A DNA stretch of 64,000 nucleotides from Chloroflexota bacterium (lineage in GTDB: Bacteria; Chloroflexota; Anaerolineae; Aggregatilineales; Phototrophicaceae), in the NCBI GenBank assembly GCA_016223085.1, contig JACRPS010000003.1, positions 310,001 to 374,000 on the forward strand. The letters are read 5' to 3'. Each line of letters opens with the position of its first letter. Position 1 is the first letter of the stretch. Positions 1 through 64,000 of the stretch are shown one piece after another. A program made the position numbers and the translations under genes. The notes under the pieces were generated by a model. It searched no databases. It was given only the letters and a program-made list of their open reading frames with translations, and was not told the DNA's origin.

Positions 1-207
1 GTCCCTGTTCTGCACTGCGTCAAACAGGTTGCGCTCGACCTTCAACCCCAGCGCGGCGGCATCCTCGCGCGCACCGACGCGCAGATCGGCGCAGACCACC
101 TCAAACTGATGCGGCGCGTCCTTGCGTTCGTTATACCGCTTGAGCGCCAGCGCCACCGACGCGCCCAAGCGTCCCATGCCCAGTACGGCTACTGATACGT
201 TTGCCAT
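1..207 (-). CDS. NAD(P)-binding Rossmann-fold dehydrogenase, partial (C-terminus outside window)
   Basis: The reading frame starts at the ATG complementary to 205-207 and runs off the left edge, so only about 69 N-terminal residues are visible. They begin MANVSVAVLGMGRLGASVAL, a classic dinucleotide-binding beta-alpha-beta with GxGxxG. This opening is typical of prephenate/arogenate dehydrogenase-like, P5C reductase-like and 3-hydroxyacid dehydrogenase-like proteins. The visible part cannot separate them, so only the fold is claimed. Confidence 0.7.
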   Translation of the reverse strand, partial: MANVSVAVLGMGRLGASVALALKRYNERKDAPHQFEVVCADLRVGAREDAAALGLKVERNLFDAVQNRD

Positions 208-242
208 CGTCTGCCCCCGCTTCTAACGCTTCGTTATCTGTG

Positions 243-345
243 ATTCTACGCTGCCAGCCGCTGCTGCGTTCAGTCGCCAGTCTACAGTCATCGGTCACAC
301 TGCTGCATTTGACTGACGACTGAGGACAAATGACTAAAGACTATA
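243..345. repeat. degenerate AACTGA/CAGTC-type short repeat tract
   Basis: The stretch between the first two minus-strand genes holds degenerate repeated units such as CAGTCGCCAGTCTACAGTCA and GACTGACGACTGA, related to the clearer tracts near 6.5, 17.2, 43.5 and 46.5 kb. It abuts the stop codon of the nucleotidyltransferase gene. No gene is seen in it. Confidence 0.45.
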
Positions 346-1414
346 ACTGCACGTAACTGTTTTCCGCGAGGATAAACCGGCGCGTGGCGGGCATCCGCTG
401 TGCCGCTGTCACCTGGGCGTTGTCCGCCAGCAGGCTGGAATCAATGCGCCCCGGAATATCGCGGATGATGCAGTTATTCATCACAATGCTGGCTTCGATT
501 TCGCTGCCTTCAACCAGCACGTTATCGCCTAACGAGGTGTACGGGCCAACGTAGCTGTTGCGAATAATCGTGTTGTCGCCGATGATGACGGGGCCGCGAA
601 TCACGCTGTCAATCACCTGGCTGTTCGCGCCCAGCAGCACCCGGTGCGATACCTCCGACCGGCCTATAATCCGGCCCTTGTCCTCCGGCGCGGGGGTGTA
701 GGGCAGTTCTTCCAGCACCAACTGGTTCGCCAGCACAATCGCGTCCGGCTTGCCAGCGTCAATCCACCAGCCCTTAAGGATGTACGGGCAGACCTGCCTG
801 CCATCGTTGATGAGCGTCTGAATCGCGTCTGTAATTTCCAGTTCGTTGCGCCACGACGGTCTAATCCGGCTGATCGCATCAAAAATGGAGGGGCGGAACA
901 GGTACACCCCGGCAATCGCCAGATTGGATTTTGGCTCTTTGGGCTTTTCCACCACCCGCGCCACACAGTCGCCGTCCAGTTCGGCTATCCCGTAGCGCGT
1001 TGGGTCGGAGACTTCGCCCAGGGCGATTGCCGCTTCAATCTCGGAGTTCTCAAAACTTTTGAACAATGGCTGCATCTTGTCCTGGAAGATATTGTCGCCC
1101 AGGAACACGCAGAACGACTCGTCGCCGACAAATGGGCGGCACAGGCCAACCGCGTGCGCCAGCCCCAACTGCTCCGCCTGGACGATGTATTCCAGATTCA
1201 CGCCCAGCCCTTCGCCCTTGCCCAGCGTCTGCGGGATAGACGACTCCAGATCGTTCACGACGATGCCAATGTCCGTCAGACCGGCACCTTTTAACACGTC
1301 AATCGCATAACCGATCAGGGTTTTATTGGCGACCGGGACCAGCGCCTTGGGCATGGTCAGGGTCACAGGACGCAGACGGGTCGCCTTGCCCGCCGCCAGA
1401 ATCACAGCTTTCAT
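341..1414 (-). CDS. sugar nucleotidyltransferase, RmlA/GlmU-like with C-terminal beta-helix
   Basis: This is a 357-residue NDP-sugar pyrophosphorylase. Residues 1-235 form the nucleotidyltransferase domain: LAAGKATRLRPVTLTMPKAL is the nucleotide-binding signature and GDNIF carries the metal-binding Asp. Residues about 245-330 contain hexapeptide-type repeats (GPVIIGDNTIIRNSYVGPYT) forming a left-handed beta-helix, as in long-form glucose-1-phosphate thymidylyltransferases. It would make an activated sugar (dTDP- or UDP-hexose) for surface glycans. The start ATG at 1414 has an AGGAGGG ribosome site just upstream. The exact sugar or base is not determined from sequence. Confidence 0.88.
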   Translation of the reverse strand: MKAVILAAGKATRLRPVTLTMPKALVPVANKTLIGYAIDVLKGAGLTDIGIVVNDLESSIPQTLGKGEGLGVNLEYIVQAEQLGLAHAVGLCRPFVGDESFCVFLGDNIFQDKMQPLFKSFENSEIEAAIALGEVSDPTRYGIAELDGDCVARVVEKPKEPKSNLAIAGVYLFRPSIFDAISRIRPSWRNELEITDAIQTLINDGRQVCPYILKGWWIDAGKPDAIVLANQLVLEELPYTPAPEDKGRIIGRSEVSHRVLLGANSQVIDSVIRGPVIIGDNTIIRNSYVGPYTSLGDNVLVEGSEIEASIVMNNCIIRDIPGRIDSSLLADNAQVTAAQRMPATRRFILAENSYVQL

Positions 1415-1540
1415 GCGTGGAATTTCCCTCCTAACGAAGATAGGCCGTTAAGCTGCCCTGAAGATAGACCGGCAACCTGCCGCTATCCTAACAAACGCGC
1501 CGTAAAAAACACCCATGAATTTATCATTGTCAAGGGCATA

Positions 1541-1562
1541 AGGGCGCACCGCCGTGCGCCCC
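1541..1562. repeat. short GC palindrome downstream of the S41 protease gene
   Basis: GGGCGCACCGCCGTGCGCCC folds into an 8-bp hairpin. It resembles the inner part of the GTAGGG...CCCTAC palindromes found elsewhere in the window but lacks the conserved ends. On the minus strand it lies just after the S41 peptidase gene, and only weak T-rich sequence follows, so a terminator role is possible but not clear. Confidence 0.5.
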
Positions 1563-1613
1563 GACACAACCATCAGGCAGCAAGCGAAATAAGTAACTTC
1601 TCCGTTGTCACCG

Positions 1614-3605
1614 TTATTCGCTCAGGTATTCAACGGCGGCGTCCAGAATCGGGTCACCGTCCGCAAACAGCGTTTCTTCGTTGACCGGCACTTTTACCGT
1701 CGGCACCACACCCGTGCCTTCGATGATGATATTGCCATCAGGGTCAACCGAGCGCCCAACGGAGAATTGCAGCACGAGTCCGCCCGGCATGGTAAACGCC
1801 TTCTGGCCGCCGCCCAGCCCCGCCGTCGGATACTGCCCGACAATCGCGGCGCGGTCCTGCAAGGTCATCGCATAGGTGAAGAATTCGCAGGCGCTGGCGC
1901 AGCTTGGCCCGACCAGCACCGCCACCTTACCATCATAACGCAGGTTTTCCGGCGGCAGATAGAAGCGGCTGATGCCGCGCGGGTCGGCATAGAACTTACC
2001 CAGCGACACGTCGTAGGTCTCGGTGTTGCTGATCTCCAGCGGCTCGTTGAAGAAATAAGCCGCCATCTGGTCGGCCAGGAAACCGCTGCCGCCGCCGTTC
2101 TGGCGCATGTCAATCACCAGGCCAGGGATGGCCTGCTCGTTCATCGTCTGGATCATACGCTCCCACAGCGTAATCGTGAGGCGCTGGTTATCGAAGAAGC
2201 TGTAAATCTTCACGTACATGTCGCCGCTGGGCAGCAGGTGGTATTCCAGTGGCAGTTCCACCCCGCTGAGGCCGACATTAAACGACGAGAAGTTGAAGCT
2301 CTCAATCTCATCCGAGGTTTCCAGCGTCACGGTCTGCGGCTCGGTCTGGCCCGGGTTGCGATAGGTAACATCCACCTGTGTGCCAATTGGGAAACGAATG
2401 ACATAACGAAGCTGCTGCAAACGCAGCACATGCTTGGAGCTAAACGGCGCTGACCAGGGAATGGTTTCGCGGATGGCCTCGTCAATCGGCTTGCCGTTGA
2501 TCTCCAGGATTTCCGCCTTCAGCTCGATACCCGCTTCGTCCGCCGGGCCACCGGGCACGATGAAGTTGGTAATCACGCGGCCATCGTCCAGTTCGCGGAT
2601 CGCCATGCCCAGCCCACCAGACACGGTGGTTTCAAACTGCTGCTGCAGCGGTCCGACAATCGGCGCCTGGTGGTGGCCGTCCGGGATTGCCAGGATGAAG
2701 TCGCGCAGCGCTTCCAGATACAGCGTCGCATCATCGGCGGCTTCCGCTTCCTCAAAGCGCGGACGGAATTCGGCGCGCAGCGCGTCCCAATCCACGTTTT
2801 TCAGTTCGGTGAAGGCATATTCCTTCTCCATCATGTCCACCATGCCATCGAAGGCTTCCGTCAGGCTGAGATTGGAAAAATCCACGCCCTGCACGCGCTC
2901 GCCTTCGATCAAATCCACCTGCGCCTCGCGGGAACGATCAAACGTGAACGGGTCGGTGTCCATGTCCACGACGGTATAACCGGCAGGCAGGCGCACAATC
3001 GGGTCATCACCGGTGAACAGCCTGCCGTCGTCGCCGAAGCCGGACGGAAAACCCTGCTGGTCATCCGGCGCGTAAACTACATATTTACCGCCGATGATCT
3101 CCCCTTCTGCCGAGGGGTCCTGGTTCACGCGGGTGGAGGCATAGGCCGTTGACCAGCCGCCGCCGTACAGGTCGCGTTCTTCCAGGTATGGATCGCCCCA
3201 CACGTTTTCCCAATAGGCAACGGCGTAGACCATCACGCCCGTATCCTGCTCGCCATCCCGATCCACATCCCGCAGCGACCCCTGCGGTTCTTCCGGCAGC
3301 GCCAGCGAATAGGTAAACGGTGACGTGTAAAAATCGGAGGTGATCTGCCCCAACACCTGTGATTCGACCGGCATCAGGAAGTAGCGGTTGCGGTCAACAA
3401 ACCCGGCCTGGTCTTCCAGCACGATCAGCGGTTCGCCCACACCCGCCGTAAAAAACAGATCGGTATAAGTCACTTCGCCGGTGATAACGACCGGCCCGCC
3501 CTCATCATTTTCAATCGGCGCGGGCGGCAGCTCATCCTGCGCGACGGTCATCGGAACGACTGCCAGCAGCGCCAGCACAATCACGATCAACAGCTTTACT
3601 TTCAT
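1614..3605 (-). CDS. secreted S41-family (C-terminal processing) peptidase
   Basis: A 663-residue protein with a signal peptide (MKVKLLIVIVLALLAVVPMT, cleavage near VAQ). A family-specific N-terminal region of about 300 residues is followed by a PDZ domain (about 325-430, with VPGGPADEAGIELKAEILEI) and the S41 core. VIDMRQNGGGSG near 498 and VGPSCASACEFF near 566-575 contain the expected catalytic Ser region (Ser571 by position). It probably cleaves proteins outside the membrane. Start: ATG at 3605 preceded by AAGGA. It is longer than typical CtpA because of the extra N-terminal region, whose role is unknown. Confidence 0.88.
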   Translation of the reverse strand: MKVKLLIVIVLALLAVVPMTVAQDELPPAPIENDEGGPVVITGEVTYTDLFFTAGVGEPLIVLEDQAGFVDRNRYFLMPVESQVLGQITSDFYTSPFTYSLALPEEPQGSLRDVDRDGEQDTGVMVYAVAYWENVWGDPYLEERDLYGGGWSTAYASTRVNQDPSAEGEIIGGKYVVYAPDDQQGFPSGFGDDGRLFTGDDPIVRLPAGYTVVDMDTDPFTFDRSREAQVDLIEGERVQGVDFSNLSLTEAFDGMVDMMEKEYAFTELKNVDWDALRAEFRPRFEEAEAADDATLYLEALRDFILAIPDGHHQAPIVGPLQQQFETTVSGGLGMAIRELDDGRVITNFIVPGGPADEAGIELKAEILEINGKPIDEAIRETIPWSAPFSSKHVLRLQQLRYVIRFPIGTQVDVTYRNPGQTEPQTVTLETSDEIESFNFSSFNVGLSGVELPLEYHLLPSGDMYVKIYSFFDNQRLTITLWERMIQTMNEQAIPGLVIDMRQNGGGSGFLADQMAAYFFNEPLEISNTETYDVSLGKFYADPRGISRFYLPPENLRYDGKVAVLVGPSCASACEFFTYAMTLQDRAAIVGQYPTAGLGGGQKAFTMPGGLVLQFSVGRSVDPDGNIIIEGTGVVPTVKVPVNEETLFADGDPILDAAVEYLSE

Positions 3606-3626
3606 CCTTATAATCCTCGTTAGACT

Positions 3627-3651
3627 AAAAGGGCGGCCACTGCTGCCGCCC
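3627..3651 (-). terminator. rho-independent terminator of the glycosyltransferase/DUF951 operon
   Basis: Read on the minus strand, GGGCGGC-AGCAGTG-GCCGCCC (7-bp stem, 7-nt loop) is followed directly by TTTT. It lies 53 bases past the stop of the glycosyltransferase gene and upstream of the S41 gene, so it separates the two transcription units. Confidence 0.75.
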
Positions 3652-3703
3652 CAAAGCGTATCCCGATGGAAGCGTGTGGGAGCATCGGCTCCCGCGCTCT
3701 ATT

Positions 3704-4888
3704 TTACCGCAAGGCGCGGCGGGGCAAGTCCATAATTGGCGCGCGGCGGTTGGTAGGAATGAGAGGTTTATGAGCGTGCTGCCAGACTTCATCGGCAATC
3801 GTCCACACCGCTTCCGGGCGGCCCAGACGGCGCGCATTATCCGACCGGCGCTGGAGGCCGGCTTTGCCCTCCGTCAGCCAGTCTGTGACCGCGTCCACCA
3901 CTTCGCGCACGCTGGGCGCGAACACACCCGCGCCGTTCTCCACCACGTAATCCACGTTGCCCGTTTCCTGCCCCGGAATCGCGTCGTTGAGAATCAGCGG
4001 CAGTCCGGCGATACAGGCTTCGCTGATGGTGGCCGGGCCGGCCTTCGTCACCAGAATGTCGGCGGCAGCCATCAGCGTGGGCATGTTGGTCACAAATGGA
4101 TAAATATGCGTTGGCTGGTTCCAGTCGCTGGCTTCGAGTTTGTCTTTCAGCAGCTTGTTGCGCCCGGCGATAATCACCAACTGGCATTTCAGGTCTGCGT
4201 CATTAATCGCGCGAGCGGTCTTAAACAGCGGCCCCATGCCTTCGCCGCCGCCGACCATCAGAATCGTCGGCAGATTGGCATCCCACCCCAGTTCGCGCCG
4301 CGCCGAGGCCTTGTCCTTCAGCCCCTGGGCAAAACGGGGATGCACCGGCAGCCCGGTAATCCGCATCTGCTCCGGCTTCAGGCCGCTTTCCAGCCCGCGC
4401 TCGAAGGCCGGCTGCGTTGGCACCAGACAGCGGTCTACCCGTTTGTCGTACCAGAACATATGCGTGGACACCAGATCGGTCACGACGGTGATAAACGGCG
4501 GGCGGCGCTCGGCGCGTGACAGGGCGCTCATGGAAGGGTTCGTCAGAATGGAATGCACGCATACCACCACGTCCGCCGGATGTTCGCGGAACATGCGCTT
4601 CAACCCTTTTTCGATGGACACGTACATCCCGCGCGAGAGGAGCCGGGCGCTTTCCTTTGTGTTCGTCAGACGGTAGCTTAGACCCCAGGACGTTTTGCTG
4701 TAGTTGATAATCCAGGGGTACATTTCCGGCATGTACTTAAACGGAAACGGCGTATACGCCCGGAACACGTCAATCATTTCGACACGCACCTGATTCTCGT
4801 AACGTAAATACAGCGCGTCGCGGATAGCCTCCGCCGCCGCCCGGTGACCGCCACCCGTGTCTGAAAACAGAAATAATACTCGCTTCAT
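3704..4888 (-). CDS. MGDG synthase-type / processive diacylglycerol glycosyltransferase
   Basis: This 394-residue GT28-like enzyme starts [20 protein letters not shown], the N-terminal signature of plant MGDG synthase and bacterial UgtP. The C-terminal half has the nucleotide-sugar binding region with GGGEGMGPL and [20 protein letters not shown]. Enzymes of this family move a hexose from a UDP-sugar to diacylglycerol, making membrane glycolipids; relatives (MurG-like) use other lipid acceptors, so the acceptor is inferred. The gene overlaps the end of the DUF951 gene by 4 bases (ATGA), indicating translational coupling. Confidence 0.85.
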
Positions 4889-5094
4889 TCCATTTCTTCT
4901 CCGCGTTCTGGTCTGCTGGCAAGGATTTGTTTCAGCCGTTTGTTAAACACCGGGCGGGCGAGCAGCACCCGCCGGTTGCACCCCAGGCAGCGCAGGCCGA
5001 TGTCCGCGCCGACGCGGTACACTATCCACTCATCGCTGCCGCAGGGGTGTTTCTTGCGCATCTGCACCCGGTCTCCCACCGCGATTTCCGGCAT
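4885..5094 (-). CDS. DUF951 domain protein
   Basis: A small basic protein of 69 residues containing the DUF951 core: [20 protein letters not shown] followed by [11 protein letters not shown]. Three Cys (CG, CLGC) suggest a small metal-binding or nucleic-acid-binding fold, but its role is not established. I chose ATG 5094, with GGAAAG seven bases upstream; an upstream in-frame start at 5157 would add 21 residues that do not look family-like. It is first in an overlapping two-gene unit with the glycosyltransferase. Confidence 0.8.
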
Positions 5095-5289
5095 CAGTTT
5101 ACTTTCCAACCTGTAGTTAACCAAATAATGCCTGTCCCTTTTGTTATAACCCCGCAAGTCCCATTTCGGCGCTCACCAATCCCTCAGGTTAAACCAATAG
5201 GGACTCAGACTTCGGTATGTTATACTAAATCATCGCTTTCGGGTGTCCGCAATTTTGCTGTCCTGACGCCTGTTGATGGGAGTAACTCC

Positions 5290-5970
5290 GTGCTGCTGTT
5301 TGGCAACCTCAGCATTCAGATGATGATCGCCGTCCTGCTCGCGGTGCTGATGGGCATGACTATCCACGAATTTGCGCACAATTATATCGGCTACAAAATG
5401 GGCGACCCGGTTCCGGCGCGGGCGGGCAAGCTGACACTGAATCCACTGGTGCATATTAACCCGCTGGGCTTTCTGATGTTCGCGCTGATTGGCTTTGGCA
5501 TTCTGGGGCAGGCGCCCATCGCGGCGCACCGGATGCGCAACCCGCGCTGGGGCTTTCTGGCGGCGGTCGCGGCGGGGCCGCTGTCGAACCTGCTGCTGGC
5601 GGCGGTGGCGGCCCTCATCCTGCGCGTTCTGGGACTGCGCGAGGCGGAAATCTTCCGCGCGGTATTCTTCGGGCAGGTCAGCGGCACGCTCGGCATGGTG
5701 GCGCTGGTGCTGGGGCAGCTCGTGTTCTGGAACGTGCTGCTGTTTGTGTTTAATCTGCTGCCGGTCTTCCCGATTGACGGCTGGCATATCGTGCTGGCGC
5801 TGCTGCCGCCCGACCTGGCCTACACCTGGCAGAAACACGCCCAGACGACCAACTACATCCTGATCGGCCTGATTTTGCTCAGTTTCCTGCGGATACCCGG
5901 ACTGAACATCCTGGGGACGCTTATCAGCCAGCCGACCTTTACCATCACGCGTCTGCTGCTGGGGATATGA
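5290..5970 (+). CDS. site-2 protease family (M50) membrane metalloprotease
   Basis: A 226-residue polytopic membrane protein with the zinc motif HEFAH in the first membrane segment (MTIHEFAHNYIGYKMGDP) and the later NLLPVFPIDG motif, where Asp is the third zinc ligand; both are diagnostic of site-2 proteases. It would cut membrane-spanning segments of unknown substrates. The GTG at 5290 is preceded by GGGAG at a spacing of 7; a much longer upstream frame exists but overlaps DUF951 in antisense and looks non-coding. Its stop overlaps the ATG of the HD gene by 4 bases. Confidence 0.85.
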   Translation: MLLFGNLSIQMMIAVLLAVLMGMTIHEFAHNYIGYKMGDPVPARAGKLTLNPLVHINPLGFLMFALIGFGILGQAPIAAHRMRNPRWGFLAAVAAGPLSNLLLAAVAALILRVLGLREAEIFRAVFFGQVSGTLGMVALVLGQLVFWNVLLFVFNLLPVFPIDGWHIVLALLPPDLAYTWQKHAQTTNYILIGLILLSFLRIPGLNILGTLISQPTFTITRLLLGI

Positions 5971-6494
5971 GCGTTCCTGCCGTCCAGCGTTTCCGGCAGG
6001 GGCTGGCCGACCTGTTCGCCTTCGCGCTGCCGGTTGACCGTGAATTGGCCGCCCGGCATCTGACGCCAGAACTGCTGGCGCTGTTTGACCGCTTGCAGCG
6101 CGGGGAGCAGCTTCACAGCCTGAACGTGCTGCGCGACGTGCTGGCGCAGGGGCCAACACCGCGCGAACTGGCGGTCGCCGCGCTGCTGCACGACGCCGGC
6201 AAGTCGCTGTATCCGCTGCGGACGTGGCAGAGAACCTATGCCGTGCTGCTGCGAAGGATATTCCCGGCACTGGCGCGGCGTTGGCAGGATGGCGACCCTC
6301 GCCGCTTGTGGCAGCGCCCGTTTGTGGTCACGGAACACCATCCAGCCTGGAGCGCGGAACTGCTGGCGGCGGCAGGCGCGCCGGAAGGCGCGGTCTGGCT
6401 GGCCGCGTATCACGCTGACGACCCGGGACGGTGGGCAGGGCATCCGCTGGTGGAACTCCTGCGGCGGCTGCAACAGGCGGATGATGCGAATTAG
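5967..6494 (+). CDS. HD-domain protein (putative phosphohydrolase)
   Basis: A 175-residue HD-superfamily protein. The metal-binding residues appear in order as HSLNVLRDVL, LLHDAGK and EHHPAWSAELL, and a later AAYHADDPG. The family hydrolyses phosphate esters of nucleotides or related compounds; the substrate cannot be told. It is translationally coupled to the upstream site-2 protease (ATGA overlap), so the two probably act in the same process. Confidence 0.75.
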   Translation: MSVPAVQRFRQGLADLFAFALPVDRELAARHLTPELLALFDRLQRGEQLHSLNVLRDVLAQGPTPRELAVAALLHDAGKSLYPLRTWQRTYAVLLRRIFPALARRWQDGDPRRLWQRPFVVTEHHPAWSAELLAAAGAPEGAVWLAAYHADDPGRWAGHPLVELLRRLQQADDAN

Positions 6495-6495
6495 T

Positions 6496-6564
6496 CTACA
6501 GTTTTCGGTTATCAGTTTTCAGTTTTGTCTTTAACTGATAACTGACTACTGAAAACTGAAAACC
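6496..6564. repeat. inverted CAGTTTTC / GAAAACTG repeat tract
   Basis: The intergenic space carries units such as CAGTTTTCGGTTATCAG and CAGTTTTCAGTTTTG, followed by the opposite-strand form AACTGATAACTGACTACTG and AAAACTGAAAACC, giving a long imperfect hairpin. The same unit type recurs near 17.2, 43.5, 43.6 and 46.5 kb. Confidence 0.7.
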
Positions 6565-6600
6565 TTATTAACGAGTAAACTGATTAACGGGGAGAACACA

Positions 6601-7083
6601 ATGACAGCGCGGATAGACGTAATCAAGCGGCAGTTGGCGGAAGCACGGCAGTATTTAAACAACGTGCTCGATCAGGTGGGCGACCGCTGGGACGCCCAGG
6701 TATACGCTGAAGGCGCGGCCTGGACGGTGCGGCAGCTTCTGGTTCACCTGATGATTACCGACAAGGGTCACAATAACATGATGATGGCAATCGCGCGCGG
6801 CGAAAACACCATCCCGGACGACTTCGACCTGGAACGCTTTAACCGGCGGTCGGTCGAAAAACGTGCCGAAGTAACCCCCGAAGAGGCCCGCGCGGCGCTG
6901 GCGCAGACCGCCGCCGAACGCGACGCCTGGCTGGATACAATTGACGATGACACGCTGCTGAAACAGGGGCGGCATGGCTCGATGCGGGTGCTGTCCATTG
7001 AGCAGATTCTGGGTGTGGTTGCCGACCATGACCGCAACCATGCTAACGACATTGCCCGCGTGCTGGGCATTCCGACGCCGTGA
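6601..7083 (+). CDS. DinB-like superfamily protein
   Basis: A 160-residue all-alpha protein with the layout of the DinB/YfiT-like four-helix bundle: a first helix with DVIKRQLAEARQYLNNVLDQ, then AWTVRQLLVHL, and a C-terminal VADHDRNHANDIARVLG. The histidines in WTVRQLLVHL and DHDRNH match the usual metal-binding triad. Members are often thiol S-transferases or hydrolases, with substrate unknown here. The start ATG at 6601 follows GGGGAG. Confidence 0.75.
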   Translation: MTARIDVIKRQLAEARQYLNNVLDQVGDRWDAQVYAEGAAWTVRQLLVHLMITDKGHNNMMMAIARGENTIPDDFDLERFNRRSVEKRAEVTPEEARAALAQTAAERDAWLDTIDDDTLLKQGRHGSMRVLSIEQILGVVADHDRNHANDIARVLGIPTP

Positions 7084-7183
7084 GTTTTGCTCTTTGCCAT
7101 CGTCATAAATACGCTACAATCAAGCGATATGAACCGTACCGGGGGTGGCGCAGTTTCCGCCCCTGCCAGTGGGTGAGGATTGA

Positions 7184-7723
7184 ATGACGACAACCAAAAA
7201 AGTCCTGATCGCCTATGCTACCGCGCATGGCTCCACCGGCGAGGTGGCGGAGTTCATCGGTAAGGTGCTGCAGGAACACGATTTTGACGTGACGGTTCGT
7301 AGCGTGGACGGGGTCACGTCAGTCAGTGACTACGACGCCTATATCTTGGGGTCGGCCATCCACGCCGGCATGTGGCTGACGCCGATGTCGGTCTTTTTGG
7401 AGAAGTTTGAAGATCAGATGGTCGGCAAGCCGGTGTATTTCTTCATGACCTGTATCCGCGTCCTGGAGCCGGATGGGCGGCAGCACGCGCTGGCGAATTA
7501 CGTTCACCACGAAACGATGGAAAAACTGGGCGTGCGCGACATTGGCGTGTTTGCGGGCAAGCTCACCTGGGACGAGATTGACCTGTCCGAACGCTGGATG
7601 CTGTCGCTGCGCTACGACGGCATGGAAGTCCCCGGCGTGCGTAACGACGACTTCCGCGACTGGAGCGCCATCCGTGCCTGGGCGATCAACGTGCGCGCTG
7701 AACTGGAAAAGACGCCGGCATGA
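7184..7723 (+). CDS. flavodoxin-domain protein (HemG-like)
   Basis: A 179-residue flavodoxin-fold protein. LIAYATAHGSTGEVAEFIG is the FMN phosphate-binding loop, and YDAYILGSAIHAGMWL and YFFMTCIRVLEPDG are the flanking isoalloxazine-contact loops. This arrangement is that of the Flavodoxin_5 family, which includes menaquinone-dependent protoporphyrinogen IX dehydrogenase (HemG). No other haem gene lies near, so function is left at electron-transfer flavoprotein. Its stop overlaps the start of the NUDIX gene (ATGA). Confidence 0.78.
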   Translation: MTTTKKVLIAYATAHGSTGEVAEFIGKVLQEHDFDVTVRSVDGVTSVSDYDAYILGSAIHAGMWLTPMSVFLEKFEDQMVGKPVYFFMTCIRVLEPDGRQHALANYVHHETMEKLGVRDIGVFAGKLTWDEIDLSERWMLSLRYDGMEVPGVRNDDFRDWSAIRAWAINVRAELEKTPA

Positions 7724-8361
7724 GCGTTCAGTCCCAACCGGATACCCGCTGGCTGGACTGGGTGCGCGAACTCCAGGCCATCGCGCAGACCGGGCTGGCC
7801 TATGACAAAGACCCATACGACAGCGAACGCTACCGCCGCATCCTCGATCTGGCCGCCGAAATCGCGGCAGCTTACACGGGCGCGGACTTCGCCATGATTC
7901 GGAACTTGTTCGCGCAGGACACCGGCCACGCCACGCCCAAAGTGGACGTGCGCGGCGTGATCTTCGAGAACGATCAAATTCTGCTGGTGAAGGAAAGCCG
8001 GGACGGGCGCTGGACGCTGCCGGGCGGCTGGGTGGACATCGGCGAAGCGCCGTCGGAAGCCTGCGTCCGCGAAACTTACGAGGAGTCCGGCTACAAAACC
8101 CAAGCCGTGAAACTGCTGGCCGTGTACGACCGCGCCAGACACGGCCATCCGCCCCACCTGTGGCACATCTACAAGCTGTTTTTCCGCTGCGAGTCGGTCG
8201 GCGCATCCGAACCGCTGCCGCCGAACACTGAAACCGAGGCCGTCGCTTTCTTCGCCGAGGACGCGCTGCCGGAGCTTTCGATTGGCCGCGTCACGCCGGC
8301 GCAGATCAAGCGCCTGTTTGAACACTACCGCAACCCCGACCTGCCGACGGATTTTGATTAA
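7720..8361 (+). CDS. NUDIX hydrolase with N-terminal NUDIX_N-type domain
   Basis: This 213-residue protein has a helical N-terminal domain (residues 1-60) followed by a NUDIX core. The NUDIX box GGWVDIGEAPSEACVRETYE continues with ESGY and fits GX5EX7REUXEEXGU. The N-terminal domain is the type seen in ADP-ribose pyrophosphatase-like proteins. It is coupled to the flavodoxin gene. The TAA stop at 8359-8361 falls within the left end of a palindromic MITE-like element, so the native 3' end may have been altered. Confidence 0.85.
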   Translation: MSVQSQPDTRWLDWVRELQAIAQTGLAYDKDPYDSERYRRILDLAAEIAAAYTGADFAMIRNLFAQDTGHATPKVDVRGVIFENDQILLVKESRDGRWTLPGGWVDIGEAPSEACVRETYEESGYKTQAVKLLAVYDRARHGHPPHLWHIYKLFFRCESVGASEPLPPNTETEAVAFFAEDALPELSIGRVTPAQIKRLFEHYRNPDLPTDFD

Positions 8362-8444
8362 GAACCTATCCGTAAACCTCTTTTATTTGTCGGTAGGGGA
8401 ACGGCATGCCGTTCCCCTACGAAGGGTTTATGGATAGACACTTA
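8359..8444. mobile_element. MITE-like nested palindromic element
   Basis: About 86 bp with roughly 20-bp imperfect terminal inverted repeats: left TAAGAACCTATCCGTAAACC, and right, read on the minus strand, TAAGTGTCTATCCATAAACC. Inside is a perfect palindrome at 8393-8420 (GTAGGG, core GAACGGCATGCCGTTC, CCCTAC). It has no coding capacity. It overlaps the stop codon of the NUDIX gene on the left and replaces the 3' end of the toxin gene on the right, which is direct evidence of insertion. Confidence 0.65.
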
Positions 8445-8647
8445 GCCTGATCGCTGCTGCGTAGACGGACTTTGTAGACGGTATATTTGACCTGGGGTAT
8501 CTGGTCGCCCGGTGTTTCCCCCTGCTCCAAACGGGCGATTAATGCTTCTACATCTTCGACAACATGCGGCTGTTTTTTCCCTAGCTTCTTCAACGCACGA
8601 ACGAAAGAACGCGCGATTTCGACTTGGACACGAGGTTCATTCGTCAT
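8417..8647 (-). pseudogene. RelE/ParE-type toxin, 3'-truncated
   Basis: Residues 1-66 look like the start of a RelE/ParE-superfamily toxin: VQVEIARSFVRALKKLGKKQ, then a helical middle and VKYTVYKVRLRSSDQA, the usual beta-strand segment. After DQA the frame enters the terminal repeat of the MITE-like element (KCLSINPS) and stops at a TAG given by the palindrome. The expected last 35-45 residues, with the core basic and catalytic strands, are missing, so the toxin is probably inactive. The start overlaps the antitoxin gene by 11 bases. Confidence 0.65.
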
Positions 8648-8894
8648 CGTCCAGAAGCGCCTTTCGGAGTTCCGAAGCAGGAATCGTATTGCCGGTCATC
8701 GCGTCATGCCAGCCCTGCAAGAACCCGGCTTCCAGGTCATCATCGTCGTCGGGTGTTATCCCCTGCGCTACCGCGTCTGATTCGATTAAAGCCCGCACAT
8801 AATCGGCAGGAGCAGTGTAGCCTCGCAGTCGTGCCAGCGTTTCCAGCCTTTCGCGCTCTTCCGGTGTCATTTCCAGGACAACGTATTCCGTCAT
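8637..8894 (-). CDS. antitoxin of the truncated RelE/ParE pair
   Basis: An 85-residue acidic protein: MTEYVVLEMTPEERERLETL at the N-terminus resembles a ribbon-helix-helix-type DNA-binding segment, and the tail is rich in Asp (GITPDDDDDLEAGFLQGWHD), as in toxin-binding antitoxin tails. I chose ATG 8894 with AGGA upstream instead of the TTG at 8897. The gene overlaps the toxin remnant by 11 bases, the usual arrangement of type II toxin-antitoxin operons. The family assignment rests on context and layout. Confidence 0.6.
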   Translation of the reverse strand: MTEYVVLEMTPEERERLETLARLRGYTAPADYVRALIESDAVAQGITPDDDDDLEAGFLQGWHDAMTGNTIPASELRKALLDDDE

Positions 8895-8960
8895 CAATCA
8901 GTCCTTAATCTGCTATCTGTATTATAGCTGAAAACCCCACTTTTCTTGGCGTCATGGCGG

Positions 8961-10784
8961 TTAATATTCCAGCAGGCTTTCCATCTTCTCCCGTATCAGC
9001 GCCACCGTCGGCACGATGCCTTCCATCAGCGAGGTACTGAACGGCACGGGCGCGGACGGCGCACCGAGGCGCTCCACCGGGCCGTCGAGGTAAGTGAAAC
9101 CTTCTGACGCGACGACGGCGGCAATCTCTGCACCGAAGCCGCCGAACAGGATGTCCTCGTGCACCACCAGGCACTTGCCTGTTTTCCGCACCGACTCCAG
9201 TACAGCGGCAGTATCCCAGGGCGAGAGCGTCCGCAGGTCAATAATTTCGATGGAAGCGTTTAACTCGCGCGCCGCCAGTTCGCAGCGTTCGACCATCGCG
9301 CCCCAGGTGACAACCGTTAAATCATCACCCGGCTGGATGATCTTCGCCCGGCCAAACGGCAGCAGGTAGTCGTCGCCGGGGTAGGGCCGCCGCGCCCAGG
9401 GCGAGTCCAGCATGGCGCGGTGCTCGAAGAAGATCACCGGGTCGTTGCCGCGTAAGGCTGTTCGCAGCAGGCCAACCGCATCCTCCGCATTCGAGGGGCA
9501 GGCGAAGCGCCAGCCGGGTTGGTGGGCGAAGGTGATTTCGCTAGTAACGCTGTGCCAGGGGTCGCCAATCTTGCGATAGCCGCCGGGGATGCGAATCACA
9601 ATCGGCGCGGCGAAGCGGTTGTTGGTGCGCCAGCGCACCGTGCCGCAGTTGTTGATCTGCTCGGTGGCCGGGTCGGCATATTTACGGAACTGGATTTCCG
9701 GCACGGGCATCAGCCCGGCATAGGCCATGCCGACCGCGCGACCAACGATGCCTTCTTCGGAAAGGCTGGTGTCAAAGACCCGCCGCGCGCCGTGTTTGGT
9801 CTGCAAACCAAGCGTCGCCGCGTGGACGCCGCCCTTTTTGCCCACGTCTTCACCAAAGACCACACAGCGCGGGTTCAGGCTCAGTTCGCAGTCCAGCGTC
9901 CGCCGGATGGCTTCGATGAAGTTGATGCGCGTTGGTTCGGGCGTCGGGTCGCGCTGCCATTCCTCCGCAATCACTTCCGCCGACTTATACGCCTGGTTAT
10001 CTACACTGGAATGACCCGAAAGGCGCGGCACGGTCAGCCGGAGCAGTCCCGCGCCCTGCCCTGACCGCATGTACCGCACCGCTTCGTACACCAGTTCCGC
10101 CGTTTCCGCCGGGCGCGTGCCGCTGCCATCCCAGATACGCAGGCTGTGGAACGAGGCCAGGTTCGCAGCGATGTTGCCGCCCGGCGTCTGCTGTGGGCTT
10201 TCGACCGAAATGGCATAGCCGTTGTCTTCGACTACGAACAACAATGGTAGCTGCTGCGTGGTAGCTATCGTCAGCGCCGACCAGAAGCCGTTGGTTGCCA
10301 CCGCGCCATCCCCGCCAAACACTACCGCGATGCTGTCCGCCCAGTCGGTTTCGCCTAACTCCCGCGTGTGGTAGACAATCGCCTGTGCCCAGCCGGCAGC
10401 CGGCGTGAACTGCGAGCCAACATCCCCTGCCCCCGGCAGAATCAGCGCCCGACCCCGGCGCGGCATATTGCACACCACGCCGACGTCTCGCCCGCCGCTG
10501 GTGCCACTGGGGCGCGCCATATCCGACGCAAATGCTTCTTCCAGTGTCAGACCGGAGCCAAACGTAAACGGGCGCGACCGGTAATACACACTGGCGGCGT
10601 CGTGCGGGTGCGTCAAAAGCTGGCTGAGCAGCAGTTGGCCGAGTTCGTGGCCGCGCGCTGAAAACTGGTAATTGACCTTACCCTGTGGCACCAGCTCGTT
10701 TTCTTCCATTTCGTCCATCATGCGGGAGGCCAGCGCCTTCCGGGCCACTTCATGCCAGTCAAACGCGGGGTGTACGGTGGTCAA
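8961..10784 (-). CDS. 2-oxoacid dehydrogenase E1, alpha and beta subunits fused
   Basis: This is a thiamine-diphosphate enzyme of about 607 residues. The N-terminal half is E1 alpha-like: the ThDP motif region is GGDGAVATNGFWSAL followed by VVEDNGYAIS. The C-terminal half is E1 beta-like: FGEDVGKKGGVHAAT, FDTSLSEEGIVGRAVGMAYA and the final transketolase C-domain with VVHEDILFGGFG. It would decarboxylate a branched-chain 2-oxoacid or pyruvate and pass the acyl group to an E2, which is not in the window. I prefer the TTG at 10784 (GGAGA 7 bases upstream); the alternative GTG at 10817 lies inside a palindromic repeat. Confidence 0.85.
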   Translation of the reverse strand: MTTVHPAFDWHEVARKALASRMMDEMEENELVPQGKVNYQFSARGHELGQLLLSQLLTHPHDAASVYYRSRPFTFGSGLTLEEAFASDMARPSGTSGGRDVGVVCNMPRRGRALILPGAGDVGSQFTPAAGWAQAIVYHTRELGETDWADSIAVVFGGDGAVATNGFWSALTIATTQQLPLLFVVEDNGYAISVESPQQTPGGNIAANLASFHSLRIWDGSGTRPAETAELVYEAVRYMRSGQGAGLLRLTVPRLSGHSSVDNQAYKSAEVIAEEWQRDPTPEPTRINFIEAIRRTLDCELSLNPRCVVFGEDVGKKGGVHAATLGLQTKHGARRVFDTSLSEEGIVGRAVGMAYAGLMPVPEIQFRKYADPATEQINNCGTVRWRTNNRFAAPIVIRIPGGYRKIGDPWHSVTSEITFAHQPGWRFACPSNAEDAVGLLRTALRGNDPVIFFEHRAMLDSPWARRPYPGDDYLLPFGRAKIIQPGDDLTVVTWGAMVERCELAARELNASIEIIDLRTLSPWDTAAVLESVRKTGKCLVVHEDILFGGFGAEIAAVVASEGFTYLDGPVERLGAPSAPVPFSTSLMEGIVPTVALIREKMESLLEY

Positions 10785-10807
10785 AATCGTTTCTCCATCA
10801 ATCTGCT

Positions 10808-10835
10808 GTAGGGACACGATAGTTTGTGTCCCTAC
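10808..10835. repeat. GTAGGG...CCCTAC palindrome, core ACACGATAGTTTGTGT
   Basis: A 28-bp near-palindrome with the family's constant ends. It lies just upstream of the E1 dehydrogenase gene, covering a possible GTG start, and between this gene and the divergent LOG gene. Confidence 0.85.
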
Positions 10836-10859
10836 CGTACACTAAAACAAAACTGCGAA

Positions 10860-10889
10860 TTGATTTGCTCACCCCCTTCACCATAATAT
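10860..10889 (+). promoter_or_regulatory. sigma70-type promoter for the LOG gene
   Basis: TTGATT (10860-10865) and TAATAT (10884-10889) are separated by 18 bases and lie about 35 bases before the LOG start. This is a match by eye to -35/-10 boxes in an AT-rich patch. Confidence 0.5.
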
Positions 10890-10922
10890 AACGGCATTCC
10901 GTCAGACGACTATCAGGAAACC

Positions 10923-11510
10923 GTGATTATGCACAAATGTCTTTGCGTCTTCTGCTCGTCCAGCGACGCCGTTGAACCTGTTTTTTTCGCTGCTGCCACC
11001 GAACTGGGCGCGGCAATGGCCCGGCGCGGCGACCGACTCGTGTACGGCGGCTCGAACGTTGGGCTGATGGGCGCACTGGCGCGGGCGGTGCAGGCGGGCG
11101 GCGGCCACGTCATCGGCGTGATTCCTGAAGTCATCCACGCTGCCGGACGAGGCTACGATGCCTGTAACGAGTTCCTCGTCACGCCCGATTTGCGCCAGCG
11201 CAAGGCGACGATGGAAGCGCGGGCTGATGCTTTTATCGCCCTGCCGGGCGGCTTCGGCACGCTGGAAGAAGTGATCGAGGTGCTGACGCTCAAGCAGCTT
11301 CGGCTGCATACCAAACCGATCATCTTCCTCAACACCGCCGGCTTTTACGACCCGCTGGTCACGCTGTTTGAGCATTATTACACGCACCACTTTGCCAAAA
11401 GCGAAAGCCGCGCGCTGTATCACGTTGCGCCAAACGTGGCCGATGTCTTCGCCTATCTCGACCGCTACGAAGCGCCCGCCCTGCCGGACAAGTGGTTTTT
11501 GGGCGGTTAG
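10923..11510 (+). CDS. LOG-family protein (TIGR00730-type Rossmann protein)
   Basis: A 195-residue protein with the two LOG signatures: YGGSNVGLMGALARAVQAGG and PGGFGTLEEVIEVLTLKQL. In plants and some bacteria this family releases cytokinin base from its ribotide; many bacterial members act on AMP or have unknown roles. Two starts are possible: GTG 10923 and ATG 10929, differing by two residues; no strong ribosome site separates them. The gene stands alone between a divergent dehydrogenase and the M32 peptidase gene. Confidence 0.85.
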   Translation: MIMHKCLCVFCSSSDAVEPVFFAAATELGAAMARRGDRLVYGGSNVGLMGALARAVQAGGGHVIGVIPEVIHAAGRGYDACNEFLVTPDLRQRKATMEARADAFIALPGGFGTLEEVIEVLTLKQLRLHTKPIIFLNTAGFYDPLVTLFEHYYTHHFAKSESRALYHVAPNVADVFAYLDRYEAPALPDKWFLGG

Positions 11511-11563
11511 CGATTGGTTATTGGCGGTTGGCGGGGGGTGGGATAGCATTAGGATAACTGTTG

Positions 11564-11592
11564 GTAGGGGAGGGTCTGAGACCCTCCCCTAC
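11564..11592. repeat. GTAGGG...CCCTAC palindrome, core GAGGGTCTGAGACCCTC
   Basis: A 29-bp palindrome between two plus-strand genes. Immediately upstream is a degenerate tract of TTGGCGGTTGGCGG-type units, so two repeat types sit side by side here. Confidence 0.85.
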
Positions 11593-11623
11593 ACGCATCG
11601 CCATTTACAGGAGAAAACCTTTG

Positions 11624-13129
11624 ATGGAAGCCAAGTTACAGGAACTGAAAAACCGGCTGGCGGAGGTGGACGATCTCGGCCACGCCAACGCGGTGCTGGC
11701 CTGGGACCAGCAGACCTACATGCCGCCCGGCGGCGCGGCGGCGCGGGGGCGCCAGATGGCGACGCTCTCCCGGCTGGCACATGAGAAATTCACCGACCCG
11801 GCCATCGGCAGGCTGCTGGACGACCTGCGTCCGTATGAGGAAAGCCTGCCTTACGACTCCGATGACGCCAGCCTGATTCGCGTAACCCGCCGCCAGTATG
11901 AACGGGATACCAAAGTGCCGGCGGAGTTTGTCGGCGCGCTGAACGAACACGCGGCCATCACCTATCAGGCCTGGACGGAAGCGCGTCCGGCCAATAACTT
12001 CATGCAGATGCGCCCGATGCTGGAAACAACGCTGGACTACAGCCGTCGCCTGGCCGACTACTTCCCCGGTTACGACCACATCGCCGACCCGCTGATTGAT
12101 TTCGCCGATTACGGCATGAAGGCCGCCGATGTGCGCCGCGTGTTCACGGAACTGCGCGAGCAGCTTGTGCCGCTGGTCCGGGCGATCACCAGCCAGCCGC
12201 CTGCCGACGACTCGTGCCTGAAGCAGCACTACCCGGAAGCGTTGCAGCGCCAGTTCGGCGAAGAAGTCATTCGGGCTTTCGGCTACGACTTCAATCGGGG
12301 ACGGCAGGACAAAACGCACCACCCGTTTATGACCAAGTTTTCGCTTGGCGACGTGCGCATCACCACGCGCTTTAACGAAAACGATCTCGGTGATGGGCTG
12401 TTCAGCACGCTGCACGAGTCCGGCCACGCCATGTACGAGCAGGGCATCAACCCGGCTTACGAAGCCACACCGCTGGCGGACGGCACATCGGCAGGCGTGC
12501 ACGAAAGCCAGTCGCGCACCTGGGAAAACATCGTCGGGCGCAGCCGGGGCTTCTGGGAACATTTTTACCCGCGCTTGCAACAGATTTTCCCCGACCAACT
12601 GAGAAACGTGCCGCTGGACACGTTCTACCGGGCCATCAACAAGGTGCAGCGATCACTGATTCGCGTGGACGCCGACGAAGTGACCTACAACCTGCACGTC
12701 ATGATTCGCTTCGACATCGAACTGCAACTGCTGGAAGGCACACTGACAATCCGCGACCTGCCGGAAGCGTGGCACGCGCGCTACGAATCCGACCTGGGCG
12801 TTACCGCGCCGGATGACCGCGATGGTGTACTGCAGGACGTACACTGGTACGGTGGCATCATCGGCGGCGCGTTCCAGGGCTATACACTCGGCAATATTAT
12901 GAGTGGGCTGTTTTATGACGCTGCGCTGAAGGCGCATCCGAATATTCCCGCCGAAATCGCGCAGGGTAAGTTCGGCACGCTGCACGGCTGGCTGCGCGAG
13001 AACATTTACCAGCATGGCGCGAAGTTTACCGCCTCGGAACTGATCGAGCGCGTTACTGGCGGCCCGCTGCGGATTGAGCCGTATATCACCTATCTGAAAA
13101 CCAAATACGGCGACCTGTATAACCTGTAA
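11624..13129 (+). CDS. M32 family metallocarboxypeptidase
   Basis: A 501-residue protein matching thermostable carboxypeptidase 1 (M32) over its full length. The zinc motif HESGH is in LFSTLHESGHAMYEQG, followed by GVHESQSRTWENIVGRSRGF, where the conserved HES(Q) and E residues of the family are seen. It trims amino acids from peptide C-termini in the cytoplasm. ATG 11624 is preceded by AGGAGA at a good distance; the upstream extension of the frame runs through a palindromic repeat and is not coding. Confidence 0.92.
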   Translation: MEAKLQELKNRLAEVDDLGHANAVLAWDQQTYMPPGGAAARGRQMATLSRLAHEKFTDPAIGRLLDDLRPYEESLPYDSDDASLIRVTRRQYERDTKVPAEFVGALNEHAAITYQAWTEARPANNFMQMRPMLETTLDYSRRLADYFPGYDHIADPLIDFADYGMKAADVRRVFTELREQLVPLVRAITSQPPADDSCLKQHYPEALQRQFGEEVIRAFGYDFNRGRQDKTHHPFMTKFSLGDVRITTRFNENDLGDGLFSTLHESGHAMYEQGINPAYEATPLADGTSAGVHESQSRTWENIVGRSRGFWEHFYPRLQQIFPDQLRNVPLDTFYRAINKVQRSLIRVDADEVTYNLHVMIRFDIELQLLEGTLTIRDLPEAWHARYESDLGVTAPDDRDGVLQDVHWYGGIIGGAFQGYTLGNIMSGLFYDAALKAHPNIPAEIAQGKFGTLHGWLRENIYQHGAKFTASELIERVTGGPLRIEPYITYLKTKYGDLYNL

Positions 13130-13137
13130 CAGCTTGG

Positions 13138-13165
13138 GTAGGGACACGACGTGCCGTGTCTCTAC
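13138..13165. repeat. GTAGGG...CTCTAC palindrome, core ACACGACGTGCCGTGT
   Basis: A 28-bp near-palindrome just after the M32 gene stop codon. One end carries a substitution (CTCTAC) that breaks the outer pairing. Confidence 0.8.
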
Positions 13166-13247
13166 CCGATTCTCCTCATTTAGCGGGATGGTCGTCGCGG
13201 ATTGCGGCTTCAGTTTTATCCAAACACTTGCAGAATCGAGGGATACA

Positions 13248-13826
13248 GTGGATAGCTACGAAAAACTCCTGGTCGAGGCGCAGCAAAACCCGGCAGCAGC
13301 CGATTTTCTGGCGCTGCGGCTGGCCTATACGCAATCCGTGCTGTTTGACCCGTATAACAAATCCATGCAAACCGCAATGGCGCTGCGGCAGGCGCTGCAA
13401 CAGGACGATGAACTCTTGATCGGCGCGGGCATCCAGCGGGCGCTCCAGGACGATTATCTGGACATCGAAGCGCATGTGGTAGCGCACAATTTCTACCGGC
13501 AGTCCGGCAAAGCAGCGAAGGCGGAATATCATGCTGCCTTTGCGCGCGGCCTGGTGCAATCCATCCTGCGGACCGACGGGCGCAGTTTTGAAACCGCGTT
13601 TGAGGTCATCAGTATCCGCGAGGAATATGCGCTGCTCGGGATGCTGGGGTTGCAGCCGAAGCTGCAACGTAAAGCATCCCATGAAGGTAAGGAATACGAT
13701 ATTTTAACCGTATCCCATCCCCAGACCGGCGAGGATTTGGATTTCTACTTCAATATTGATTTGATGCGCTCTTACTGGAAACGGTTTTCGTCGCAGCAGC
13801 CGGTTGAGCCACCGGCGGACGATTGA
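13248..13826 (+). CDS. hypothetical protein, possibly DUF4919-like
   Basis: A 192-residue protein without signal peptide or membrane segments. Features seen: an opening with YEKLLVEAQQNPAAADFLAL, a central helical part, GRSFETAFEVISIREEYALL, and a late YFNIDLMRSYWKRF. The order of these segments resembles DUF4919 proteins, but this is a weak match from memory. I start it at GTG 13248, with GAGGGA just upstream; an in-frame start at 13134 would translate a palindromic repeat. No neighbours suggest a role. Confidence 0.6.
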   Translation: MDSYEKLLVEAQQNPAAADFLALRLAYTQSVLFDPYNKSMQTAMALRQALQQDDELLIGAGIQRALQDDYLDIEAHVVAHNFYRQSGKAAKAEYHAAFARGLVQSILRTDGRSFETAFEVISIREEYALLGMLGLQPKLQRKASHEGKEYDILTVSHPQTGEDLDFYFNIDLMRSYWKRFSSQQPVEPPADD

Positions 13827-13836
13827 CACCGGCAGT

Positions 13837-14262
13837 TTAATCTGATTTTTGGCGGCGTTGTTTGAGCGAAAACGGTGCGAACAGGCCGTTGGCACGCAGC
13901 CAGCTATCGTCCGGCCCATCCCAGCCGAATACCTGAAAATCCACCCGCCCCTTCCTGTCAAACGTCACCCCCTCGGCTTCCAGCCGGGCGCGTTGTTCGT
14001 GCGCCGCCAGACTGCCCGGCGGCAGGCTGATCGTGCCCTGGCGGTTAATCACCCGCCACCAGGGAACGTCTGCCGGACACAAATGCATCGCCCAGCCGAC
14101 CAGCCGGGCGTTCGGGCGCGGATTGGCTGCCGGCGGAACGTCGTCGCGTGGCGGAATCATGCTGGCGATCTGGCCGTAAGTGGCAACACACCCCGGCGGA
14201 ATCTGCGCCACGATGCGATAGACGAGGGCGTTGTAAGCCCCTGAAGTTGGGGGGACAGGCAT
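13837..14262 (-). CDS. alkyltransferase-like protein (MGMT fold without the active cysteine)
   Basis: This 141-residue protein has the MGMT DNA-binding domain: VYRIVAQIPPGCVATYGQIA is the helix-turn-helix start and ARLVGWAMHLCP follows. In true O6-alkylguanine transferases the motif is PCHR; here it is DVPWWRVINRQG, with Trp in place of the Cys. That is the pattern of alkyltransferase-like proteins (Atl1, YbaZ), which bind alkylated guanine and signal to nucleotide excision repair rather than removing the alkyl group. It is convergent with the upstream hypothetical gene. Confidence 0.85.
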   Translation of the reverse strand: MPVPPTSGAYNALVYRIVAQIPPGCVATYGQIASMIPPRDDVPPAANPRPNARLVGWAMHLCPADVPWWRVINRQGTISLPPGSLAAHEQRARLEAEGVTFDRKGRVDFQVFGWDGPDDSWLRANGLFAPFSLKQRRQKSD

Positions 14263-14334
14263 GGCACTATCCTTCTACAATATTCAAGATAACATTGCTT
14301 TTTTCAGGAAAACAATAAAGTTGGGGGCGCAAAA

Positions 14335-14715
14335 ATGGCTCAGGAACGACATCCTCAAACCTTGCTCGGCTTCCCAAAACGTTTTGTATTGTACCAGATC
14401 ATCATTTTTGGTGTCGTCACTGCTGTATGGTGGTTCGGCGGCTGGCGTACCGCGAACGATTACGCCAACGCGCTGTTTATCGCGGGCGCGCTGATCATCG
14501 TTTTTGGCGGGCAACGCGTGTTTGCCACACAGAGTCTTGACCGGAGTTTTAAGGTTCGGTATGCCGAAACGGTGGGCAGCGACCGCATTGGTGGCAGCAG
14601 CCGGCGTTTGCTGCTGGAGTCCGAATCCAACTTTGCGCGGGCGGCGCGGCTGTTCCTGATCGGCCTCGTGCCGATTCTGGCGAGCATCACAATTTACGCT
14701 GTCGCGCCACGATAG
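14335..14715 (+). CDS. hypothetical membrane protein with two N-terminal and one C-terminal membrane segments
   Basis: A 126-residue protein I do not recognise. Hydrophobic segments are seen at about 20-35 (LYQIIIFGVVTAVWWFGGW), 45-60 (ALFIAGALIIVFGG) and 107-123 (LFLIGLVPILASITIYAV), separated by a polar, probably cytoplasmic stretch. The pattern is like small DUF-type membrane proteins with no known role. It is convergent with the PfkB kinase gene, the stop codons being adjacent. Confidence 0.65.
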   Translation: MAQERHPQTLLGFPKRFVLYQIIIFGVVTAVWWFGGWRTANDYANALFIAGALIIVFGGQRVFATQSLDRSFKVRYAETVGSDRIGGSSRRLLLESESNFARAARLFLIGLVPILASITIYAVAPR

Positions 14716-15708
14716 CTACACCCACGTCTCCAGCGCCCAGGCCAGTTCGTCCGGCGACGGCGTGTAGTTGCCCACGCGCCGCACGACCAGACCGCTGGCA
14801 TAATTCGCCAGCGTGACCGCCTGCGGGTATGTAGCGCCCGCTGCCAGCGCCAGTGTCATCACGGCAATCGCCGTATCGCCCGCCCCTACCACGTCAAACA
14901 CATCCGACACCGCCGGCGCGGGGCAGTGCGCCGTTTCACCGTCCGCCATCGCCACCGTTGCGCCGTCCGCACCCCGTGTGATAACCATCCCACCCGTCAG
15001 CTTCAGCTTCTGGCACAATTCCCGCGCGGCATCGGCAAAGGCATCGTCGCCACGCAGGTCGCGCCGCAGGTAGTCGCGGGCGTCGTCGGCGTTGCATTTC
15101 ACCAGCGTGAAGCCAGCATATTTGTCCAGGCTGCCCTGCGCGTCGGCGGTCAGCAGCCTGTCCTTACCCAACTTACGAACCGTGCCGACCAGCGATGGCG
15201 TCAGCAGGCCGGTGTGATAGTCCGACAGCAGCACGGCATCCGCGCTGCCGATCTCTTTATCAATCGCGGCGCGCACCTGGCGTTCCACCGCCGCGCCGAC
15301 CGGCTCACGCGATAGCGTATCCAGCCGCGCCACCTGCTGGGGAAAGCGCAGCCCCATCTGCGCCATAATGCGCGTTTTGACGGTCGTCGGCCTGCCGGAG
15401 TCCACCACCAGACAGTTGGTTTCAATGCCGCGCGCCTGTAACACCTGGCGCAGGTTGGTGCCTGCCGCGTCCGAGCCGATGATGCCCACCTGCACCGCCG
15501 TGCTGCCGAGCGTTACGATATTGGCAGCGGGATTGGATGCGCCGCCGGGGATCAACTGGCGCGATTCAAATTCCAGCACCGGCACCGGCGCTTCGCGGCT
15601 CAGGCGCGTCGTTTTGCCGATCAGGTACTCGTCCAGCATCACATCGCCGATGACGAGGACACGCAGTCCGGCGAGTCGGGGAATCCAGGGTTGCAGGCGG
15701 TTGGGCAT
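14716..15708 (-). CDS. PfkB-family kinase, heptose-7-phosphate kinase (RfaE1)-like
   Basis: A 330-residue sugar kinase. The N-terminal RVLVIGDVMLDEYLIGKTTR and PVPVLEF follow the HldE/RfaE N-domain pattern, GGASNPAANIVTLGS is the first PfkB signature, and DVFDVVGAGDTAIAVMTLAL contains the anion-hole GAGD and catalytic Asp. The family phosphorylates D-glycero-D-manno-heptose-7-phosphate at C1. Its place in a cluster with a GT9 heptosyltransferase-like domain supports a role in surface glycan precursors. ATG 15708 chosen; a GTG four codons upstream is also possible. The enzyme lacks the fused nucleotidyltransferase domain of HldE. Confidence 0.82.
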   Translation of the reverse strand: MPNRLQPWIPRLAGLRVLVIGDVMLDEYLIGKTTRLSREAPVPVLEFESRQLIPGGASNPAANIVTLGSTAVQVGIIGSDAAGTNLRQVLQARGIETNCLVVDSGRPTTVKTRIMAQMGLRFPQQVARLDTLSREPVGAAVERQVRAAIDKEIGSADAVLLSDYHTGLLTPSLVGTVRKLGKDRLLTADAQGSLDKYAGFTLVKCNADDARDYLRRDLRGDDAFADAARELCQKLKLTGGMVITRGADGATVAMADGETAHCPAPAVSDVFDVVGAGDTAIAVMTLALAAGATYPQAVTLANYASGLVVRRVGNYTPSPDELAWALETWV

Positions 15709-15733
15709 GGAATAGCTCACACGTCAATAACAG

Positions 15734-15762
15734 GTAGGGGCGAACCGGCGGTTCGCCCCTAC
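15734..15762. repeat. GTAGGG...CCCTAC palindrome, core GCGAACCGGCGGTTCGC
   Basis: A perfect 29-bp palindrome between the GT9-TagA gene and the kinase gene. The TAG stop of the GT9-TagA frame (minus strand, 15762-15764) overlaps the last base of this repeat. Confidence 0.9.
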
Positions 15763-17777
15763 TATGACTCGACTGGCCGATTTGTACCAGCGCCGCGCAG
15801 CAGCACCGCCAGCACAAACCGGGGCAGGCGTAACATGCGTTTGAAGCGCCAGGGCTGCAAGTACAGCCGGAACAGCCATTCCAGGCCGGCGCGCTGCATC
15901 CACAGCGGCGCGCGCGGCACGATGCCGGCGATGAAGTCCAGCGAGCCGCCGACGCCCATCGCCATCGCCACCTTCAGCCGGGGCAGATTGCGGGCAATCC
16001 ACTTGTCCTGCTCCGGCGCGCCGTAGGCCACGAACAGGATGTCCGCGCCGCTGGCGTTGACGCGCTCCACGATAGCGTCTTCTTCCTCAGGCGCGGGACT
16101 GCCGCCATATGTGCCGACGATGGTCACGCCGGGATACTGCTGCCGTAATACTTCGGCAGCTTTTTCTGCCACACCCGGCGCTGCGCCGAGCAGGAATAGT
16201 CGCCAGCCGGTTTGCGCGGCGCGTTCGGCAATACGCGGCACGCCGTCCGAGCCGGTCACTCGCTCCGGCAGCGGATGCCCCAGATGCCGCGCCGCCCACA
16301 GCAGGCCAACGCCGTCCGGCACGCACAGGTCGGCACGGTTGAGGATGTTGAAGAAATTGGGGTCGCGCTGCGCCACCATCACAAATTCGGGATTGATCGT
16401 GCAAACGTGGTGCGCGAACCCCACCCCCTTCCCCTCCCCGAATTCGGGGAGGGGAGCGAGGGGAGGGGTTGAATTGACCCATTCGCCGATGAGCGTGAGC
16501 CACTGTTCATACGTGATCGCGTCCACCGGCAGACCGAGGATGCGGACGCGGTTGGGGAATACTGGCTGTCGTCGTAGGGACACGGTATATCGTGTCCCTA
16601 CGGCTTCCCCATTTAATAACCTCCGCGCCGCCCGCAGCACCATTGCAGTTGTCACCAGCCGCATACTGGTGCGCGCCGCGCAGCCTTCGCGCAGGCCGAT
16701 GCTGTGCCCCACGTAGCTGCACGGGCTGCACTCCACGCCGCTGCGGACGATGATGGATTTGCCGTTGGGCGTCCAGGGACCCCAGGCGTCGGCGTTGCTC
16801 GGCCCGAAGATCGCCACCACCGGCGTTCCAACCGCCGCCGCCAGATGCATCACGCCACTGTCCGCGCCGATGAACAGGTCGGCCTGCGCCAGCACGCCGG
16901 CCAACTGCGGCAGCGTCGTTTGCCCGCTCAGGTCCAGCGGAACGGTTTTCATGGCCGCCTTTACCGCCGCCGTATCATCATGCCTGCCGCCGACCAGCAC
17001 AATCTGCGCGCCAAACTCGTCGTGCAGCGCGTCTGCCACCGCCGCGAACCGGTCCGCGTCCCACCGCCGCGCCAGGCTGTAACCGCCGCTACCGGGGTGG
17101 AGGGCAATGGTAAGTGCTGAGTGCTGAGTGCTGAGTGCTGAGTCAAGTTCCGAGTTCCGAGTTCCGAGTTCCGAGTTATTAGTTATCAGTTTTCGGTTTT
17201 CAGTTTTCGGTTTTTTAGTATTCAACTGAGAACCAGCTTCTGACAACTGACAACTGACGGCTGACGACTGAAGACTGAAAACTTCCGTCGCCACCACCGC
17301 CGGGCGCGCCAACGCATCCGCGCCGAGCAGACCGACCAGATCAAGCCAGTACTGCGCCTGATGTTTCGCGCCAAAGCCGCCATCAGGCAGGCGGTCGGTG
17401 AGAAACCAGCCGTTGCCGTTGTCCAGTCCCAGGCGGCGATGCGCACGGGTCGCCAGCGCGATGAGCGCGAACTTGAACGTACCCAGTTTGAGCGTGAAAT
17501 GGTGAAAAAATACGACCGTATCAAAGTGACCGAGGCCAAAGATACGCCGCAGATTGGCAGGCTTGAGCAGTGACGCGGAACTATTGAAGGTATTCCGGTC
17601 AAAAGTAACGATGTCGTCCACCAGTGTTGTGCCCTGCACTACCGGCGCAGCGTGGGCGCTGGTCAGCAGCGTGATATGGGCGTCCGGTTTGGCTTCCCGC
17701 AGGGCGGCCAGCGCGGGCGTAGATAGAATCAGATCGCCAATATCAGCGAGTTGGACAATAAGATAGCGTTCAGCCAT
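15762..17777 (-). CDS. fused glycosyltransferase: GT9 (heptosyltransferase-like) plus WecG/TagA/CpsF (GT26)
   Basis: Two enzymes in one 671-residue frame. Residues 1-390 are GT9-like: LIVQLADIGDLILSTPALAA, then GADSGVMHLAAAVGTPVVAI and the nucleotide-sugar site. Residues 407-660 are TagA/WecG-like: INPEFVMVAQRDPNFFNILN, then ADLCVPDGVG and VAYGAPEQDKWIARNLPR. Three parts are repeat DNA translated in frame: residues 167-223 (tandem heptamers, 17107-17283), 392-401 (a GTAGGG palindrome, 16574-16601) between the two enzymes, and 435-455 (GGGGAGGG palindrome, 16421-16478). The palindrome between the domains may have joined two genes. Start ATG overlaps the GT4 stop (TGATG). Confidence 0.85.
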   Translation of the reverse strand: MAERYLIVQLADIGDLILSTPALAALREAKPDAHITLLTSAHAAPVVQGTTLVDDIVTFDRNTFNSSASLLKPANLRRIFGLGHFDTVVFFHHFTLKLGTFKFALIALATRAHRRLGLDNGNGWFLTDRLPDGGFGAKHQAQYWLDLVGLLGADALARPAVVATEVFSLQSSAVSCQLSEAGSQLNTKKPKTENRKLITNNSELGTRNSELDSALSTQHSALTIALHPGSGGYSLARRWDADRFAAVADALHDEFGAQIVLVGGRHDDTAAVKAAMKTVPLDLSGQTTLPQLAGVLAQADLFIGADSGVMHLAAAVGTPVVAIFGPSNADAWGPWTPNGKSIIVRSGVECSPCSYVGHSIGLREGCAARTSMRLVTTAMVLRAARRLLNGEAVGTRYTVSLRRQPVFPNRVRILGLPVDAITYEQWLTLIGEWVNSTPPLAPLPEFGEGKGVGFAHHVCTINPEFVMVAQRDPNFFNILNRADLCVPDGVGLLWAARHLGHPLPERVTGSDGVPRIAERAAQTGWRLFLLGAAPGVAEKAAEVLRQQYPGVTIVGTYGGSPAPEEEDAIVERVNASGADILFVAYGAPEQDKWIARNLPRLKVAMAMGVGGSLDFIAGIVPRAPLWMQRAGLEWLFRLYLQPWRFKRMLRLPRFVLAVLLRGAGTNRPVES
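16421..16478. repeat. CTCCCC-GAATTC-GGGGAG palindrome inside the TagA-like domain
   Basis: CCCCTCCCCGAATTCGGGGA followed by GGGGAGCGAGGGGAGGGG. Translated in frame it gives about 20 extra residues (STPPLAPLPEFGEGKG) just before HHVCTINPEF. Related copies are at 18356-18398 and 21001-21118. Confidence 0.8.
16574..16601. repeat. GTAGGG...CCCTAC palindrome between two fused enzyme domains, core ACACGGTATATCGTGT
   Basis: A 28-bp palindrome inside the GT9-TagA frame, translated as part of the linker (VGTRYTVSLR). The codons around it lack a stop or a start for a separate TagA gene. Confidence 0.85.
17107..17283. repeat. tandem heptamer tract inserted in frame in the GT9 domain
   Basis: On the plus strand this reads four copies of GTGCTGA, then four of GTTCCGA, then AGTTATCAGTTTTCGG-type units, then GACAACTGACAACTGACGG-type units in the opposite sense. 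It is 177 bases (59 codons), so the reading frame is kept. It is the largest example of the AACTGA/CAGTT repeat type in the window. Confidence 0.85.
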
Positions 17778-18901
17778 CAGCCTTCAGCTTTCAGCAATAC
17801 ACCTTTAGCAGCAGACTCTAGTGCATCAAGTACCTGTTCTGCCGCCCGCTTCCAGGTGAATTTCGCCGCCTGTACATGCCCCTTTTGGCTCAATGACTGG
17901 CGCAGAACTTCATCGTTGCTCAGGCGGCCCATCGCCGCCGCGATGGCTTCCACGTCCAGCGGATCCACCAGCAGGCCGGCGTCGCCCACCAGTTCCGGCA
18001 GGCTGGACGTGTTGCTGCCGATGACAGGCGTACCGACGTGCATGGCCTCGACCACCGGAAAGCCAAACCCTTCGTACAGCGACGGAAACACCAGTGCCAG
18101 CGCCCCGGCCAGCAGCGCGCCTTTATCGGTGTCATCCACGTAACCGGGCAGATAAACGCCCTCTACCCCCTGCACCCAGGTCGGGTCAAACAGCCAGCCC
18201 TGACCGCCCGCCAGCACCAGCCCGGCACTGTTACCGGGATGGCGTTTGCGCCACAACCGATAGGCCTGCACAATGCGGGCGATGTTCTTGCGTGGCTGCA
18301 ACGTGCCGATGAACAGGAAATAACGTTCTGGCAAACGGTATTTGCGCCGAAGAACCTCCCCCCCCTGCCCCCTCTCCATTGAATCGAGAGGGGGAGTTTC
18401 CACCCCCGGATACACGACACGGATTTTATCCGGCGGCGCGCCGTAAAACTTCGTGAGATCATCCGCCGTCGCCTGACTGTCCGCGAGCACCAGCGCCGCG
18501 CGGCGGGCGCTGTAGCGTGTCGTCCAGTCAAGATATAACCGCTGGCGGGCCAGATGCGCTTCCGGGAAATATTTAAAACCCAGATCATGTACCGTGACGA
18601 CCGCGCGTCCCGGAAACAGCAGCGGCAGGGTGTGCGCCGGCACAAATGTCACCTCCGGCCTGTTGCGCCACAGCTCAGCGGCAAAACGAAGATGCGTCCA
18701 GGCACGGCGAAAGGGAATGACACGGCAGCGCACCCGGTCAGACGGCGGAAATAAATCCGGCGGTGGGGTGTCCCGAAAATAGAGGGTGATATCATGAGAG
18801 GTATTGAGCCGGACTAGCGCGCGTATCAATTCGATAGCGTAACGCTCTGTGCCCGTTATCCGGGGAACGGTACACCGGCTGGCATCTATCGCAACTCGCA
18901 T
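17777..18901 (-). CDS. glycosyltransferase family 4 (GT-B)
   Basis: A 374-residue GT4. The N-domain opens MRVAIDASRCTVPRITGTER, and the C-domain has FIGTLQPRKNIARIVQAYRL followed by the donor site PSLYEGFGFPVVEAMHVGTP, the E-x7-E motif. It would transfer a hexose from a nucleotide sugar to a polysaccharide precursor. Residues near 170-187 (LDSMERGQGG) come from a GA-rich palindrome inserted in frame, in the linker between the two domains. Start ATG at 18901 lies one base from the stop of the membrane protein gene, so the cluster is one operon. Confidence 0.87.
   Translation of the reverse strand: MRVAIDASRCTVPRITGTERYAIELIRALVRLNTSHDITLYFRDTPPPDLFPPSDRVRCRVIPFRRAWTHLRFAAELWRNRPEVTFVPAHTLPLLFPGRAVVTVHDLGFKYFPEAHLARQRLYLDWTTRYSARRAALVLADSQATADDLTKFYGAPPDKIRVVYPGVETPPLDSMERGQGGEVLRRKYRLPERYFLFIGTLQPRKNIARIVQAYRLWRKRHPGNSAGLVLAGGQGWLFDPTWVQGVEGVYLPGYVDDTDKGALLAGALALVFPSLYEGFGFPVVEAMHVGTPVIGSNTSSLPELVGDAGLLVDPLDVEAIAAAMGRLSNDEVLRQSLSQKGHVQAAKFTWKRAAEQVLDALESAAKGVLLKAEG
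18356..18398. repeat. CCCCCTCTC-CATTGAATC-GAGAGGGGG palindrome inside the GT4 gene
   Basis: CCCCCTCTCCATTGAATCGA continues with GAGGGGG, forming a 9-bp stem. It is embedded in the GT4 coding frame without shifting it and is related to the GAATTC-centred palindromes at 16.4 and 21.0 kb. Confidence 0.75.
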
Positions 18902-19762
18902 TTACCGTCGCCGCAGCACCGGCAGCAGCCACACCAGCAGCACCAGTGCCAGTACCACCGGCCACAGGTTCACCACGACCGCCGTCACCGCTGTCGGCAG
19001 CAGGCCCAGCGTCACCGTCAGACCAATCAGGCCGGCGATAACCAGCAGCAGGCCGGGCAGCAGCAGGCGGCGGTCAGACGGATAGGCCAGCAGCGCCGTG
19101 AGGATGAAGGCCGTGCCTACCGCTGACACCAGCAGCGGCCAGCCGCGCACGCTGCCCGGCGACCCTGGCAGCGTCAGATAGAATGCCACACCAGCGACTA
19201 GCAGCAGCGCCAGCGCCGTAAACAGGCTACCACGCTCCCAGCGACCGGACGACAGCCAGCGCGCGATGAACGTCACCGCCACGCCGCCGATCAGCAGCGC
19301 GGCCACCAGCCCGCCATCCCGCGACGTAGGCGAGGTGGTTTGGGCGAAGGTTAGCCACGCGCCGATTGCCATCAGCAGCAGCGCGGGGACGACCGACGCC
19401 ATCTGGCCGCGTTTGAGCACGATCTGCGGCGGCACGGGGAAAAACAGCTCCGGGTGTTCCAGCCGCATCCGGCGTTCTTCGGCGGCGCGGGCTTCCGCCT
19501 CCGCTTGGGCGATTTTTGCCTGTTCGGCGGCCTCCTGCTCGGCCAGCATATCGCTCAGGGTGGAAACCGCCGCCAGCGCGGCCTCGATGTCCACTCCGTC
19601 GGCGACCGGAAAAACGGCTACTTCGTCGCGCGGTTCAGCTTCACCAGCCAGCGCGGCTTCGTGGGCCGCTTCTGCCGGCGCGAAGCGCAAATCATCATCT
19701 GCCGGCAGCGCTTCCGGCGACAGATCGGTTTCGGTTAAGGGATTACGGTCTTCATTCGTCAT
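18902..19762 (-). CDS. hypothetical membrane protein, acidic N-terminus and seven or eight membrane segments
   Basis: A 286-residue protein not recognised. The first 110 residues are polar and acidic with an Ala/Glu-rich stretch (EQEAAEQAKIAQAEAEARAA), probably coiled coil. Residues from about 120 on are hydrophobic segments (VVPALLLMAIGAWLTF, LVAALLIGGVAVTFIA, and several more) ending LVWLLPVLRRR. ATG 19762 is chosen over a start 12 codons upstream because it is the first ATG. It precedes GT4 directly and probably starts the polysaccharide operon. Confidence 0.65.
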   Translation of the reverse strand: MTNEDRNPLTETDLSPEALPADDDLRFAPAEAAHEAALAGEAEPRDEVAVFPVADGVDIEAALAAVSTLSDMLAEQEAAEQAKIAQAEAEARAAEERRMRLEHPELFFPVPPQIVLKRGQMASVVPALLLMAIGAWLTFAQTTSPTSRDGGLVAALLIGGVAVTFIARWLSSGRWERGSLFTALALLLVAGVAFYLTLPGSPGSVRGWPLLVSAVGTAFILTALLAYPSDRRLLLPGLLLVIAGLIGLTVTLGLLPTAVTAVVVNLWPVVLALVLLVWLLPVLRRR

Positions 19763-19814
19763 GCTGGTAATTGTGGCGAGTTTTGGGTTTACGCGCAAGG
19801 GTGTTGATTAAGGC

Positions 19815-19843
19815 TTGTCATACGCCTTCTGAATCGCTATAAT
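19815..19843 (+). promoter_or_regulatory. sigma70 promoter of tRNA-Cys
   Basis: TTGTCA (19815-19820), a 17-base spacer, and a perfect TATAAT (19838-19843). The tRNA begins 12 bases after the -10 box, as expected for a stable-RNA promoter. Confidence 0.85.
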
Positions 19844-19854
19844 GTTTCAGAAAT

Positions 19855-19926
19855 GGCGACGTAGCCAAGTGGTAAGGCAGAGCTCTGCAAAAGCTCCATG
19901 CGCCGGTTCAAATCCGGGCGTCGCCT
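19855..19926 (+). tRNA. trnC: tRNA-Cys (GCA)
   Basis: A 72-base cloverleaf: acceptor GGCGACG pairs with CGTCGCC, the anticodon arm is GAGCT-CTGCAAA-AGCTC with anticodon GCA, and the T arm is GCCGG-TTCAAAT-CCGGG (one G:C/T mismatch aside). The discriminator base is T, an identity element of tRNA-Cys. CCA is not encoded. Confidence 0.95.
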
Positions 19927-19932
19927 CTGACA

Positions 19933-19964
19933 ACAGGTGTCCGCAGGGTCACCTGTTTTTGTTT
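19933..19964 (+). terminator. rho-independent terminator after tRNA-Cys
   Basis: ACAGGTG (19933-19939) pairs with CACCTGT (19950-19956) around a 10-base loop and is followed by TTTTTGTTT. It lies seven bases past the tRNA. Confidence 0.88.
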
Positions 19965-20018
19965 GCCGTGCCAGAGTTGGAATTCGGTAAATATTTCAGA
20001 AATTCCAGTTTTGGGGGG

Positions 20019-20046
20019 TTTACAAATCGGAAAACGAGCGTATCAT
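20019..20046 (+). promoter_or_regulatory. promoter of the DUF1003 leader transcript
   Basis: TTTACA (20019-20024), a 16-base spacer, TATCAT (20041-20046). It lies just before a perfect 6-bp hairpin CCCGGC-GCATCGA-GCCGGG (20055-20073) and the small ORF, so the transcript would have a leader of about 300 bases. Confidence 0.55.
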
Positions 20047-20103
20047 TCAATTAGCCCGGCGCATCGAGCCGGGTTCGTTGTCAATCGTTCAGAGTAAGGA
20101 ACA

Positions 20104-20175
20104 ATGACCGAGTCTCACAGTACCAAGCTGGAGCAGCCGCCCTTACCCGGCGGCGGTAACGACATTCGGCGCTGA
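20104..20175 (+). CDS. small leader ORF (23 residues) upstream of the DUF1003 gene
   Basis: ATG 20104 follows AAGGA at a good distance and reads MTESHSTKLEQPPLPGGG then NDIRR before TGA at 20173. It is too short to be found by length filters and has no known homolog that I recognise. The last codons (20150-20161) are perfectly complementary over 12 bases to 20213-20224, and an anti-Shine-Dalgarno begins one base after the stop codon region. This layout suggests a leader peptide whose translation controls the downstream gene, not a peptide with its own function. Confidence 0.5.
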   Translation: MTESHSTKLEQPPLPGGGNDIRR

Positions 20176-20351
20176 ACCTCCTCCATTAAGCCAGGGGGTG
20201 ACGCGCCCCAAGCGTTACCGCCGCTCCCGCCGACCTCAGCGGGAGAAACCCTGGTAGAGCCTGTTCCACACCAATTCCATATTGTTCGTCCTGATATGCT
20301 GCTCTGCGTCGCAGGCGCACGGCAACATGGTGTGTAACATCACAATGGAGG
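20146..20351 (+). promoter_or_regulatory. candidate cis-regulatory RNA leader of the DUF1003 gene
   Basis: Pairings seen directly: 20150-20161 with 20213-20224 (12 bp perfect, GCGGCGGTAACG/CGTTACCGCCGC); CCAGGG 20191-20196 with CCCTGG 20249-20254; hairpin CTCCCGC-N8-GCGGGAG at 20224-20245; and CCTCCATT (20180-20187) with AATGGAGG (20344-20351), which contains the Shine-Dalgarno of the DUF1003 gene. Some of these exclude each other, so the RNA can take alternative folds depending on ribosome position on the small ORF. I know no named riboswitch class with this pattern. Confidence 0.5.
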
Positions 20352-20356
20352 TCATC

Positions 20357-20995
20357 ATGTACAACGATCTGCTGCTGAATCGGATTGCGGGTGCGCCCAT
20401 CGAAAATCCCGATGATCGCATTCAGGAACTGATTGACGAGATCGAAGAACTGCGTACGCTGGCTGGCCCGGAAGCGCAGGAACTGATTCGGGACCTGCGT
20501 CCTCGCCTGGTCACCGACGATGTGTACGAGGAAATTGACGAGCAGGCCACCTTTGGCGAGCGTATGGCCGACAAGCTGGCGTCGTTCGCCGGTAGCTGGA
20601 AGTTCATCCTCGGCTTCGCGCTGCTGATGGCGGTCTGGATTGGCGTTAATGCTCACCTGGGCGGCAGCGCCTTCGATCCGTTCCCGTTCATTCTGCTTAA
20701 CCTCACGCTCAGCACGCTGGCGGCTTTGCAAGCCCCCGTGATTCTGATGTCGCAGAATCGCCAAGCGAGCAAGGATCGAGCGGTTGCGCAGAATGATTAC
20801 CACGTTAATCTGAAAAACGAGGTTGAAATCGCCGACCTGCACCGCAAGATTGACGCGCTGACCGAGGCGCTGGCGATGCAGTCCCGCATGATGAACGCGC
20901 TGGTCGAAGCGCGCCGCAAGGAACTGAGCGCGACCGTGCGCGTGATGGAAAGCACGCTGCCGGCGCGGCATGTCGGGCAGGCGGCAGCGGATTAG
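20357..20995 (+). CDS. DUF1003 membrane protein
   Basis: A 212-residue protein with a helical N-terminal part (DDRIQELIDEIEELRTL), then the DUF1003 core: FGERMADKLASFAGSWKFIL, a membrane hairpin with AVWIGVNAHL and DPFPFILLNLTLSTLAALQA, then PVILMSQNRQASKDR, the signature of the family. The C-terminus is a coiled coil. Members are often near metal transporters, but the function is unknown. The start ATG 20357 has GGAGG at 20347-20351, complementary to a site in its own leader. Confidence 0.85.
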   Translation: MYNDLLLNRIAGAPIENPDDRIQELIDEIEELRTLAGPEAQELIRDLRPRLVTDDVYEEIDEQATFGERMADKLASFAGSWKFILGFALLMAVWIGVNAHLGGSAFDPFPFILLNLTLSTLAALQAPVILMSQNRQASKDRAVAQNDYHVNLKNEVEIADLHRKIDALTEALAMQSRMMNALVEARRKELSATVRVMESTLPARHVGQAAAD

Positions 20996-21000
20996 GTTCG

Positions 21001-21118
21001 ACCCCTCCCTATCCCTCCCCGAATTCGGGGAGGGAACAAGAAACGCCATAATAGCCCCTCTCCCCTGAATTCGGGTGACCGGAGGAAATCCCTTTAGGGA
21101 GGAGAGGGGTTGGGGTGA
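21001..21118. repeat. cluster of GAATTC-centred GGGGAGGG palindromes
   Basis: CCTCCCCGAATTCGGGGAGG at 21015-21034 is a perfect palindrome; a second, larger imperfect unit with CCCCTCTCCCCTGAATTCGG and GAGGAGAGGGGTTGGGG follows. Together they fill most of the gap between the DUF1003 and adenylyltransferase genes. Confidence 0.8.
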
Positions 21119-21155
21119 GGGGTTAGCAGACAAAAAGCCATCAGTGGGTGTTGGC

Positions 21156-21190
21156 TCAAGGGGCGAACCAGTCAAATATGGTTCGCCCCG
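21156..21190. repeat. degenerate GGGGCGAACC...GGTTCGCCCC palindrome
   Basis: GGGGCGAACC and GGTTCGCCCC pair around AGTCAAATAT. The conserved GTAGGG and CCCTAC ends of the main family are lost, and the stem is 10 bp. It lies just past the adenylyltransferase stop codon. Confidence 0.7.
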
Positions 21191-21219
21191 TTTTGTTGGC
21201 GATGCTTATCGGTTCAGTT

Positions 21220-22056
21220 TTACATCCCCGTGATAACTGCCGACACCGCCGCATCAACTGGCGGGTAATCGAAACGCAGCTTCGCCGCCACCATTTGCGC
21301 GGCCTGCCGGAACAGATCAATTGTATTCCGAAGCGCACGGAGCATACTGTCTGACTCAAACGCGCCGAACGTGCCGGGAACAGCGTTCCACACGTCGGTG
21401 TCCAGCCATTCGTGCATGAAGCGGCCATCGTGCCATACGTCCACCTGCGGCTTTTCGAGCAGCGTTTTCCACTCCAGCATCGTCAGCAGGTGATGTTTGC
21501 ATTTCCAATCCAGCGATTGCGCCACCCACAGATTGCCCCGGTGGATTTGTTTGGCCGTCGCCAGGGCATAGTAGAAAAACTCACCGACGGCATCGTTAAA
21601 CGCGGCTTGAGTCGGCAGCGCCTGGAACGGTTTCGCCGTAACCGGCGGGGGCAACCGGGCGGCCAGGCCGTCTTTATCCAGCCAGATGAGATAACCGCGA
21701 TCATAGGGCGGCTCGATGCCGTTGGCGACGATCTGCGCCAGCCGGTCCACGTCGGCAAAAGCCAGATCAACTTTGGCTAATCCATCACCTGCCGGCAGCA
21801 GCACCATATACTCGCGCGATCCATTCGGCCACGTATCGCAGCGGATATGCAGCGCCGGGCGGGTAAACGGCGGCAGGGTGTCGGAGGAGAGATACAACGT
21901 AGGGTCGGTTGTGTACAGTACCAGATCGAGATCGGAAAATTCATCGGCAGGGTGGGCTTCGGCCCGTGCCCGCGACCCCACCACCAGCACCACGCGAATG
22001 TCATCACGTGACGCTGCCCATTCGATCACCTGCTGCCCAATAGCCTCATAGATCAT
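21220..22056 (-). CDS. aminoglycoside 6-adenylyltransferase-like nucleotidyltransferase
   Basis: A 278-residue protein in the ANT(6)/AadK family. The nucleotidyltransferase motif is VVLVVGSRARAEAHPADEFS followed by DLDLVLY (GSR...DxD), and the C-terminal helical part has HLLTMLEWKT, as in AadE. Enzymes of this family adenylate streptomycin at O6, and many chromosomal members have no known substrate. GGTGGAGC precedes ATG 22056. It is not linked to any mobile element, so resistance is not claimed. Confidence 0.8.
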   Translation of the reverse strand: MIYEAIGQQVIEWAASRDDIRVVLVVGSRARAEAHPADEFSDLDLVLYTTDPTLYLSSDTLPPFTRPALHIRCDTWPNGSREYMVLLPAGDGLAKVDLAFADVDRLAQIVANGIEPPYDRGYLIWLDKDGLAARLPPPVTAKPFQALPTQAAFNDAVGEFFYYALATAKQIHRGNLWVAQSLDWKCKHHLLTMLEWKTLLEKPQVDVWHDGRFMHEWLDTDVWNAVPGTFGAFESDSMLRALRNTIDLFRQAAQMVAAKLRFDYPPVDAAVSAVITGM

Positions 22057-22175
22057 CGTATTTGCTCCACCGTCCCGAAAACACTCACTATAACATGTCA
22101 GAAAAAACAGGGTGAGGATTCCGCAACCTTGCGTTATGATTATCCGCCAACCAAAACAACCGCAGAGGAATGACC

Positions 22176-23517
22176 ATGCCCAGCTTTAACCCGGTTACGC
22201 CGGAGATTGTCACACAGCTACAAACGATGGTCGGCGCGGCCAACACCAGCACCGCCCAGGCCGACCTGGATTTACACGCCAAGGACCAATCGCAGCACGC
22301 TGCCCACCCGGCAGAAGTGGTTGTCTGGCCGACGAACGCGCAGCAGGTGGCCGACGTGCTCAAACTTGCCAACGACTGCCGCATCCCGGTCACGCCCTGG
22401 GGCGTCGGCACGGGACTGGAAGGCAATTCAATTCCGGTTTACGGCGGCATTCTGATGTCGTTCGAGCGCATGAACCAGATCGTGGAAGTTCACGCCGACG
22501 ATTTTCAGGTGACGGTGCAGCCGGGCATCGGCCACAAAGATTTAAACGCACAGCTCGCCCGTTACGGTCTGTTCTTCCCGCCCGACCCCGGCGCGAATGC
22601 CACCGTCGGCGGGATGCTGGCGAACAACGCCGCCGGCATCCGTACTGTCAAATACGGCGCGAGCAAGGACAACGTGCTGCAAATGCAGGTGGCGCTGGCC
22701 GATGGGCGGCTGATTAAGGTCGGCGCGCGCTCGGTCAAGCAGGCGTCGGGGTACGATCTGCTGCACCTGTTTGTCGGCAGTGAGGGGACACTCGGCATCA
22801 TCACCGAGGCGACGCTCAAACTCGTGCCGGTGGCGCAGTACATGAGCGCGGCGCTGGCAGCGTTTGACAGTATCGAAGCGGCGGTGCAGACCGTCGTCGC
22901 CGTGCGCGGCAGCGGCCTTGACCCGGCGGCGCTGGAACTGATTGACGCCGCCCACGCCCGCATGTTACGTGAGGCCGAAGGGGTGGATTTGACCGACTAC
23001 CCCACGCTGTTTATGGAAGGTGCGGGACATCTGCGAGGAAATGGGCGCGATCAGCTTCCGCGCCACCACCGACACCGCCGAACGCAAAAAACTGTGGCAC
23101 GCGCGCCACAGTTCGTATGAGATCATGGTGCGGTCACACCCCGACAAAACCTTTTTTATCAACGACGTGGCCGTGCCGATCAGCGCCTATCCTGAACTCA
23201 TCGGCTACGTCGAGCAGCTCAAGCGCGAGTACGGCTTCACTGCCTACATGATCGGCCATGCCGGCGATGGCAACGTACACGTTGAGTTCCCGTTCTCCGG
23301 TGAGGAAGAATACCGCCAGCGCATGGAAATGAACGGCCTGATTGTCAAAAAGGCGCTGGCGCTGGGGGGCACGGCGACGGGCGAACACGGCGTGGGCATC
23401 GGCAAGGCCAAGTACATGCCGGTCGAACACGGCGCAGCGCTGGACGTGATGCGTGCCATCAAGCAGACACTTGACCCCAACGGCATCCTCAATCCCGGCA
23501 AGATTTTCCCGCAGTAA
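22176..23517 (+). pseudogene. FAD-linked oxidase (GlcD/D-lactate dehydrogenase-like), frameshifted by a deletion
   Basis: Two overlapping frames together give one flavoprotein. Frame 1 (from ATG 22176 to about 23018) has the FAD_binding_4 domain: PVTPWGVGTGLEGNSIPVYG, FPPDPGANATVGGMLANNAA and GSEGTLGIITEATLKLVP. After the segment TDYPTLFME the frame is lost. Frame 2 continues RDICEEMGAISFRATTDTAE to HAGDGNVHVEFPF and ILNPGKIFPQ. About 14-20 residues expected between the two are absent, so this is a small deletion whose length is not a multiple of three, not a simple one-base slip. The protein would normally oxidise a 2-hydroxyacid. Confidence 0.75.
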
Positions 23518-23523
23518 CAAACG

Positions 23524-23547
23524 AAAAGGGCGGTCAATATGCCGCCC
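23524..23547 (-). terminator. rho-independent terminator of the fasciclin gene
   Basis: On the minus strand GGGCGG-CATATTGA-CCGCCC is followed by TTTT. It lies 67 bases past the fasciclin-protein stop codon, just beyond a palindromic repeat. Confidence 0.7.
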
Positions 23548-23567
23548 CTCCAATCTCGCATGTTGGG

Positions 23568-23596
23568 GTAGGAGCGACCTGATAGGTCGCCCCTAC
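23568..23596. repeat. GTAGGA...CCCTAC palindrome, core GCGACCTGATAGGTCGC
   Basis: A 29-bp palindrome between convergent genes (FAD oxidase and fasciclin protein), with one end base changed (GTAGGA). Confidence 0.8.
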
Positions 23597-23613
23597 AGAT
23601 GTCTGATGATGTT

Positions 23614-24732
23614 TTACGGTACCAGCACGCCGTCAATGACGTGGATGACGCCGTTGGTGGCTTCGATGTCGGTCAGGATGATCTGGATGGTGTCATTCAG
23701 GAAGACCTTGCCATCGCGCACGTCCACGCGGAAGCTGCCACCGTCCAGCGGGCGCAGTTCCTCCACGCCCACCACGTCCGACGCCAGCGCCTTGCCGCCC
23801 ACCACGTGATACAGCAGGATGGTCGTCAGCAGATTTTTGTCCGCCAGCACCGCTTCCAGCGTGCCCGCCGGCAGTTTGGCGAAGGCATCGTTGGTCGGCG
23901 CAAACACGGTGAAGTTGCCCGCGCCGTTCAGCGTTTCCACCAGCCCGGCAGCCTGGAGGGCCGTCACCAGCGTGCTGAAGCGCGCATCACCGGCAGCGAT
24001 TTCCGCAATCGTCCGGGTCGGAACGCTGGTTTTGTTAATCAGTGGGGCAACCGTGCCCAGCCCGATGGCGGTCAGGTTGACCTGCGGTGCGGCCAGCGTG
24101 TTGGTCGCCGCGACGAAGTAATAGGTCTGACCCTTCAGCCGCGTATTCGGCAGGCTAATGACTGCCGGGCCAGTTGTGCCCGCTGCCACCACGCTCAGGC
24201 TGTAGCTGCCCGCCGGGACGGTCAGTTCCACCGCTTCGCCGAACGCCAGCCCGGCGATCAGTGCCGTGCCATCCGGCAGAATCACATCCACCGCCGGCGC
24301 GTCTTCAATGGCATGGAAAACCGTCACGCGGGATTCGCCGCTCTGGAGCGCCGAATAGTCCTCGGCAATGGTGGTTGCCGTCAGCGTGCCGCCGGCCAGC
24401 GAGCCGATAGCGGCGATGGTCGTCCACGAGCCGGCCCGCAGCGGCAGGCTGACCGGACCTATCGCCGCCTGTTCCACCGACGTGCCCGCCGGGGCAACCG
24501 CGACGCTGTACGTACCAGCAGGCAGCTCCACCCAGCCGGAAACATCGCCAAACGACAGCGTTTGAATGCCGCTGTTGTCGCCGTTCAGATACACCTGCAC
24601 CGCAGGCGTATCCGGTGAGAAATGCGCCACCCGCACCCGCGCCAGCCCGATGGTCTGCGCGCTGGCTACCGGAACGAGGCTGACGAGCAGCACGGCAAGC
24701 AAACCCAGCACCAGTAATTTACTCCGATTCAT
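23614..24732 (-). CDS. secreted protein with DUF4397 and fasciclin (FAS1) domains
   Basis: A 372-residue protein with a signal peptide ([20 protein letters not shown]). Residues about 30-230 hold two DUF4397-type beta-sandwich units ([20 protein letters not shown], and [20 protein letters not shown]). The C-terminal 140 residues are a FAS1 domain: [36 protein letters not shown] and [15 protein letters not shown]. Such proteins act in adhesion or matrix. ATG 24732 is chosen because GGAGA is placed correctly for it; earlier in-frame starts would add a non-signal extension. Confidence 0.88.
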
Positions 24733-24899
24733 GGTTCTCATTCTCCTGGTCAATACCTCAACAATACTGCTACAAAGTTGAACAACAGCCATACATTAAA
24801 CAAACAAAATGTGTGCAGACTAGGTATAGGATGAAAAAGACCTTAAAAGCGAACTGCCGGGATAGCGGTATACTCAGGCGATTGAGAAGGGAGACAGGT

Positions 24900-25691
24900 A
24901 TGAACGAGCATATCGTATTGAACCGCCGCGATTCGATCATCGAGATTGTCATCAACCGGCCTGATAAACGCAACGCCATCAACTGGGCGATGATGGCAGC
25001 CCTCGGCACAGCGATCACCGACGCGGAACGACTGGCCGGCGCGCGGGTCGTGCTGCTGCGTGGCACCGGCACGGGCTTTTCCGCTGGCATTGACCTGCTC
25101 GGCTTTCAGGATGCCGCCGGGCAGTTTGGCGAGGGCTGGCGCGACAACGTATTCCCGCTGACACAGGCCTATCAAAACATCGTCAACCAGTTTGAACGCT
25201 GTTCGCTGCCGGTCATCGCGCTGCTGCACGGTTACTGCCTGGGGCTGGGTATGGAACTGGCGCTGGCGTGTGACTTCCGGCTCGCCGCCGAGGGCACGAA
25301 GCTGGGGCTGCCGGAGGCACGGCTGGGGATTATCCCCGATGTGGGCGGCACCACGCGGCTGGCGCGGCTGGTTGGCCCGGCACGGGCGAAAGAACTGATT
25401 CTCACCGGGCGCAGCATAGACGCCGGCAAAGCCGAACAGTGGGGCATCGTCAACGAGTGCGTACCGCCGGACGACCTGCTCACACGAGGCGAGGCGCTGG
25501 CAGCAGAAATCATGCAGGCCGCGCCGCTGGCGGTCAGCTATGCGAAGCGCGTGATTAACGGTCTAACGGACGTGGAACGTGGCCTGCAGTTGGAAGCCTG
25601 GGCACAAAACCAGTTGATGCGAACCGAGGACTTTGCTACTGGCGCGCAGGCCATGCTGACCAAACAGCCCGCCGAGTGGAAGGGACGATAA
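24900..25691 (+). CDS. enoyl-CoA hydratase/isomerase
   Basis: A 263-residue crotonase-fold enzyme. NRPDKRNAINWAMM opens the CoA-binding part, FSAGIDLLGF and LHGYCLGLGMELALACDFRL give the oxyanion hole, and the two catalytic Glu positions of true hydratases are present (GMELA and LPEARLGIIPDVGGTTRL). It likely hydrates 2-enoyl-CoA in fatty-acid or amino-acid degradation. GGGAG precedes ATG 24900. No other beta-oxidation genes lie next to it. Confidence 0.87.
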   Translation: MNEHIVLNRRDSIIEIVINRPDKRNAINWAMMAALGTAITDAERLAGARVVLLRGTGTGFSAGIDLLGFQDAAGQFGEGWRDNVFPLTQAYQNIVNQFERCSLPVIALLHGYCLGLGMELALACDFRLAAEGTKLGLPEARLGIIPDVGGTTRLARLVGPARAKELILTGRSIDAGKAEQWGIVNECVPPDDLLTRGEALAAEIMQAAPLAVSYAKRVINGLTDVERGLQLEAWAQNQLMRTEDFATGAQAMLTKQPAEWKGR

Positions 25692-25720
25692 GGGTGCATG
25701 GCTATGCGCCCCTACCTTGT
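25692..25720. repeat. degenerate GGGTGCATGGCTATGCGCCCCTAC palindrome
   Basis: The right end CCCCTAC matches the main palindrome family, and GGTGCATGGCTATGCGCC is a partial hairpin. The left end is merged with the enoyl-CoA hydratase stop codon. Confidence 0.5.
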
Positions 25721-25793
25721 CACCTGTACAGAACAGGATTATCATTCTGCCTCGGTGGGGGAGAACTGTATACGAGGATGAAAGACTTTCGAA

Positions 25794-27056
25794 ATGAGTG
25801 AAAACGACCACTGGAACGAGCCGCCGATTGACCCGCTGGCCGATACCAATCCGTCGCTGACCATCAATCCGGTTCAGCCGAAGGATACGGTGGTCACGGG
25901 CTGGCGGCGCACCGTTGGTTTATTGAGTCTATTGGGCGCTGCCGGACTGACAATTGCGACCGCCCTGCTGCTGATTGCGCCGTCCGACGAGCCGGGTGTG
26001 CCGCCACCGGCCACCGCAACTGCCAGCGATACGGTGGCAATCACCGTCATGCCAACCGAAAACATCCCGCCAACACCGCTGGCAGAAGCGGGTATTGTCA
26101 GCGATGCCATCCCGACGATCAGCCCTGATTTGGCGGCCTCGCTGCTGAACCAGCCGCTGGTAGCCGCGCTGGAAGGCGGTTCGCTGCAAGTGGTGCGCGA
26201 TATTTACAACCCGTTCACCATCGTGCCTGACCGCCCACGCAGCGAGGTCATTCAATATACAGCGGTGCAGGGTGATACCATCTATTCGATTGCGGAACGC
26301 TTCGGCCTGAAACCGGAAAGCATCGCCTGGTCGAACACCCGCCAGTACGTGCACGTGTTGCGCCCCGGCGACAAGGTGAACATCCCGCCGGTGGACGGCG
26401 TATATGTCCAGGTGGTCGGCAGCAAGACGATTGCCGAAATCGCCGCCACATACCAGATCACCGACCCTTATGCTGTCATTGATTCGGAATATAATGACCT
26501 TTTTGGCGTCGAGCCAGATACGATTCTACCCAGCGGGACGTGGCTGTTTATCCCCGGCGGCCAGGGTGAGCAAATCATCTGGAATCCTGGCGTGGTGGTC
26601 GAAGGCGGTGACAGTCCCCGCCGGGGTTATGTCTCGGTGTTCGCACCCGGCGATCCCGGAAGCTGCGGACAGGTCAACAACCCCGGCGGCGGGGCAAGCT
26701 GGGGCTTCCCGCTGGGCAGCAGTTACACCTTTACCCAGGGCTTCAGCGCCTTCCATACCGGCGTTGACCTGTCGGCGCCGGTGGGCGCGCCCGTGCTGGC
26801 GGCCAATAGCGGCGCGGTCATCTTCTCCGGCTGGAACTCCTGGGGCTATGGTTATACGGTCGTGCTGGCGCACGGGCCGTATCTGACGCTGTACGGCCAT
26901 CTGAGCGACATTTACGTGCGCTGCGGGCAGTTGGTTACGGTCGGGCAGACCATCGGCGGCGTCGGCAACACCGGCAACTCGTCCGGGCCGCACCTGCACT
27001 TTGAAATCCGTAACGGCGATACACCAAGTGACCCGACGGCCACGATGTCGTTTTAA
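25794..27056 (+). CDS. membrane-anchored LysM and M23 peptidase (cell-wall hydrolase)
   Basis: A 420-residue protein: cytoplasmic N-terminus, one membrane segment at 42-62 (GLLSLLGAAGLTIATALLLI), a Pro/Thr linker, a LysM domain at about 152-198 (QGDTIYSIAERFGLKPESIA), a second, weaker LysM-like unit (203-255), and a C-terminal M23 domain. Zinc ligands are seen in FHTGVDLSAP (His321, Asp325) and GPHLHFEIRNG (His402). It would cut peptidoglycan cross-links outside the membrane. Confidence 0.88.
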   Translation: MSENDHWNEPPIDPLADTNPSLTINPVQPKDTVVTGWRRTVGLLSLLGAAGLTIATALLLIAPSDEPGVPPPATATASDTVAITVMPTENIPPTPLAEAGIVSDAIPTISPDLAASLLNQPLVAALEGGSLQVVRDIYNPFTIVPDRPRSEVIQYTAVQGDTIYSIAERFGLKPESIAWSNTRQYVHVLRPGDKVNIPPVDGVYVQVVGSKTIAEIAATYQITDPYAVIDSEYNDLFGVEPDTILPSGTWLFIPGGQGEQIIWNPGVVVEGGDSPRRGYVSVFAPGDPGSCGQVNNPGGGASWGFPLGSSYTFTQGFSAFHTGVDLSAPVGAPVLAANSGAVIFSGWNSWGYGYTVVLAHGPYLTLYGHLSDIYVRCGQLVTVGQTIGGVGNTGNSSGPHLHFEIRNGDTPSDPTATMSF

Positions 27057-27069
27057 ACACATTCCTTGT

Positions 27070-27098
27070 ATAGGGGTGAACCGGCAGTTCGCCCCTAT
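27070..27098. repeat. ATAGGG...CCCTAT palindrome, core GTGAACCGGCAGTTCGC
   Basis: A 29-bp imperfect palindrome between the M23 gene and the PucR gene, with both ends changed together (ATAGGG and CCCTAT), so the outer pairing is kept. Confidence 0.75.
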
Positions 27099-27115
27099 AT
27101 AGTCTGGCAGGCTGT

Positions 27116-28723
27116 ATGTTAACCGTTGCCGATGCCCTGAGACTGGAACAATTCGCCGAGGCGCGGGTCGTCGCCGGGCGCGATGGCCTGCACAAGCGCG
27201 TGGCATGGGTGCATATCGCCAGCGGCCCGGATGCACCACACTGGCTCAACGGCGGTGAACTGGTGCTGACCACCGTCCGCAACCTGCCGCCGGAACCCGC
27301 CGACCAGTGCCGTTACATCGAGGAAATGGCGGATAAGGGGGTGGCCGCGCTGGCCGTTTCCGTCGGGCGCTTTCTGGAAGTGACGCCGGATTTTTTGCGC
27401 GAAGTCGCCGACCGGCGTCAATTCCCGCTGATCGAAATCCCGTTTCAGGCCCGCTTTGTGGACATCGCCAAAGCTACCAACGAACACATCGCCGAAGAAA
27501 CCATGGCGCTGGTCAAACGGGCGTTTGACATCCAGCAAAAACTGACGCAGCTCGTCCTCGAAGGCGGCGACCTGAACGACCTGGCCGACCGGCTGGCGGA
27601 ATTGATCGGCCAGTCCATCAGCATCGAAAATGAACGCTTTGAAATCCTCGCCAGCCATAACGTCGCCGAGGTAGACGAGGCGCGGCGTTTCACCGTCAGC
27701 GAAGGCCACACCGACCCACGACTGGTGGAGGCGCTGGAGACTCGTGGCATTCTGGCCCAGCTTCGCGCCACGCTGCGCCCGGTACACATCCCACCCATGC
27801 CCGATGTCGGGCTGGAACTGGAACGTTTCCTCGCGCCGATTGTCGTACATGGCGATGTCTATGGCTACGTCTGGATTATTCCACACGGCCAGCCGTTAAC
27901 CGACATTGACCGCATGGCGATTGACAGCGGCGCGACGATTGCCGCGCTGATGCTGCTGTATCAGGAATCGCTGCAGAGCGCCGAAGCCTCGCTGAAAGGC
28001 GGGCTGCTATCGCAGTTGATCCAGGGTGAGTCCGGGCGTGAGGTGGTGCTGACCGATCAGGCGCTGCGTTACGGGGTAGACCTGCGGCGGCCATTTGTCA
28101 TGCTGCTGGTCGAACAGGCGGACGGCAGCAGCCGGATACATCAGGTCTACCGGCGCGTGAACCGGCTCGCCAGCCTGCATCGCTGGTCGGCGGTTGTCGG
28201 GCAGTTCGCCGGGCAGGTGGTGATTCTGGCACAGGCCGATGAAACCGTTCCAACGATAGCCGACCAGATACAGACCGAATTCCAGACGCCGCTTCGCATC
28301 GGCGTTAGCGGTACGAGCCGGGGCGCGGGCACGGTTAGCGCAGCCTACCAGCAGTGCCGCGAGGTGCTGCTCATCACCGGGCGGCTGGGCAACCCACAGC
28401 CGGTAGTGTACTTCGACCACCTGGGCTACCTGCACGCGCTGTACCGCGCCGGTGCGGACGCGCTGGCGACCAACCCCTACGCGCCGCCGGTGCGCCGCCT
28501 GCTGGCTGAAGGCCAGACCGACTTATTCACCACGCTGGAAGCCTATCTCGATGCCGGTGGCAATGGCGTGCAAACGGCGGAAACACTGCACATCCATCGC
28601 AGCACGCTCAATTACCGGCTGGAGCGCATCCGGGAAATCTGCGGCTTTGATCTGTCCGACCCAATCGAGCGTACCAATCTCCAGGTCGCGCTCAAGCTGC
28701 TGCGGCTGTTTGAAGTAGAATAG
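27116..28723 (+). CDS. PucR-family transcriptional regulator
   Basis: A 535-residue regulator in the PucR/CdaR layout: an N-terminal PucR ligand domain (residues 1-120, MLTVADALRLEQFAEARVVA), a middle GGDEF-like CdaR domain, and a C-terminal helix-turn-helix (HTH_30) with TAETLHIHRSTLNYRLERIR. Family members control purine or related catabolism genes in response to a metabolite. No purine genes are adjacent, so the target is unknown. No strong ribosome site is seen before ATG 27116. Confidence 0.85.
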   Translation: MLTVADALRLEQFAEARVVAGRDGLHKRVAWVHIASGPDAPHWLNGGELVLTTVRNLPPEPADQCRYIEEMADKGVAALAVSVGRFLEVTPDFLREVADRRQFPLIEIPFQARFVDIAKATNEHIAEETMALVKRAFDIQQKLTQLVLEGGDLNDLADRLAELIGQSISIENERFEILASHNVAEVDEARRFTVSEGHTDPRLVEALETRGILAQLRATLRPVHIPPMPDVGLELERFLAPIVVHGDVYGYVWIIPHGQPLTDIDRMAIDSGATIAALMLLYQESLQSAEASLKGGLLSQLIQGESGREVVLTDQALRYGVDLRRPFVMLLVEQADGSSRIHQVYRRVNRLASLHRWSAVVGQFAGQVVILAQADETVPTIADQIQTEFQTPLRIGVSGTSRGAGTVSAAYQQCREVLLITGRLGNPQPVVYFDHLGYLHALYRAGADALATNPYAPPVRRLLAEGQTDLFTTLEAYLDAGGNGVQTAETLHIHRSTLNYRLERIREICGFDLSDPIERTNLQVALKLLRLFEVE

Positions 28724-28751
28724 AAGCAGATGGTCAGTGGGCGAGGCAAAG

Positions 28752-29609
28752 ATGGACGGCACAAGAAAACGGTTATCCCCGGAGTATGTCGAACACCGGC
28801 TGCGTGGCCCATTTCCAAACCGTGTTGACCCCTGGGCAGAAGTTGGGCGCTACTTCCACCAAATTCATCTCGGCATGATCGGTAGCCTGCTGTCGCAAAT
28901 ACAAATCTTGCTGCTGCCTTTGGGTTATGAAGCCGGACGTGAAACCAGTTTGTTTATCCTTGAAGGACGAGAACCTGACCTCTACATCAAACATGAACAA
29001 ACGCTCCAGACCAGTACAAACTGGGATTACCGTACAGCGGCAGAGGCCATACGTGCTGAAGCAGGCGTTGCTGTTGAAATCAGTCTACCCGAACAGGATG
29101 CTATCCATGTTCGGGATATCGAAACCGGCAAACTGATTACAGTGGTGGAAATTGTTTCTCCGAGCAACAAAACCAGCCAACCCGATATAGAAGCCTATCG
29201 CTCGCGCCGCGATAACGTGATTCGGCAGGGCGTGAATGTCGTTGAAATAGATGCAACACGTTCAGTCAAGCGGCTATTGCAAGATGTCCTGACGCGCGCC
29301 TATGCCTACCATGTCGCCGTTTATCTGCCTGGGCAAACAGGGCGCCTCATTGGTATCAATTACGCTGAACCTCTCAAGCGCGTGGCGCTGCCCCTTCGCG
29401 GCGAAGTTATCCCGATGGAATTGCAGGACGCCTACGATGCCGCCTATCGCCAGGCATCTATCGCCGGGCAGATTTACAGTGATGGTGGTTATACGGAAGA
29501 TAACCTACCGTTCCCAACGCTCCTGACCGAACCACAGCGCCGCGAAGCGACACAGGCGGTGCAGGCATGGATTGAGCGCCTTGAACAGCTTAAAAACGCT
29601 TCGGAGTAG
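28752..29609 (+). CDS. DUF4058 protein
   Basis: A 285-residue protein with the DUF4058 pattern: LRGPFPNRVDPWAEVGRYFH near the N-terminus, VEIVSPSNKTSQPDIEAYRS, and VNVVEIDATR, the conserved motifs of the family. The VEIVSPSNK segment resembles a PD-(D/E)XK-type nuclease-fold core, but no biochemical function is established. Start ATG 28752 has GAGG upstream; an in-frame GTG at 28737 is less good. It ends close to the convergent CREST-family gene. Confidence 0.75.
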   Translation: MDGTRKRLSPEYVEHRLRGPFPNRVDPWAEVGRYFHQIHLGMIGSLLSQIQILLLPLGYEAGRETSLFILEGREPDLYIKHEQTLQTSTNWDYRTAAEAIRAEAGVAVEISLPEQDAIHVRDIETGKLITVVEIVSPSNKTSQPDIEAYRSRRDNVIRQGVNVVEIDATRSVKRLLQDVLTRAYAYHVAVYLPGQTGRLIGINYAEPLKRVALPLRGEVIPMELQDAYDAAYRQASIAGQIYSDGGYTEDNLPFPTLLTEPQRREATQAVQAWIERLEQLKNASE

Positions 29610-29612
29610 TTG

Positions 29613-30515
29613 CTATGTCCGGCGTTCGCTGCGCAGGAAGAAAAACAGGAAAAACGGCGTAAAGCCCATCGCCAGCACATGCCAGAACATGTGCCCCTGC
29701 AGGGCGCTGTTTGGGTTACACCACGTGCCGCCGGTATCGGAAATCAGCCAGATCACAAAGCCGATCATAAACGACAGGAACGCGCCGATTAACCACAGCC
29801 ATTCCAGACTGCCGGGTGTGAACTGCCCCCGTCGCACCCCCCACACCGAACCGCTGCTGAACACAGTCACGGCGCCGATGATCAGCTGCATCAGAATGGC
29901 GATGCCCGCCGGGATACCAAACGCCAGCGTGCCAAACATCCCCATATCGGTGTAATTGCCGATCAGCAGCGGCACGCCCAGCGCCACGTTGACGATGGCG
30001 TAAGCAATAGTAAAGTACGTTTTGCCATTGGGCAGCGTATCCCATTTCGTAAAGCGGAAGATGTCGTACAGCAGCACAAACGTCACAAACAGACTCATCG
30101 AAAACTGGTCGAGCCAGCCGCCGATGGCCGTCAGCGAACCGTGAAATGCCATGCTGCCCGGCCCCAGGAACACCACCAGCGCCGCGTACAGCCACGAATA
30201 AAACGACGGCTGTGTCATCGGGTTAGCGTTATGCGACCTGGCATAACTCAGGATGCCCAGAATGACAAGCCCCAGAAGCACCGGCGCTAATCCTGACCAG
30301 GTGTTGGCGGGCTGGTTGACCAGCCCCGTACTTAAGCTGGACGGCGCGTTTTCACAGTAGCAGTTGTTATCGGCGATGCAGTTATTTGGCGTCGCGGTTG
30401 TCCACGTCGCCCCGCCGATCAGGTAGAAAATGACGTAAATCAGGAATAACACAAAGAAAGCGAGCAATCCCAGTACCCAGGCGTGCGCTTTTAAGGCGTT
30501 CCATGCGTCACTCAT
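29613..30515 (-). CDS. CREST-superfamily (alkaline ceramidase-like) membrane hydrolase
   Basis: A 300-residue integral membrane protein with seven or eight hydrophobic segments. The CREST active-site pattern is visible: CENAPSSLSTGLVNQPANTW near the N-terminus, GPGSMAFHGSLTAIGGWLDQ (Ser, His, Asp), and LQGHMFWHVLAMG (two His) near the C-terminus. These residues bind zinc in alkaline ceramidases and related amidases. Bacterial substrates are mostly unknown; a lipid amide is a guess. ATG 30515 is chosen over the GTG at 30518. Confidence 0.7.
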   Translation of the reverse strand: MSDAWNALKAHAWVLGLLAFFVLFLIYVIFYLIGGATWTTATPNNCIADNNCYCENAPSSLSTGLVNQPANTWSGLAPVLLGLVILGILSYARSHNANPMTQPSFYSWLYAALVVFLGPGSMAFHGSLTAIGGWLDQFSMSLFVTFVLLYDIFRFTKWDTLPNGKTYFTIAYAIVNVALGVPLLIGNYTDMGMFGTLAFGIPAGIAILMQLIIGAVTVFSSGSVWGVRRGQFTPGSLEWLWLIGAFLSFMIGFVIWLISDTGGTWCNPNSALQGHMFWHVLAMGFTPFFLFFFLRSERRT

Positions 30516-30636
30516 CACCCCTCCACCCCATCACTCACCAATCGGCGTCGTCGTACATTACAGCTACGGCGTATTATAGTTGAGTTCGCTATCTATGGCG
30601 CAATCGGGTTCGTTTTGCCTACGCTTGGCCTACGCT

Positions 30637-30667
30637 TTGACGTGCTGTCACTCGCGCCGGTTACAAT
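30637..30667 (+). promoter_or_regulatory. candidate promoter of the FGE-like gene
   Basis: TTGACG (30637-30642) and TACAAT (30662-30667) are separated by 19 bases, longer than ideal, and precede the ATG by about 37 bases. Confidence 0.4.
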
Positions 30668-30703
30668 CCCGTTCCAGTCTTCAAAAGTATGGAGGAACAA
30701 GCC

Positions 30704-31969
30704 ATGCGTGGAAGATGGTTTCTCAGTGCGCTGCTGGCTGTCGCCATGCTGCTGGCATTGGGCAGCACAATGGCGCAACCGGACCCGATACCGGACATGC
30801 AAACGGTTGAAGCCGCCGTACAGGCGCGCTTCACTGGAACTGCTGAAGCCCAGGGTTACAGCACGCTCGCGCTGACCGTAGATGCGGTTTTCGGGCAGGC
30901 ATTGACGGCCACCGCCCTACAAGCAACAATCACCCCCTCACCAACGTACACCGTCACCCATTTTCCGCTAACCTTGACCGCCCAGGCAACCATTCCCCAA
31001 TCACCGGCAGCGGAACCCCTTGATCTGTTTGGTTCGCCGCTGGTGGCTATTCCAGGCGGCACGTTTGAGATGGGAACAACCCCGCAGGAAGTGGCTGAAG
31101 CGGTGCGCGTCTGTGTCGAAGACCAGGGCGGGAACTGCCTGATGGAATATGGTGAAGATTCGATACCCGTTCATACCGTCAGGCTGTCACCTTACTATCT
31201 GGAAATCAGTGAGGTGACGGTTGACCAGTACGTCCGCTTCCTCAACACCCTGGGTCCGGGCGGACACCGCGCCGGCTGCGACGGTCAGCCATGCGCCACG
31301 ACCCAAACCGAAGATAGCACTTCAAACATCCGCTTCGATGGGCAGACCTACAGCGTTCGACCATTAGTCGCCAGCTATCCAGTCACCAATGTCACCTGGT
31401 ACGGCGCAAAGGGGTACTGCCAGACCATTGGCCGCCGTTTGCCAACAGAAGCCGAATGGGAGTTCGCCGCGCGCGGTTTTGAAGGCTCGATCTATCCCTG
31501 GGGCAACACCTGGGACGCGGCCTATGCCAAAACCAGTATTCCCGTAAGTGACGAGGTTGGCCCGGTCAGCATCATGCGGTACATGATCGGCGCGAGTCCA
31601 TTCGGGCTGGCCGATATGGCGGGCAACGCCGCCGAGTGGGTCAACGATTGGTACGATCCCACGTTCTATCGTCAGCCGGAGGCCAGCAGACAAAATCCCA
31701 CCGGGCCAGTCGCGGGCGAGGAGAAGGTGATTCGTGGTGGTTCGTGGGATGCGAAGCCGTTTTTCGCGCGCAGCGTCCACCGCCAGAGCCGTGACCCGTT
31801 GTTTTCCGGCCCCTGGCTGGGTTTCCGCTGCGCGGCAGACAGCGACCCGGTGCAGATGGCAACCCTGAATGCAACCTTAACAGTATCACCGCAGCCAACC
31901 CAGCCTCCGCGACGGGCGACCTTACCGCCAACGCCCTTACGCCAGGCAACGCCGACGGCAACACCATAG
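30704..31969 (+). CDS. secreted formylglycine-generating enzyme (FGE/SUMF1) family protein
   Basis: A 421-residue protein with a signal peptide (MRGRWFLSALLAVAMLLALG, ending near AQ), a Thr/Ala/Pro linker, the FGE-sulfatase domain (about 110-385), and a Pro/Thr-rich tail. Motifs: VAIPGGTFEMGTTPQEVAEA, YYLEISEVTVDQYVRFLNTL, RLPTEAEWEFAARGF and ADMAGNAAEWVNDWYDPTFY, RGGSWDAKPFFARS. The family includes the sulfatase-activating enzyme and many others of unknown activity; no sulfatase is nearby, and the secretion argues for an extracellular role. GGAGG precedes ATG 30704. Confidence 0.85.
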   Translation: MRGRWFLSALLAVAMLLALGSTMAQPDPIPDMQTVEAAVQARFTGTAEAQGYSTLALTVDAVFGQALTATALQATITPSPTYTVTHFPLTLTAQATIPQSPAAEPLDLFGSPLVAIPGGTFEMGTTPQEVAEAVRVCVEDQGGNCLMEYGEDSIPVHTVRLSPYYLEISEVTVDQYVRFLNTLGPGGHRAGCDGQPCATTQTEDSTSNIRFDGQTYSVRPLVASYPVTNVTWYGAKGYCQTIGRRLPTEAEWEFAARGFEGSIYPWGNTWDAAYAKTSIPVSDEVGPVSIMRYMIGASPFGLADMAGNAAEWVNDWYDPTFYRQPEASRQNPTGPVAGEEKVIRGGSWDAKPFFARSVHRQSRDPLFSGPWLGFRCAADSDPVQMATLNATLTVSPQPTQPPRRATLPPTPLRQATPTATP

Positions 31970-31978
31970 CGATAAGAT

Positions 31979-32007
31979 GTAGGGACATGGCGATGCCATG
32001 CCCCTAC
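31979..32007. repeat. GTAGGG...CCCTAC palindrome, core ACATGGCGATGCCATGC
   Basis: A 29-bp near-palindrome between the convergent FGE and DAHP synthase genes. Confidence 0.85.
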
Positions 32008-32012
32008 CCCTG

Positions 32013-33125
32013 CTAAGCCCCGTTCACGTGCTGATGAACCGGATGTTTCACCTCAATCCCATCCAGCGCGTCCATCACCTCGTAAAACTGCTCAATCGTA
32101 AGCTGCTGCTTGGCATCGCTCATGGCGACCGGCGGGTTGGGATGTACTTCGACCATTAGGCCGTCGGCGCCGCTGGCCTTCGCCACCCGTGCCAGCGGCA
32201 CGGCAATATCACGCCGCCCCGCGCTGTGCGAAATGTCCACAATCACCGGCAGGTGCGACTCCAGCTTGAGCACGGCCACACCGCCGATGTCGAGCGTGTT
32301 GCGCGTCCAGCGTTCAAAGGTGCGGATGCCGCGTTCGATCAAAATGACGTTCGGGTTGCCGCTGCTAACGATGTATTCCGCCGCGTACAGGAATTCTTCG
32401 AGCGTAGCCGACAGCCCGCGTTTGAGGATGACCGGCTGCTTGACCTTGCCCATCGCTTTCAGCAGGAAGCTGTTTTGCATGTTGCGCGCGCCCACCCAGA
32501 AAATGTCCACGTAGTCCGACATCATCTCGATCTGGCTCTTGTCCATGATCTCGCTGGTGATAAACATGCCATACTTGTTGGCGACCTGGCGGGCGATCTT
32601 CAGCCCTTCTTCGCCCAACCCCTGAAAATCGTAGGGTGATGTGCGCGGTTTGTAGGCCATGCCGCGCAGGATTTTGACTCCGCGCTGGGCCAGCCCTGCC
32701 GCAACCGTATCCATCTGCTCATAGCTTTCCACCGCACATGGGCCGGTGATGACCTGAAACACGCTGTTGCCGATCTGCGTCACGCCGTCCGGTAGCGTAA
32801 TCACGGTGCGGTCGTCCGCCGTTTTGCGCTGCACCAGGATTTTGGCGCGCGCCTCTTTTTCTTCCAGCGCCATCGAAGCGCGGAAAATCTCGCGGAACAG
32901 CGCCTTGATCGTTTCGTTGCTGAACGGCCCCTGATTGTGCTGCTCCAGCATGGTCAGCATAAAGGCTTCGCGTTGCGGGTCATAAAATGATGTGCCAAGC
33001 TGCGCCTGCACTTTACCAATATCCGATACGAGTCGGGCGCGCTGGTTCAGCAGATCGAGAATACCCAGGTTGATTTTGTCCACCTGGGCGCGCAGTTCCT
33101 GTAAACGATTCTCCGGGGTGGTCAT
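32013..33125 (-). CDS. aroF: bifunctional chorismate mutase / 3-deoxy-7-phosphoheptulonate synthase
   Basis: A 370-residue shikimate-pathway enzyme. The N-terminal 90 residues are an AroQ-type chorismate mutase (LQELRAQVDKINLGILDLLN then QRARLVSDIGKVQ). The rest is a KDO8P-synthase-like DAHP synthase: TGPCAVESYEQM, KPRTSPYDFQGLGEEGLKIA, KRGLSATLEEFLYAAEYI and HSAGRRDIAVPLA. It condenses phosphoenolpyruvate and erythrose-4-phosphate; the mutase domain probably gives feedback control. GGAGAGG precedes ATG 33125; a longer frame upstream is not coding. No other aromatic-pathway gene is adjacent. Confidence 0.93.
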   Translation of the reverse strand: MTTPENRLQELRAQVDKINLGILDLLNQRARLVSDIGKVQAQLGTSFYDPQREAFMLTMLEQHNQGPFSNETIKALFREIFRASMALEEKEARAKILVQRKTADDRTVITLPDGVTQIGNSVFQVITGPCAVESYEQMDTVAAGLAQRGVKILRGMAYKPRTSPYDFQGLGEEGLKIARQVANKYGMFITSEIMDKSQIEMMSDYVDIFWVGARNMQNSFLLKAMGKVKQPVILKRGLSATLEEFLYAAEYIVSSGNPNVILIERGIRTFERWTRNTLDIGGVAVLKLESHLPVIVDISHSAGRRDIAVPLARVAKASGADGLMVEVHPNPPVAMSDAKQQLTIEQFYEVMDALDGIEVKHPVHQHVNGA

Positions 33126-33213
33126 ATTAACAGCCTCTCCATGGGTTGCGGATGGTTGATTATAACGATGGGTTTGAATATTGCGATGGTTAAACAAGTA
33201 TAACAAAGTCCTG

Positions 33214-33242
33214 TTGAAGTCGGCCTGTACACAGCCTATAAT
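33214..33242 (+). promoter_or_regulatory. sigma70 promoter of the TPR gene
   Basis: TTGAAG (33214-33219), a 17-base spacer and a perfect TATAAT (33237-33242), 35 bases before the GTG start. Confidence 0.8.
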
Positions 33243-33277
33243 GGAAACTGGATACTTTGCACCAACAAGGGACACCC

Positions 33278-34234
33278 GTGAGCACCGCGACTATTCCCGA
33301 CATTGAACCGACGCCGGAATTTAACACGCGCTGTTTAGCCATCGTGCAGGAGTGGCAGCGCGGCCTCCTCCCCTATGCTGACGCCTGGACGCAGCTTGCT
33401 GACCTGGAACAGGAGGCTGCTGCCAGCAATCATCTCGTCAATCAGGGGCGTGTCGAGCAGCTTTTTGGTTACATCAAAAGCTATCGCGGCGAACTGAATG
33501 CGGCGATTCACCACTACGAACGGGCGCGCGCCCTGTACAACCAGGCCGGCAACCAGCGCCGCGTTGGCACCTGCGACCTGAACATGGGGGAGGCGTACCG
33601 TTACAAGGGCAACTTCAAACGCGCCCGCGAACTGTACGAGAAGGCCTATCAGGCGTTTAAGCAGGTCGGTGACCGTGAAGGCGAAGCCCTGGCGATTGGC
33701 AACAAGGGGCAGATGCTGCTGAGCATGGGACTGCTTGACAGCGCCCGCGCCGATCTGGAAGAGGGCTACCGCATTGCCGTTTCGCTGCCGGCGGACGAGT
33801 TTTTTGAACGGAACGGCATCCTGTGCGAAACGCACCACGCGCTGGCGCTGCTGTATCTGGCGCAGGGCAATCTGCAAACTGCCTGGGAAGAAACGCAGCG
33901 CGCCCTGGAAATCGCGCAGGCTACGCGCGAACCGCTGGAGACGGGCTTCGCCTACCGCGCCATCGCCGAAGTACTGACGGCAGGCTACAGACCGGGCAAC
34001 GGTTTCTCCACCGACCCCGACATGTATTATCAGCTTGCCAGCGAAGCCTTCAGTGCCATCCACGCCGAAGGCGAAATCGCCCGCACCATGTTCGCGCAGG
34101 CCAAAAGCCTGGCGCGGCGCGGACGCCGCATGACCGCTGCCCGCAAGCTGCAACTGGCGATGGGTATCTTCACGAAGCTGGGCATGGTGGACGACGCGGC
34201 CAAAGCGGCTGAAGCGCAACTCGAAGTGCTGTAA
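33278..34234 (+). CDS. TPR-repeat protein
   Basis: A 318-residue soluble protein made of tetratricopeptide repeats: AAIHHYERARALYNQAGNQR, DLNMGEAYRYKGNFKRAREL and ALAIGNKGQMLLSMGLLDSA are successive units of the TPR_12 type, and more degenerate ones follow to the C-terminus. No catalytic domain is seen; it is likely a scaffold or protein-binding partner. GTG 33278 has AGGGA six bases upstream and fits the promoter; the earlier in-frame codon at 33257 is less likely. Confidence 0.82.
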   Translation: MSTATIPDIEPTPEFNTRCLAIVQEWQRGLLPYADAWTQLADLEQEAAASNHLVNQGRVEQLFGYIKSYRGELNAAIHHYERARALYNQAGNQRRVGTCDLNMGEAYRYKGNFKRARELYEKAYQAFKQVGDREGEALAIGNKGQMLLSMGLLDSARADLEEGYRIAVSLPADEFFERNGILCETHHALALLYLAQGNLQTAWEETQRALEIAQATREPLETGFAYRAIAEVLTAGYRPGNGFSTDPDMYYQLASEAFSAIHAEGEIARTMFAQAKSLARRGRRMTAARKLQLAMGIFTKLGMVDDAAKAAEAQLEVL

Positions 34235-34353
34235 ACTATTTCTGCTCAACCGACGATTACCCACCAGGATGCCTCCGTAGGACAGACCTCCCGTTGTTTT
34301 TTTGCCTCCTTTATGGTATTTGTAAGAAAATACACTGTGATGGAGGCAAACAG

Positions 34354-35978
34354 ATGGCCGATTGGTGTCACGCATTCGACTTCCGAGCGGGTAAACAGGG
34401 CTGGAAAGAACTGGTGTATGGTGGAAAACCTCACGCTACCTGGCAGGACTGCGTTGGCTGGGCAAGAAACAATGCCATCACCGAAGCGCGGGTCATCGAA
34501 AGTCCTGCATTCCCGCAGTCCGTAATCACCAAAGCTGAAATCCATCTTTCAATTCCGCCGACACAAACCACTGGCGGCCCCATGTATTGTTTTAACACCC
34601 CACCACCTGTGTTTATAAACGGATAACCAGTGCGCCAGTGCTGGTGTACACGATTGATTTCACAAACCCCCTTGACCCATTGTCACAGCAGGCAACCAAA
34701 CTTGGCATTGGTGTTGACAACAGCCACAACACTTCACAGGCCTATCCCTGGGATGGGAAAATCACCAAAATCGTGCTTTACGGTATAGGCACCAACCCGT
34801 TTTCCTGCATCCTTGAAGCATGGTCAACTGCCTTCTATCGAGCGCCAATCACCAACAACCCACCAGAGGGTAGTCTGGAATATTCGGCTAATCGTAGTTT
34901 TGTGGTTAACGAAAAATTCACCGATTATGTTTCACAGACGTGGTATCGTGTTGCTTCGATTGGGCTGGATACCGAGCCGTGTATGAATGAAGACCCAAAC
35001 GTGGAAGCGGCGCTGGTTGCCTGCAAAGGTGGTGTCTAGGTTGCTCCGACGGATCAACCTGCTGGCGCTGGCTGTGCCCCGCTGCCGACTTCTACCAAAT
35101 ATACCATTCCCTCGGTATCGTGGAGCGGTTTCAGTGGCACCTTCGCTGCTTGGCCGCTGGATATTCAGGACATCTGTAGTGCGGAAATTCGAGAAACACA
35201 CGCGCTGGGTTTCGGCGGTGCAGGTGTAACCTACCCCCGCAATACACACAACGGGGTGGATTTGTTCGTGCCCAATGCCGATACCGACGTTACTGTAAAA
35301 TCCATTGATTCTGGAATTGTGGTAGGCTTAGGGCACGGTAATAACACTCAAAATACCCATGCTGTCTGGGGCAGCACCAATCTTGATGACGGTTCGCCAG
35401 GCTGGTGTGTCATTGTTCGCTACCGCCATTTGTACGTTTTATATGGTCATCTTGCCAGCATAAGTAACAATGTATGGGTTGGTGCGTCGGTGTCAACTGG
35501 ACAACAGATTGGCACACTTGGCAAGGCAGGAGATCGACACCTCCATATCGAAGTTCACAGTTATGGAGCAACAGTTTCGGCAGGGATAGGTTCAGATAAT
35601 GCTGCTAACGTGGCGCCTAACGGTATTATGAAAGTGGGGATATCGGCAAACGCCTTGGTTCCCCCTCATGTATACGATATTTTGCAGTTTCTCCCAAATC
35701 CACCTGGTTATGACCCTGCATTGAACAATGGTCTTACGTTACGTGATTTAGTCTCAACTTCAAATCCGGGTTTCACTCGTGAAGGCGATCTAGAAACCAT
35801 TCAGATCAACTTTGGTTCTAGCTGCATCCTTACTTATAAAACCATACATCCTGATGCCAGTGATATTGTGGAGGAAATTGAGGTGGCAGGATATAAGTAT
35901 AGGGGCTTTCTCACCGACCTCGAGGTAGTTACGACCCTTGTGTCACCCTTGATACAAACACAACAACCCACGGGATAA
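34354..35978 (+). pseudogene. M23 peptidase with N-terminal beta-rich region, disrupted by a frameshift and an in-frame TAG
   Basis: ATG 34354 has GGAGG eight bases upstream. The first frame (34354-34626, MADWCHAFDFRAGKQGWKEL...) ends at TAA after PPPVFING. One base earlier or later, the next frame continues without a break of sense as ITSAPVLVYTIDFTNP, and then reads to TAG at 35037-35039, after which the same frame goes on (VAPTDQPAGAGCAPLPTSTK) to 35978. The C-terminal part is an M23 domain: HNGVDLFVPNADTD, LYVLYGHLASI and RHLHIEVHSYG. So one single-base loss near 34624 and one nonsense codon interrupt an otherwise complete gene. Confidence 0.75.
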
Positions 35979-35998
35979 GTAAGTTAGAAAGGATAAAG

Positions 35999-37033
35999 AT
36001 GCGTAAGGGAAGTTTTGTATTTACCATTCTGATGTTTCTTTTGGCTAGTACAGTTCCGACATCAGCACAAGAATTGTATATCCCTATTTTTATAACGAAT
36101 TCTGTTCTTATAAATATTATGTGGTCTAGTGATAGCAGTTCTTTGACCTTTCAGGAAATTAAGTATGCTTCAGACGGTGCACCAGCTATTGGCCCGCGAA
36201 GTACACACTGGAACAACTGGTATAGCTATAACGTAGACCAAGGTACACTTACACAAAGCAGTTTGTGGCCACTACCGCAAGTTCTAGCGCAGGGGTTACC
36301 AATCGGCGTTACCACTTACCCGCCTATAGCCAGCCTCAATGCTTTCACTTTTCTGTCGCCTGATAATCGCTTTCTTATCTATCCTGCCGTGAAGCCAGAT
36401 GGTTGGAATAGGTATTGCTGGCCTATCGGGCTTGTTGATACAGAAAGATCCGTTGCCACTTTAGTACCGATTGCTGAAACCTGCGGTCTAGAAGATTTCG
36501 ATACCTTTTTCACTGTAGAATGGAGTGATACGGGTAATGCGTTTACCATCCATACGTTCACAGGTTTCGCAGATACCCGCACCTACTATGTAAATAACTA
36601 TTCGGATACTCTGGAGGCAATAAGCGTCGTACAGTTAGATGATATGTTTTTGTCTTCTATAACCGTTTTTGATGTATGTCCAATAGAGAGCTGTATCTTG
36701 TTAATGACGGGTATAACAGTTGATGAATATCAATTGCTTGTCCGGGGCATAAATACAACCCAAGTACAACTAGTCGCACAAGGAACCTCTAAATCCTTCA
36801 TCGAAGCGGCCTTCTCCCCCGATCAACGATACGTGTGGTACGTAAGTGAAGACGGATTGATTCAGTATGACCTTGAAAGCAGCAAAAGCACCGTTTTAGA
36901 GCCAGCTATCAACTCGACGTGGATTGACCGGGCGTGGATTTCGCCGAACGGTAAACACATTGCCTGGGTAGCGAAAGCGAAGGGGGGCAATTCCTACGGC
37001 GTATACGTCGAACCGATGACGGAACAACCTTAG
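35999..37033 (+). CDS. secreted beta-propeller-like protein, paralog A
   Basis: A 344-residue protein with a signal peptide (MRKGSFVFTILMFLLASTVP, ending at SAQ). It contains several blades of the TolB/WD40-like type: IMWSSDSSSLTFQ, FTFLSPDNRFLIYP, VEWSDTGNAFTIH, AAFSPDQRYVWYVSEDGLIQ and AWISPNGKHIAWVAKAKGGN. No enzyme motif is seen. It is followed 17 bases later by a paralog, so the pair arose by tandem duplication. It lies directly after the broken M23 gene, possibly in one transcript. Confidence 0.7.
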   Translation: MRKGSFVFTILMFLLASTVPTSAQELYIPIFITNSVLINIMWSSDSSSLTFQEIKYASDGAPAIGPRSTHWNNWYSYNVDQGTLTQSSLWPLPQVLAQGLPIGVTTYPPIASLNAFTFLSPDNRFLIYPAVKPDGWNRYCWPIGLVDTERSVATLVPIAETCGLEDFDTFFTVEWSDTGNAFTIHTFTGFADTRTYYVNNYSDTLEAISVVQLDDMFLSSITVFDVCPIESCILLMTGITVDEYQLLVRGINTTQVQLVAQGTSKSFIEAAFSPDQRYVWYVSEDGLIQYDLESSKSTVLEPAINSTWIDRAWISPNGKHIAWVAKAKGGNSYGVYVEPMTEQP

Positions 37034-37050
37034 CCGATGGTGATGGAACA

Positions 37051-38109
37051 GTGAACATTATCGTCCGAGCGATCTTTTTTGCCGGAAGCATCCTGCTTAC
37101 AAAGGTGGGAAATGGTTTTGCTGTTCCTGCTGCTGCCCGACAAGAACTATATGTTCCGGTTTTCGTCACCGACTTTGGCATAACTAATGCAAGCTGGTCG
37201 AATGACAGTACTTTATTCACATTTCAAGTTTTACTAGGTGATATTGGAGTGCAAAGCGATGATCACAATAATTGGTATGCCTATAACACTGATCATCAAA
37301 CCTTAGTAAACAGCAGTTTATGGACGCAACCTTATGTTCTCCCACAAGGATTGCCTTTGGGAACAGAATCGGTCGCTCCTGCCGTCAATCCAGAATCATT
37401 TACCTTTCTCTCACCCGATGGACAATATCTTCTATATCCCTCGCAACAAGCAACCCAAAATGATCCCTCATGTAATGCGCTCGTCATTGCAAATACCCAA
37501 ACAGGTTCGTGGGAAATGGTAGATAAGATCAGGATTTGCAACGTAGAGGATTTTGAGCGGGGTTTTCTTGTGCATTGGAGTGCAGATAGTACGGCTTTCA
37601 CGATATTGACATCTTCTCCCCACGCTGTTACACCTTTCTACCACATTACTAGTTACAAGCCTAATCTTGATGCGATCAAGATAACGAATCTCACTGATTT
37701 TTCCATCGACAGTGTTCCTCACACTATTTCCAGACCTTTCGGTCTATCAAGCGATGGTAAAGAAATCTTGATGAGGACTACTGCTGTAATCAATGATGTT
37801 ACGCAAGAAACTCTGGCTATTTGGAGCCTAGACATTCCGTCGCAAAGTCGAATAATTGAGCAAAGCAAAAATGTGATTGTAGCTCAATTTGCACCGAACG
37901 ACGACCACATTATTTTGTACGTGAGTGAAGATGGACTTATACAGTACAACCTTGAAAGCGGCAAAAGCACCGTTTTAGAGCCGCGGATCAACTCGATGTG
38001 GATTGACCGGGCCTGGATTTCGCCCGACGGCAAACACATTGCCTGGGTTGCAAAGGCGAAGGGCGGCAATTCCTACGGGGTCTATGTCGAACCGATGCCA
38101 GGACAGTAA
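37051..38109 (+). CDS. secreted beta-propeller-like protein, paralog B
   Basis: A 352-residue paralog of the preceding gene, starting at GTG 37051 with a signal-like N-terminus (MNIIVRAIFFAGSILL). The same blades are present (ELYVPVFVTDFGITNASWSN, FTFLSPDGQYLLYP, AWISPDGKHIAWVAKAKGGN). Overall the two proteins have diverged, but the last 60 residues and their DNA (37917-38100) are nearly the same as in paralog A (36835-37018). A terminator follows 25 bases after the stop. Confidence 0.7.
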   Translation: MNIIVRAIFFAGSILLTKVGNGFAVPAAARQELYVPVFVTDFGITNASWSNDSTLFTFQVLLGDIGVQSDDHNNWYAYNTDHQTLVNSSLWTQPYVLPQGLPLGTESVAPAVNPESFTFLSPDGQYLLYPSQQATQNDPSCNALVIANTQTGSWEMVDKIRICNVEDFERGFLVHWSADSTAFTILTSSPHAVTPFYHITSYKPNLDAIKITNLTDFSIDSVPHTISRPFGLSSDGKEILMRTTAVINDVTQETLAIWSLDIPSQSRIIEQSKNVIVAQFAPNDDHIILYVSEDGLIQYNLESGKSTVLEPRINSMWIDRAWISPDGKHIAWVAKAKGGNSYGVYVEPMPGQ

Positions 38110-38134
38110 ATAGTCAGCTTATCATAACTTTTTA

Positions 38135-38166
38135 ACGGGAGGTGTCGACAGATATCTCCCGTTTTT
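38135..38166 (+). terminator. rho-independent terminator after the propeller paralogs
   Basis: ACGGGAG (38135-38141) pairs with CTCCCGT (38156-38162), followed by TTTTT. It marks the right border of the AT-richer island's transcription unit. Confidence 0.85.
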
Positions 38167-38215
38167 CTGGCCGAAGGTAGCTTCTGATCTTTTTTTTAAT
38201 TCCTCCATTTGACGG

Positions 38216-38221
38216 TATAAT
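38216..38221 (+). promoter_or_regulatory. candidate -10 box of the ABC importer operon
   Basis: A perfect TATAAT lies 42 bases before the ATG of the ATPase gene, but no good -35 box is seen at 17 bases; TTGACG is directly adjacent and cannot serve. It is a weak call. Confidence 0.35.
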
Positions 38222-38263
38222 CCCGCAACACTGTCTTCTAAATAATATTTATATGAGGTACAC

Positions 38264-39811
38264 ATGACCGAATCCCCTCCCATTGTGTTGGAGGTACGCG
38301 GCCTCACCAAGCGGTTTCCCGGCGTGCTGGCAAACGATCACATCAATCTGCAACTGCGAAAAGGCGAAGTACTCGGCCTGCTGGGCGAAAACGGCGCCGG
38401 CAAGTCCACCCTGATGAACCTCATCTACGGCCTGTACGCGCCGGACGAGGGCGAAATCCTCGTCAACGGCAAACCAGTTCACATTCATGACCCGAATGAC
38501 GCGATTGCGTTGGGCATCGGCATGGTTCACCAGCATTTCCAACTGGTGCCGGTGCTGACCGTGACCGAAAACGTCATGCTGGGCAACGAGGCCACGCGCG
38601 GCCCGTTCCTCAACCGCCGCGCCGCCCGCCAGCGCATCATCGAAATTTCGCAGCAGTATGGGCTGGAAGTGGACCCGGACGCGCTGGTGCAGGATTTGCC
38701 GGTCGGCGTGCAGCAGCGGGTGGAGATCATCAAGGCGCTGTACCGCAAGGCCGACATTCTCATCCTGGACGAACCGACCGCCGTGCTCACGCCGCAGGAA
38801 ACCGAAGGGCTGTTCCAGATCATGCGGTCGCTGCTGGATCGCGGTGTCAGCATCATCTTCATCTCCCACAAGCTGAAAGAAGTGCTGGAAATCTGCGACA
38901 AGATTGTGGTGCTGCGGCTGGGGCGCGTGGTTGGCGAGGCTGACCCCAAAACGTCCACCGAAGAATCCTTAGCCTCCATGATGGTCGGGCGCGAGGTGAT
39001 TTTGCAGGTCGAAAAAGGCGCACCACACACGGGTGAACCGATTCTGACAATCAATGAGCTGTACGTACGTGACGACCGCGACCTGCTGGCCGTCAACGGC
39101 GTCTCGCTGGAAGTGCGCGGCGGCGAAATCCTGGGCGTGGCCGGCGTACAGGGGAACGGCCAGACCGAACTGGTCGAAGCGATTACCGGCCTGCGCAAGG
39201 CCGAAGCCGGACAGATTATCATCCAGTACAAGGATGTTACCAACGTGCCGCCCCGCCGCGTGACCGAAAGCGGTGTGTCGCACGTGCCGGAAGACCGCCA
39301 GAAAAACGGCATGGTCGCCAGTTTTCCAATCAAGGACAACCTGGTACTGCAAACGTATTACGTCTGGCCGTTCAGCACCGGCATTGTCGCCAATGAACGC
39401 GCCAAGGATGAAAACGCCCGCAAGCTGGTGAAGCAGTACGACGTGCGCACCCCCAGCATCTACGCCACCATGAGCACCCTCTCCGGCGGCAACCAGCAGA
39501 AAGCGATTGTCGCCCGCGAATTTTCGCGCAACAGCCGACTGTTGATTGCCGCGCAGCCCACGCGCGGTCTGGACGTGGGTTCGATTGAGTTTATCCACAA
39601 GCAGATCGTGGCAATGCGCGACGCCGGCGTGGCCGTGCTGCTGGTCTCAACCGAACTGGACGAAATTTTCTCGCTCTCCGACCGGATTGCCGTCATGTAC
39701 GCCGGCAAAATCATTGATACGGTTCCGATTGAGGACGCCACCCGCGAGTCCATCGGCTTGCTGATGGCCGGTATCAAACGCGACCGGGAACAGGTGGTGG
39801 TTCATGGCTGA
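38264..39811 (+). CDS. nucleoside/sugar ABC importer, duplicated ATP-binding protein (YufO/NupA-like)
   Basis: A 515-residue protein with two ABC ATPase halves. The first has Walker A GENGAGKST and LPVGVQQRVEIIKALYRKAD before ILILDEPTAVLTPQE. The second has a degenerate Walker A (GVQGNGQTE) and signature LSGGNQQKAIVAREFSRNSR followed by LLIAAQPTRGLDVGSIE. This pattern is typical of RbsA/BmpA-type and YufO nucleoside importers. It powers the two permeases that follow; its stop overlaps the first permease gene by 8 bases. Confidence 0.92.
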   Translation: MTESPPIVLEVRGLTKRFPGVLANDHINLQLRKGEVLGLLGENGAGKSTLMNLIYGLYAPDEGEILVNGKPVHIHDPNDAIALGIGMVHQHFQLVPVLTVTENVMLGNEATRGPFLNRRAARQRIIEISQQYGLEVDPDALVQDLPVGVQQRVEIIKALYRKADILILDEPTAVLTPQETEGLFQIMRSLLDRGVSIIFISHKLKEVLEICDKIVVLRLGRVVGEADPKTSTEESLASMMVGREVILQVEKGAPHTGEPILTINELYVRDDRDLLAVNGVSLEVRGGEILGVAGVQGNGQTELVEAITGLRKAEAGQIIIQYKDVTNVPPRRVTESGVSHVPEDRQKNGMVASFPIKDNLVLQTYYVWPFSTGIVANERAKDENARKLVKQYDVRTPSIYATMSTLSGGNQQKAIVAREFSRNSRLLIAAQPTRGLDVGSIEFIHKQIVAMRDAGVAVLLVSTELDEIFSLSDRIAVMYAGKIIDTVPIEDATRESIGLLMAGIKRDREQVVVHG

Positions 39812-42044
39812 AGGAACTCTGCGCGGCCCGGCGGCGCTGGAACCGGCAGCGCGGCGCTGGCGGCAGATTTCGCCCCGGCTGGTGCCGCTGCTGGCCGTCG
39901 TGACCGCCCTCATCATCAGTATGCTGTTTATGATTGGCATTGCGTTTATCACCACCGGCAGCGTGGACATCGGGCACGAACTGAATGTTACGGGCACGGC
40001 CTACAGCGCCCTGCTGGAAGGTTCGGTCGGGCTGGTGGTCAACAACGTGCTGACGCCGGACGATCTAAAGCAGGCACAGGCGTTTATCGCCACCGGTGAC
40101 TTTACCCCGCGTGATGTTAATCGCGCCTCGCGCACCGCTTCGGACATCGCCAACAGGGGCAGCCTCAACCAACTGGCGCGCTTTGGCGAAGTATTGGCGC
40201 GCTACCCTGACCTGACCGACGAGCAGATTGACGAACTTGGCGCTTCGATCACCGATATTGCCGCTGTGGGCGTAGATACACTGACCGCGATGAAGCCGCT
40301 GGTGGCCGACCTGGGCGAACAGTCGCCGGGCAACGTGCGCCGGCTGGCGGAGCGTATCGCCGCGCTGGACACGCTCACGCCGCAGGCGCGCGCCGAAATC
40401 GAAGCCGTCGCGCCCTCGGCAGCGGATTACAGTGATGACGACCTGCTGGCCTACCTGCGGGTGGTCAACGATCAGGGGCCGGTCAAGCTCCAGCGCCTCG
40501 TCACCCAGGCGGAGGCGCTGGCGGCGCTGGGTTTGCAGGCCGACGACCCGGACGCGCAGGATTTGGCGGCGATTGCCGGGCTGGAAGCCGCGTCCGTGCG
40601 CGATCAGGCCGCGTTTGCCGCACAGATGCAGGCTGCCGGTATCACCGACCCGGCTGCGTTGACGGCGCAACTTCGCCTCGTCCGCAGCCTGTACGACATC
40701 AGCCTGCTGATCAACGAAAACGTCAACGAAGCCTTGCAGACCGAACTGGGCACGGCGCTGCAAAACGCGACCGTCATCCTGCGCCCGAACAATCAAATTC
40801 TGGTCAGCCGCAGCAGCGCTCCGGTCGGGTTGATCTGGGGCGATAGTAATACGCCGGACAACCCCGCCGACGACCGCGTGGACGCGGCTTACCTACGGCT
40901 GGGTGGCCGGGCGCTGGTGTTCCTGCCCGCCAACCTGGAAAACATGATCGTGCGTTCCATCCCGTTTATCATCGCCGGCCTGGCGGTGGCGCTGGGTTTT
41001 AAGGCCGGCCTGTTTAACATTGGCGCGGAAGGCCAGTTGTACGCCGGCGGCATTCTGGCGGCCTGGGTTGGCTTTGCGCCGCAGTTTGCCGGCCTCTCGC
41101 CCTGGGTGCACATCCCGCTGGTGATCGTCGCCGGTATCCTCGGCGGGCTGATGTGGGGCGCGATTCCCGGCTTTCTGAAAGCCTACACCGGCGCGCACGA
41201 AGTTATCAGCACGATCATGCTGAACTACATCGCCATCCTGCTGGTGGACTGGCTGATTAAATCCACCAACCCGGTTATTCTGCTTGACGTGAATGCCAGC
41301 ACCCCGCGCACGCCGTTTGTTAATCCTGACGCGATGCTGCCCACTTTCAACGAGATTCCGTTAGTGTGGTTTATCCTGGCGGCGGCGCTGACGCTGGGCT
41401 ATGGCCTGTGGATACGACGCGAACGACTGCGCGAAGACACCCGCCTCGTGGTGCGCCCGGTAGTCAACGCGCTGCTGGTGCTGGTCGGCGGCCTGTTTTT
41501 GATGTGGATTACCGTGCGCGGCGCGCTGCACATCGGCCTGCTGCTGATGATCGCCGCTGTGTGGTTCACCGACTGGTTCCTGAACCGCACCACGCTCGGC
41601 TTTGAGATGCGGACAGTGGGCGCGAACCCGGACGCCGCCCGCTATGCTGGCATGAATGTGCGCTGGAACACAATTCTGGCGCTGGCGATGGGGGGCGGAT
41701 TGGCCGGGCTGGCGGGCGCGATTGAAGTCTCCGGTGTACAGCACAACATGCAGCCGGGTTTCTTCGCCGGCGTCGGCTTTGACGGCATCGCGGTCGCGCT
41801 GCTGGCGCGCAGCAATCCGCGCAACATCATCCCGGCGGGGCTGCTGTGGGGCGCGCTGGCGATGGGCGCCGGGCTGATGCAAACCCGCGCCGAAATCTCG
41901 GTTGACCTGGTGAAGATCATTCAGGCGCTGATTATCATGTTCATCGCGGCGGATGCCATCATCCGCTATCTGTGGCGTGTACCCGAACCGTCGCTGGAAG
42001 AAAAAGAAAAAGGGCTGTTCGCCGCCAAAGGCTGGGGAGGCTAA
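39804..42044 (+). CDS. nucleoside/sugar ABC importer permease 1 with a large N-terminal extracytoplasmic insertion
   Basis: A 746-residue protein. A first membrane segment at about 28-50 is followed by some 300 polar, mostly helical residues (60-370) before the normal core of the BPD_transp_2 permease starts: NMIVRSIPFIIAGLAVALGF, KAGLFNIGAEGQLYAGGILA and the C-terminal AGAIEVSGVQHNMQPGFFAG. Usual YufP-type permeases are about 350 residues. The insertion has repeated helices (LTDEQIDELGASITDIAAVG) and no recognised domain. It would lie outside the membrane. Confidence 0.85.
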   Translation: MAEGTLRGPAALEPAARRWRQISPRLVPLLAVVTALIISMLFMIGIAFITTGSVDIGHELNVTGTAYSALLEGSVGLVVNNVLTPDDLKQAQAFIATGDFTPRDVNRASRTASDIANRGSLNQLARFGEVLARYPDLTDEQIDELGASITDIAAVGVDTLTAMKPLVADLGEQSPGNVRRLAERIAALDTLTPQARAEIEAVAPSAADYSDDDLLAYLRVVNDQGPVKLQRLVTQAEALAALGLQADDPDAQDLAAIAGLEAASVRDQAAFAAQMQAAGITDPAALTAQLRLVRSLYDISLLINENVNEALQTELGTALQNATVILRPNNQILVSRSSAPVGLIWGDSNTPDNPADDRVDAAYLRLGGRALVFLPANLENMIVRSIPFIIAGLAVALGFKAGLFNIGAEGQLYAGGILAAWVGFAPQFAGLSPWVHIPLVIVAGILGGLMWGAIPGFLKAYTGAHEVISTIMLNYIAILLVDWLIKSTNPVILLDVNASTPRTPFVNPDAMLPTFNEIPLVWFILAAALTLGYGLWIRRERLREDTRLVVRPVVNALLVLVGGLFLMWITVRGALHIGLLLMIAAVWFTDWFLNRTTLGFEMRTVGANPDAARYAGMNVRWNTILALAMGGGLAGLAGAIEVSGVQHNMQPGFFAGVGFDGIAVALLARSNPRNIIPAGLLWGALAMGAGLMQTRAEISVDLVKIIQALIIMFIAADAIIRYLWRVPEPSLEEKEKGLFAAKGWGG

Positions 42045-42047
42045 CCC

Positions 42048-43367
42048 ATGACCACCACTTCACCCACCTCGCCAACCTGGACTTCGCCGGTCGCCGGTCG
42101 CCGGACATGGCGCGAGCTGCTGCACATCACCCGCACCGGCGTGTTTTCGGTCGTGTTTATTCTGCTGGGCGCGTGGATTTTGCTCTCCGCGCCGCAGACC
42201 ATCCCTGGCGACGCCGTGACCACGCTCACGCTCGACCGCGCCGGGCAGCAGGGCATTTCCGTGCCGACCGTGCCGTTTGCCGTTGTGGTCGCGCTGCTGT
42301 ACATCGGCGGTGGCATTGTCGGCCTGCTGCCAAACCCACGCCTGTCCCGCCTCAAGTTTATCTGGCTGCTGGTCAATGGCATCCTCGTCATCCCGACCGT
42401 GCTGGTTATCATCGCCGCCGGCGGACGCACCAACATTGTGGTGATGCTGCAGGAGAGCCTGCGCCTGTCCACGCCGATTGTGCTGGGAGCGCTCGCCGGC
42501 CTGTGGTGCGAACGCTCCGGCGTGGTTAATATCGCCATCGAAGGTATGATGCTGACCGGCGCCGCGCTGGGCTTCGTCAGCTACACCTTGATTTTGAGCA
42601 GCGGCCTAAACCTGCAAACACCCCAGGCTCAGGCCGTCGCCGTGGTGATCTCGGTGCTGTCCGGCGGTCTGATGGCGGCGCTGCACGCCTGGCTTTCGAT
42701 CACCTTCAAAACCAACCAGGTGGTCAGCGGCACGGTGATTAACATCCTGGCAATTGGCCTCACCAGCTATCTACGGCTGGAAGTACTGGTGAATGCCGAC
42801 GCCGGACGCGCCACGCTGCAAACCGTGCCTATCCCGCTGCTGTCGCAAATCCCGGTGGTGGGCGAGGTCTTCTTTAACGGCAAGCCGATCTTTTACGGTA
42901 TGTTCATCCTGCTGATCGTCACCCACATCGTACTGTATTACACCCGCTGGGGGCTGCGGACGCGGGCAGTAGGCGAAAACCCCCATGCTGCCGACACGCT
43001 GGGCGTGAACGTCATCCGCAACCGCTGGATCAACGTCATCATCGGCGGCATGATCGCCGGGTTCGCCGGGGCGTGGTTCTCGCTGGAAACCAGCGGCTCG
43101 TTTGACGACCAGATGACCGCCGGACGCGGCTTCATCGCACTGGCGGCGCTCATCTTCGGCAAGTGGACGCCGATTGGCGCGTTTGGCGGCGGGCTGCTGT
43201 TTGGCTTCTCCGATGCGCTCGGCCAGCGGTTTCAGTTCCTGGGCGTGCAAGTGCCGCCCCAGTTCTTGCAGATGGTACCCTACGTGGTGACGCTGGTGGT
43301 ACTGGCCGGGCTGATCGGCAAATCCACCGGGCCGAAAGCCAGCGGCATCCCATATGAGAAAGAGTAA
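42048..43367 (+). CDS. nucleoside/sugar ABC importer permease 2 (YufQ-like)
   Basis: A 439-residue integral membrane protein. After an extra N-terminal 120 residues with three membrane segments, the family core begins LRLSTPIVLGALAGLWCERS, then GVVNIAIEGMMLTGAALGFV, and ends GRGFIALAALIFGKWTPIGA. These are the signatures of the second BPD_transp_2 permease of nucleoside importers. It starts 3 bases after permease 1 and would pair with it in the membrane. No periplasmic/lipoprotein binding-protein gene is in the operon or the window. Confidence 0.9.
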   Translation: MTTTSPTSPTWTSPVAGRRTWRELLHITRTGVFSVVFILLGAWILLSAPQTIPGDAVTTLTLDRAGQQGISVPTVPFAVVVALLYIGGGIVGLLPNPRLSRLKFIWLLVNGILVIPTVLVIIAAGGRTNIVVMLQESLRLSTPIVLGALAGLWCERSGVVNIAIEGMMLTGAALGFVSYTLILSSGLNLQTPQAQAVAVVISVLSGGLMAALHAWLSITFKTNQVVSGTVINILAIGLTSYLRLEVLVNADAGRATLQTVPIPLLSQIPVVGEVFFNGKPIFYGMFILLIVTHIVLYYTRWGLRTRAVGENPHAADTLGVNVIRNRWINVIIGGMIAGFAGAWFSLETSGSFDDQMTAGRGFIALAALIFGKWTPIGAFGGGLLFGFSDALGQRFQFLGVQVPPQFLQMVPYVVTLVVLAGLIGKSTGPKASGIPYEKE

Positions 43368-43404
43368 AGGTTCTCATGGATGACCGGAAACAGATTCATA
43401 GAAT

Positions 43405-43433
43405 GTAGGGGCGAACCGGCGGTTCGCCCCTAT
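43405..43433. repeat. GTAGGG...CCCTAT palindrome, core GCGAACCGGCGGTTCGC
   Basis: The same core as the copy at 15734. It lies 37 bases past the permease 2 stop codon. Confidence 0.88.
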
Positions 43434-43463
43434 GAAAAATCTATGTATCGGTTTTCATTTAAC

Positions 43464-43490
43464 CATCAGTTATCAGTGGTCAGTTTTCAG
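43464..43490. repeat. CAGTTATCAGTGGTCAGTTTTCAGT tract
   Basis: Degenerate heptamer-like units of the CAGTTTTC type. The opposite-strand form AACTGACAACTGGTAACTGG follows at 43589-43622, so the two could pair over a 100-base loop. Confidence 0.65.
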
Positions 43491-43737
43491 TACCTACCGA
43501 GGCGACGATGCTGATACTGTAACTGACGCCGGTATAAGCCAATTGATTTGCGGGCGATCTACGGTGATCGCCCGCACCGTTCCTATTCTTAGTCTTTAAC
43601 TGACAACTGGTAACTGGCAACTTCTTCAGCCTTGCCGTTCGCCTGCCCGTTGTATACTATTCAAGTGATAGCCCGCCGTAAGGCGGTTATGTTTGAATTA
43701 CGTGCGGGTTCGACGTTCAGTACCAGCAGGAGCGAGC

Positions 43738-44400
43738 ATGTCGTTTCAGATGCAGGATGCCAATCAGACTTTAGCCGAGGCGCTCACCGAGGCCGCCCAT
43801 TCAATTCAGGGCGAACAGGTCACGCTGCGCCAGATTCTCCAGATCATCGGCGAACAGGGCTTGCTGTTTGTCTGCATGTTTCTGTGTATTCCCTTTTTGA
43901 TTCCCGTGTCCATCCCCGGCGTCAGCACCGTCTTTGGCGCGGCCATCATTTTGATGAGCATCAGCATCACGCTTAACCGCCTGCCCTGGCTGCCCGAACG
44001 CATCATGAACCGCCCCATCGCCACCGACAAGCTCGTCCCGACGTTGGAACGCGGCGCGCAGGTCATCAGCCGGCTTGACCGCTGGGTGCGCCCACGCCTG
44101 AACGCGCTGACGCAGGGCGCAGCCATCAACCGGTTTAACGGTCTGATGCTGCTGTTCGGGGGCGTGCTGCTGATCTTCCCACTGGGGCTGATTCCGTTCT
44201 CCAACACGCTGCCGGCGCTGGCGATCATCTTCCTGGCGGTTGGCATGTTGCAGCGTGACGGCCTGTTTATCCTGCTCGGTTATTTGATGCTGGTCGTCAG
44301 CGTGGTGTATTTCGGCCTGCTGGCCGTCGCGGCCATTCTGGCCGGACAGGGGCTGTCGTCACTGCTGGGTACGGTCGTCCTGCTGCCGTTTTTGTGGTAA
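43738..44400 (+). CDS. exopolysaccharide synthesis ExoD family membrane protein
   Basis: A 220-residue protein of the ExoD family: an N-terminal amphipathic part with VTLRQILQIIGEQGLLFVCM, FLCIPFLIPVSIPGVSTVFG, a central ALTQGAAINRFNGLMLLFGG, and a C-terminal hydrophobic hairpin. In rhizobia ExoD affects exopolysaccharide production and alkali tolerance by an unknown mechanism. AGGAGC sits six bases before ATG 43738; the longer upstream frame is not needed. It is followed at once by the TrmB gene. Confidence 0.82.
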   Translation: MSFQMQDANQTLAEALTEAAHSIQGEQVTLRQILQIIGEQGLLFVCMFLCIPFLIPVSIPGVSTVFGAAIILMSISITLNRLPWLPERIMNRPIATDKLVPTLERGAQVISRLDRWVRPRLNALTQGAAINRFNGLMLLFGGVLLIFPLGLIPFSNTLPALAIIFLAVGMLQRDGLFILLGYLMLVVSVVYFGLLAVAAILAGQGLSSLLGTVVLLPFLW

Positions 44401-44404
44401 ACCA

Positions 44405-44431
44405 TAGGGGCACACCGCCGTGTGCCCCTAC
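44405..44431. repeat. TAGGGG...CCCCTA palindrome, core CACACCGCCGTGTG
   Basis: A 27-bp palindrome in the short gap between the ExoD and TrmB genes, missing the outermost G of the usual end. Confidence 0.8.
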
Positions 44432-44441
44432 ATCCTCTCCT

Positions 44442-45419
44442 ATGCGTAAACTCAGCAGCCTCACCCTCCCCTGGCCGACCGATTGGGCGGAACTGTTTGG
44501 TGCGGAACGCCCGCTGATCGTCGAAATCGGTTTCGGCTACGGCCAGTTTTTGCTGCATCTGGCGCAGCAGCACCCAGACGCCAATGTTCTGGGTATCGAG
44601 ATCGCCAACCGCTGTCTGACACACGTAGAAGCGGCGATTGACCGGCGACGTATCGCCAATGCCCGCGTCGTCCACTCGACGGCGGAAACCGCGCTGCACC
44701 ACCTGTTCCAACCGGCGACGATCAACCAGCTTCACATCAACTTTCCTGACCCCTGGTTCAAGAAAAAACACGGCCACCGCCGTCTGATGCAGCGTGACAC
44801 GCTGGACGTGATGGTCAACCGGCTGAAACCGGGCGGGCGGTTCTATCTGGCGACGGATATCATCGAATACGCGCAGATGAGCGCCGACCTGCTGGCCGCC
44901 ACGCCCGGACTGGACAACCTTATGCTCACGCCCTGGGCAAATGAAATGCCGGGGCGGGTGCCGACGCGCTACGAAGGCAAAGCAGCCCGGCAAGGGCGCG
45001 AATCGTATTACTTTGCCTACCGGCGCAACGACCAGCCACCGCCCGCCGTGCCTGCTGTGAAGGAGCTGCCCATGCCGCACATGATCGTCCACAGTCCGCT
45101 ATCGCTGGACGCCATGTTCCATGCGTTCACGCCGGCGCAGCACCGGGAAGGCGATACGTACGTCAGCTTTCTCTACGCTTATTCCGGCAGAAACGTGTTA
45201 CTGTTGGAAGTGTTTGTCAAAGAACCCACGATTGACCAGCACGTGGCTTTCCTGCTGTCAGAACGCGCCCCCCACGAATTTTCGCTGCGGCTGAGCACGA
45301 TGGGCCATCCGCGTTCGACACCTGGCCTGCACGCCGCCGCCCGGCTGCTGGGCAACTGGCTGACCAGCCTGCACCCGGACGCGAGAGTGGTCACGGAGAT
45401 GGTCAAGGATGAGGATTGA
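44442..45419 (+). CDS. trmB: tRNA (guanine-N7-)-methyltransferase with C-terminal extension
   Basis: Residues 1-205 are a full TrmB: LIVEIGFGYGQFLLHLAQQH (SAM site), VLGIEIANRCLTHVEAAI, INFPDPWFKKKHGHRRLMQR (the characteristic FPDPW(P/F)K.RH motif) and YEGKAARQG near the C-terminal TxYE. It methylates G46 of tRNA. Residues about 215-325 are an extra domain (FLYAYSGRNVLLLEVFVKEP) not in usual 210-240-residue TrmB. ATG 44442 is chosen; the earlier in-frame start would read a palindrome. Confidence 0.9.
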   Translation: MRKLSSLTLPWPTDWAELFGAERPLIVEIGFGYGQFLLHLAQQHPDANVLGIEIANRCLTHVEAAIDRRRIANARVVHSTAETALHHLFQPATINQLHINFPDPWFKKKHGHRRLMQRDTLDVMVNRLKPGGRFYLATDIIEYAQMSADLLAATPGLDNLMLTPWANEMPGRVPTRYEGKAARQGRESYYFAYRRNDQPPPAVPAVKELPMPHMIVHSPLSLDAMFHAFTPAQHREGDTYVSFLYAYSGRNVLLLEVFVKEPTIDQHVAFLLSERAPHEFSLRLSTMGHPRSTPGLHAAARLLGNWLTSLHPDARVVTEMVKDED

Positions 45420-45422
45420 GCC

Positions 45423-46388
45423 TTGTCATCCCATGCCCTGCCCAACCCGTCGCGCCTGCGCGCGGCCTGGGTCAAACTCTCCAACCCGCGCGGCCAACCG
45501 CTGATCTATGCCGAAATTGGCGCGCTGGTGGTGCTGGCGCTGGCCGCCCTGCCCGGCGGCTTTGATTATCTCCACTTTTTCCACAAGGTCGCTCAGGGCT
45601 GCGTCAACTGCGCTTATAACCCCTATTTTCTGGAATGGTTCCTGAAGCCGCTGGGCTACCTGCCCTGGCGCGCCAGCTACCTGCTGCTGGCGGTTATCTG
45701 CATTGCGGCGGTGTGGTGGATTGCCCGGCAGTTGGGCGGCAGCCCGTTTGTGGTGCTGGCGTCGCCCACGTTCCTGTGGATTTTATGGCTGGGACAGGTG
45801 GATATTCTGCCCGCGCTGGGCCTTGGCCTGGCATGGTGGAGCACAAAGAAGCAAAAGCCCGTGATAGCCGGACTCGGCCTGCTGCTGCTGGCAACCAAGC
45901 CGCAGCTTGGCGCGTTTGTGCTGCTCCTGTTTTTGTACTGGAATGGCTGGCGCGCGTTGGTTATCCCGGTTTTCGCGGCGGCAGCCAGCTTCGTGATTTA
46001 TGGCCCCGACTGGCCGCTCCGCTGGTTGGGCTACACGCCGCAAACCGTGTTCGGCGGCGACGCCTGGTTTTACATCGCGCCCACCTGGCTGCTGGCCGCG
46101 CTCGTCGGCGTGGTGTTCGTGCGCGGACGGCGGGAGCAATTTCAGTACGTCGTCGCGGCGACGCTGGCGGGCGCGCCGTTTCTGGGCGCATATTCGTTTT
46201 TTGTGCTGCTGTTGTTCCCGCTGCGCTGGTGGGAGATTGCCGTCACCTACGTGCCGTTCGCGCTGATGGGCCTCACGGCTAACCAGTGGTGGCTGGGGCT
46301 GCTGCTGGCGCAGCCGCTGCTGGTGATGGCGCGCCTGCTGTGGGAACACGGGCGGATGCCGGTGTGGTTTGCACGAGACAACATGTAG
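45423..46388 (+). CDS. polytopic membrane protein, GT87/DUF2029-like
   Basis: A 321-residue protein with about eight hydrophobic segments. The pattern of a first loop with GCVNCAYNPYFLEWFLKPLG, then GQVDILPALGLGLAWWSTKK and LATKPQLGAFVLLLFLYWNG is like GT87 mannosyltransferase-type (DUF2029) proteins, where similar KPQ and GQ motifs occur. Function is inferred as a lipid-linked sugar transferase at best. The start is a TTG at 45423 with GAGGA upstream, 3 bases after TrmB. The TAG stop is formed by the first bases of a palindromic repeat. Confidence 0.65.
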   Translation: MSSHALPNPSRLRAAWVKLSNPRGQPLIYAEIGALVVLALAALPGGFDYLHFFHKVAQGCVNCAYNPYFLEWFLKPLGYLPWRASYLLLAVICIAAVWWIARQLGGSPFVVLASPTFLWILWLGQVDILPALGLGLAWWSTKKQKPVIAGLGLLLLATKPQLGAFVLLLFLYWNGWRALVIPVFAAAASFVIYGPDWPLRWLGYTPQTVFGGDAWFYIAPTWLLAALVGVVFVRGRREQFQYVVAATLAGAPFLGAYSFFVLLLFPLRWWEIAVTYVPFALMGLTANQWWLGLLLAQPLLVMARLLWEHGRMPVWFARDNM

Positions 46389-46413
46389 GGACACGGATAT
46401 ATCGTGTCCCTAC
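46385..46413. repeat. GTAGGG...CCCTAC palindrome, core ACACGGATATATCGTGT
   Basis: A 29-bp palindrome whose second to fourth bases (TAG, 46386-46388) are the stop codon of the preceding membrane-protein gene. Confidence 0.88.
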
Positions 46414-46423
46414 AATACCACCA

Positions 46424-46497
46424 GGGCAGCCACATCGGGCCGCCCCTACAGTCTACCTTGCTTTTACTGACAACTGAGAACTGAAAACTGACAACAA
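46424..46497. repeat. degenerate half palindrome plus AACTGA tract
   Basis: AGGGCAGCCACATCGGGCCG followed by CCCCTAC resembles a decayed copy of the main palindrome. From 46466 on come units ACTGACAACTGAGAACTGAA and AACTGACAAC, which reach the stop codon of the ammonium transporter gene. Confidence 0.55.
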
Positions 46498-47946
46498 CTA
46501 ATCTCCCACCGCCGGCGCGCTCACCGTCACGCCACCTTTTAGCATGCCGTCGTCCTCCGGCATGGGCAGCACGTCTGGCCAGATCGAAGCGCCGTGTTCG
46601 TAGGCGTCAATGCCAGCCACGTCCGCCCTGCTGCTGACCCGCAGCCGGTTAATCGCCTTGAGCAGTCCGAACATCAGCACCGAGGTAATCCCAACGTAGG
46701 CAACGGTGGAGAGCGATCCCAGCGCCTGCACGCCCAGCAGTTCTAGCCCGCCACCCGCGAACAGGCCGGCTTTGCCCGCCATCGCGCCGGCGAACGTCAG
46801 CGACCCCTGCGCGAACAGACCAATCGAGAGCGTGCCCCAGATACCGCACGCGCCATGCACCGCGAACGCGCCCACCGCATCGTCAATCCGCATTGTCTCG
46901 ACCAGATCGGCGGCCAGAATGACCAGCACACCCGCCACCAGTCCAATCACCACCGCTGCCCAGGGTTCAATGAAGGCGCAGCCCGCAGTTACAGCGACCA
47001 GCCCGGCCAGCGACCCGTTGAGTGTGGCCGACAGATCCCACCTGCCGGTGCGCGAGTAGACAAAGAACATCGTCGCCAGCGAACCCGTCGCCGCACCGAG
47101 CGTGGTATTCAGCGTCACCAGCCCGATCAGACCAGGGTTGCCCAGGCCAAGTGTTGAACCGGGGTTGAAGCCGTACCAGCCGAACCACAACACCATCGTG
47201 CCGAGCGTGGCGTAGGCCAGGTTGTGCGGCTTCGGCAGACTGCCCCACACGCGCCCCGGACGCGGCCCCAGCATCCACGCGCCGATGAGCGCGATCACGC
47301 CGCCGACGGTATGCACGACCGTACTGCCGGCGAAATCGTGGAAGCCCCACTGGAACAGCCAACCGCTGCCCCACACCCAGTGGGCGATCACCGGGTAGAT
47401 GAAGATCGCAATCAGGGCGCTGTAGATCAGATCGCCCAGGAAATCGGTGCGTTCGGCCATCGCGCCGGTGGTGATGGTGCTGGCCGTCGCCGCAAACGCA
47501 AACTGGAAGAAAAACATCGTTAGCACGCTGATGTTCAGGCCGGGATACGTCTCCGCCATGTGATTCATGCCGGGGAAAAACAGCGTCGTGCCCAACAGGC
47601 CACTGCCGTTGTCCGCGCCAAAGGCGATACCAAAGCCAACACCCCACCACACCAGCGCCGTCAGGCCGGCGTCAATGAAGTTTTCCAGCAGGGCGTTGAC
47701 CGCGCCTGTCTGCCGTATCAGGCCGGTTTCCAGCAGAGCGAAACCGCACTGCATAAAAAACACCAGGAAGCCAGTGAGCATCACCCACGACGTATCAATC
47801 GAAACTTTGATGCCTGTGATGTCGTCCATCGTCGGTAGCGTGGTTACGTCCTGCGCGACTGTCAGCCGCGCCCCAAACGCTGCCAGCACAACCGTACCGG
47901 TCGCCAGTACGATTAAACGCCGCCACAGCCGATTGCTTCTTCTCAT
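46498..47946 (-). CDS. amt: ammonium transporter
   Basis: A 482-residue Amt/MEP/Rh-type channel with 11 expected membrane segments. Family motifs: DTSWVMLTGFLVFFMQCGFA, FFQFAFAATASTITTGAMAE, FHDFAGSTVVHTVGGVIALI (with one of the pore histidines) and GTMVLWFGWYGFNPGSTLGL. An N-terminal extension with a signal-like segment (VLAAFGARLTVAQ) precedes the first helix. It imports ammonium or ammonia. The PII regulator gene (glnK), which often follows amt, is not present here. Confidence 0.93.
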   Translation of the reverse strand: MRRSNRLWRRLIVLATGTVVLAAFGARLTVAQDVTTLPTMDDITGIKVSIDTSWVMLTGFLVFFMQCGFALLETGLIRQTGAVNALLENFIDAGLTALVWWGVGFGIAFGADNGSGLLGTTLFFPGMNHMAETYPGLNISVLTMFFFQFAFAATASTITTGAMAERTDFLGDLIYSALIAIFIYPVIAHWVWGSGWLFQWGFHDFAGSTVVHTVGGVIALIGAWMLGPRPGRVWGSLPKPHNLAYATLGTMVLWFGWYGFNPGSTLGLGNPGLIGLVTLNTTLGAATGSLATMFFVYSRTGRWDLSATLNGSLAGLVAVTAGCAFIEPWAAVVIGLVAGVLVILAADLVETMRIDDAVGAFAVHGACGIWGTLSIGLFAQGSLTFAGAMAGKAGLFAGGGLELLGVQALGSLSTVAYVGITSVLMFGLLKAINRLRVSSRADVAGIDAYEHGASIWPDVLPMPEDDGMLKGGVTVSAPAVGD

Positions 47947-48217
47947 CAGTATTCCCTCCCCAAGTGACCTCGCAAACCATTGCCGGTCAGTGTACCGGGA
48001 AAGGAATCCTAATAATCCAGTCAGGTTCGATGAACTTTGCCAGCCGCTTTTGGCTTATGTCACCAGAAATCAGGGAAACTACCCCAAGCGCCGGTCCTGT
48101 GGCGTCGGCAGACAGGGGCACATCGAAGTGTTACAGAGACAGAGGTGGGTAAGCTGCACAAATACCCCCTGGAACAGCGCAGAACTGCCGAGGGGTATTG
48201 TGAAAAACGGACAAAAA

Positions 48218-48550
48218 CTACCAGTTGCGGTCGTACAGAACCGGGCGCTGGTTAAACCACAGGTGCGCCCGCTGCTCGTGCAGTTTCAGCACGGTCGCCG
48301 GAATCTCCGGCAGGCCGCCAAGTGTTTGTTCCAGCTCCCACAGGCGTTCGACCAGCGCGCGTTTGCTGGCCGCGTCTACCACCTGGCTGGCTGCCTGGCG
48401 CGTTCGCACCCAGTCGCCATCCTGCGACAGCCGGCATACGATCATCATCCACAGGTCGTTGTAGGTTAACGGGATGGTGTTACCCCGCCGGTCTTTTAGC
48501 TCGGTATAAATCTCTCCGCCCAGCGGCCCCATCATGGTTCTGGTGGACAT
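48218..48550 (-). CDS. hypothetical protein
   Basis: A 110-residue soluble protein I do not recognise. It opens MSTRTMMGPLGGEIYTELKD, continues with YNDLWMMIVCRLSQDGDWVR, and has a helical end with TVLKLHEQRAHLWFNQRPVL. AAGGGG lies upstream of ATG 48550. The 270 bases downstream, up to the amt gene start, show no other coding frame. Confidence 0.55.
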   Translation of the reverse strand: MSTRTMMGPLGGEIYTELKDRRGNTIPLTYNDLWMMIVCRLSQDGDWVRTRQAASQVVDAASKRALVERLWELEQTLGGLPEIPATVLKLHEQRAHLWFNQRPVLYDRNW

Positions 48551-48639
48551 GGCGCTCGCCCCTTCCGATCAACTGCTTTGCTTTCATCATAGCGCCGGTT
48601 GGCGAAATATTGCCGTAATCTTCTGCAAAAATACGTAAA

Positions 48640-48667
48640 GCAGGGACACGATCTATCGCGTCCCTAC
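48640..48667. repeat. GCAGGG...CCCTAC palindrome, core ACACGATCTATCGCGT
   Basis: A 28-bp imperfect palindrome with one changed end base and one mismatch in the core. It lies after the stop codon of the membrane-anchored protein gene. Confidence 0.75.
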
Positions 48668-48683
48668 AAAAAGGAACAGCACT

Positions 48684-49412
48684 CTATGGCACAGCGATGG
48701 CGCACTGTTGATCGGCGACTGCGCAGGTGGCAATTACCTGGCCGTTCCGCACCACGTCGAAACGCTCGACGTTGCGCCAGAAAATGGCCGGCGTTCCCAC
48801 CTCCTGCAAGCCGTAGATTTTGTTCACACACGGCGCGGGCGGCTGGCGCTGCCCCACCGAAGCGTCGCGCAGACGCAGGCACATACCGGCCTTCAGGCTG
48901 TTGTAGATGCTCGGCCCCCAGCGCCGTGCTTCCCATTCGCCGGCACTGCTGCGGAAAGCCACGCCTTCAAATGACAGCGTGCGGGTATCCTGATTCAGCA
49001 TCGTGAACGACACGTCATCGTACATCAGCAGCACGTTGGTTGGCCCCGTTTGCACCGGCGGCGCAGCCGGCGTGGCGGTCGCGCTGGGGAAAATCGGCGT
49101 CGGCTGGACAGCTTCCGTTGTTGGCGAACTGTAGACAATCGGTGTCAGTTCCACCTGCGCGCTGGTTGGCGGCACCGTCGCCGACGGGGCAACCAGCGTC
49201 GCAGTCGGCGGCGGCAGCAGCACCACCGCAACGGTGGTCAACGGCACTGGCGTGGCCGTAACTACCACTGGCGTCGCCCGCTGGCTGTTGATGATCGCCG
49301 GCACAATGCCGACAATGGCGACCACCACCGTGACAATACCGCCGATGATGGCTGCGATCACCTGCGGATTACTGAGCGCCGTGTTTGGTGGCACGGGCGG
49401 TTGCTCCGACAT
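48684..49412 (-). CDS. membrane-anchored extracytoplasmic protein, unknown function
   Basis: A 242-residue protein with a short cytoplasmic tail, a membrane segment at about 15-43 (PQVIAAIIGGIVTVVVAIVG), a long Pro/Thr/Val-rich linker (residues 45-125, with repeated TPV and PSAT), and a C-terminal domain of about 115 residues with two Cys pairs possible (AGMCLRLRDASVGQRQPPAP then C; TCAVADQQC). The C-terminal domain (VLLMYDDVSFTMLNQDTRTL) is a type seen in other extracytoplasmic proteins of this phylum, without a known role. Confidence 0.65.
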   Translation of the reverse strand: MSEQPPVPPNTALSNPQVIAAIIGGIVTVVVAIVGIVPAIINSQRATPVVVTATPVPLTTVAVVLLPPPTATLVAPSATVPPTSAQVELTPIVYSSPTTEAVQPTPIFPSATATPAAPPVQTGPTNVLLMYDDVSFTMLNQDTRTLSFEGVAFRSSAGEWEARRWGPSIYNSLKAGMCLRLRDASVGQRQPPAPCVNKIYGLQEVGTPAIFWRNVERFDVVRNGQVIATCAVADQQCAIAVP

Positions 49413-49520
49413 ATAAATCCCCCTGTGGATGAAAATGATTCAAGTGGGCTACCAAAATGATATATGATATTGGGATGCCGGGAAATTGAGATTTTTATCG
49501 TTTTGCTGGAGATTTTCGTC

Positions 49521-50597
49521 GTGGACCTCGCTGCGCCGGTGTTTCGGATTCTGGTGTTTCTGTTCGGTCTGGCAATCGTGCTGTACACGCTCCTGTCGGC
49601 GATACGAACCTTCGTCCTGCCGCGCGGCGATAACGTCTGGCTAACGCGCATGATCTTCCGCGCCGTGTCCCGCCTGTTCCGCTGGCGGGCGCGCAAGGCC
49701 ACCACCTATGAACAGCGCGACCGGGTGATGGCGATGTACGCGCCGATCACGCTACTGCTGATGCCGGTGGTGTGGCTCATCCTGATTCTGCTGGGTTACA
49801 CCTGCATGTTCTGGGCCATCGGTGTTGAGTCGTGGTACGCGGCGTTGAAGATCAGCGGCTCATCGCTGCTGACGCTGGGCGCGTTCACGATTGATACACT
49901 GCCGGCGACCATTCTTGAATTTTCCGAGGCGACGATTGGCTTAGGACTGGTGGCGCTGCTGATCTCCTATCTGCCAACCATGTACGCCGCCTTCTCCAAG
50001 CGTGAAACGCTGGTGACGCTGCTGGAAGTCCGCGCCGACTCGCCGCCGTCGGCGGTGACGCTCATCACTCGCGCGCATAACATACGTGGCCTCGATTATC
50101 TGAAAGAACTATGGATTCAGTGGGAAACGTGGTTCTCGGAGATTGACGAAACGCATACCTCGCTGGCGGCGCTCAACTTCTTCCGGTCGCCGCAGCCGAA
50201 TCGCTCGTGGATTACGGCAGCGGGCACGATTCTGGACGCGGCCTCGCTGGTGTACTCGGTGGTGGACATCCCGCGCACACCGGAGTCGCAGTTGTGTATT
50301 CGCGCCGGTTACGTGGCGCTGCGCCACATCTGCGATTTCTTCCGCATCCCCTACGACCCTGACCCGCACTACCCCGGCCATCCGATCAGCATCACGCGGC
50401 AGGAGTTCGACGAGGTATGCGCGCAACTGGAACAGGCCGGCGTGCCGCTGCTGGCCGACCGCGATCAGGCATGGAGCGACTACGCCGGCTGGCGCGTCAA
50501 CTACGACACGGTGCTGCTGGAACTGGCGGATATTCTGATGGCGCCTTACGCCGCGTGGATTTCCGACCGGGGCTTGCGGCGCAGGCGGCGGCGGTAA
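49521..50597 (+). CDS. hypothetical membrane protein with large soluble C-terminal domain
   Basis: About 358 residues. The N-terminal half has a hydrophobic segment FRILVFLFGLAIVLYTLLSA followed by IRTFVLPRG, two more (APITLLLMPVVWLILILLGY and SSLLTLGAFTIDTLPAT), then LGLVALLISYLPTMYAAFSK. The SLLTLGAF segment is placed like a pore loop of two-helix potassium channels, but the GYG filter is absent. The C-terminal 200 residues are soluble and helical. GTG 49521 with GGAG upstream is preferred to the ATG at 49464. Confidence 0.6.
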   Translation: MDLAAPVFRILVFLFGLAIVLYTLLSAIRTFVLPRGDNVWLTRMIFRAVSRLFRWRARKATTYEQRDRVMAMYAPITLLLMPVVWLILILLGYTCMFWAIGVESWYAALKISGSSLLTLGAFTIDTLPATILEFSEATIGLGLVALLISYLPTMYAAFSKRETLVTLLEVRADSPPSAVTLITRAHNIRGLDYLKELWIQWETWFSEIDETHTSLAALNFFRSPQPNRSWITAAGTILDAASLVYSVVDIPRTPESQLCIRAGYVALRHICDFFRIPYDPDPHYPGHPISITRQEFDEVCAQLEQAGVPLLADRDQAWSDYAGWRVNYDTVLLELADILMAPYAAWISDRGLRRRRRR

Positions 50598-50599
50598 CG

Positions 50600-50627
50600 G
50601 TAGGGACACGATCTATCGTGTCCCTAC
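50600..50627. repeat. GTAGGG...CCCTAC palindrome, core ACACGATCTATCGTGT
   Basis: A perfect 28-bp palindrome between convergent genes. The TAG stop codon of the RlmD-like gene on the minus strand (50624-50626) lies within its right end. Confidence 0.9.
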
Positions 50628-51826
50628 ACCTCTTTCACCAACGCCGCCACCGACTCGACGTGGAACGTCTGCGGGAACATATCCACTGGCTGCACGTTCA
50701 GCAGGCGGTAGCCGTTTTCCGCCAGCACCCTGGCATCCCGCGCCAGCGTGGCCGGGTCGCAGGAAACGTACACAATTTTGCGCGGCGCGCGTTCGACCAA
50801 CGCTGCCAGCGCCCTGGCATCCACCCCGGCACGTGGCGGGTCAAGCACGACCGCGTCAAAGTAGCCCTTCACCTGCTTCAGCGCGGCTTCAACTGTACCT
50901 TCCATCAGCATCACATTTGGGAACGCGGCCAGATTTGCCAGCGCGTCCTGCACTGCCAGCGGGAAACTTTCAACCGCCGTCACCTGGGCAGCATGCTCGG
51001 CCAGAAACGCCGTGAACAGCCCGACGCCGGAATACAGGTCCAGCACGCGCTCGGTCCCGGTCAGCGCCAGCCGGTCAAGCACCAGCCGCACCAGCGTTTC
51101 CGCCTGCGGCAGATTAACCTGAAAAAAGCTGCCTGCCGTCACCTGGAACGTGTGCGGCGGGATGGTGTAATGCACGATGGTATTGTCCGTCACCGGCTGG
51201 AAGCTGCGTTCATCTGGCGCGGTGGTCGCGGCCAGACGATCGTGCTCCGCTGTGCCGACCTGCACCCGCAGCCGCGCCGCGCCTTTTGGGGCGCGTCCGC
51301 CGCGCTGGTGAAACTCGTCCAGCAGCGCCGGACGGATGATATGGCATTCGGTGATCGGCAGGACGGTGCGGCCATCGGTGCTGACGTACCCCAGCCGCCC
51401 GGCAGGCGAAACGTGAAACGTCACATGCGAACGGTAGTACCAGGGGTCGGGACTGGCAATCGTGGGCAGCACGTCGGCCTCCACGAAGCCACCGATGCGG
51501 CGCATCTGGTCGGCCACGATCTGCTGCTTGTAGGCCAACTGCGCCTCGTAGGCGATGTGCTGCCAGTGGCAACCGCCGCACAACCCCGGCCCGAAATGCG
51601 GGCAGCGCGGCTGAACCCGGTGCGGCGAGGCTTCCAGCAGTTCGACCGCTTCGGCATAGGCGAAGCGTTTTTTACCCTGCGTGATGCGTGCCCGCACCCG
51701 TTCGCCGGGAATGGCATACGGCACGAAGATAGCGCGGTCGTCGTGCCGCCCCAGCGCGCTGCCGCCGTGCGCCATGCCGGTCAGTTTCAGTTCAAACAGG
51801 TCGTCCATCCGATCTGCTTTTGCCAC
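50624..51826 (-). CDS. rlmD: 23S rRNA (uracil-C5)-methyltransferase, RlmD/RumA family
   Basis: A 400-residue enzyme. Residues 1-60 form a TRAM RNA-binding domain; CPHFGPGLCGGCHWQH contains the iron-sulfur cluster cysteines; residues 260-400 hold the SAM-dependent core with VLDLYSGVGLFTAFLAEHA, LDPPRAGVDA and the catalytic YVSCDPATLARD. It forms 5-methyluridine in 23S rRNA (family includes TrmA and RlmC, so the exact site is inferred). ATG 51826 follows upstream sequence without a clear strong ribosome site. Its end has been set by a palindromic repeat. Confidence 0.87.
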   Translation of the reverse strand: MAKADRMDDLFELKLTGMAHGGSALGRHDDRAIFVPYAIPGERVRARITQGKKRFAYAEAVELLEASPHRVQPRCPHFGPGLCGGCHWQHIAYEAQLAYKQQIVADQMRRIGGFVEADVLPTIASPDPWYYRSHVTFHVSPAGRLGYVSTDGRTVLPITECHIIRPALLDEFHQRGGRAPKGAARLRVQVGTAEHDRLAATTAPDERSFQPVTDNTIVHYTIPPHTFQVTAGSFFQVNLPQAETLVRLVLDRLALTGTERVLDLYSGVGLFTAFLAEHAAQVTAVESFPLAVQDALANLAAFPNVMLMEGTVEAALKQVKGYFDAVVLDPPRAGVDARALAALVERAPRKIVYVSCDPATLARDARVLAENGYRLLNVQPVDMFPQTFHVESVAALVKEV

Positions 51827-51833
51827 CCGTAGT

Positions 51834-52865
51834 TTAGCTCCCGCCCAATTCGATCACATCCAGTGCAAACGGCAGACGCGGCCCGATGGCCGGAACAACC
51901 AGCGAAAACTGGTCAAAGTTGGTCACGTACAGCCGGTTGGGCGGGGCGTGGGCCACGTCACTCGCGCCCCGGAACGGCCCGGCCACCGGCAGCAGCACGC
52001 CGTTATCCAGCCGGACGATGCGATTGACGCCCAGCGCCGCGACGTAAATCACGCCGTTGGAGGTGACAGTCACGCCGTCAAAGCCGGGCGCGTCGGCCTG
52101 CCCGGTATGCTGGTACAACACATCGGTGGCCGCATCCGCTACGGACACGCGGTAGATGATGTCCTGCGCGCCGTCGGTAATGATGATCGTGTCCTGCGTC
52201 GGGTCATAGGCCAACCCGGTCGGGTCGTAGCCGCGCCGGTTGCCGGCTTCTGTTGGTGACTGCCACCAGGCCACGCCGCCGCTGCCGTCGGGATTAAAGC
52301 GCCAGACCTCGTCCCGCCCCCGGTCGCTGACATAGACATTCCCCTGCCCGTCAAGCGTAATTTCATGGGGCAGGACAAAACCGCGCTCGTCGCTGATGGT
52401 GGCGAAGTCGGCAAACTGGCCGTCGGATGTCATGCGCTTGACCAGCCCGCCGGACGTGCGCACGTCGGCGTCCAGATGATCTACGATCAGCAGCGAGCCA
52501 TCCGGCGCGAAGGCCAGCCCCGCCGCCGCGCCCACCGCCTCCCGCGAACCCGGCACTTCCGCCACCTGCGCGCCATCCGGCGAAATGGCGTAAATCGCGC
52601 CGGTTTTGTAGCTGCCGGTATACACCCGGCCATCGGGCGCGACCGCAACGGCGGCGGGATACGCCTCGTTATCCGGCAGCACGGTGAACTCCCGCACCGT
52701 GACGCCCTGCGTCTGGGGCAGGGCGATCAGCCGCGCGTTGGAATTGAGCGCGCCCAGAATCAGCGCGGCGCTGACGGCCAGCAGCGCCAGCAGCGCCCCG
52801 CCAAACAGCAGGATAAACACCAGCACGCGCTGGGGGCGGTTCAACGATTGAAGATTACGCAACAT
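51834..52865 (-). CDS. membrane-anchored SMP-30/NHL-repeat beta-propeller protein
   Basis: A 343-residue protein with an N-terminal anchor (RVLVFILLFGGALLALLAVS) and a propeller of about six NHL/SMP-30 blades: PAAVAVAPDGRVYTGSYKTG, AGLAFAPDGSLLIVDHLDAD, HEITLDGQGNVYVSDRGRDE and DGVTVTSNGVIYVAALGVNR. Proteins of this type include gluconolactonase-like hydrolases, but the metal-binding residues are not evident. It overlaps the next gene by 11 bases on the same strand. Confidence 0.75.
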   Translation of the reverse strand: MLRNLQSLNRPQRVLVFILLFGGALLALLAVSAALILGALNSNARLIALPQTQGVTVREFTVLPDNEAYPAAVAVAPDGRVYTGSYKTGAIYAISPDGAQVAEVPGSREAVGAAAGLAFAPDGSLLIVDHLDADVRTSGGLVKRMTSDGQFADFATISDERGFVLPHEITLDGQGNVYVSDRGRDEVWRFNPDGSGGVAWWQSPTEAGNRRGYDPTGLAYDPTQDTIIITDGAQDIIYRVSVADAATDVLYQHTGQADAPGFDGVTVTSNGVIYVAALGVNRIVRLDNGVLLPVAGPFRGASDVAHAPPNRLYVTNFDQFSLVVPAIGPRLPFALDVIELGGS

Positions 52866-53214
52866 GCAGCACCTGCTTCACGAGGAGAATCAGGCCGAGG
52901 CTGACTCCCCAGCCGACATAACCGGCGGCCAGCATCGGCACAAAACGCCAACCGGCGCGCGCCGCCAGATAGACAATAACGATAAAGACAATAGTCGGCC
53001 AGATATTGACCAGAATCGCCCGCGTAAACTGCGCCATCACTGCCGGGTCACGGTCGTCACCGGCAGCCACAATCCACAGCGCCAGGGGGATATTGATCGG
53101 CATGGTGGCGGCGATGGACGCCACCGTTTTGGAATATTCGCGCAGCACGGCAACCAGGATGATGATGGCAATGGAGACCACAACGGGCAGCACGCGCCCC
53201 CAGGAGATGTCCAT
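52855..53214 (-). CDS. small membrane protein, DUF3147-like
   Basis: A 119-residue protein with four hydrophobic segments: VLPVVVSIAIIILVAVL, TMPINIPLALWIVAAG, VNIWPTIVFIVIVYLAA and FVPMLAAGYVGWGVSLGLIL. Its layout and the first segment MDISWGRVL recall GlpM/DUF3147 proteins, but this is not certain. The start ATG 53214 lies close to a palindromic repeat; earlier in-frame codons would translate the repeat. It probably shares a transcript with the NHL protein. Confidence 0.6.
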   Translation of the reverse strand: MDISWGRVLPVVVSIAIIILVAVLREYSKTVASIAATMPINIPLALWIVAAGDDRDPAVMAQFTRAILVNIWPTIVFIVIVYLAARAGWRFVPMLAAGYVGWGVSLGLILLVKQVLHVA

Positions 53215-53238
53215 ACACTGAACCTCGGCGTGTAAAAC

Positions 53239-53267
53239 GTAGGGGCGAACCGCCGGTTCGCCCCTAC
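53239..53267. repeat. GTAGGG...CCCTAC palindrome, core GCGAACCGCCGGTTCGC
   Basis: A 29-bp palindrome upstream of the small membrane-protein gene and downstream of tRNA-Ser on the same strand, so it could terminate the tRNA transcript. Confidence 0.88.
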
Positions 53268-53289
53268 AGCCTATAACCATTCCACACAA

Positions 53290-53374
53290 CGGAGAGGGTG
53301 GGATTCGAACCCACGAGGGTGTTACCCCTACTCGCGTTCCAGGCGAGCGCGTTAGGCCACTACGCTACCTCTCC
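53290..53374 (-). tRNA. trnS: tRNA-Ser (GGA)
   Basis: An 85-base class II tRNA on the minus strand. GGAGAGG pairs with CCTCTCC, the anticodon arm is CTCGC-CTGGAAC-GCGAG with anticodon GGA, there is a long variable arm (TAGGGGTAACACCCTC), the T arm is GTGGG-TTCGAAT-CCCAC, and the discriminator is G as expected for Ser. CCA is not encoded. Confidence 0.95.
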
Positions 53375-53411
53375 CCATCAGCGGCAGGCATTATAGCAGG
53401 GCGACCCGCCT

Positions 53412-54272
53412 TTATCCAGTGGGGAGGTCAGGCAAAATACCCGCGCCCGGCAGGTCGCTGCGCTGCGGGCGGGTCAGCTTTTGCAGGAAGTTGCTCACCT
53501 GCCACACAAACACATCCGGCGTTTCCAACTGTGGCATGTTGCCACAATCGGTCACAGGCGTCAGCGTCGAGCCGGGGATGCTGTCGCGCACGGCTTCGCC
53601 ATCGGCCAGCGGCGTAAAATTGTCGTTCGCGCCCCACAGGATAAGCGTCGGCACCAGCGGCGTGCGCGCCTCCGGCAGCGTGCCCGATACCAGCATCCGC
53701 ATCAACCGGGTGAAACTTCCCCGTGCCGCGCGGCTGCGGGCGATAAAATCGTCGGTCAGCACATCCGGCGCATGGATCATCCGGCGCAGATTATCCGGGC
53801 TGGTCACGGAGCCAACAAACTGGTTCAGCAGGAAATTAAACAGGATCGGAATCCGCTCCAGCACGCGCAGGGCCGGCGGGATTTCCGGCACGCCGCCGCC
53901 GTTAAGCAGAATCACGGCGGGCACAAGCTGCGGGTTGGCCGCCGCGAATAACCGCGCGACCAGGCCGCCAAGCGAGTTGCCGATGACGGCGGTCTGCTGG
54001 ACGCCCAGCCTGTCCAGAAACGATTTTAGCCAGTGAAGCAGCGTATCGGTCCGCATCACGGGCAGCGGCTGGCTCTGGCCGAAGCCGGGCAAATCCGGCG
54101 CGAGGACGCGGAAGTCCTCCATCGCCAGCAACTGCATGACCGGCTCCCAGTGCAGGCGGGCATCACCAATGCCGCCATGAATCAGCACCACCGTGCGGCC
54201 ATTGTCCTCGCCGGCCTCCAGATAGCTGACGGCCAGGCCATCAATCAGAACGGTTTTTTGTTCCAGCGCCAT
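53412..54272 (-). CDS. alpha/beta hydrolase with catalytic His replaced by Asn
   Basis: A 286-residue alpha/beta hydrolase. VVLIHGGIGDARLHW is the oxyanion strand, VIGNSLGGLVARLF the nucleophile elbow (Ser100), and LILWGANDNFTPLADGEA the acid (Asp217). The expected GHMPQ(L)E..P histidine site reads TDCGNMPQLETPDVF, so Asn245 is at the His place (codon at 53538-53540 on the minus strand). It may be inactive, may have lost activity recently, or may use another residue. ATG 54272 is the first Met matching the family start; the frame upstream overlaps the palindrome. Confidence 0.82.
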   Translation of the reverse strand: MALEQKTVLIDGLAVSYLEAGEDNGRTVVLIHGGIGDARLHWEPVMQLLAMEDFRVLAPDLPGFGQSQPLPVMRTDTLLHWLKSFLDRLGVQQTAVIGNSLGGLVARLFAAANPQLVPAVILLNGGGVPEIPPALRVLERIPILFNFLLNQFVGSVTSPDNLRRMIHAPDVLTDDFIARSRAARGSFTRLMRMLVSGTLPEARTPLVPTLILWGANDNFTPLADGEAVRDSIPGSTLTPVTDCGNMPQLETPDVFVWQVSNFLQKLTRPQRSDLPGAGILPDLPTG

Positions 54273-54306
54273 AACAGCCGTCCTTATATCTGTCAATTTT
54301 TGGGGT

Positions 54307-54334
54307 GTAGGGGCACGCCATGGCGTGTCCCTAC
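54307..54334. repeat. GTAGGG...CCCTAC palindrome, core GCACGCCATGGCGTGT
   Basis: A 28-bp palindrome. The TAG stop of the glutaredoxin-like gene (minus, 54331-54333) is in its right end. Confidence 0.88.
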
Positions 54335-54666
54335 AGTTCGTTAATAAAACCGTGTTCGGCCAGCCAGTCCGCAAGCTGGTCGGCGCTCGGTTCGGTAATC
54401 ATCGTACCCCGGTGAATGCCGCGCGGGCTGACGCCAGCGGCCAGCGGCGCCGGGTCCTGAAACGGCACATCGGAGCCGGTTTCCGCCACGACCAGCGTTG
54501 GCACGGACAAAAACCCGGTCCAGCGCAGCACGCGCTGCCGCGCCGTGTCGTCCATATCAATCAAAATCTCCCGGTACGGCACGTGATAGTCGTCCAGCAC
54601 CCGCTTGGCGACGGTGACGTAGGGGCAGCCCATGCGGCGTGAGTACATCACAAGTTCTCTGGTCAA
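54331..54666 (-). CDS. glutaredoxin-like protein
   Basis: A 111-residue thioredoxin-fold protein. The active-site region is RRMGCPYVTVAKRVLDDYHV, with a single Cys (CPYV instead of CPYC), so it is a monothiol form; the cis-Pro motif follows as GFLSVPTLVVAE. It may serve as a redox carrier or thiol-binding protein. I chose TTG 54666, with GGAG overlapping the stop of the amidase gene; a longer frame from 54723 overlaps the amidase coding sequence. A C-terminal extension (GVSPRGIHRGTMITEPSADQ) is typical of Chloroflexi relatives by my recollection only. Confidence 0.75.
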   Translation of the reverse strand: MTRELVMYSRRMGCPYVTVAKRVLDDYHVPYREILIDMDDTARQRVLRWTGFLSVPTLVVAETGSDVPFQDPAPLAAGVSPRGIHRGTMITEPSADQLADWLAEHGFINEL

Positions 54667-54671
54667 AGCGT

Positions 54672-55748
54672 CTATGCTCCTGGTACAGCGGTTGGCGGCA
54701 GGCGGTTTGGCTCCAAGAAGCACAGGATGCCGTCGCTGATGCCCTGCGCCAGCGCATCCTGCCTGCCGGTCAGAACGGGACGGTCGGCCAGCAGGAAGCC
54801 TAATTCGATGATGGCCGCCGGAGTCGTGGGATGAATTTCGCGGAAGGTGTGGTAGTCGGTCATATCAACGGTCAGCCCTTCACGGCGCTGCAAACCGCTG
54901 GTCGGGGCGTAATAGCGCGCGATGCAGTCTACCAGAATATCGTCGCCCCCCTGGTTCATCATGCGGGCGGCGGCGGTTGAAATCAGGAAGCCGGACACCA
55001 CTTCGCCCGGCCATACCTGGCAGGTATTGGCGTGGATGGACACCAGCGCCGCCGCCTGATAATTGTCCAGGCGCGGGTCAAACTCGTCCAGCAGGTCCAC
55101 CGCGTACCCGCGCGCGCCCAAATTCCGCACCACCTTCTGCGCGACAGCAAAGTTGATCTCCGCCTCAGTCAGGCCATCCGGGCAAACCGCGCCGGGGTCG
55201 TTTTCCGGCCCACGATGGCCCGACACGATCCCGATCCGGCGCAGCCAGTTGGGTGTGGGCAGGCCGGTAGGTACAGGCGTGACCTGGCTGGTTGCCTGGG
55301 CAATGCTTAACTCCATCTTGACCTGATCGGTTAAAAACTGGGATGGCGTCCACCACGTAAAAATCGTTGCCAGCAGCCCGGCGGCCACAATGACCACAAA
55401 GAAGGTACGGAACACCCCGCCCAATACCCCGACCGTCTGGCGGCGGCGGCGCGCCTGCCGGCGCTTGATGCGCTGGATACGCTGCTCCTCGATGGCGGCC
55501 TGCTGTGCGGTGAGGACGGGTTCGGCAGGGGGCGCGCTGACCTCTGGCGCAGGGGTTACGGCGCTGGCTGCCGGAGGTTTGACCGACCGCTTAAACAACG
55601 GCTCCGCTGCTTCTGGCGCGGGTTTGGCGGATTTTGCCGCTGCCTGACGCATCATCTCCATAAACGTCACCGAGGGCGGCGCTTCGAGGGCATCCGGTTC
55701 ATCTTCCCAGTGGGGCTGGCTGTCAGGCGGCAGACGGTCGTCGGGCAT
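54672..55748 (-). CDS. membrane-anchored N-acetylmuramoyl-L-alanine amidase (Amidase_3)
   Basis: A 358-residue protein: a cytoplasmic Pro/Ala/Glu-rich region (1-110) ending in a basic patch (RIQRIKRRQARRRRQ), a membrane segment (FFVVIVAAGLLATIFTWW), then the amidase. Zinc ligands and catalytic residues: IVSGHRGPENDPGA (His), LTEAEINFAVAQKV (Glu), VSIHANTC (His) and AAIIELGFL (Glu). It cuts peptide stems from glycan strands outside the membrane. ATG 55748 is chosen because upstream codons read TTGGTTGCTGGC-type repeats. Confidence 0.88.
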   Translation of the reverse strand: MPDDRLPPDSQPHWEDEPDALEAPPSVTFMEMMRQAAAKSAKPAPEAAEPLFKRSVKPPAASAVTPAPEVSAPPAEPVLTAQQAAIEEQRIQRIKRRQARRRRQTVGVLGGVFRTFFVVIVAAGLLATIFTWWTPSQFLTDQVKMELSIAQATSQVTPVPTGLPTPNWLRRIGIVSGHRGPENDPGAVCPDGLTEAEINFAVAQKVVRNLGARGYAVDLLDEFDPRLDNYQAAALVSIHANTCQVWPGEVVSGFLISTAAARMMNQGGDDILVDCIARYYAPTSGLQRREGLTVDMTDYHTFREIHPTTPAAIIELGFLLADRPVLTGRQDALAQGISDGILCFLEPNRLPPTAVPGA

Positions 55749-55802
55749 GGCGGTTAGCGGTTGGTTGCTGGCTGTTGGCTGTTGGTGATTAGCTTTTTGG
55801 CT
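55749..55802. repeat. TTGG/GGTTA short repeat tract
   Basis: CGGTTAGCGGTTGGTTGCTG and GCTGTTGGCTGTTGGTGATT are degenerate units like the TTGGCGGTTGGC tract at 11513-11535. They fill the 5' region of the amidase gene. Confidence 0.6.
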
Positions 55803-55907
55803 GATAAAAACGCGACAGGCTGGACCCGGTCGGGTCACAACACAGACTTATTGTACCCGAATATCGCCGCGAAATGCGAATGGCTTTTTCCGCCTGCCTG
55901 CCAATCG

Positions 55908-57809
55908 CTATTCAACCACTGCGTACACTTCCGCGCCGGCGTCGGCGAACACGCGCTGCAGGTAGGGCGCGTCGGCTACGCGGGAACGCATCTCCACATC
56001 ATCGGTGAATGGCTCGCCCCAGCGGAACATGGTCTGGATGCTGGCCGGGTCAGTTACCAACTGCGGCACGATCACGTAATCAATGCCGGCGTCGCGTAGC
56101 AGGGCCGCGTTGGCGGGATCAGCGGGGTCGTGCCAGAAAGCGCGCAGGCGTTCCTGCTCCGCCAGGCTGGCCTCGTTCCCGCGGAAAAACGGCTGCCAGC
56201 GATAATACACACTGTCCCGTTCGGCGATCACCGGCACCCAGTCGCTTTCGTGCGAGTTATCCTTGAGCGTGCCGGGGAAGTTTAACACGCGGGCGTCCGG
56301 CGGCGTGTTTTCCCGCAGCCAGTCCATCGCGCGTACGTCGGCTTCGGACGCAAACGCGCCGTAAAAGCCAACGCGCCCTTTGCTCAGGTCAAGCAGTTGC
56401 CGGTTGAACACCAGCACACCCAGCGCGGCGGCGACCAGCACGCCGATCAGCCCATACGCAGCGCGATGGAGCAGCCTGCCGGCGCGCGCTTCCAGCCACC
56501 GGTTCCACAGCCACAGCAGCCCGATGCCGCCGAGAATCGAATACGGGATAATCGGCCCGTGCCAGGCAATGCTGAACGGGTAATCGTAGCGCAGCACCGG
56601 TGCGATCAGCCCCGGCACGAGGCGCTCCAGAAGTCCCAGGCTGGCAAATTCCAGCACCAGCACCAGCCACCCCACCGCCAGAATCGCGCCCTGGTCGCGG
56701 CAGCGCAGGCCCACGACCGCACCGACGACCGCCACCGGCACCACCCAGACGCCGTGATAAAACAACATCATCCGCCAGTAGTCGGGATTACGGCTGAACG
56801 GCGACACAATGTCCGAACCAAGCAGGTCGCGCACGTTCAGCAGCCAGGGTGACACGGCCAGCAGCGCCACCAGTGGCACGCCCAACGCCAGCACCAGCCA
56901 GACCCGCAGCGTCGGGCGCGGCCTGCCCCACCACATTGTCAGCAGCCACGGCACGTAACCCAGGCCGATGATAATCGTCGTATCAGGGTGCGACAGCACC
57001 AGCGCGCCGAGCATAAGTCCGGCGGCGACGGCATCCGGCCAGGCGCGGTGGCGCAGATAACGCAGCGCATAGGTGAGGAATGCCAGCCCAAACACCAGCC
57101 CCAGCAGTGTTGTGAAGTGCGAATCCATATAGGCGGTGAACAGTCCGACGCCCGCCAGCATCGTGACGGCCATCGCCCGCCCCAGCCGCTTGTCGCGCAG
57201 TTCCGCGCCGAAGTCATACGCCAGCCACACCAGCAGCACCGCCAGCACCGCCGCTACGCCAAACTGAACCACATGCAGCCCGACACCAAGCTGCTGGCTG
57301 AGGTAGGCGATCAGCAGCGGGAAACCCGGCGCGTACAGGTAGGTGATTTCGGGATGCCAGGGAGCGAGCGTCTGGAAGCCGCCGCCCAGCCGCGTCATCA
57401 ACCCCAGATAGCCAAATCCCTGCGCGTCCGTGCCCAGCGGCACGGGCAGCACCAGCGCCGGCACGGCGAACACCAGCGCCACAAACACAAAAAACAGCAG
57501 ATCGCGCGGGCCGGGCCAGCCCTGATCGGCGTCCTCCAGCGTTTCGCCGCGTTTTTCGGCGCGGCGCTGGCCGTAAGACAGCGTACCGCCCAGGAAGATG
57601 GTGGTCACCAGCGCGAACAGCAGGTAATCAATTACCAGCGTGTTCCAGCCAAACAGCATTGCCCAGAAGATAGCGCCGCCCATCACCAGACCGAGCGCCA
57701 GCGCCGCCGCCAGCCCAACCCGCGGCTGAACGGTCGGCCAGGCCGGAGCGAGCATCGCGCCCGCGCCGATGACAACCGCGCCAAAAATAAAGATCACAAA
57801 CAGAGGCAT
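55908..57809 (-). CDS. large polytopic membrane protein, GT-C-like (possible lipid-linked sugar transferase)
   Basis: A 633-residue protein with 12 or more hydrophobic segments in the first 480 residues, then a soluble C-terminal domain of about 150 (VRAMDWLRENTPPDARVLNF, DAGIDYVIVPQLV). This layout is that of GT-C-fold glycosyltransferases of the DUF6541/PMT-like type. A first loop with LTRLGGGFQTLAPWHPEITY followed by LYAPGFPLLIAYLSQQLG would be where catalytic Asp/Glu sit. Substrate unknown. Start ATG 57809 has AGGAGA upstream. It stands alone on its strand. Confidence 0.65.
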   Translation of the reverse strand: MPLFVIFIFGAVVIGAGAMLAPAWPTVQPRVGLAAALALGLVMGGAIFWAMLFGWNTLVIDYLLFALVTTIFLGGTLSYGQRRAEKRGETLEDADQGWPGPRDLLFFVFVALVFAVPALVLPVPLGTDAQGFGYLGLMTRLGGGFQTLAPWHPEITYLYAPGFPLLIAYLSQQLGVGLHVVQFGVAAVLAVLLVWLAYDFGAELRDKRLGRAMAVTMLAGVGLFTAYMDSHFTTLLGLVFGLAFLTYALRYLRHRAWPDAVAAGLMLGALVLSHPDTTIIIGLGYVPWLLTMWWGRPRPTLRVWLVLALGVPLVALLAVSPWLLNVRDLLGSDIVSPFSRNPDYWRMMLFYHGVWVVPVAVVGAVVGLRCRDQGAILAVGWLVLVLEFASLGLLERLVPGLIAPVLRYDYPFSIAWHGPIIPYSILGGIGLLWLWNRWLEARAGRLLHRAAYGLIGVLVAAALGVLVFNRQLLDLSKGRVGFYGAFASEADVRAMDWLRENTPPDARVLNFPGTLKDNSHESDWVPVIAERDSVYYRWQPFFRGNEASLAEQERLRAFWHDPADPANAALLRDAGIDYVIVPQLVTDPASIQTMFRWGEPFTDDVEMRSRVADAPYLQRVFADAGAEVYAVVE

Positions 57810-57899
57810 GGCTCTCCTAACGTCGTATCCCGGACTCAAACGGCGTTAGTATAGTCGAAGTAGGAGGGGTTGGCTATGGAAACGGGTGAACCTGACCGC

Positions 57900-57928
57900 T
57901 TGACAGCGAACCCGTTTTACACTACGAT
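57900..57928 (+). promoter_or_regulatory. sigma70 promoter of the ABC exporter leader
   Basis: TTGACA (57900-57905, perfect -35), a 17-base spacer, TACGAT (57923-57928). The start codon of the small ORF is 37 bases after the -10 box. Confidence 0.8.
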
Positions 57929-57964
57929 GTTCGCCGGGTAAAGTCAGCGAAGGAGGTTCACATC

Positions 57965-58030
57965 ATGGCAGCCAATAGCCCGATCATACTCACCGTCGAA
58001 ACAGGTGTATCTGGCCTCCGCTGGGCTTAA
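57965..58030 (+). CDS. small leader ORF (21 residues) upstream of the ABC exporter
   Basis: ATG 57965 follows AAGGAGGT, the full consensus Shine-Dalgarno, at a spacing of about 8. It reads MAANSPIILTVETGVSGL then RWA and stops at TAA (58028-58030). The combination of a consensus promoter and ribosome site makes chance unlikely. I know no homolog. Its stop codon is 3 bases before a large stem-loop, as in translational attenuation leaders of resistance exporters (comparison by layout, not by sequence). Confidence 0.6.
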   Translation: MAANSPIILTVETGVSGLRWA

Positions 58031-58033
58031 GTT

Positions 58034-58281
58034 TTATCCAGAGTCGGTTCGAACATTCCCGGTGCTGCGGGTTCACCCTTGTAACCCGCAGCCGATGGTT
58101 AACCCCTGGATAACTTCCCCGCTTATCTGATTCTCCACTAAGCTACCAGTCAAACCAGAAGCACCTGTCACCCTCAGGATGTGAGGTGGTACGGCGCTGG
58201 CTGGTGATACCGTCCATCCCTTTCATACACATCACCGCGCTTTTACCTCACCTCTGAGTCTTCAGCGGATACCTGCCGCTG
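58034..58281 (+). promoter_or_regulatory. structured leader RNA of the ABC exporter gene
   Basis: Stems seen: TTATCCAG (58034-58041) with CTGGATAA (58106-58113); inside it a perfect 10-bp hairpin GCTGCGGGTT-CACCCTTGT-AACCCGCAGC (58064-58092); CACC-TG-TCAC (58162-58171) with GTGAGGTG (58181-58188); and CAGCGG-N7-CCGCTG (58263-58281). No T-run follows any of them, so control would be of translation or by alternative folding rather than plain termination. It does not match any riboswitch I can name. Confidence 0.5.
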
Positions 58282-58328
58282 CATCACACATGGTTTACCT
58301 GGTAGTCTGCCAGAGGTACAGGGCTTTC

Positions 58329-60086
58329 ATGAACCAATCCAGGACACGGATGCTTTCCCGCAGCCGGAAATTCCTGTCGTATTACAAACCCTATCTGGGA
58401 CTATTGTTTGCCGATACAGCGTGTGCGTTGGTGGTGGCCACAACAGCGTTGATCCTGCCTTTATGTGCCAGCTACATCACAAAAAACATATTGGCCGGGA
58501 TTACCGCGCAGACGATCATCCAGATCATGGTAATGGGCATGATGATGCTGGCCTTAGTCCTTATCCATACCGCCTGCAACATGTTTGTGGACTACCGGGG
58601 GCACACGATGGGGGCGATGATGGAAAGCGACATGCGCCGCGAACTGTTCGACCATTATCAAAAGCTCTCGTTCAGCTTCTATGACGAGCAGAAAACAGGC
58701 CAACTCATGACCCGCCTGACCAATGATTTATTCTGGCTGTCGGAACTCTGCCATCACGGGCCAGAAGATATCACCATTTCACTGCTGAAGTTTGTTGGTG
58801 TGCTCGTCATTCTCGTCACTATCAATCCGAAGCTGACCCTCATCCTCTTTCTGTTTATGCCGGTCATGGCGGTGTATGCCTTCTATTTCAACCGGCGTAT
58901 GAACATTGCGCTACGCCGCAGCCATGATCGCATTGGCGACATCAATGCCCAGGTGGAAGACAGCCTGGCAGGCATCCGCGTGGTGAAGTCCTTTACGAAC
59001 GAGGAACTGGAGAAACAGAAATTTGCCTACGAAAACCGACGGTTTGTGGAGAGCCGGCGGGATGGTTATAAAAGCGAGGCCTACTTTTCAAACGGGATGA
59101 TTGCGTTCACCCAGTTGATGACCATCACCGTGATCGTCCTTGGTGGCGTGGCGATTGTGAACGATACACTGGATTTAGCCGATCTGGTCACGTATTTGCT
59201 GTGTATCGGAATTCTCATTGACCCGATCCAGCGGGCGGTGAACTTCACCCGGCTGTTCCAGGAAGGCATCACCGGCTTTAACCGCTTTATGGAAATGCTG
59301 GAGGTTGAACCGGACATCCAGGATGCACCGGATGCGATTGAACTGGCGCAGGTTCAGGGGCATGTGGAGTTTAGAGGGGTCAGCTTCAGGTATAAGGATG
59401 ACCACAACTACATTATCAGGAACATTTCGCTCGACATCAAACCCGGCGAATATATTGCACTCGTAGGGTCATCCGGCGTGGGGAAAACCACCCTGTGTTC
59501 TTTAATCCCGCGTTTTTATGAAGTGAGCGAGGGGGAAATCCTGCTTGATGGTCATAACATCCGGGATATTCGCCTATGCTCGCTCAGACAGCAGATCGGC
59601 CTTGTCCAGCAGGATGTGTATCTGTTTGCCGGCACTGTCGCCGACAATATCCGCTATGGCAAACCGGATGCCAGCCGGGACGCAATCATCGAAGCCGCTA
59701 AAAAGGCGAATGCCCATGATTTTATCATGGCGCTACCGGATGGCTACGATACAGACATCGGCCAGCGTGGCGTCAAACTATCCGGCGGCCAAAAGCAGCG
59801 GTTGAGCATCGCACGGGTGTTCCTGAAAAATCCGGCGGTGATGATCTTCGACGAGGCAACCAGCGCCCTGGATAACGAAAGCGAACAGGCGATTCAGGCG
59901 TCACTGGAGCAGTTAGCCTGCCACCGGACAACGCTGGTCATCGCCCATCGCCTGTCAACCGTCCGCAATGCCCAACGAATTGTGGTTCTAGCGGACAATG
60001 GCATCGCTGAACAGGGAACGCACGAGGAATTAATCGCGTTGGGGGGCACCTATGCCAGCCTGTATAACATCCAGTTAAAAATATAA
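58329..60086 (+). CDS. ABC exporter, fused membrane and ATPase domains
   Basis: A 585-residue half-transporter of the MsbA/BmrA type. Residues 1-310 have six membrane segments with the coupling helix region HYQKLSFSFYDEQKTGQLMT and LAGIRVVKSFTNEELEKQKF. The ATPase half has Walker A GSSGVGKTT, Q-loop LVQQDVYLFAGTVADNIRYG, signature LSGGQKQRLSIARVFLKNPA, Walker B VMIFDEATSALD and the H-loop VIAHRLSTV. It would export a lipid, drug or peptide as a homodimer. The sequence resembles Firmicutes exporters, and its DNA is less GC-biased than its neighbours. The start ATG 58329 is chosen on family length. Confidence 0.88.
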   Translation: MNQSRTRMLSRSRKFLSYYKPYLGLLFADTACALVVATTALILPLCASYITKNILAGITAQTIIQIMVMGMMMLALVLIHTACNMFVDYRGHTMGAMMESDMRRELFDHYQKLSFSFYDEQKTGQLMTRLTNDLFWLSELCHHGPEDITISLLKFVGVLVILVTINPKLTLILFLFMPVMAVYAFYFNRRMNIALRRSHDRIGDINAQVEDSLAGIRVVKSFTNEELEKQKFAYENRRFVESRRDGYKSEAYFSNGMIAFTQLMTITVIVLGGVAIVNDTLDLADLVTYLLCIGILIDPIQRAVNFTRLFQEGITGFNRFMEMLEVEPDIQDAPDAIELAQVQGHVEFRGVSFRYKDDHNYIIRNISLDIKPGEYIALVGSSGVGKTTLCSLIPRFYEVSEGEILLDGHNIRDIRLCSLRQQIGLVQQDVYLFAGTVADNIRYGKPDASRDAIIEAAKKANAHDFIMALPDGYDTDIGQRGVKLSGGQKQRLSIARVFLKNPAVMIFDEATSALDNESEQAIQASLEQLACHRTTLVIAHRLSTVRNAQRIVVLADNGIAEQGTHEELIALGGTYASLYNIQLKI

Positions 60087-60162
60087 ACCGTGAGTGATGA
60101 ACAGGGCGATGCCGAGTCCCCGCAAATAATCAAAAGAAAGGCATTACCTGTCAGGCTGCCAC

Positions 60163-60196
60163 TACAAAATAAGCCAGCAGGTTTACCTTGCTGGCT
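60163..60196 (-). terminator. probable terminator of the decaheme cytochrome gene
   Basis: Read on the minus strand: AGCCAGCA-AGGTAAACC-TGCTGGCT (8-bp stem) followed by TATTTTGT. It lies about 200 bases past the cytochrome stop codon, beyond the palindromic repeat. Confidence 0.6.
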
Positions 60197-60351
60197 GGTG
60201 TCTGGTGCTGGTTAACCGGGGGATACGCCGATCAGGACAGGCTCACGTCATGCCGGGAACGGCACACGCACTGCGGGTACACCAGGGTTGGTCAGGCGGT
60301 TCTTTCACCTGACCAACGAAGCAACCAACTCGGATAGATTCCCGATCTGCC

Positions 60352-60379
60352 GTAGGGACGAGGCATGCCTCGTCCCTAC
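60352..60379. repeat. GTAGGG...CCCTAC palindrome, core ACGAGGCATGCCTCGT
   Basis: A perfect 28-bp palindrome 15 bases past the cytochrome stop codon. Confidence 0.9.
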
Positions 60380-60394
60380 ACAAGCGTGACAGGT

Positions 60395-62557
60395 TTACTC
60401 GACCGGCGGGCGCGTGAAGTTCGCTACCGCGTCGCCGCCGCCAATCGCCTCGATGCTATCGTACAGCACCTGCAGGATGTAATCCGGGTTGTGCGCGAAG
60501 TCGCCGGGGTCCTTCTGCGTGTACTGGTAGTTGTACGCAGCACGCAGCAGTGTCGGCGTCCAGGTCGCATAGCGGTTGTCGCCGTTAACTTCGTCCGCGT
60601 CTGCCGTGCCATTGCCGTTGGTATCGGTGAACCAGTACGGATGCGTGTGGGCATCGTAGGCAATCGCCGTGCCGACCGTCTCGCCGGCATACTGCTGGAT
60701 GGCCGCGAAGAGGACTTCTTCCAGCGCCATGATCTCATCACGGATCGGTTCGGTGGCATCACCGTCGCCGTCGTAGTCAATGGCCTCTTCGCCTTCACCT
60801 TCGGTGCGGATCAGCAGCACGTCTTCCTGTTCCTCAACATTGTCGTGGCAGTCTTCGCACGAGCCAATACGAATGGTCAGTTCGTGCTTCTGGTGGCAGC
60901 CCGCGCAGTCATTGGGGGCATCCTCGGCGTGCAGGTTGCGCCCGTTGTACTCCTTGCCCTCGTACTCGTAAGCGCCCTTGGCTTCCGTGCCAAACAGCGA
61001 CGCGCCGGCGGCAAAGTAGTGGACGTTGCGGAAGGTGAGCGCTTCGGAAACCTCGTCGTCACCCACGCCAGCGCGGGTAATCGCCGCGTTGACACTGACG
61101 GTCGATTCACGACCCTGATGGCAGGCCAGACACAGGTTGCTCGGTTCGGCCTCACCAAAGCCCAGTACTGCGCCGCTGGGGAACCGCACTTCGTCCACCT
61201 CATACACAGTAAACTCGCTGAAGTCGTCATGGCAGGTGGAGCAGGCCAGCGATTCGCTTGGCGCGGCGGCAATGTTCGTACCGTTCGCCAGGAAGACCGG
61301 CAGGCCGCCCGCCGTGTGGCAGCGCGCGCATGTTCCCGGCACTGCGCCGTCCTCGTCCCAGTGGCGGAATGCTTCGGCGGTCGAGTCGAAGTGGCCCGGA
61401 TCGTTGCGGTGCGCTTCGGCCATGTCCACCTGTTCGCCGATGGCCGCGTTCAGCGACTGAATCGAGTCGAACAGCAGTTGAATATGGTATTTCGGGTTAT
61501 GCGCGAAGCCGCCGGGATCCTTCTTCGTGACCTGATAGTTGTAGGCGGCCTTCAGCAGATTGCCGGTGAAGGCATTGTATTTGTTCGGGAAGGCAGCCTC
61601 GCCCTCGTCCACCTCGCCATTAGCATTGGTATCAATGAAGAAGTAGGGGTAGGCGTGTTCGTCGTAGACAATCGGCGTACCCGCAACTTCGCTGGCATAG
61701 GTCTGAATCGCCTGGTACAGCATTTCCTGGAGGGTTTCGATTTCCTCGGCAATGCCTTCGCCATCGTCGCCGTCACCGTCGTAGTCCACGCCCGAGCCTT
61801 GCATACGGACGAAGCGCAGGTCTTCGACGGTCTCGACATCTTCATGGCAGACGGCGCATTCCTGCACGCGGACTTCCAGCGTGTGCGGGCTGTGGCAGCC
61901 AGCGCAGGTATTGTAACCGGGCACGTGCTGGTTCTTGGGTTGGTAGCGCTGGCCGTCGTATTGATAGCCGCCGCGCACGTCCGACCCGTACAGCGTAGCC
62001 GCTGCCGCGTAGTAGTGGATGTTGATGAAGCCCAGTTCGGCATTCACTTCATCGGGGGCTTCCGCCAGTCCCGCTTCCGTCAGCGCAGCGTTGACCTGAT
62101 CGGTCGAAGCGCGCCCCTGATGGCACTGCATACAGCGGGCCGTGCCGCTGCTATCCACCACTTCCACCCCGGACGGGAAGACAACGTTGGTCATGGCCGA
62201 GGCGACGCTGTTGTGGCAGGCATCGCAGGTGATGACCGTGCCGATGGGGGCAGGGTTATCCACCGTACCAAAGGCCGTTTCGTCCACGCCCAGGAAGTCC
62301 CGATAGCCAGGTGTGGAATGGCACTTGGCGCATTCGGGCGGGATTTCGCCCTCAGCGTCCCAGTGGACAAAGGCTTCGGCGCTGGCATCTGCGTGGGCCG
62401 ACCCCAGCCAGGCATGGTAGAACTCGGCCAGGAACGGCGGTTCTCCCATTGGCTCAGGGGTCGCTTCCTGCGCGACCACCGGCGCCTGAACGAGCAGCGC
62501 GAACCCTGCTGCCAGGAGCAGGAGTCCGACTGCGGCGAGATAATGGTAACTTCGCAT
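60395..62557 (-). CDS. secreted decaheme c-type cytochrome made of two pentaheme halves
   Basis: A 720-residue protein with a signal peptide (MRSYHYLAAVGLLLLAAGFA, ending VVAQ). Ten CXXCH sites lie at about residues 76, 111, 142, 218, 234 and 410, 439, 476, 551, 567, so the spacing pattern of five is repeated. Each half also has an IHYYAAAATLYGSDVRGG-like segment, an Asp-rich VDYDGDGDDGEG or IDYDGDGDATEP loop, and an FIDTNANGEVDEGE-like loop, both EF-hand-like. It would carry electrons outside the membrane. AGGAGA precedes ATG 62557. No cytochrome maturation genes are in the window. Confidence 0.88.
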   Translation of the reverse strand: MRSYHYLAAVGLLLLAAGFALLVQAPVVAQEATPEPMGEPPFLAEFYHAWLGSAHADASAEAFVHWDAEGEIPPECAKCHSTPGYRDFLGVDETAFGTVDNPAPIGTVITCDACHNSVASAMTNVVFPSGVEVVDSSGTARCMQCHQGRASTDQVNAALTEAGLAEAPDEVNAELGFINIHYYAAAATLYGSDVRGGYQYDGQRYQPKNQHVPGYNTCAGCHSPHTLEVRVQECAVCHEDVETVEDLRFVRMQGSGVDYDGDGDDGEGIAEEIETLQEMLYQAIQTYASEVAGTPIVYDEHAYPYFFIDTNANGEVDEGEAAFPNKYNAFTGNLLKAAYNYQVTKKDPGGFAHNPKYHIQLLFDSIQSLNAAIGEQVDMAEAHRNDPGHFDSTAEAFRHWDEDGAVPGTCARCHTAGGLPVFLANGTNIAAAPSESLACSTCHDDFSEFTVYEVDEVRFPSGAVLGFGEAEPSNLCLACHQGRESTVSVNAAITRAGVGDDEVSEALTFRNVHYFAAGASLFGTEAKGAYEYEGKEYNGRNLHAEDAPNDCAGCHQKHELTIRIGSCEDCHDNVEEQEDVLLIRTEGEGEEAIDYDGDGDATEPIRDEIMALEEVLFAAIQQYAGETVGTAIAYDAHTHPYWFTDTNGNGTADADEVNGDNRYATWTPTLLRAAYNYQYTQKDPGDFAHNPDYILQVLYDSIEAIGGGDAVANFTRPPVE

Positions 62558-62915
62558 AAACGCTCTCCTGTTAATAGGCACTTTTCTGCCGTGTGAATGT
62601 TCGCCACCGTGAGGCCTCTACAACGGAGCGTTCCCCCGGCGCGCCGTGACTGTCCTTGCTCACAGATGAACGCCATGCAGCATCATCCATGAGACAGCCT
62701 GATCCCACCCTTTATTGTGACACAGGGCGCGGGGAACGTAGTCATCCGCGAGGGTGATTTCTCATCATCCTCTGGAATGATCGCTTACCGTCGTGGTGTT
62801 CAGGGTGACAACACTTGTGGTTATCGAGGATTCATTTATACATTTTTCGTCCGGGCAATGCTCCATGTGCAATCAGTTCGTGGTATGATCGGGAAAAAGT
62901 GCCGCTGATGGATTG
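62558..62915. other. divergent intergenic region, no gene seen
   Basis: 358 bases between the cytochrome gene and the STAND ATPase gene. It should hold both promoters. Only an extended -10 box (62881-62889) is clear. A 63-codon plus-strand frame at 62717-62908 has no family features and an unusual composition, and is not called. Confidence 0.6.
62881..62889 (+). promoter_or_regulatory. extended -10 promoter element of the STAND ATPase gene
   Basis: TGGTATGAT fits TGn followed by TATGAT and lies 26 bases before the ATG. There is no convincing -35 box, as is common for extended -10 promoters. Confidence 0.45.
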
Positions 62916-64000
62916 ATGGAACCGGACGACATTACCCCCAAGCTGGTGGAGCAGGCGCTGCGGGCGCTGCGTTACCATGAAGACCCACCCGCACGCTTTG
63001 CCGATCTTGACTTTGTCGCCGCGCTCAGCCATTCCCGCGCCGAGCGTATCTATCACTTTGAGCGATTTTTGATCGAGACGGTGGAACAGCGTCTGGCGCA
63101 CTACCGCCGCGAAGCCAAGCTGCCACCGGTCGCCGGCCATGCCAGCCGAGAAGCGGTCAAAGCGGCGCTGGCCGCCGACTTTGAACCCCAGCGCAGCAGC
63201 CTGGAAATGTGGAGCGCCCTGTATTACCGCTACATCGAGGCGGACGCACAGCTGGAGGTCAGCGAACTGGAGGCTGCTTCCGGGCAGCACGAACGTCAGT
63301 TCCGCCGCCGGGTGGAAGCTGCCATTCGCCAGTTGACGCGCCTCATCCGCGATCAGGAGATCCAGGCGCACCGCACTCACCGCAGTGCCTACCTGCGCGC
63401 CGGGCTGGAAAGCCCGGATTACCGCCAGCTTTACGGCGTGCACGGCCTGCGGCAGCAGTTGGTTCAGCTGTTGCGGCGCGAGGACGGGCCGCGGTTTGTC
63501 AGCCTGGAAGGGATTGGCGGCATCGGCAAAACGGCGCTGGCACGGGCGACGGTCGAGGCGCTGGCCGGGGATAGCGATCTGACGGGTATCATCTGGATCA
63601 GCGCCCGGCAGGAAAAACTGCACGCCAGCGGCGAACTGGAACAACAGAACGAGGCGGCGCGATCGCTGGATGACGTGGTTAACCGGCTGTGGCTGAAGTT
63701 GGGTTACGATACCGGAGCCAGCGTACCAGCCGCCGACAGGCTGCTGCGGCTGGCGCCACTGCTGGCGAACACCCGCTATCTGATTGTGATTGACAACCTG
63801 GAAACAGTGGCGGACAGCCGCCTGCTGATCCCAAAACTGTATCCGCTGGCAGGCGCCACGCGCTTTCTCCTCACCAGCCGGGAAAGTCTGGGCGAGTTTG
63901 ATTTTGTTGAAACGCGGGGCGTGCCAGAACTTTCCCCGGAAGACAGCGCGGCGCTGGTGGGCAGCGAAGTTGAACGGTTGAGTCGTGGCAGCGTGATGCT
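62916..64000 (+). CDS. STAND (NB-ARC-like) P-loop ATPase, partial (C-terminus outside window)
   Basis: 361 residues are visible; the frame is open to the right edge. Residues 1-175 are an all-helical N-terminal domain not recognised (PKLVEQALRALRYHEDPPAR, HYRREAKLPPVAG). Residues from 180 form the ATPase: GLRQQLVQLL, Walker A LEGIGGIGKTALARATVEAL (199-206), Walker B TRYLIVIDNLE (287-296) and the sensor FLLTSRESLGEF. STAND proteins act as signal switches in defence, regulation or development, usually with C-terminal repeats as sensor. An overlapping two-codon ATG-GAT-TGA lies just upstream of the ATG 62916. Confidence 0.8.
   Translation, partial: MEPDDITPKLVEQALRALRYHEDPPARFADLDFVAALSHSRAERIYHFERFLIETVEQRLAHYRREAKLPPVAGHASREAVKAALAADFEPQRSSLEMWSALYYRYIEADAQLEVSELEAASGQHERQFRRRVEAAIRQLTRLIRDQEIQAHRTHRSAYLRAGLESPDYRQLYGVHGLRQQLVQLLRREDGPRFVSLEGIGGIGKTALARATVEALAGDSDLTGIIWISARQEKLHASGELEQQNEAARSLDDVVNRLWLKLGYDTGASVPAADRLLRLAPLLANTRYLIVIDNLETVADSRLLIPKLYPLAGATRFLLTSRESLGEFDFVETRGVPELSPEDSAALVGSEVERLSRGSVM

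Follow-up and report, generated by a model that had tools for sequence, protein, structure and literature searches.

Positions 20053-20360 of the window, that is, of the whole 64,000-nucleotide stretch of DNA analysed here, probably form the mRNA leader of a DUF1003 gene and represent an uncatalogued family of translation-coupled switches in one order of Anaerolineae, in which the position of a ribosome on a small open reading frame (ORF) would decide the outcome and shortage of Mg2+ would be the input. We assign this reading a probability of about 0.6. The predicted parts and the evidence for each are as follows.

20019..20046, + strand: promoter-like site TTTACA-16-TATCAT (10 of 12 matches to consensus)
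20053..20075, + strand: hairpin where the transcript is presumed to begin (folding against shuffles)
20104..20175, + strand: small ORF, MTESHSTKLEQPPLPGGGNDIRR, 23 codons, with AAGGA ahead of it (kept in 48 of 49 ortholog genomes)
20129..20136, + strand: 5' strand of helix E, over the Glu-Gln codons (permutation and fixed-window tests)
20136..20154, + strand: hairpin A (GCCGCC/GGCGGC), within the ORF and overlapping B (MFE folds)
20150..20161, + strand: strand B, GCGGCGGTAACG (exact complementarity, covariation, swap tests)
20180..20187, + strand: C-rich tract CCTCCATT, 3' of the stop codon, able to pair with the Shine-Dalgarno site (exact match; weak comparative support)
20190..20196, + strand: 5' strand of P1 (alignment and swap tests)
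20197..20204, + strand: strand C', competing with B for C (alignment and swap tests)
20212..20224, + strand: strand C, common to B:C (20213-20224) and C':C (20212-20219)
20224..20245, + strand: P3 hairpin, CTCCCGC/GCGGGAG (alignment)
20249..20255, + strand: 3' strand of P1 (alignment and swap tests)
20261..20268, + strand: 3' strand of helix E, CTGTTCCA (permutation and fixed-window tests)
20267..20334, + strand: P4, CACACCA at 20267-20273 with TGGTGTG at 20328-20334 (permutation test)
20344..20351, + strand: DUF1003 Shine-Dalgarno region, AATGGAGG (sequence)
20357..20995, + strand: DUF1003 gene (PF06210, E 9.6e-38)

Analysis of the window sequence confirmed the pairings proposed in the initial annotation: strand B is the reverse complement of 20213-20224 over all 12 bases, the C-rich tract and 20344-20351 are exact reverse complements, and the CCAGGG/CCCTGG and CTCCCGC/GCGGGAG stems are both present. 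The naming of the downstream gene as DUF1003 was likewise borne out by its Pfam match. The leader folds better than 100 of 100 shuffled sequences (z -3.9), and its two MFE folds favour different states. The genome of the window contains one strong leader copy, and no match to the leader was found among plasmid records. DUF1003 is a family of unknown function according to Pfam and is scarcely named in the literature searched; a search by sequence gave no convincing PDB relative of the protein (best E 0.13), and its AlphaFold model is of low confidence (pLDDT 61).

In the 2.5 kb scanned, three promoter-like sites of the quality of that at 20019-20046 were found against 0.7 expected. Comparison of 48 leaders revealed such a site starting 80-96 bases 5' of the small ORF in 46 of them (59-96 bases across all 48), with at least nine of 12 promoter matches in 47 and TTTACA as the -35 element in 40; these are raw counts without a shuffled control, taken from the best site per 130 bases with ties favouring TTTACA. 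A hairpin between the -10 element and the ORF beats shuffled sequences (z > 2) in 35 of the 48 leaders, the other 13 lying below. Since a promoter-like site precedes the small ORF in the leaders of relatives, a transcription start 3' of 20175 appears unlikely.

Just 5' of the leader, at 19815-19926, lie a promoter-like TTGTCA-17-TATAAT (11 of 12 matches) and a tRNA-Cys gene; of the first 30 loci, 17 (mainly those of the window's genus) had tRNA-Cys inside the fetched stretch. Past the DUF1003 stop codon, 20996-21130 contains direct and inverted repeats rich in G+C (CCCTCCCC...GGGGAGGG), which stretches in L189 (genome G121) resemble by eye. They are followed by an ORF on the minus strand (21220-22056), 3' of and convergent to DUF1003, matching Adenyl_transf, the streptomycin adenylyltransferase family (E 2.3e-40). 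Further on, ORFs at 22170-23120 and 23020-23517 overlap in different frames and together (22170-23517) look like one gene, probably for an FAD-linked oxidase, split by a frameshift or a sequencing error.

Conservation of the small ORF

Close orthologs of the DUF1003 protein (E <= 1e-40) are present in 49 of the 154 genomes of the order, mostly metagenome-assembled, and the upstream region was inspected for all 49, six of them via named copies of the same contig. One locus of the comparison, L043 (JAPUDW010000423.1, the same contig as L014), stands in a record titled Bacteroidetes that bears this Anaerolineae locus; the assembly is probably misbinned or mislabelled.

The small ORF was found in 48 of the 49 ortholog-bearing genomes, the exception being G025. 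It starts 204-308 bases 5' of the gene, is 18-28 codons long, includes acidic and proline codons and encodes the pattern Ser-Ser, Glu-Gln, Pro-Pro-Leu-x-Gly-Gly or close variants of it. The second proline is replaced by histidine in nine of the 48 leaders and by leucine, phenylalanine or serine in five more. Between 8 and 13 codons precede Pro-Pro and the frame is never broken; Ser-Ser is encoded by AGT AGT in most leaders, by TCA TCT in L028 and by TCT TCT in L047. That the frame is kept despite this variation in codon number, and Ser-Ser with other codons, argues that the small ORF is translated. In 44 of the 48 leaders the codon that follows the Pro-Pro position has A as its third base, and AGT accounts for 82 of the 122 serine codons preceding it, compared with 9.5% of the serine codons in 39 ORFs of the window. 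The A-ending codon and the excess of AGT look like a constraint at the RNA level.

The ORF pattern was absent near 17 more distant DUF1003 homologs from the class, in a search that found 46 of 48 positive controls. The initial annotation had named beforehand, as the check on its proposal, conservation of the small ORF and covariation of the stems in relatives; the ORF is retained as described, and both B:C and C':C covary.

Alternative helices and the ribosome-binding site

Strand C has two candidate partners. In an alignment of 32 of the 48 leaders (A6; in a search over 60 sources the remainder scored lower or not at all), which was fitted to P1, P2 (C':C) and P3 and without regard to B:C, 95.9% of the B:C cells are paired and 6 of 11 pairs are changed on both sides (equalled by 3 of 500 shuffles). 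Such changes fill 32 cells, a number that none of 500 shuffles reached; slid partners were far worse. For P1, P2 and P3, to which this alignment was fitted, 18 of 19 pairs are changed on both sides in 108 cells, with 93.6% paired and none of 500 shuffles as good. P3 is shortened or lost in a few leaders of the alignment (L003, L004, L005, L007, L016).

Swap tests were applied to 42 leaders, six near-identical ones (L005, L018, L020, L025, L116, L132) having been removed. With fixed windows, B against the entire downstream window gave z 8.4; this repeat is preferred to the early B:C tests, in which the position of C was set by its complementarity to the B of the same leader, to the advantage of the native score. 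The values for C':C and P1 were z 4.4 and z 6.4, the best helix of the script differing from that of the alignment in some rows (e.g. L006, L007, L022). Within the window's genus (17 leaders), p was 0.005 for B:C (fixed windows) and 0.018 for C':C, and none of 20000 permutations reached the native score of P1. Four control pairings were at or below chance. Both swap tests and shuffles ignore shared descent; because of the many separate replacements in E and B, descent alone is an unlikely cause of the pairing signal. As both use strand C, B:C and C':C as predicted are mutually exclusive.

Helix E and helix P4, like the link with mgtE treated below, go beyond the initial annotation. In helix E, CTGTTCC 3' of P1 is the partner of the Glu-Gln codons, which read GAACAG or GAGCAG. 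Changes on both sides occur as CGAAAG/CTTTCG in family f8 and as TGAACAA/TTGTTCA in L028, and the helix is rebuilt as GAACATAAGC/GCTTATGTTC in L049, GCAGAAAC/GTTTCTGC in L127, TGCTGCCT/AGGCAGCA in L021 and AGGAGCCG/CGGCTTCT in L128. Leaders with a rebuilt E are scattered over the DUF1003 tree, many inner branches of which are weak. The fixed-window test, which is preferred, gave z 3.8 for 42 leaders; none of 10000 permutations reached the native score in one test and p was 0.0001 in another, while in a third the 3' strand had been placed by eye, which favoured its native score. Within the genus helix E hardly varies and was non-significant (p 0.53; fixed windows p 0.23). P4 joins the bases just 3' of E to a stretch at the Shine-Dalgarno site or above it, and outscores every one of 20000 permutations; in the window it stops 22 bases 5' of the ATG, above the site, which it overlaps in some relatives. 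Hairpin A is nearly invariant, and covariation is therefore uninformative.

The anti-Shine-Dalgarno match of the C-rich tract is at least eight bases long in 9 of 51 leaders (range 8-14). It measures 14 bases in L015, nine in L115, where the site is changed, and eight in the window, L008, L027, L114 and L124; the mgtE leaders of G024 and G062, with Shine-Dalgarno sites unlike one another, both have 10. Seven of the 51 leaders lacked a four-base match to the core, a count that includes L047, for which the wrong core was chosen and which showed seven bases in another test. The tract can alternatively pair with GGGG ahead of C'. Against swapped partners, none of the trimmed tests fell below p 0.05 (p 0.13; 0.065; 0.051 and 0.076), and an early covariation result (p 0.0025) was discounted, the 45-base segment used having also contained P1 and C'. 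Our analysis suggests that the pairing is likely in the window's genus and unproven as a general feature of the leaders.

Folding was modelled with a blocked ribosome footprint, without kinetics or pseudoknots. On this model, the probability that the Shine-Dalgarno core of the window is unpaired was 0.35 for the ribosome-free RNA. It ranged over 0.10-0.60 for P-site positions from codon 1 to codon 11 (codon 5, 0.10; codon 11, 0.34), was 0.00-0.03 for codons 12-21 and rose to 0.44-0.45 for codons 22-24; the fall in accessibility sets in at the first proline codon. The average for the genus was 0.30 when free, 0.07-0.10 from Pro-Pro on and 0.44 at the stop codon. Leaders outside the genus gave 0.27 when free, 0.15-0.16 before Pro-Pro, 0.11-0.19 after it and 0.18 at the stop codon, with no clear step at Pro-Pro and no reopening at the stop. 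Five leaders (L003, L008, L012, L014, L015) are predicted to be mostly paired through the anti-Shine-Dalgarno tract even when free.

The proposed switch and its input

The position of a ribosome on the small ORF would select the state of the helices. With no ribosome, or with one that halts or drops off before Pro-Pro, B:C could form, the C-rich tract would be kept in the loop of B:C and the Shine-Dalgarno site would be partly open. A ribosome on Pro-Pro-Leu-x-Gly-Gly would mask B and leave C to pair with C', a state that would also permit closure of P1; the tract would then bind the Shine-Dalgarno site, or P4 would close near or over it, and the gene would be off. A ribosome at the stop codon would cover the tract and reopen the site. 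The direction of control is what we infer from these models. The initial annotation had held that a ribosome on the small ORF would govern DUF1003 translation by choosing between exclusive helices, with an anti-Shine-Dalgarno tract as one arm. The first part fits the comparative data (a frame kept in 48 of 49 genomes, a strand C with two covarying partners and a rebuilt helix E); as for the second, the tract is not universal among the leaders and shows no clear advantage over swapped partners (p 0.051-0.13).

Shortage of Mg2+ is proposed as the input because the same leader precedes mgtE; it would be sensed by the ribosome on the acidic and Pro-Pro codons, as in mgtL and mgtQ. A covariance model of the leader (R2), run over the 154 genomes of the order, gave matches at E <= 0.01 in 49 genomes, 44 of them at a DUF1003 leader; the model is incomplete, finding 44 of the 48 DUF1003 leaders at this threshold and missing G062. 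Genome G024 contains a second strong leader copy (E 6.4e-12, 66 bits), whose ORF is MNASLNSSEQGPPLPGGNSAS, and the next gene encodes a 455-residue MgtE. A weaker copy (27 bits) lies ahead of mgtE in G028, and in G062 a scan for the ORF identified ORF and tract ahead of mgtE. In two further genomes, G083 and G084, mgtE directly follows DUF1003, with a spacer of 17 bases in G084.

The 154 genomes include 42 with mgtE (PF01769), which together give 43 places; all 17 genomes of the window's genus lack the gene. By ORF scan and R2, the leader is directly upstream at 3 of the 43 places; two of the 40 leaderless places are the genes that follow DUF1003. Among 80 DUF1003 loci only L045 (the contig of G083) has MgtE within 2.5 kb, and none of the 58 loci L053-L110 has. 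The mgtE of G024 (L188), which has its own leader, is 70% identical to that of G083 (L045), as if the leader had been moved or copied along with the gene.

Over 392 genomes of the class, R2 gave only two partial matches at E <= 0.001 outside the order (G370 and G454), both rejected. Weak matches in G121 (two places), G037, G125, G069:C76 and G111 were rejected as lying in or across longer ORFs or having no small ORF; that in G069:C76, where a GTG frame of 28 codons bearing a comparable motif is nested in a 629-codon ORF, was judged to be chance. An antisense match at the leader of G005 was also rejected.

The most serious alternative, though an unlikely one, keeps the leader and the switch and changes the signal: slow translation of Pro-Pro (through EF-P or prolyl-tRNA) or ribosome stress would be sensed, and DUF1003 would be a stress gene. 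Pro-Pro is indeed common in the small ORF, most mgtE places have no leader, and a passage in the literature likens a group B streptococcal DUF1003 protein to an acid and multistress tolerance protein of Lactococcus. Against this stand the three leader copies ahead of mgtE and the two DUF1003-mgtE pairs, and a pure Pro-Pro sensor is weakened by the replacements of the second proline. Less probable again is control at the level of transcription, in which the exchange of helices would open or hide a Rho site and pairing of the Shine-Dalgarno site would be secondary. The leader peptide mgtL acts via Rho according to passages of PMC11282234, and comparative support for the anti-Shine-Dalgarno pairing is weak; however, P4, and the tract in several leaders, match the Shine-Dalgarno region, and a simple consensus scan between 20053 and 20360 found no intrinsic terminator (G+C-rich hairpin and T run).

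It is very improbable that the RNA is a riboswitch which itself binds Mg2+ or another ligand, with the ORF incidental. Although a strong conserved structure beside a Mg2+-linked gene might suggest one, the ORF is in frame in 48 of 49 genomes and E and B are made from its codons. Moreover, none of 4227 Rfam families, M-box included, reached its gathering score in the leader (two weak matches were far below it; the window as a whole gave only two tRNAs), and the order's 154 genomes yielded no M-box (RF00380) under strict filters, in a search whose control found the B. subtilis and L. lactis copies. Chance pairings within a spacer that is G+C-rich, where short complementarities are common and swapped partners also score well, are refuted by conservation and compensatory changes, and on the comparison of sequences it is mainly the leader ORF, kept in 48 of 49 ortholog genomes, that excludes them. 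The ribosome-controlled, Mg2+-responsive leader is the reading we prefer.

Relation to known leaders

Control of Mg2+ transporter genes by leader ORFs is described in enterobacteria, in passages on mgtL, mgtM/mgtP and mgtQ. According to such passages, the acidic and proline codons of mgtQ and mgtL stall ribosomes or cause them to drop off, in mgtL at low Mg2+ (PMC8092293, PMC6460261, PMC11282234). The nearest parallel is mgtQ, in the mgtC-mgtB spacer of Salmonella, described in passages of PMC8092293 as a small ORF whose sequence overlaps alternative helices; depending on the helix formed, the ribosome-binding site of a Mg2+ transporter gene is hidden or exposed, and acidic codons of the ORF destabilise the ribosome. 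If ribosomes dropped off before Pro-Pro, as mgtQ and mgtL would suggest by analogy, B would be left for C and the gene would open. In the same passages mgtQ has 8 codons and lies within an operon, ahead of mgtB, whereas the Chloroflexota ORF has 18-28 codons and lies in a 5' leader ahead of DUF1003 or mgtE; the latter leader has two rival partners for one strand, and codons of its ORF take part in several helices. The working principle may well be the same; since the two differ in sequence, genes and architecture, we make no claim of common descent.

Comparison with the mgtQ and mgtL type of control revealed predicted alternative helices that overlap the ORF (B:C and C':C sharing C) and a predicted ORF ahead of a Mg2+ transporter gene at 3 of 43 mgtE places, and ahead of DUF1003 in 48 of 49 genomes. 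For masking of the ribosome-binding site, P4 is supported by permutation and the anti-Shine-Dalgarno pairing weakly, the remainder coming from folding models. The leader peptide mgtL of the mgtA leader, which likewise has proline and acidic codons and precedes a gene for a Mg2+ transporter, acts on transcription elongation through Rho or an attenuator stem-loop (passages of PMC6460261 and PMC11282234), and no sequence common to it and the Chloroflexota leader was seen. The Salmonella mgtCBR leader, again that of a Mg2+ gene, includes the short ORFs mgtM and mgtP, for which attenuation-like control of transcription by ATP and proline-tRNA is reported (PMC3641672; passages of PMC8092293 and PMC6460261). 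The M-box also controls Mg2+-related genes. In one case, pe20 of M. tuberculosis, it has a translational platform together with a small ORF upstream; there the ORF is described as a target of the switch (PMC12810186), whereas in the Chloroflexota leader it would be part of the switch. In the literature searched (mgtE and Mg2+ transporter leaders, mgtL, Chloroflexi leaders, uORF attenuators) no title concerned such a leader, and the passages on DUF1003 included none on a leader.

Overall, the leader is probably an undescribed form of control of magnesium balance. With slightly less than even odds we extend this to an order-wide class of ribosome-position switches that would sense Mg2+ shortage through the Ser-Ser...Glu-Gln-Pro-Pro-Leu-x-Gly-Gly peptide, mgtE and DUF1003 forming one Mg2+ regulon and DUF1003 gaining its first physiological role in this group. 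If this is true, ribosome-based sensing of Mg2+ arose more than once and the Chloroflexota solution is unrelated to that of enterobacteria, and the leader common to the two genes offers a testable function for DUF1003.
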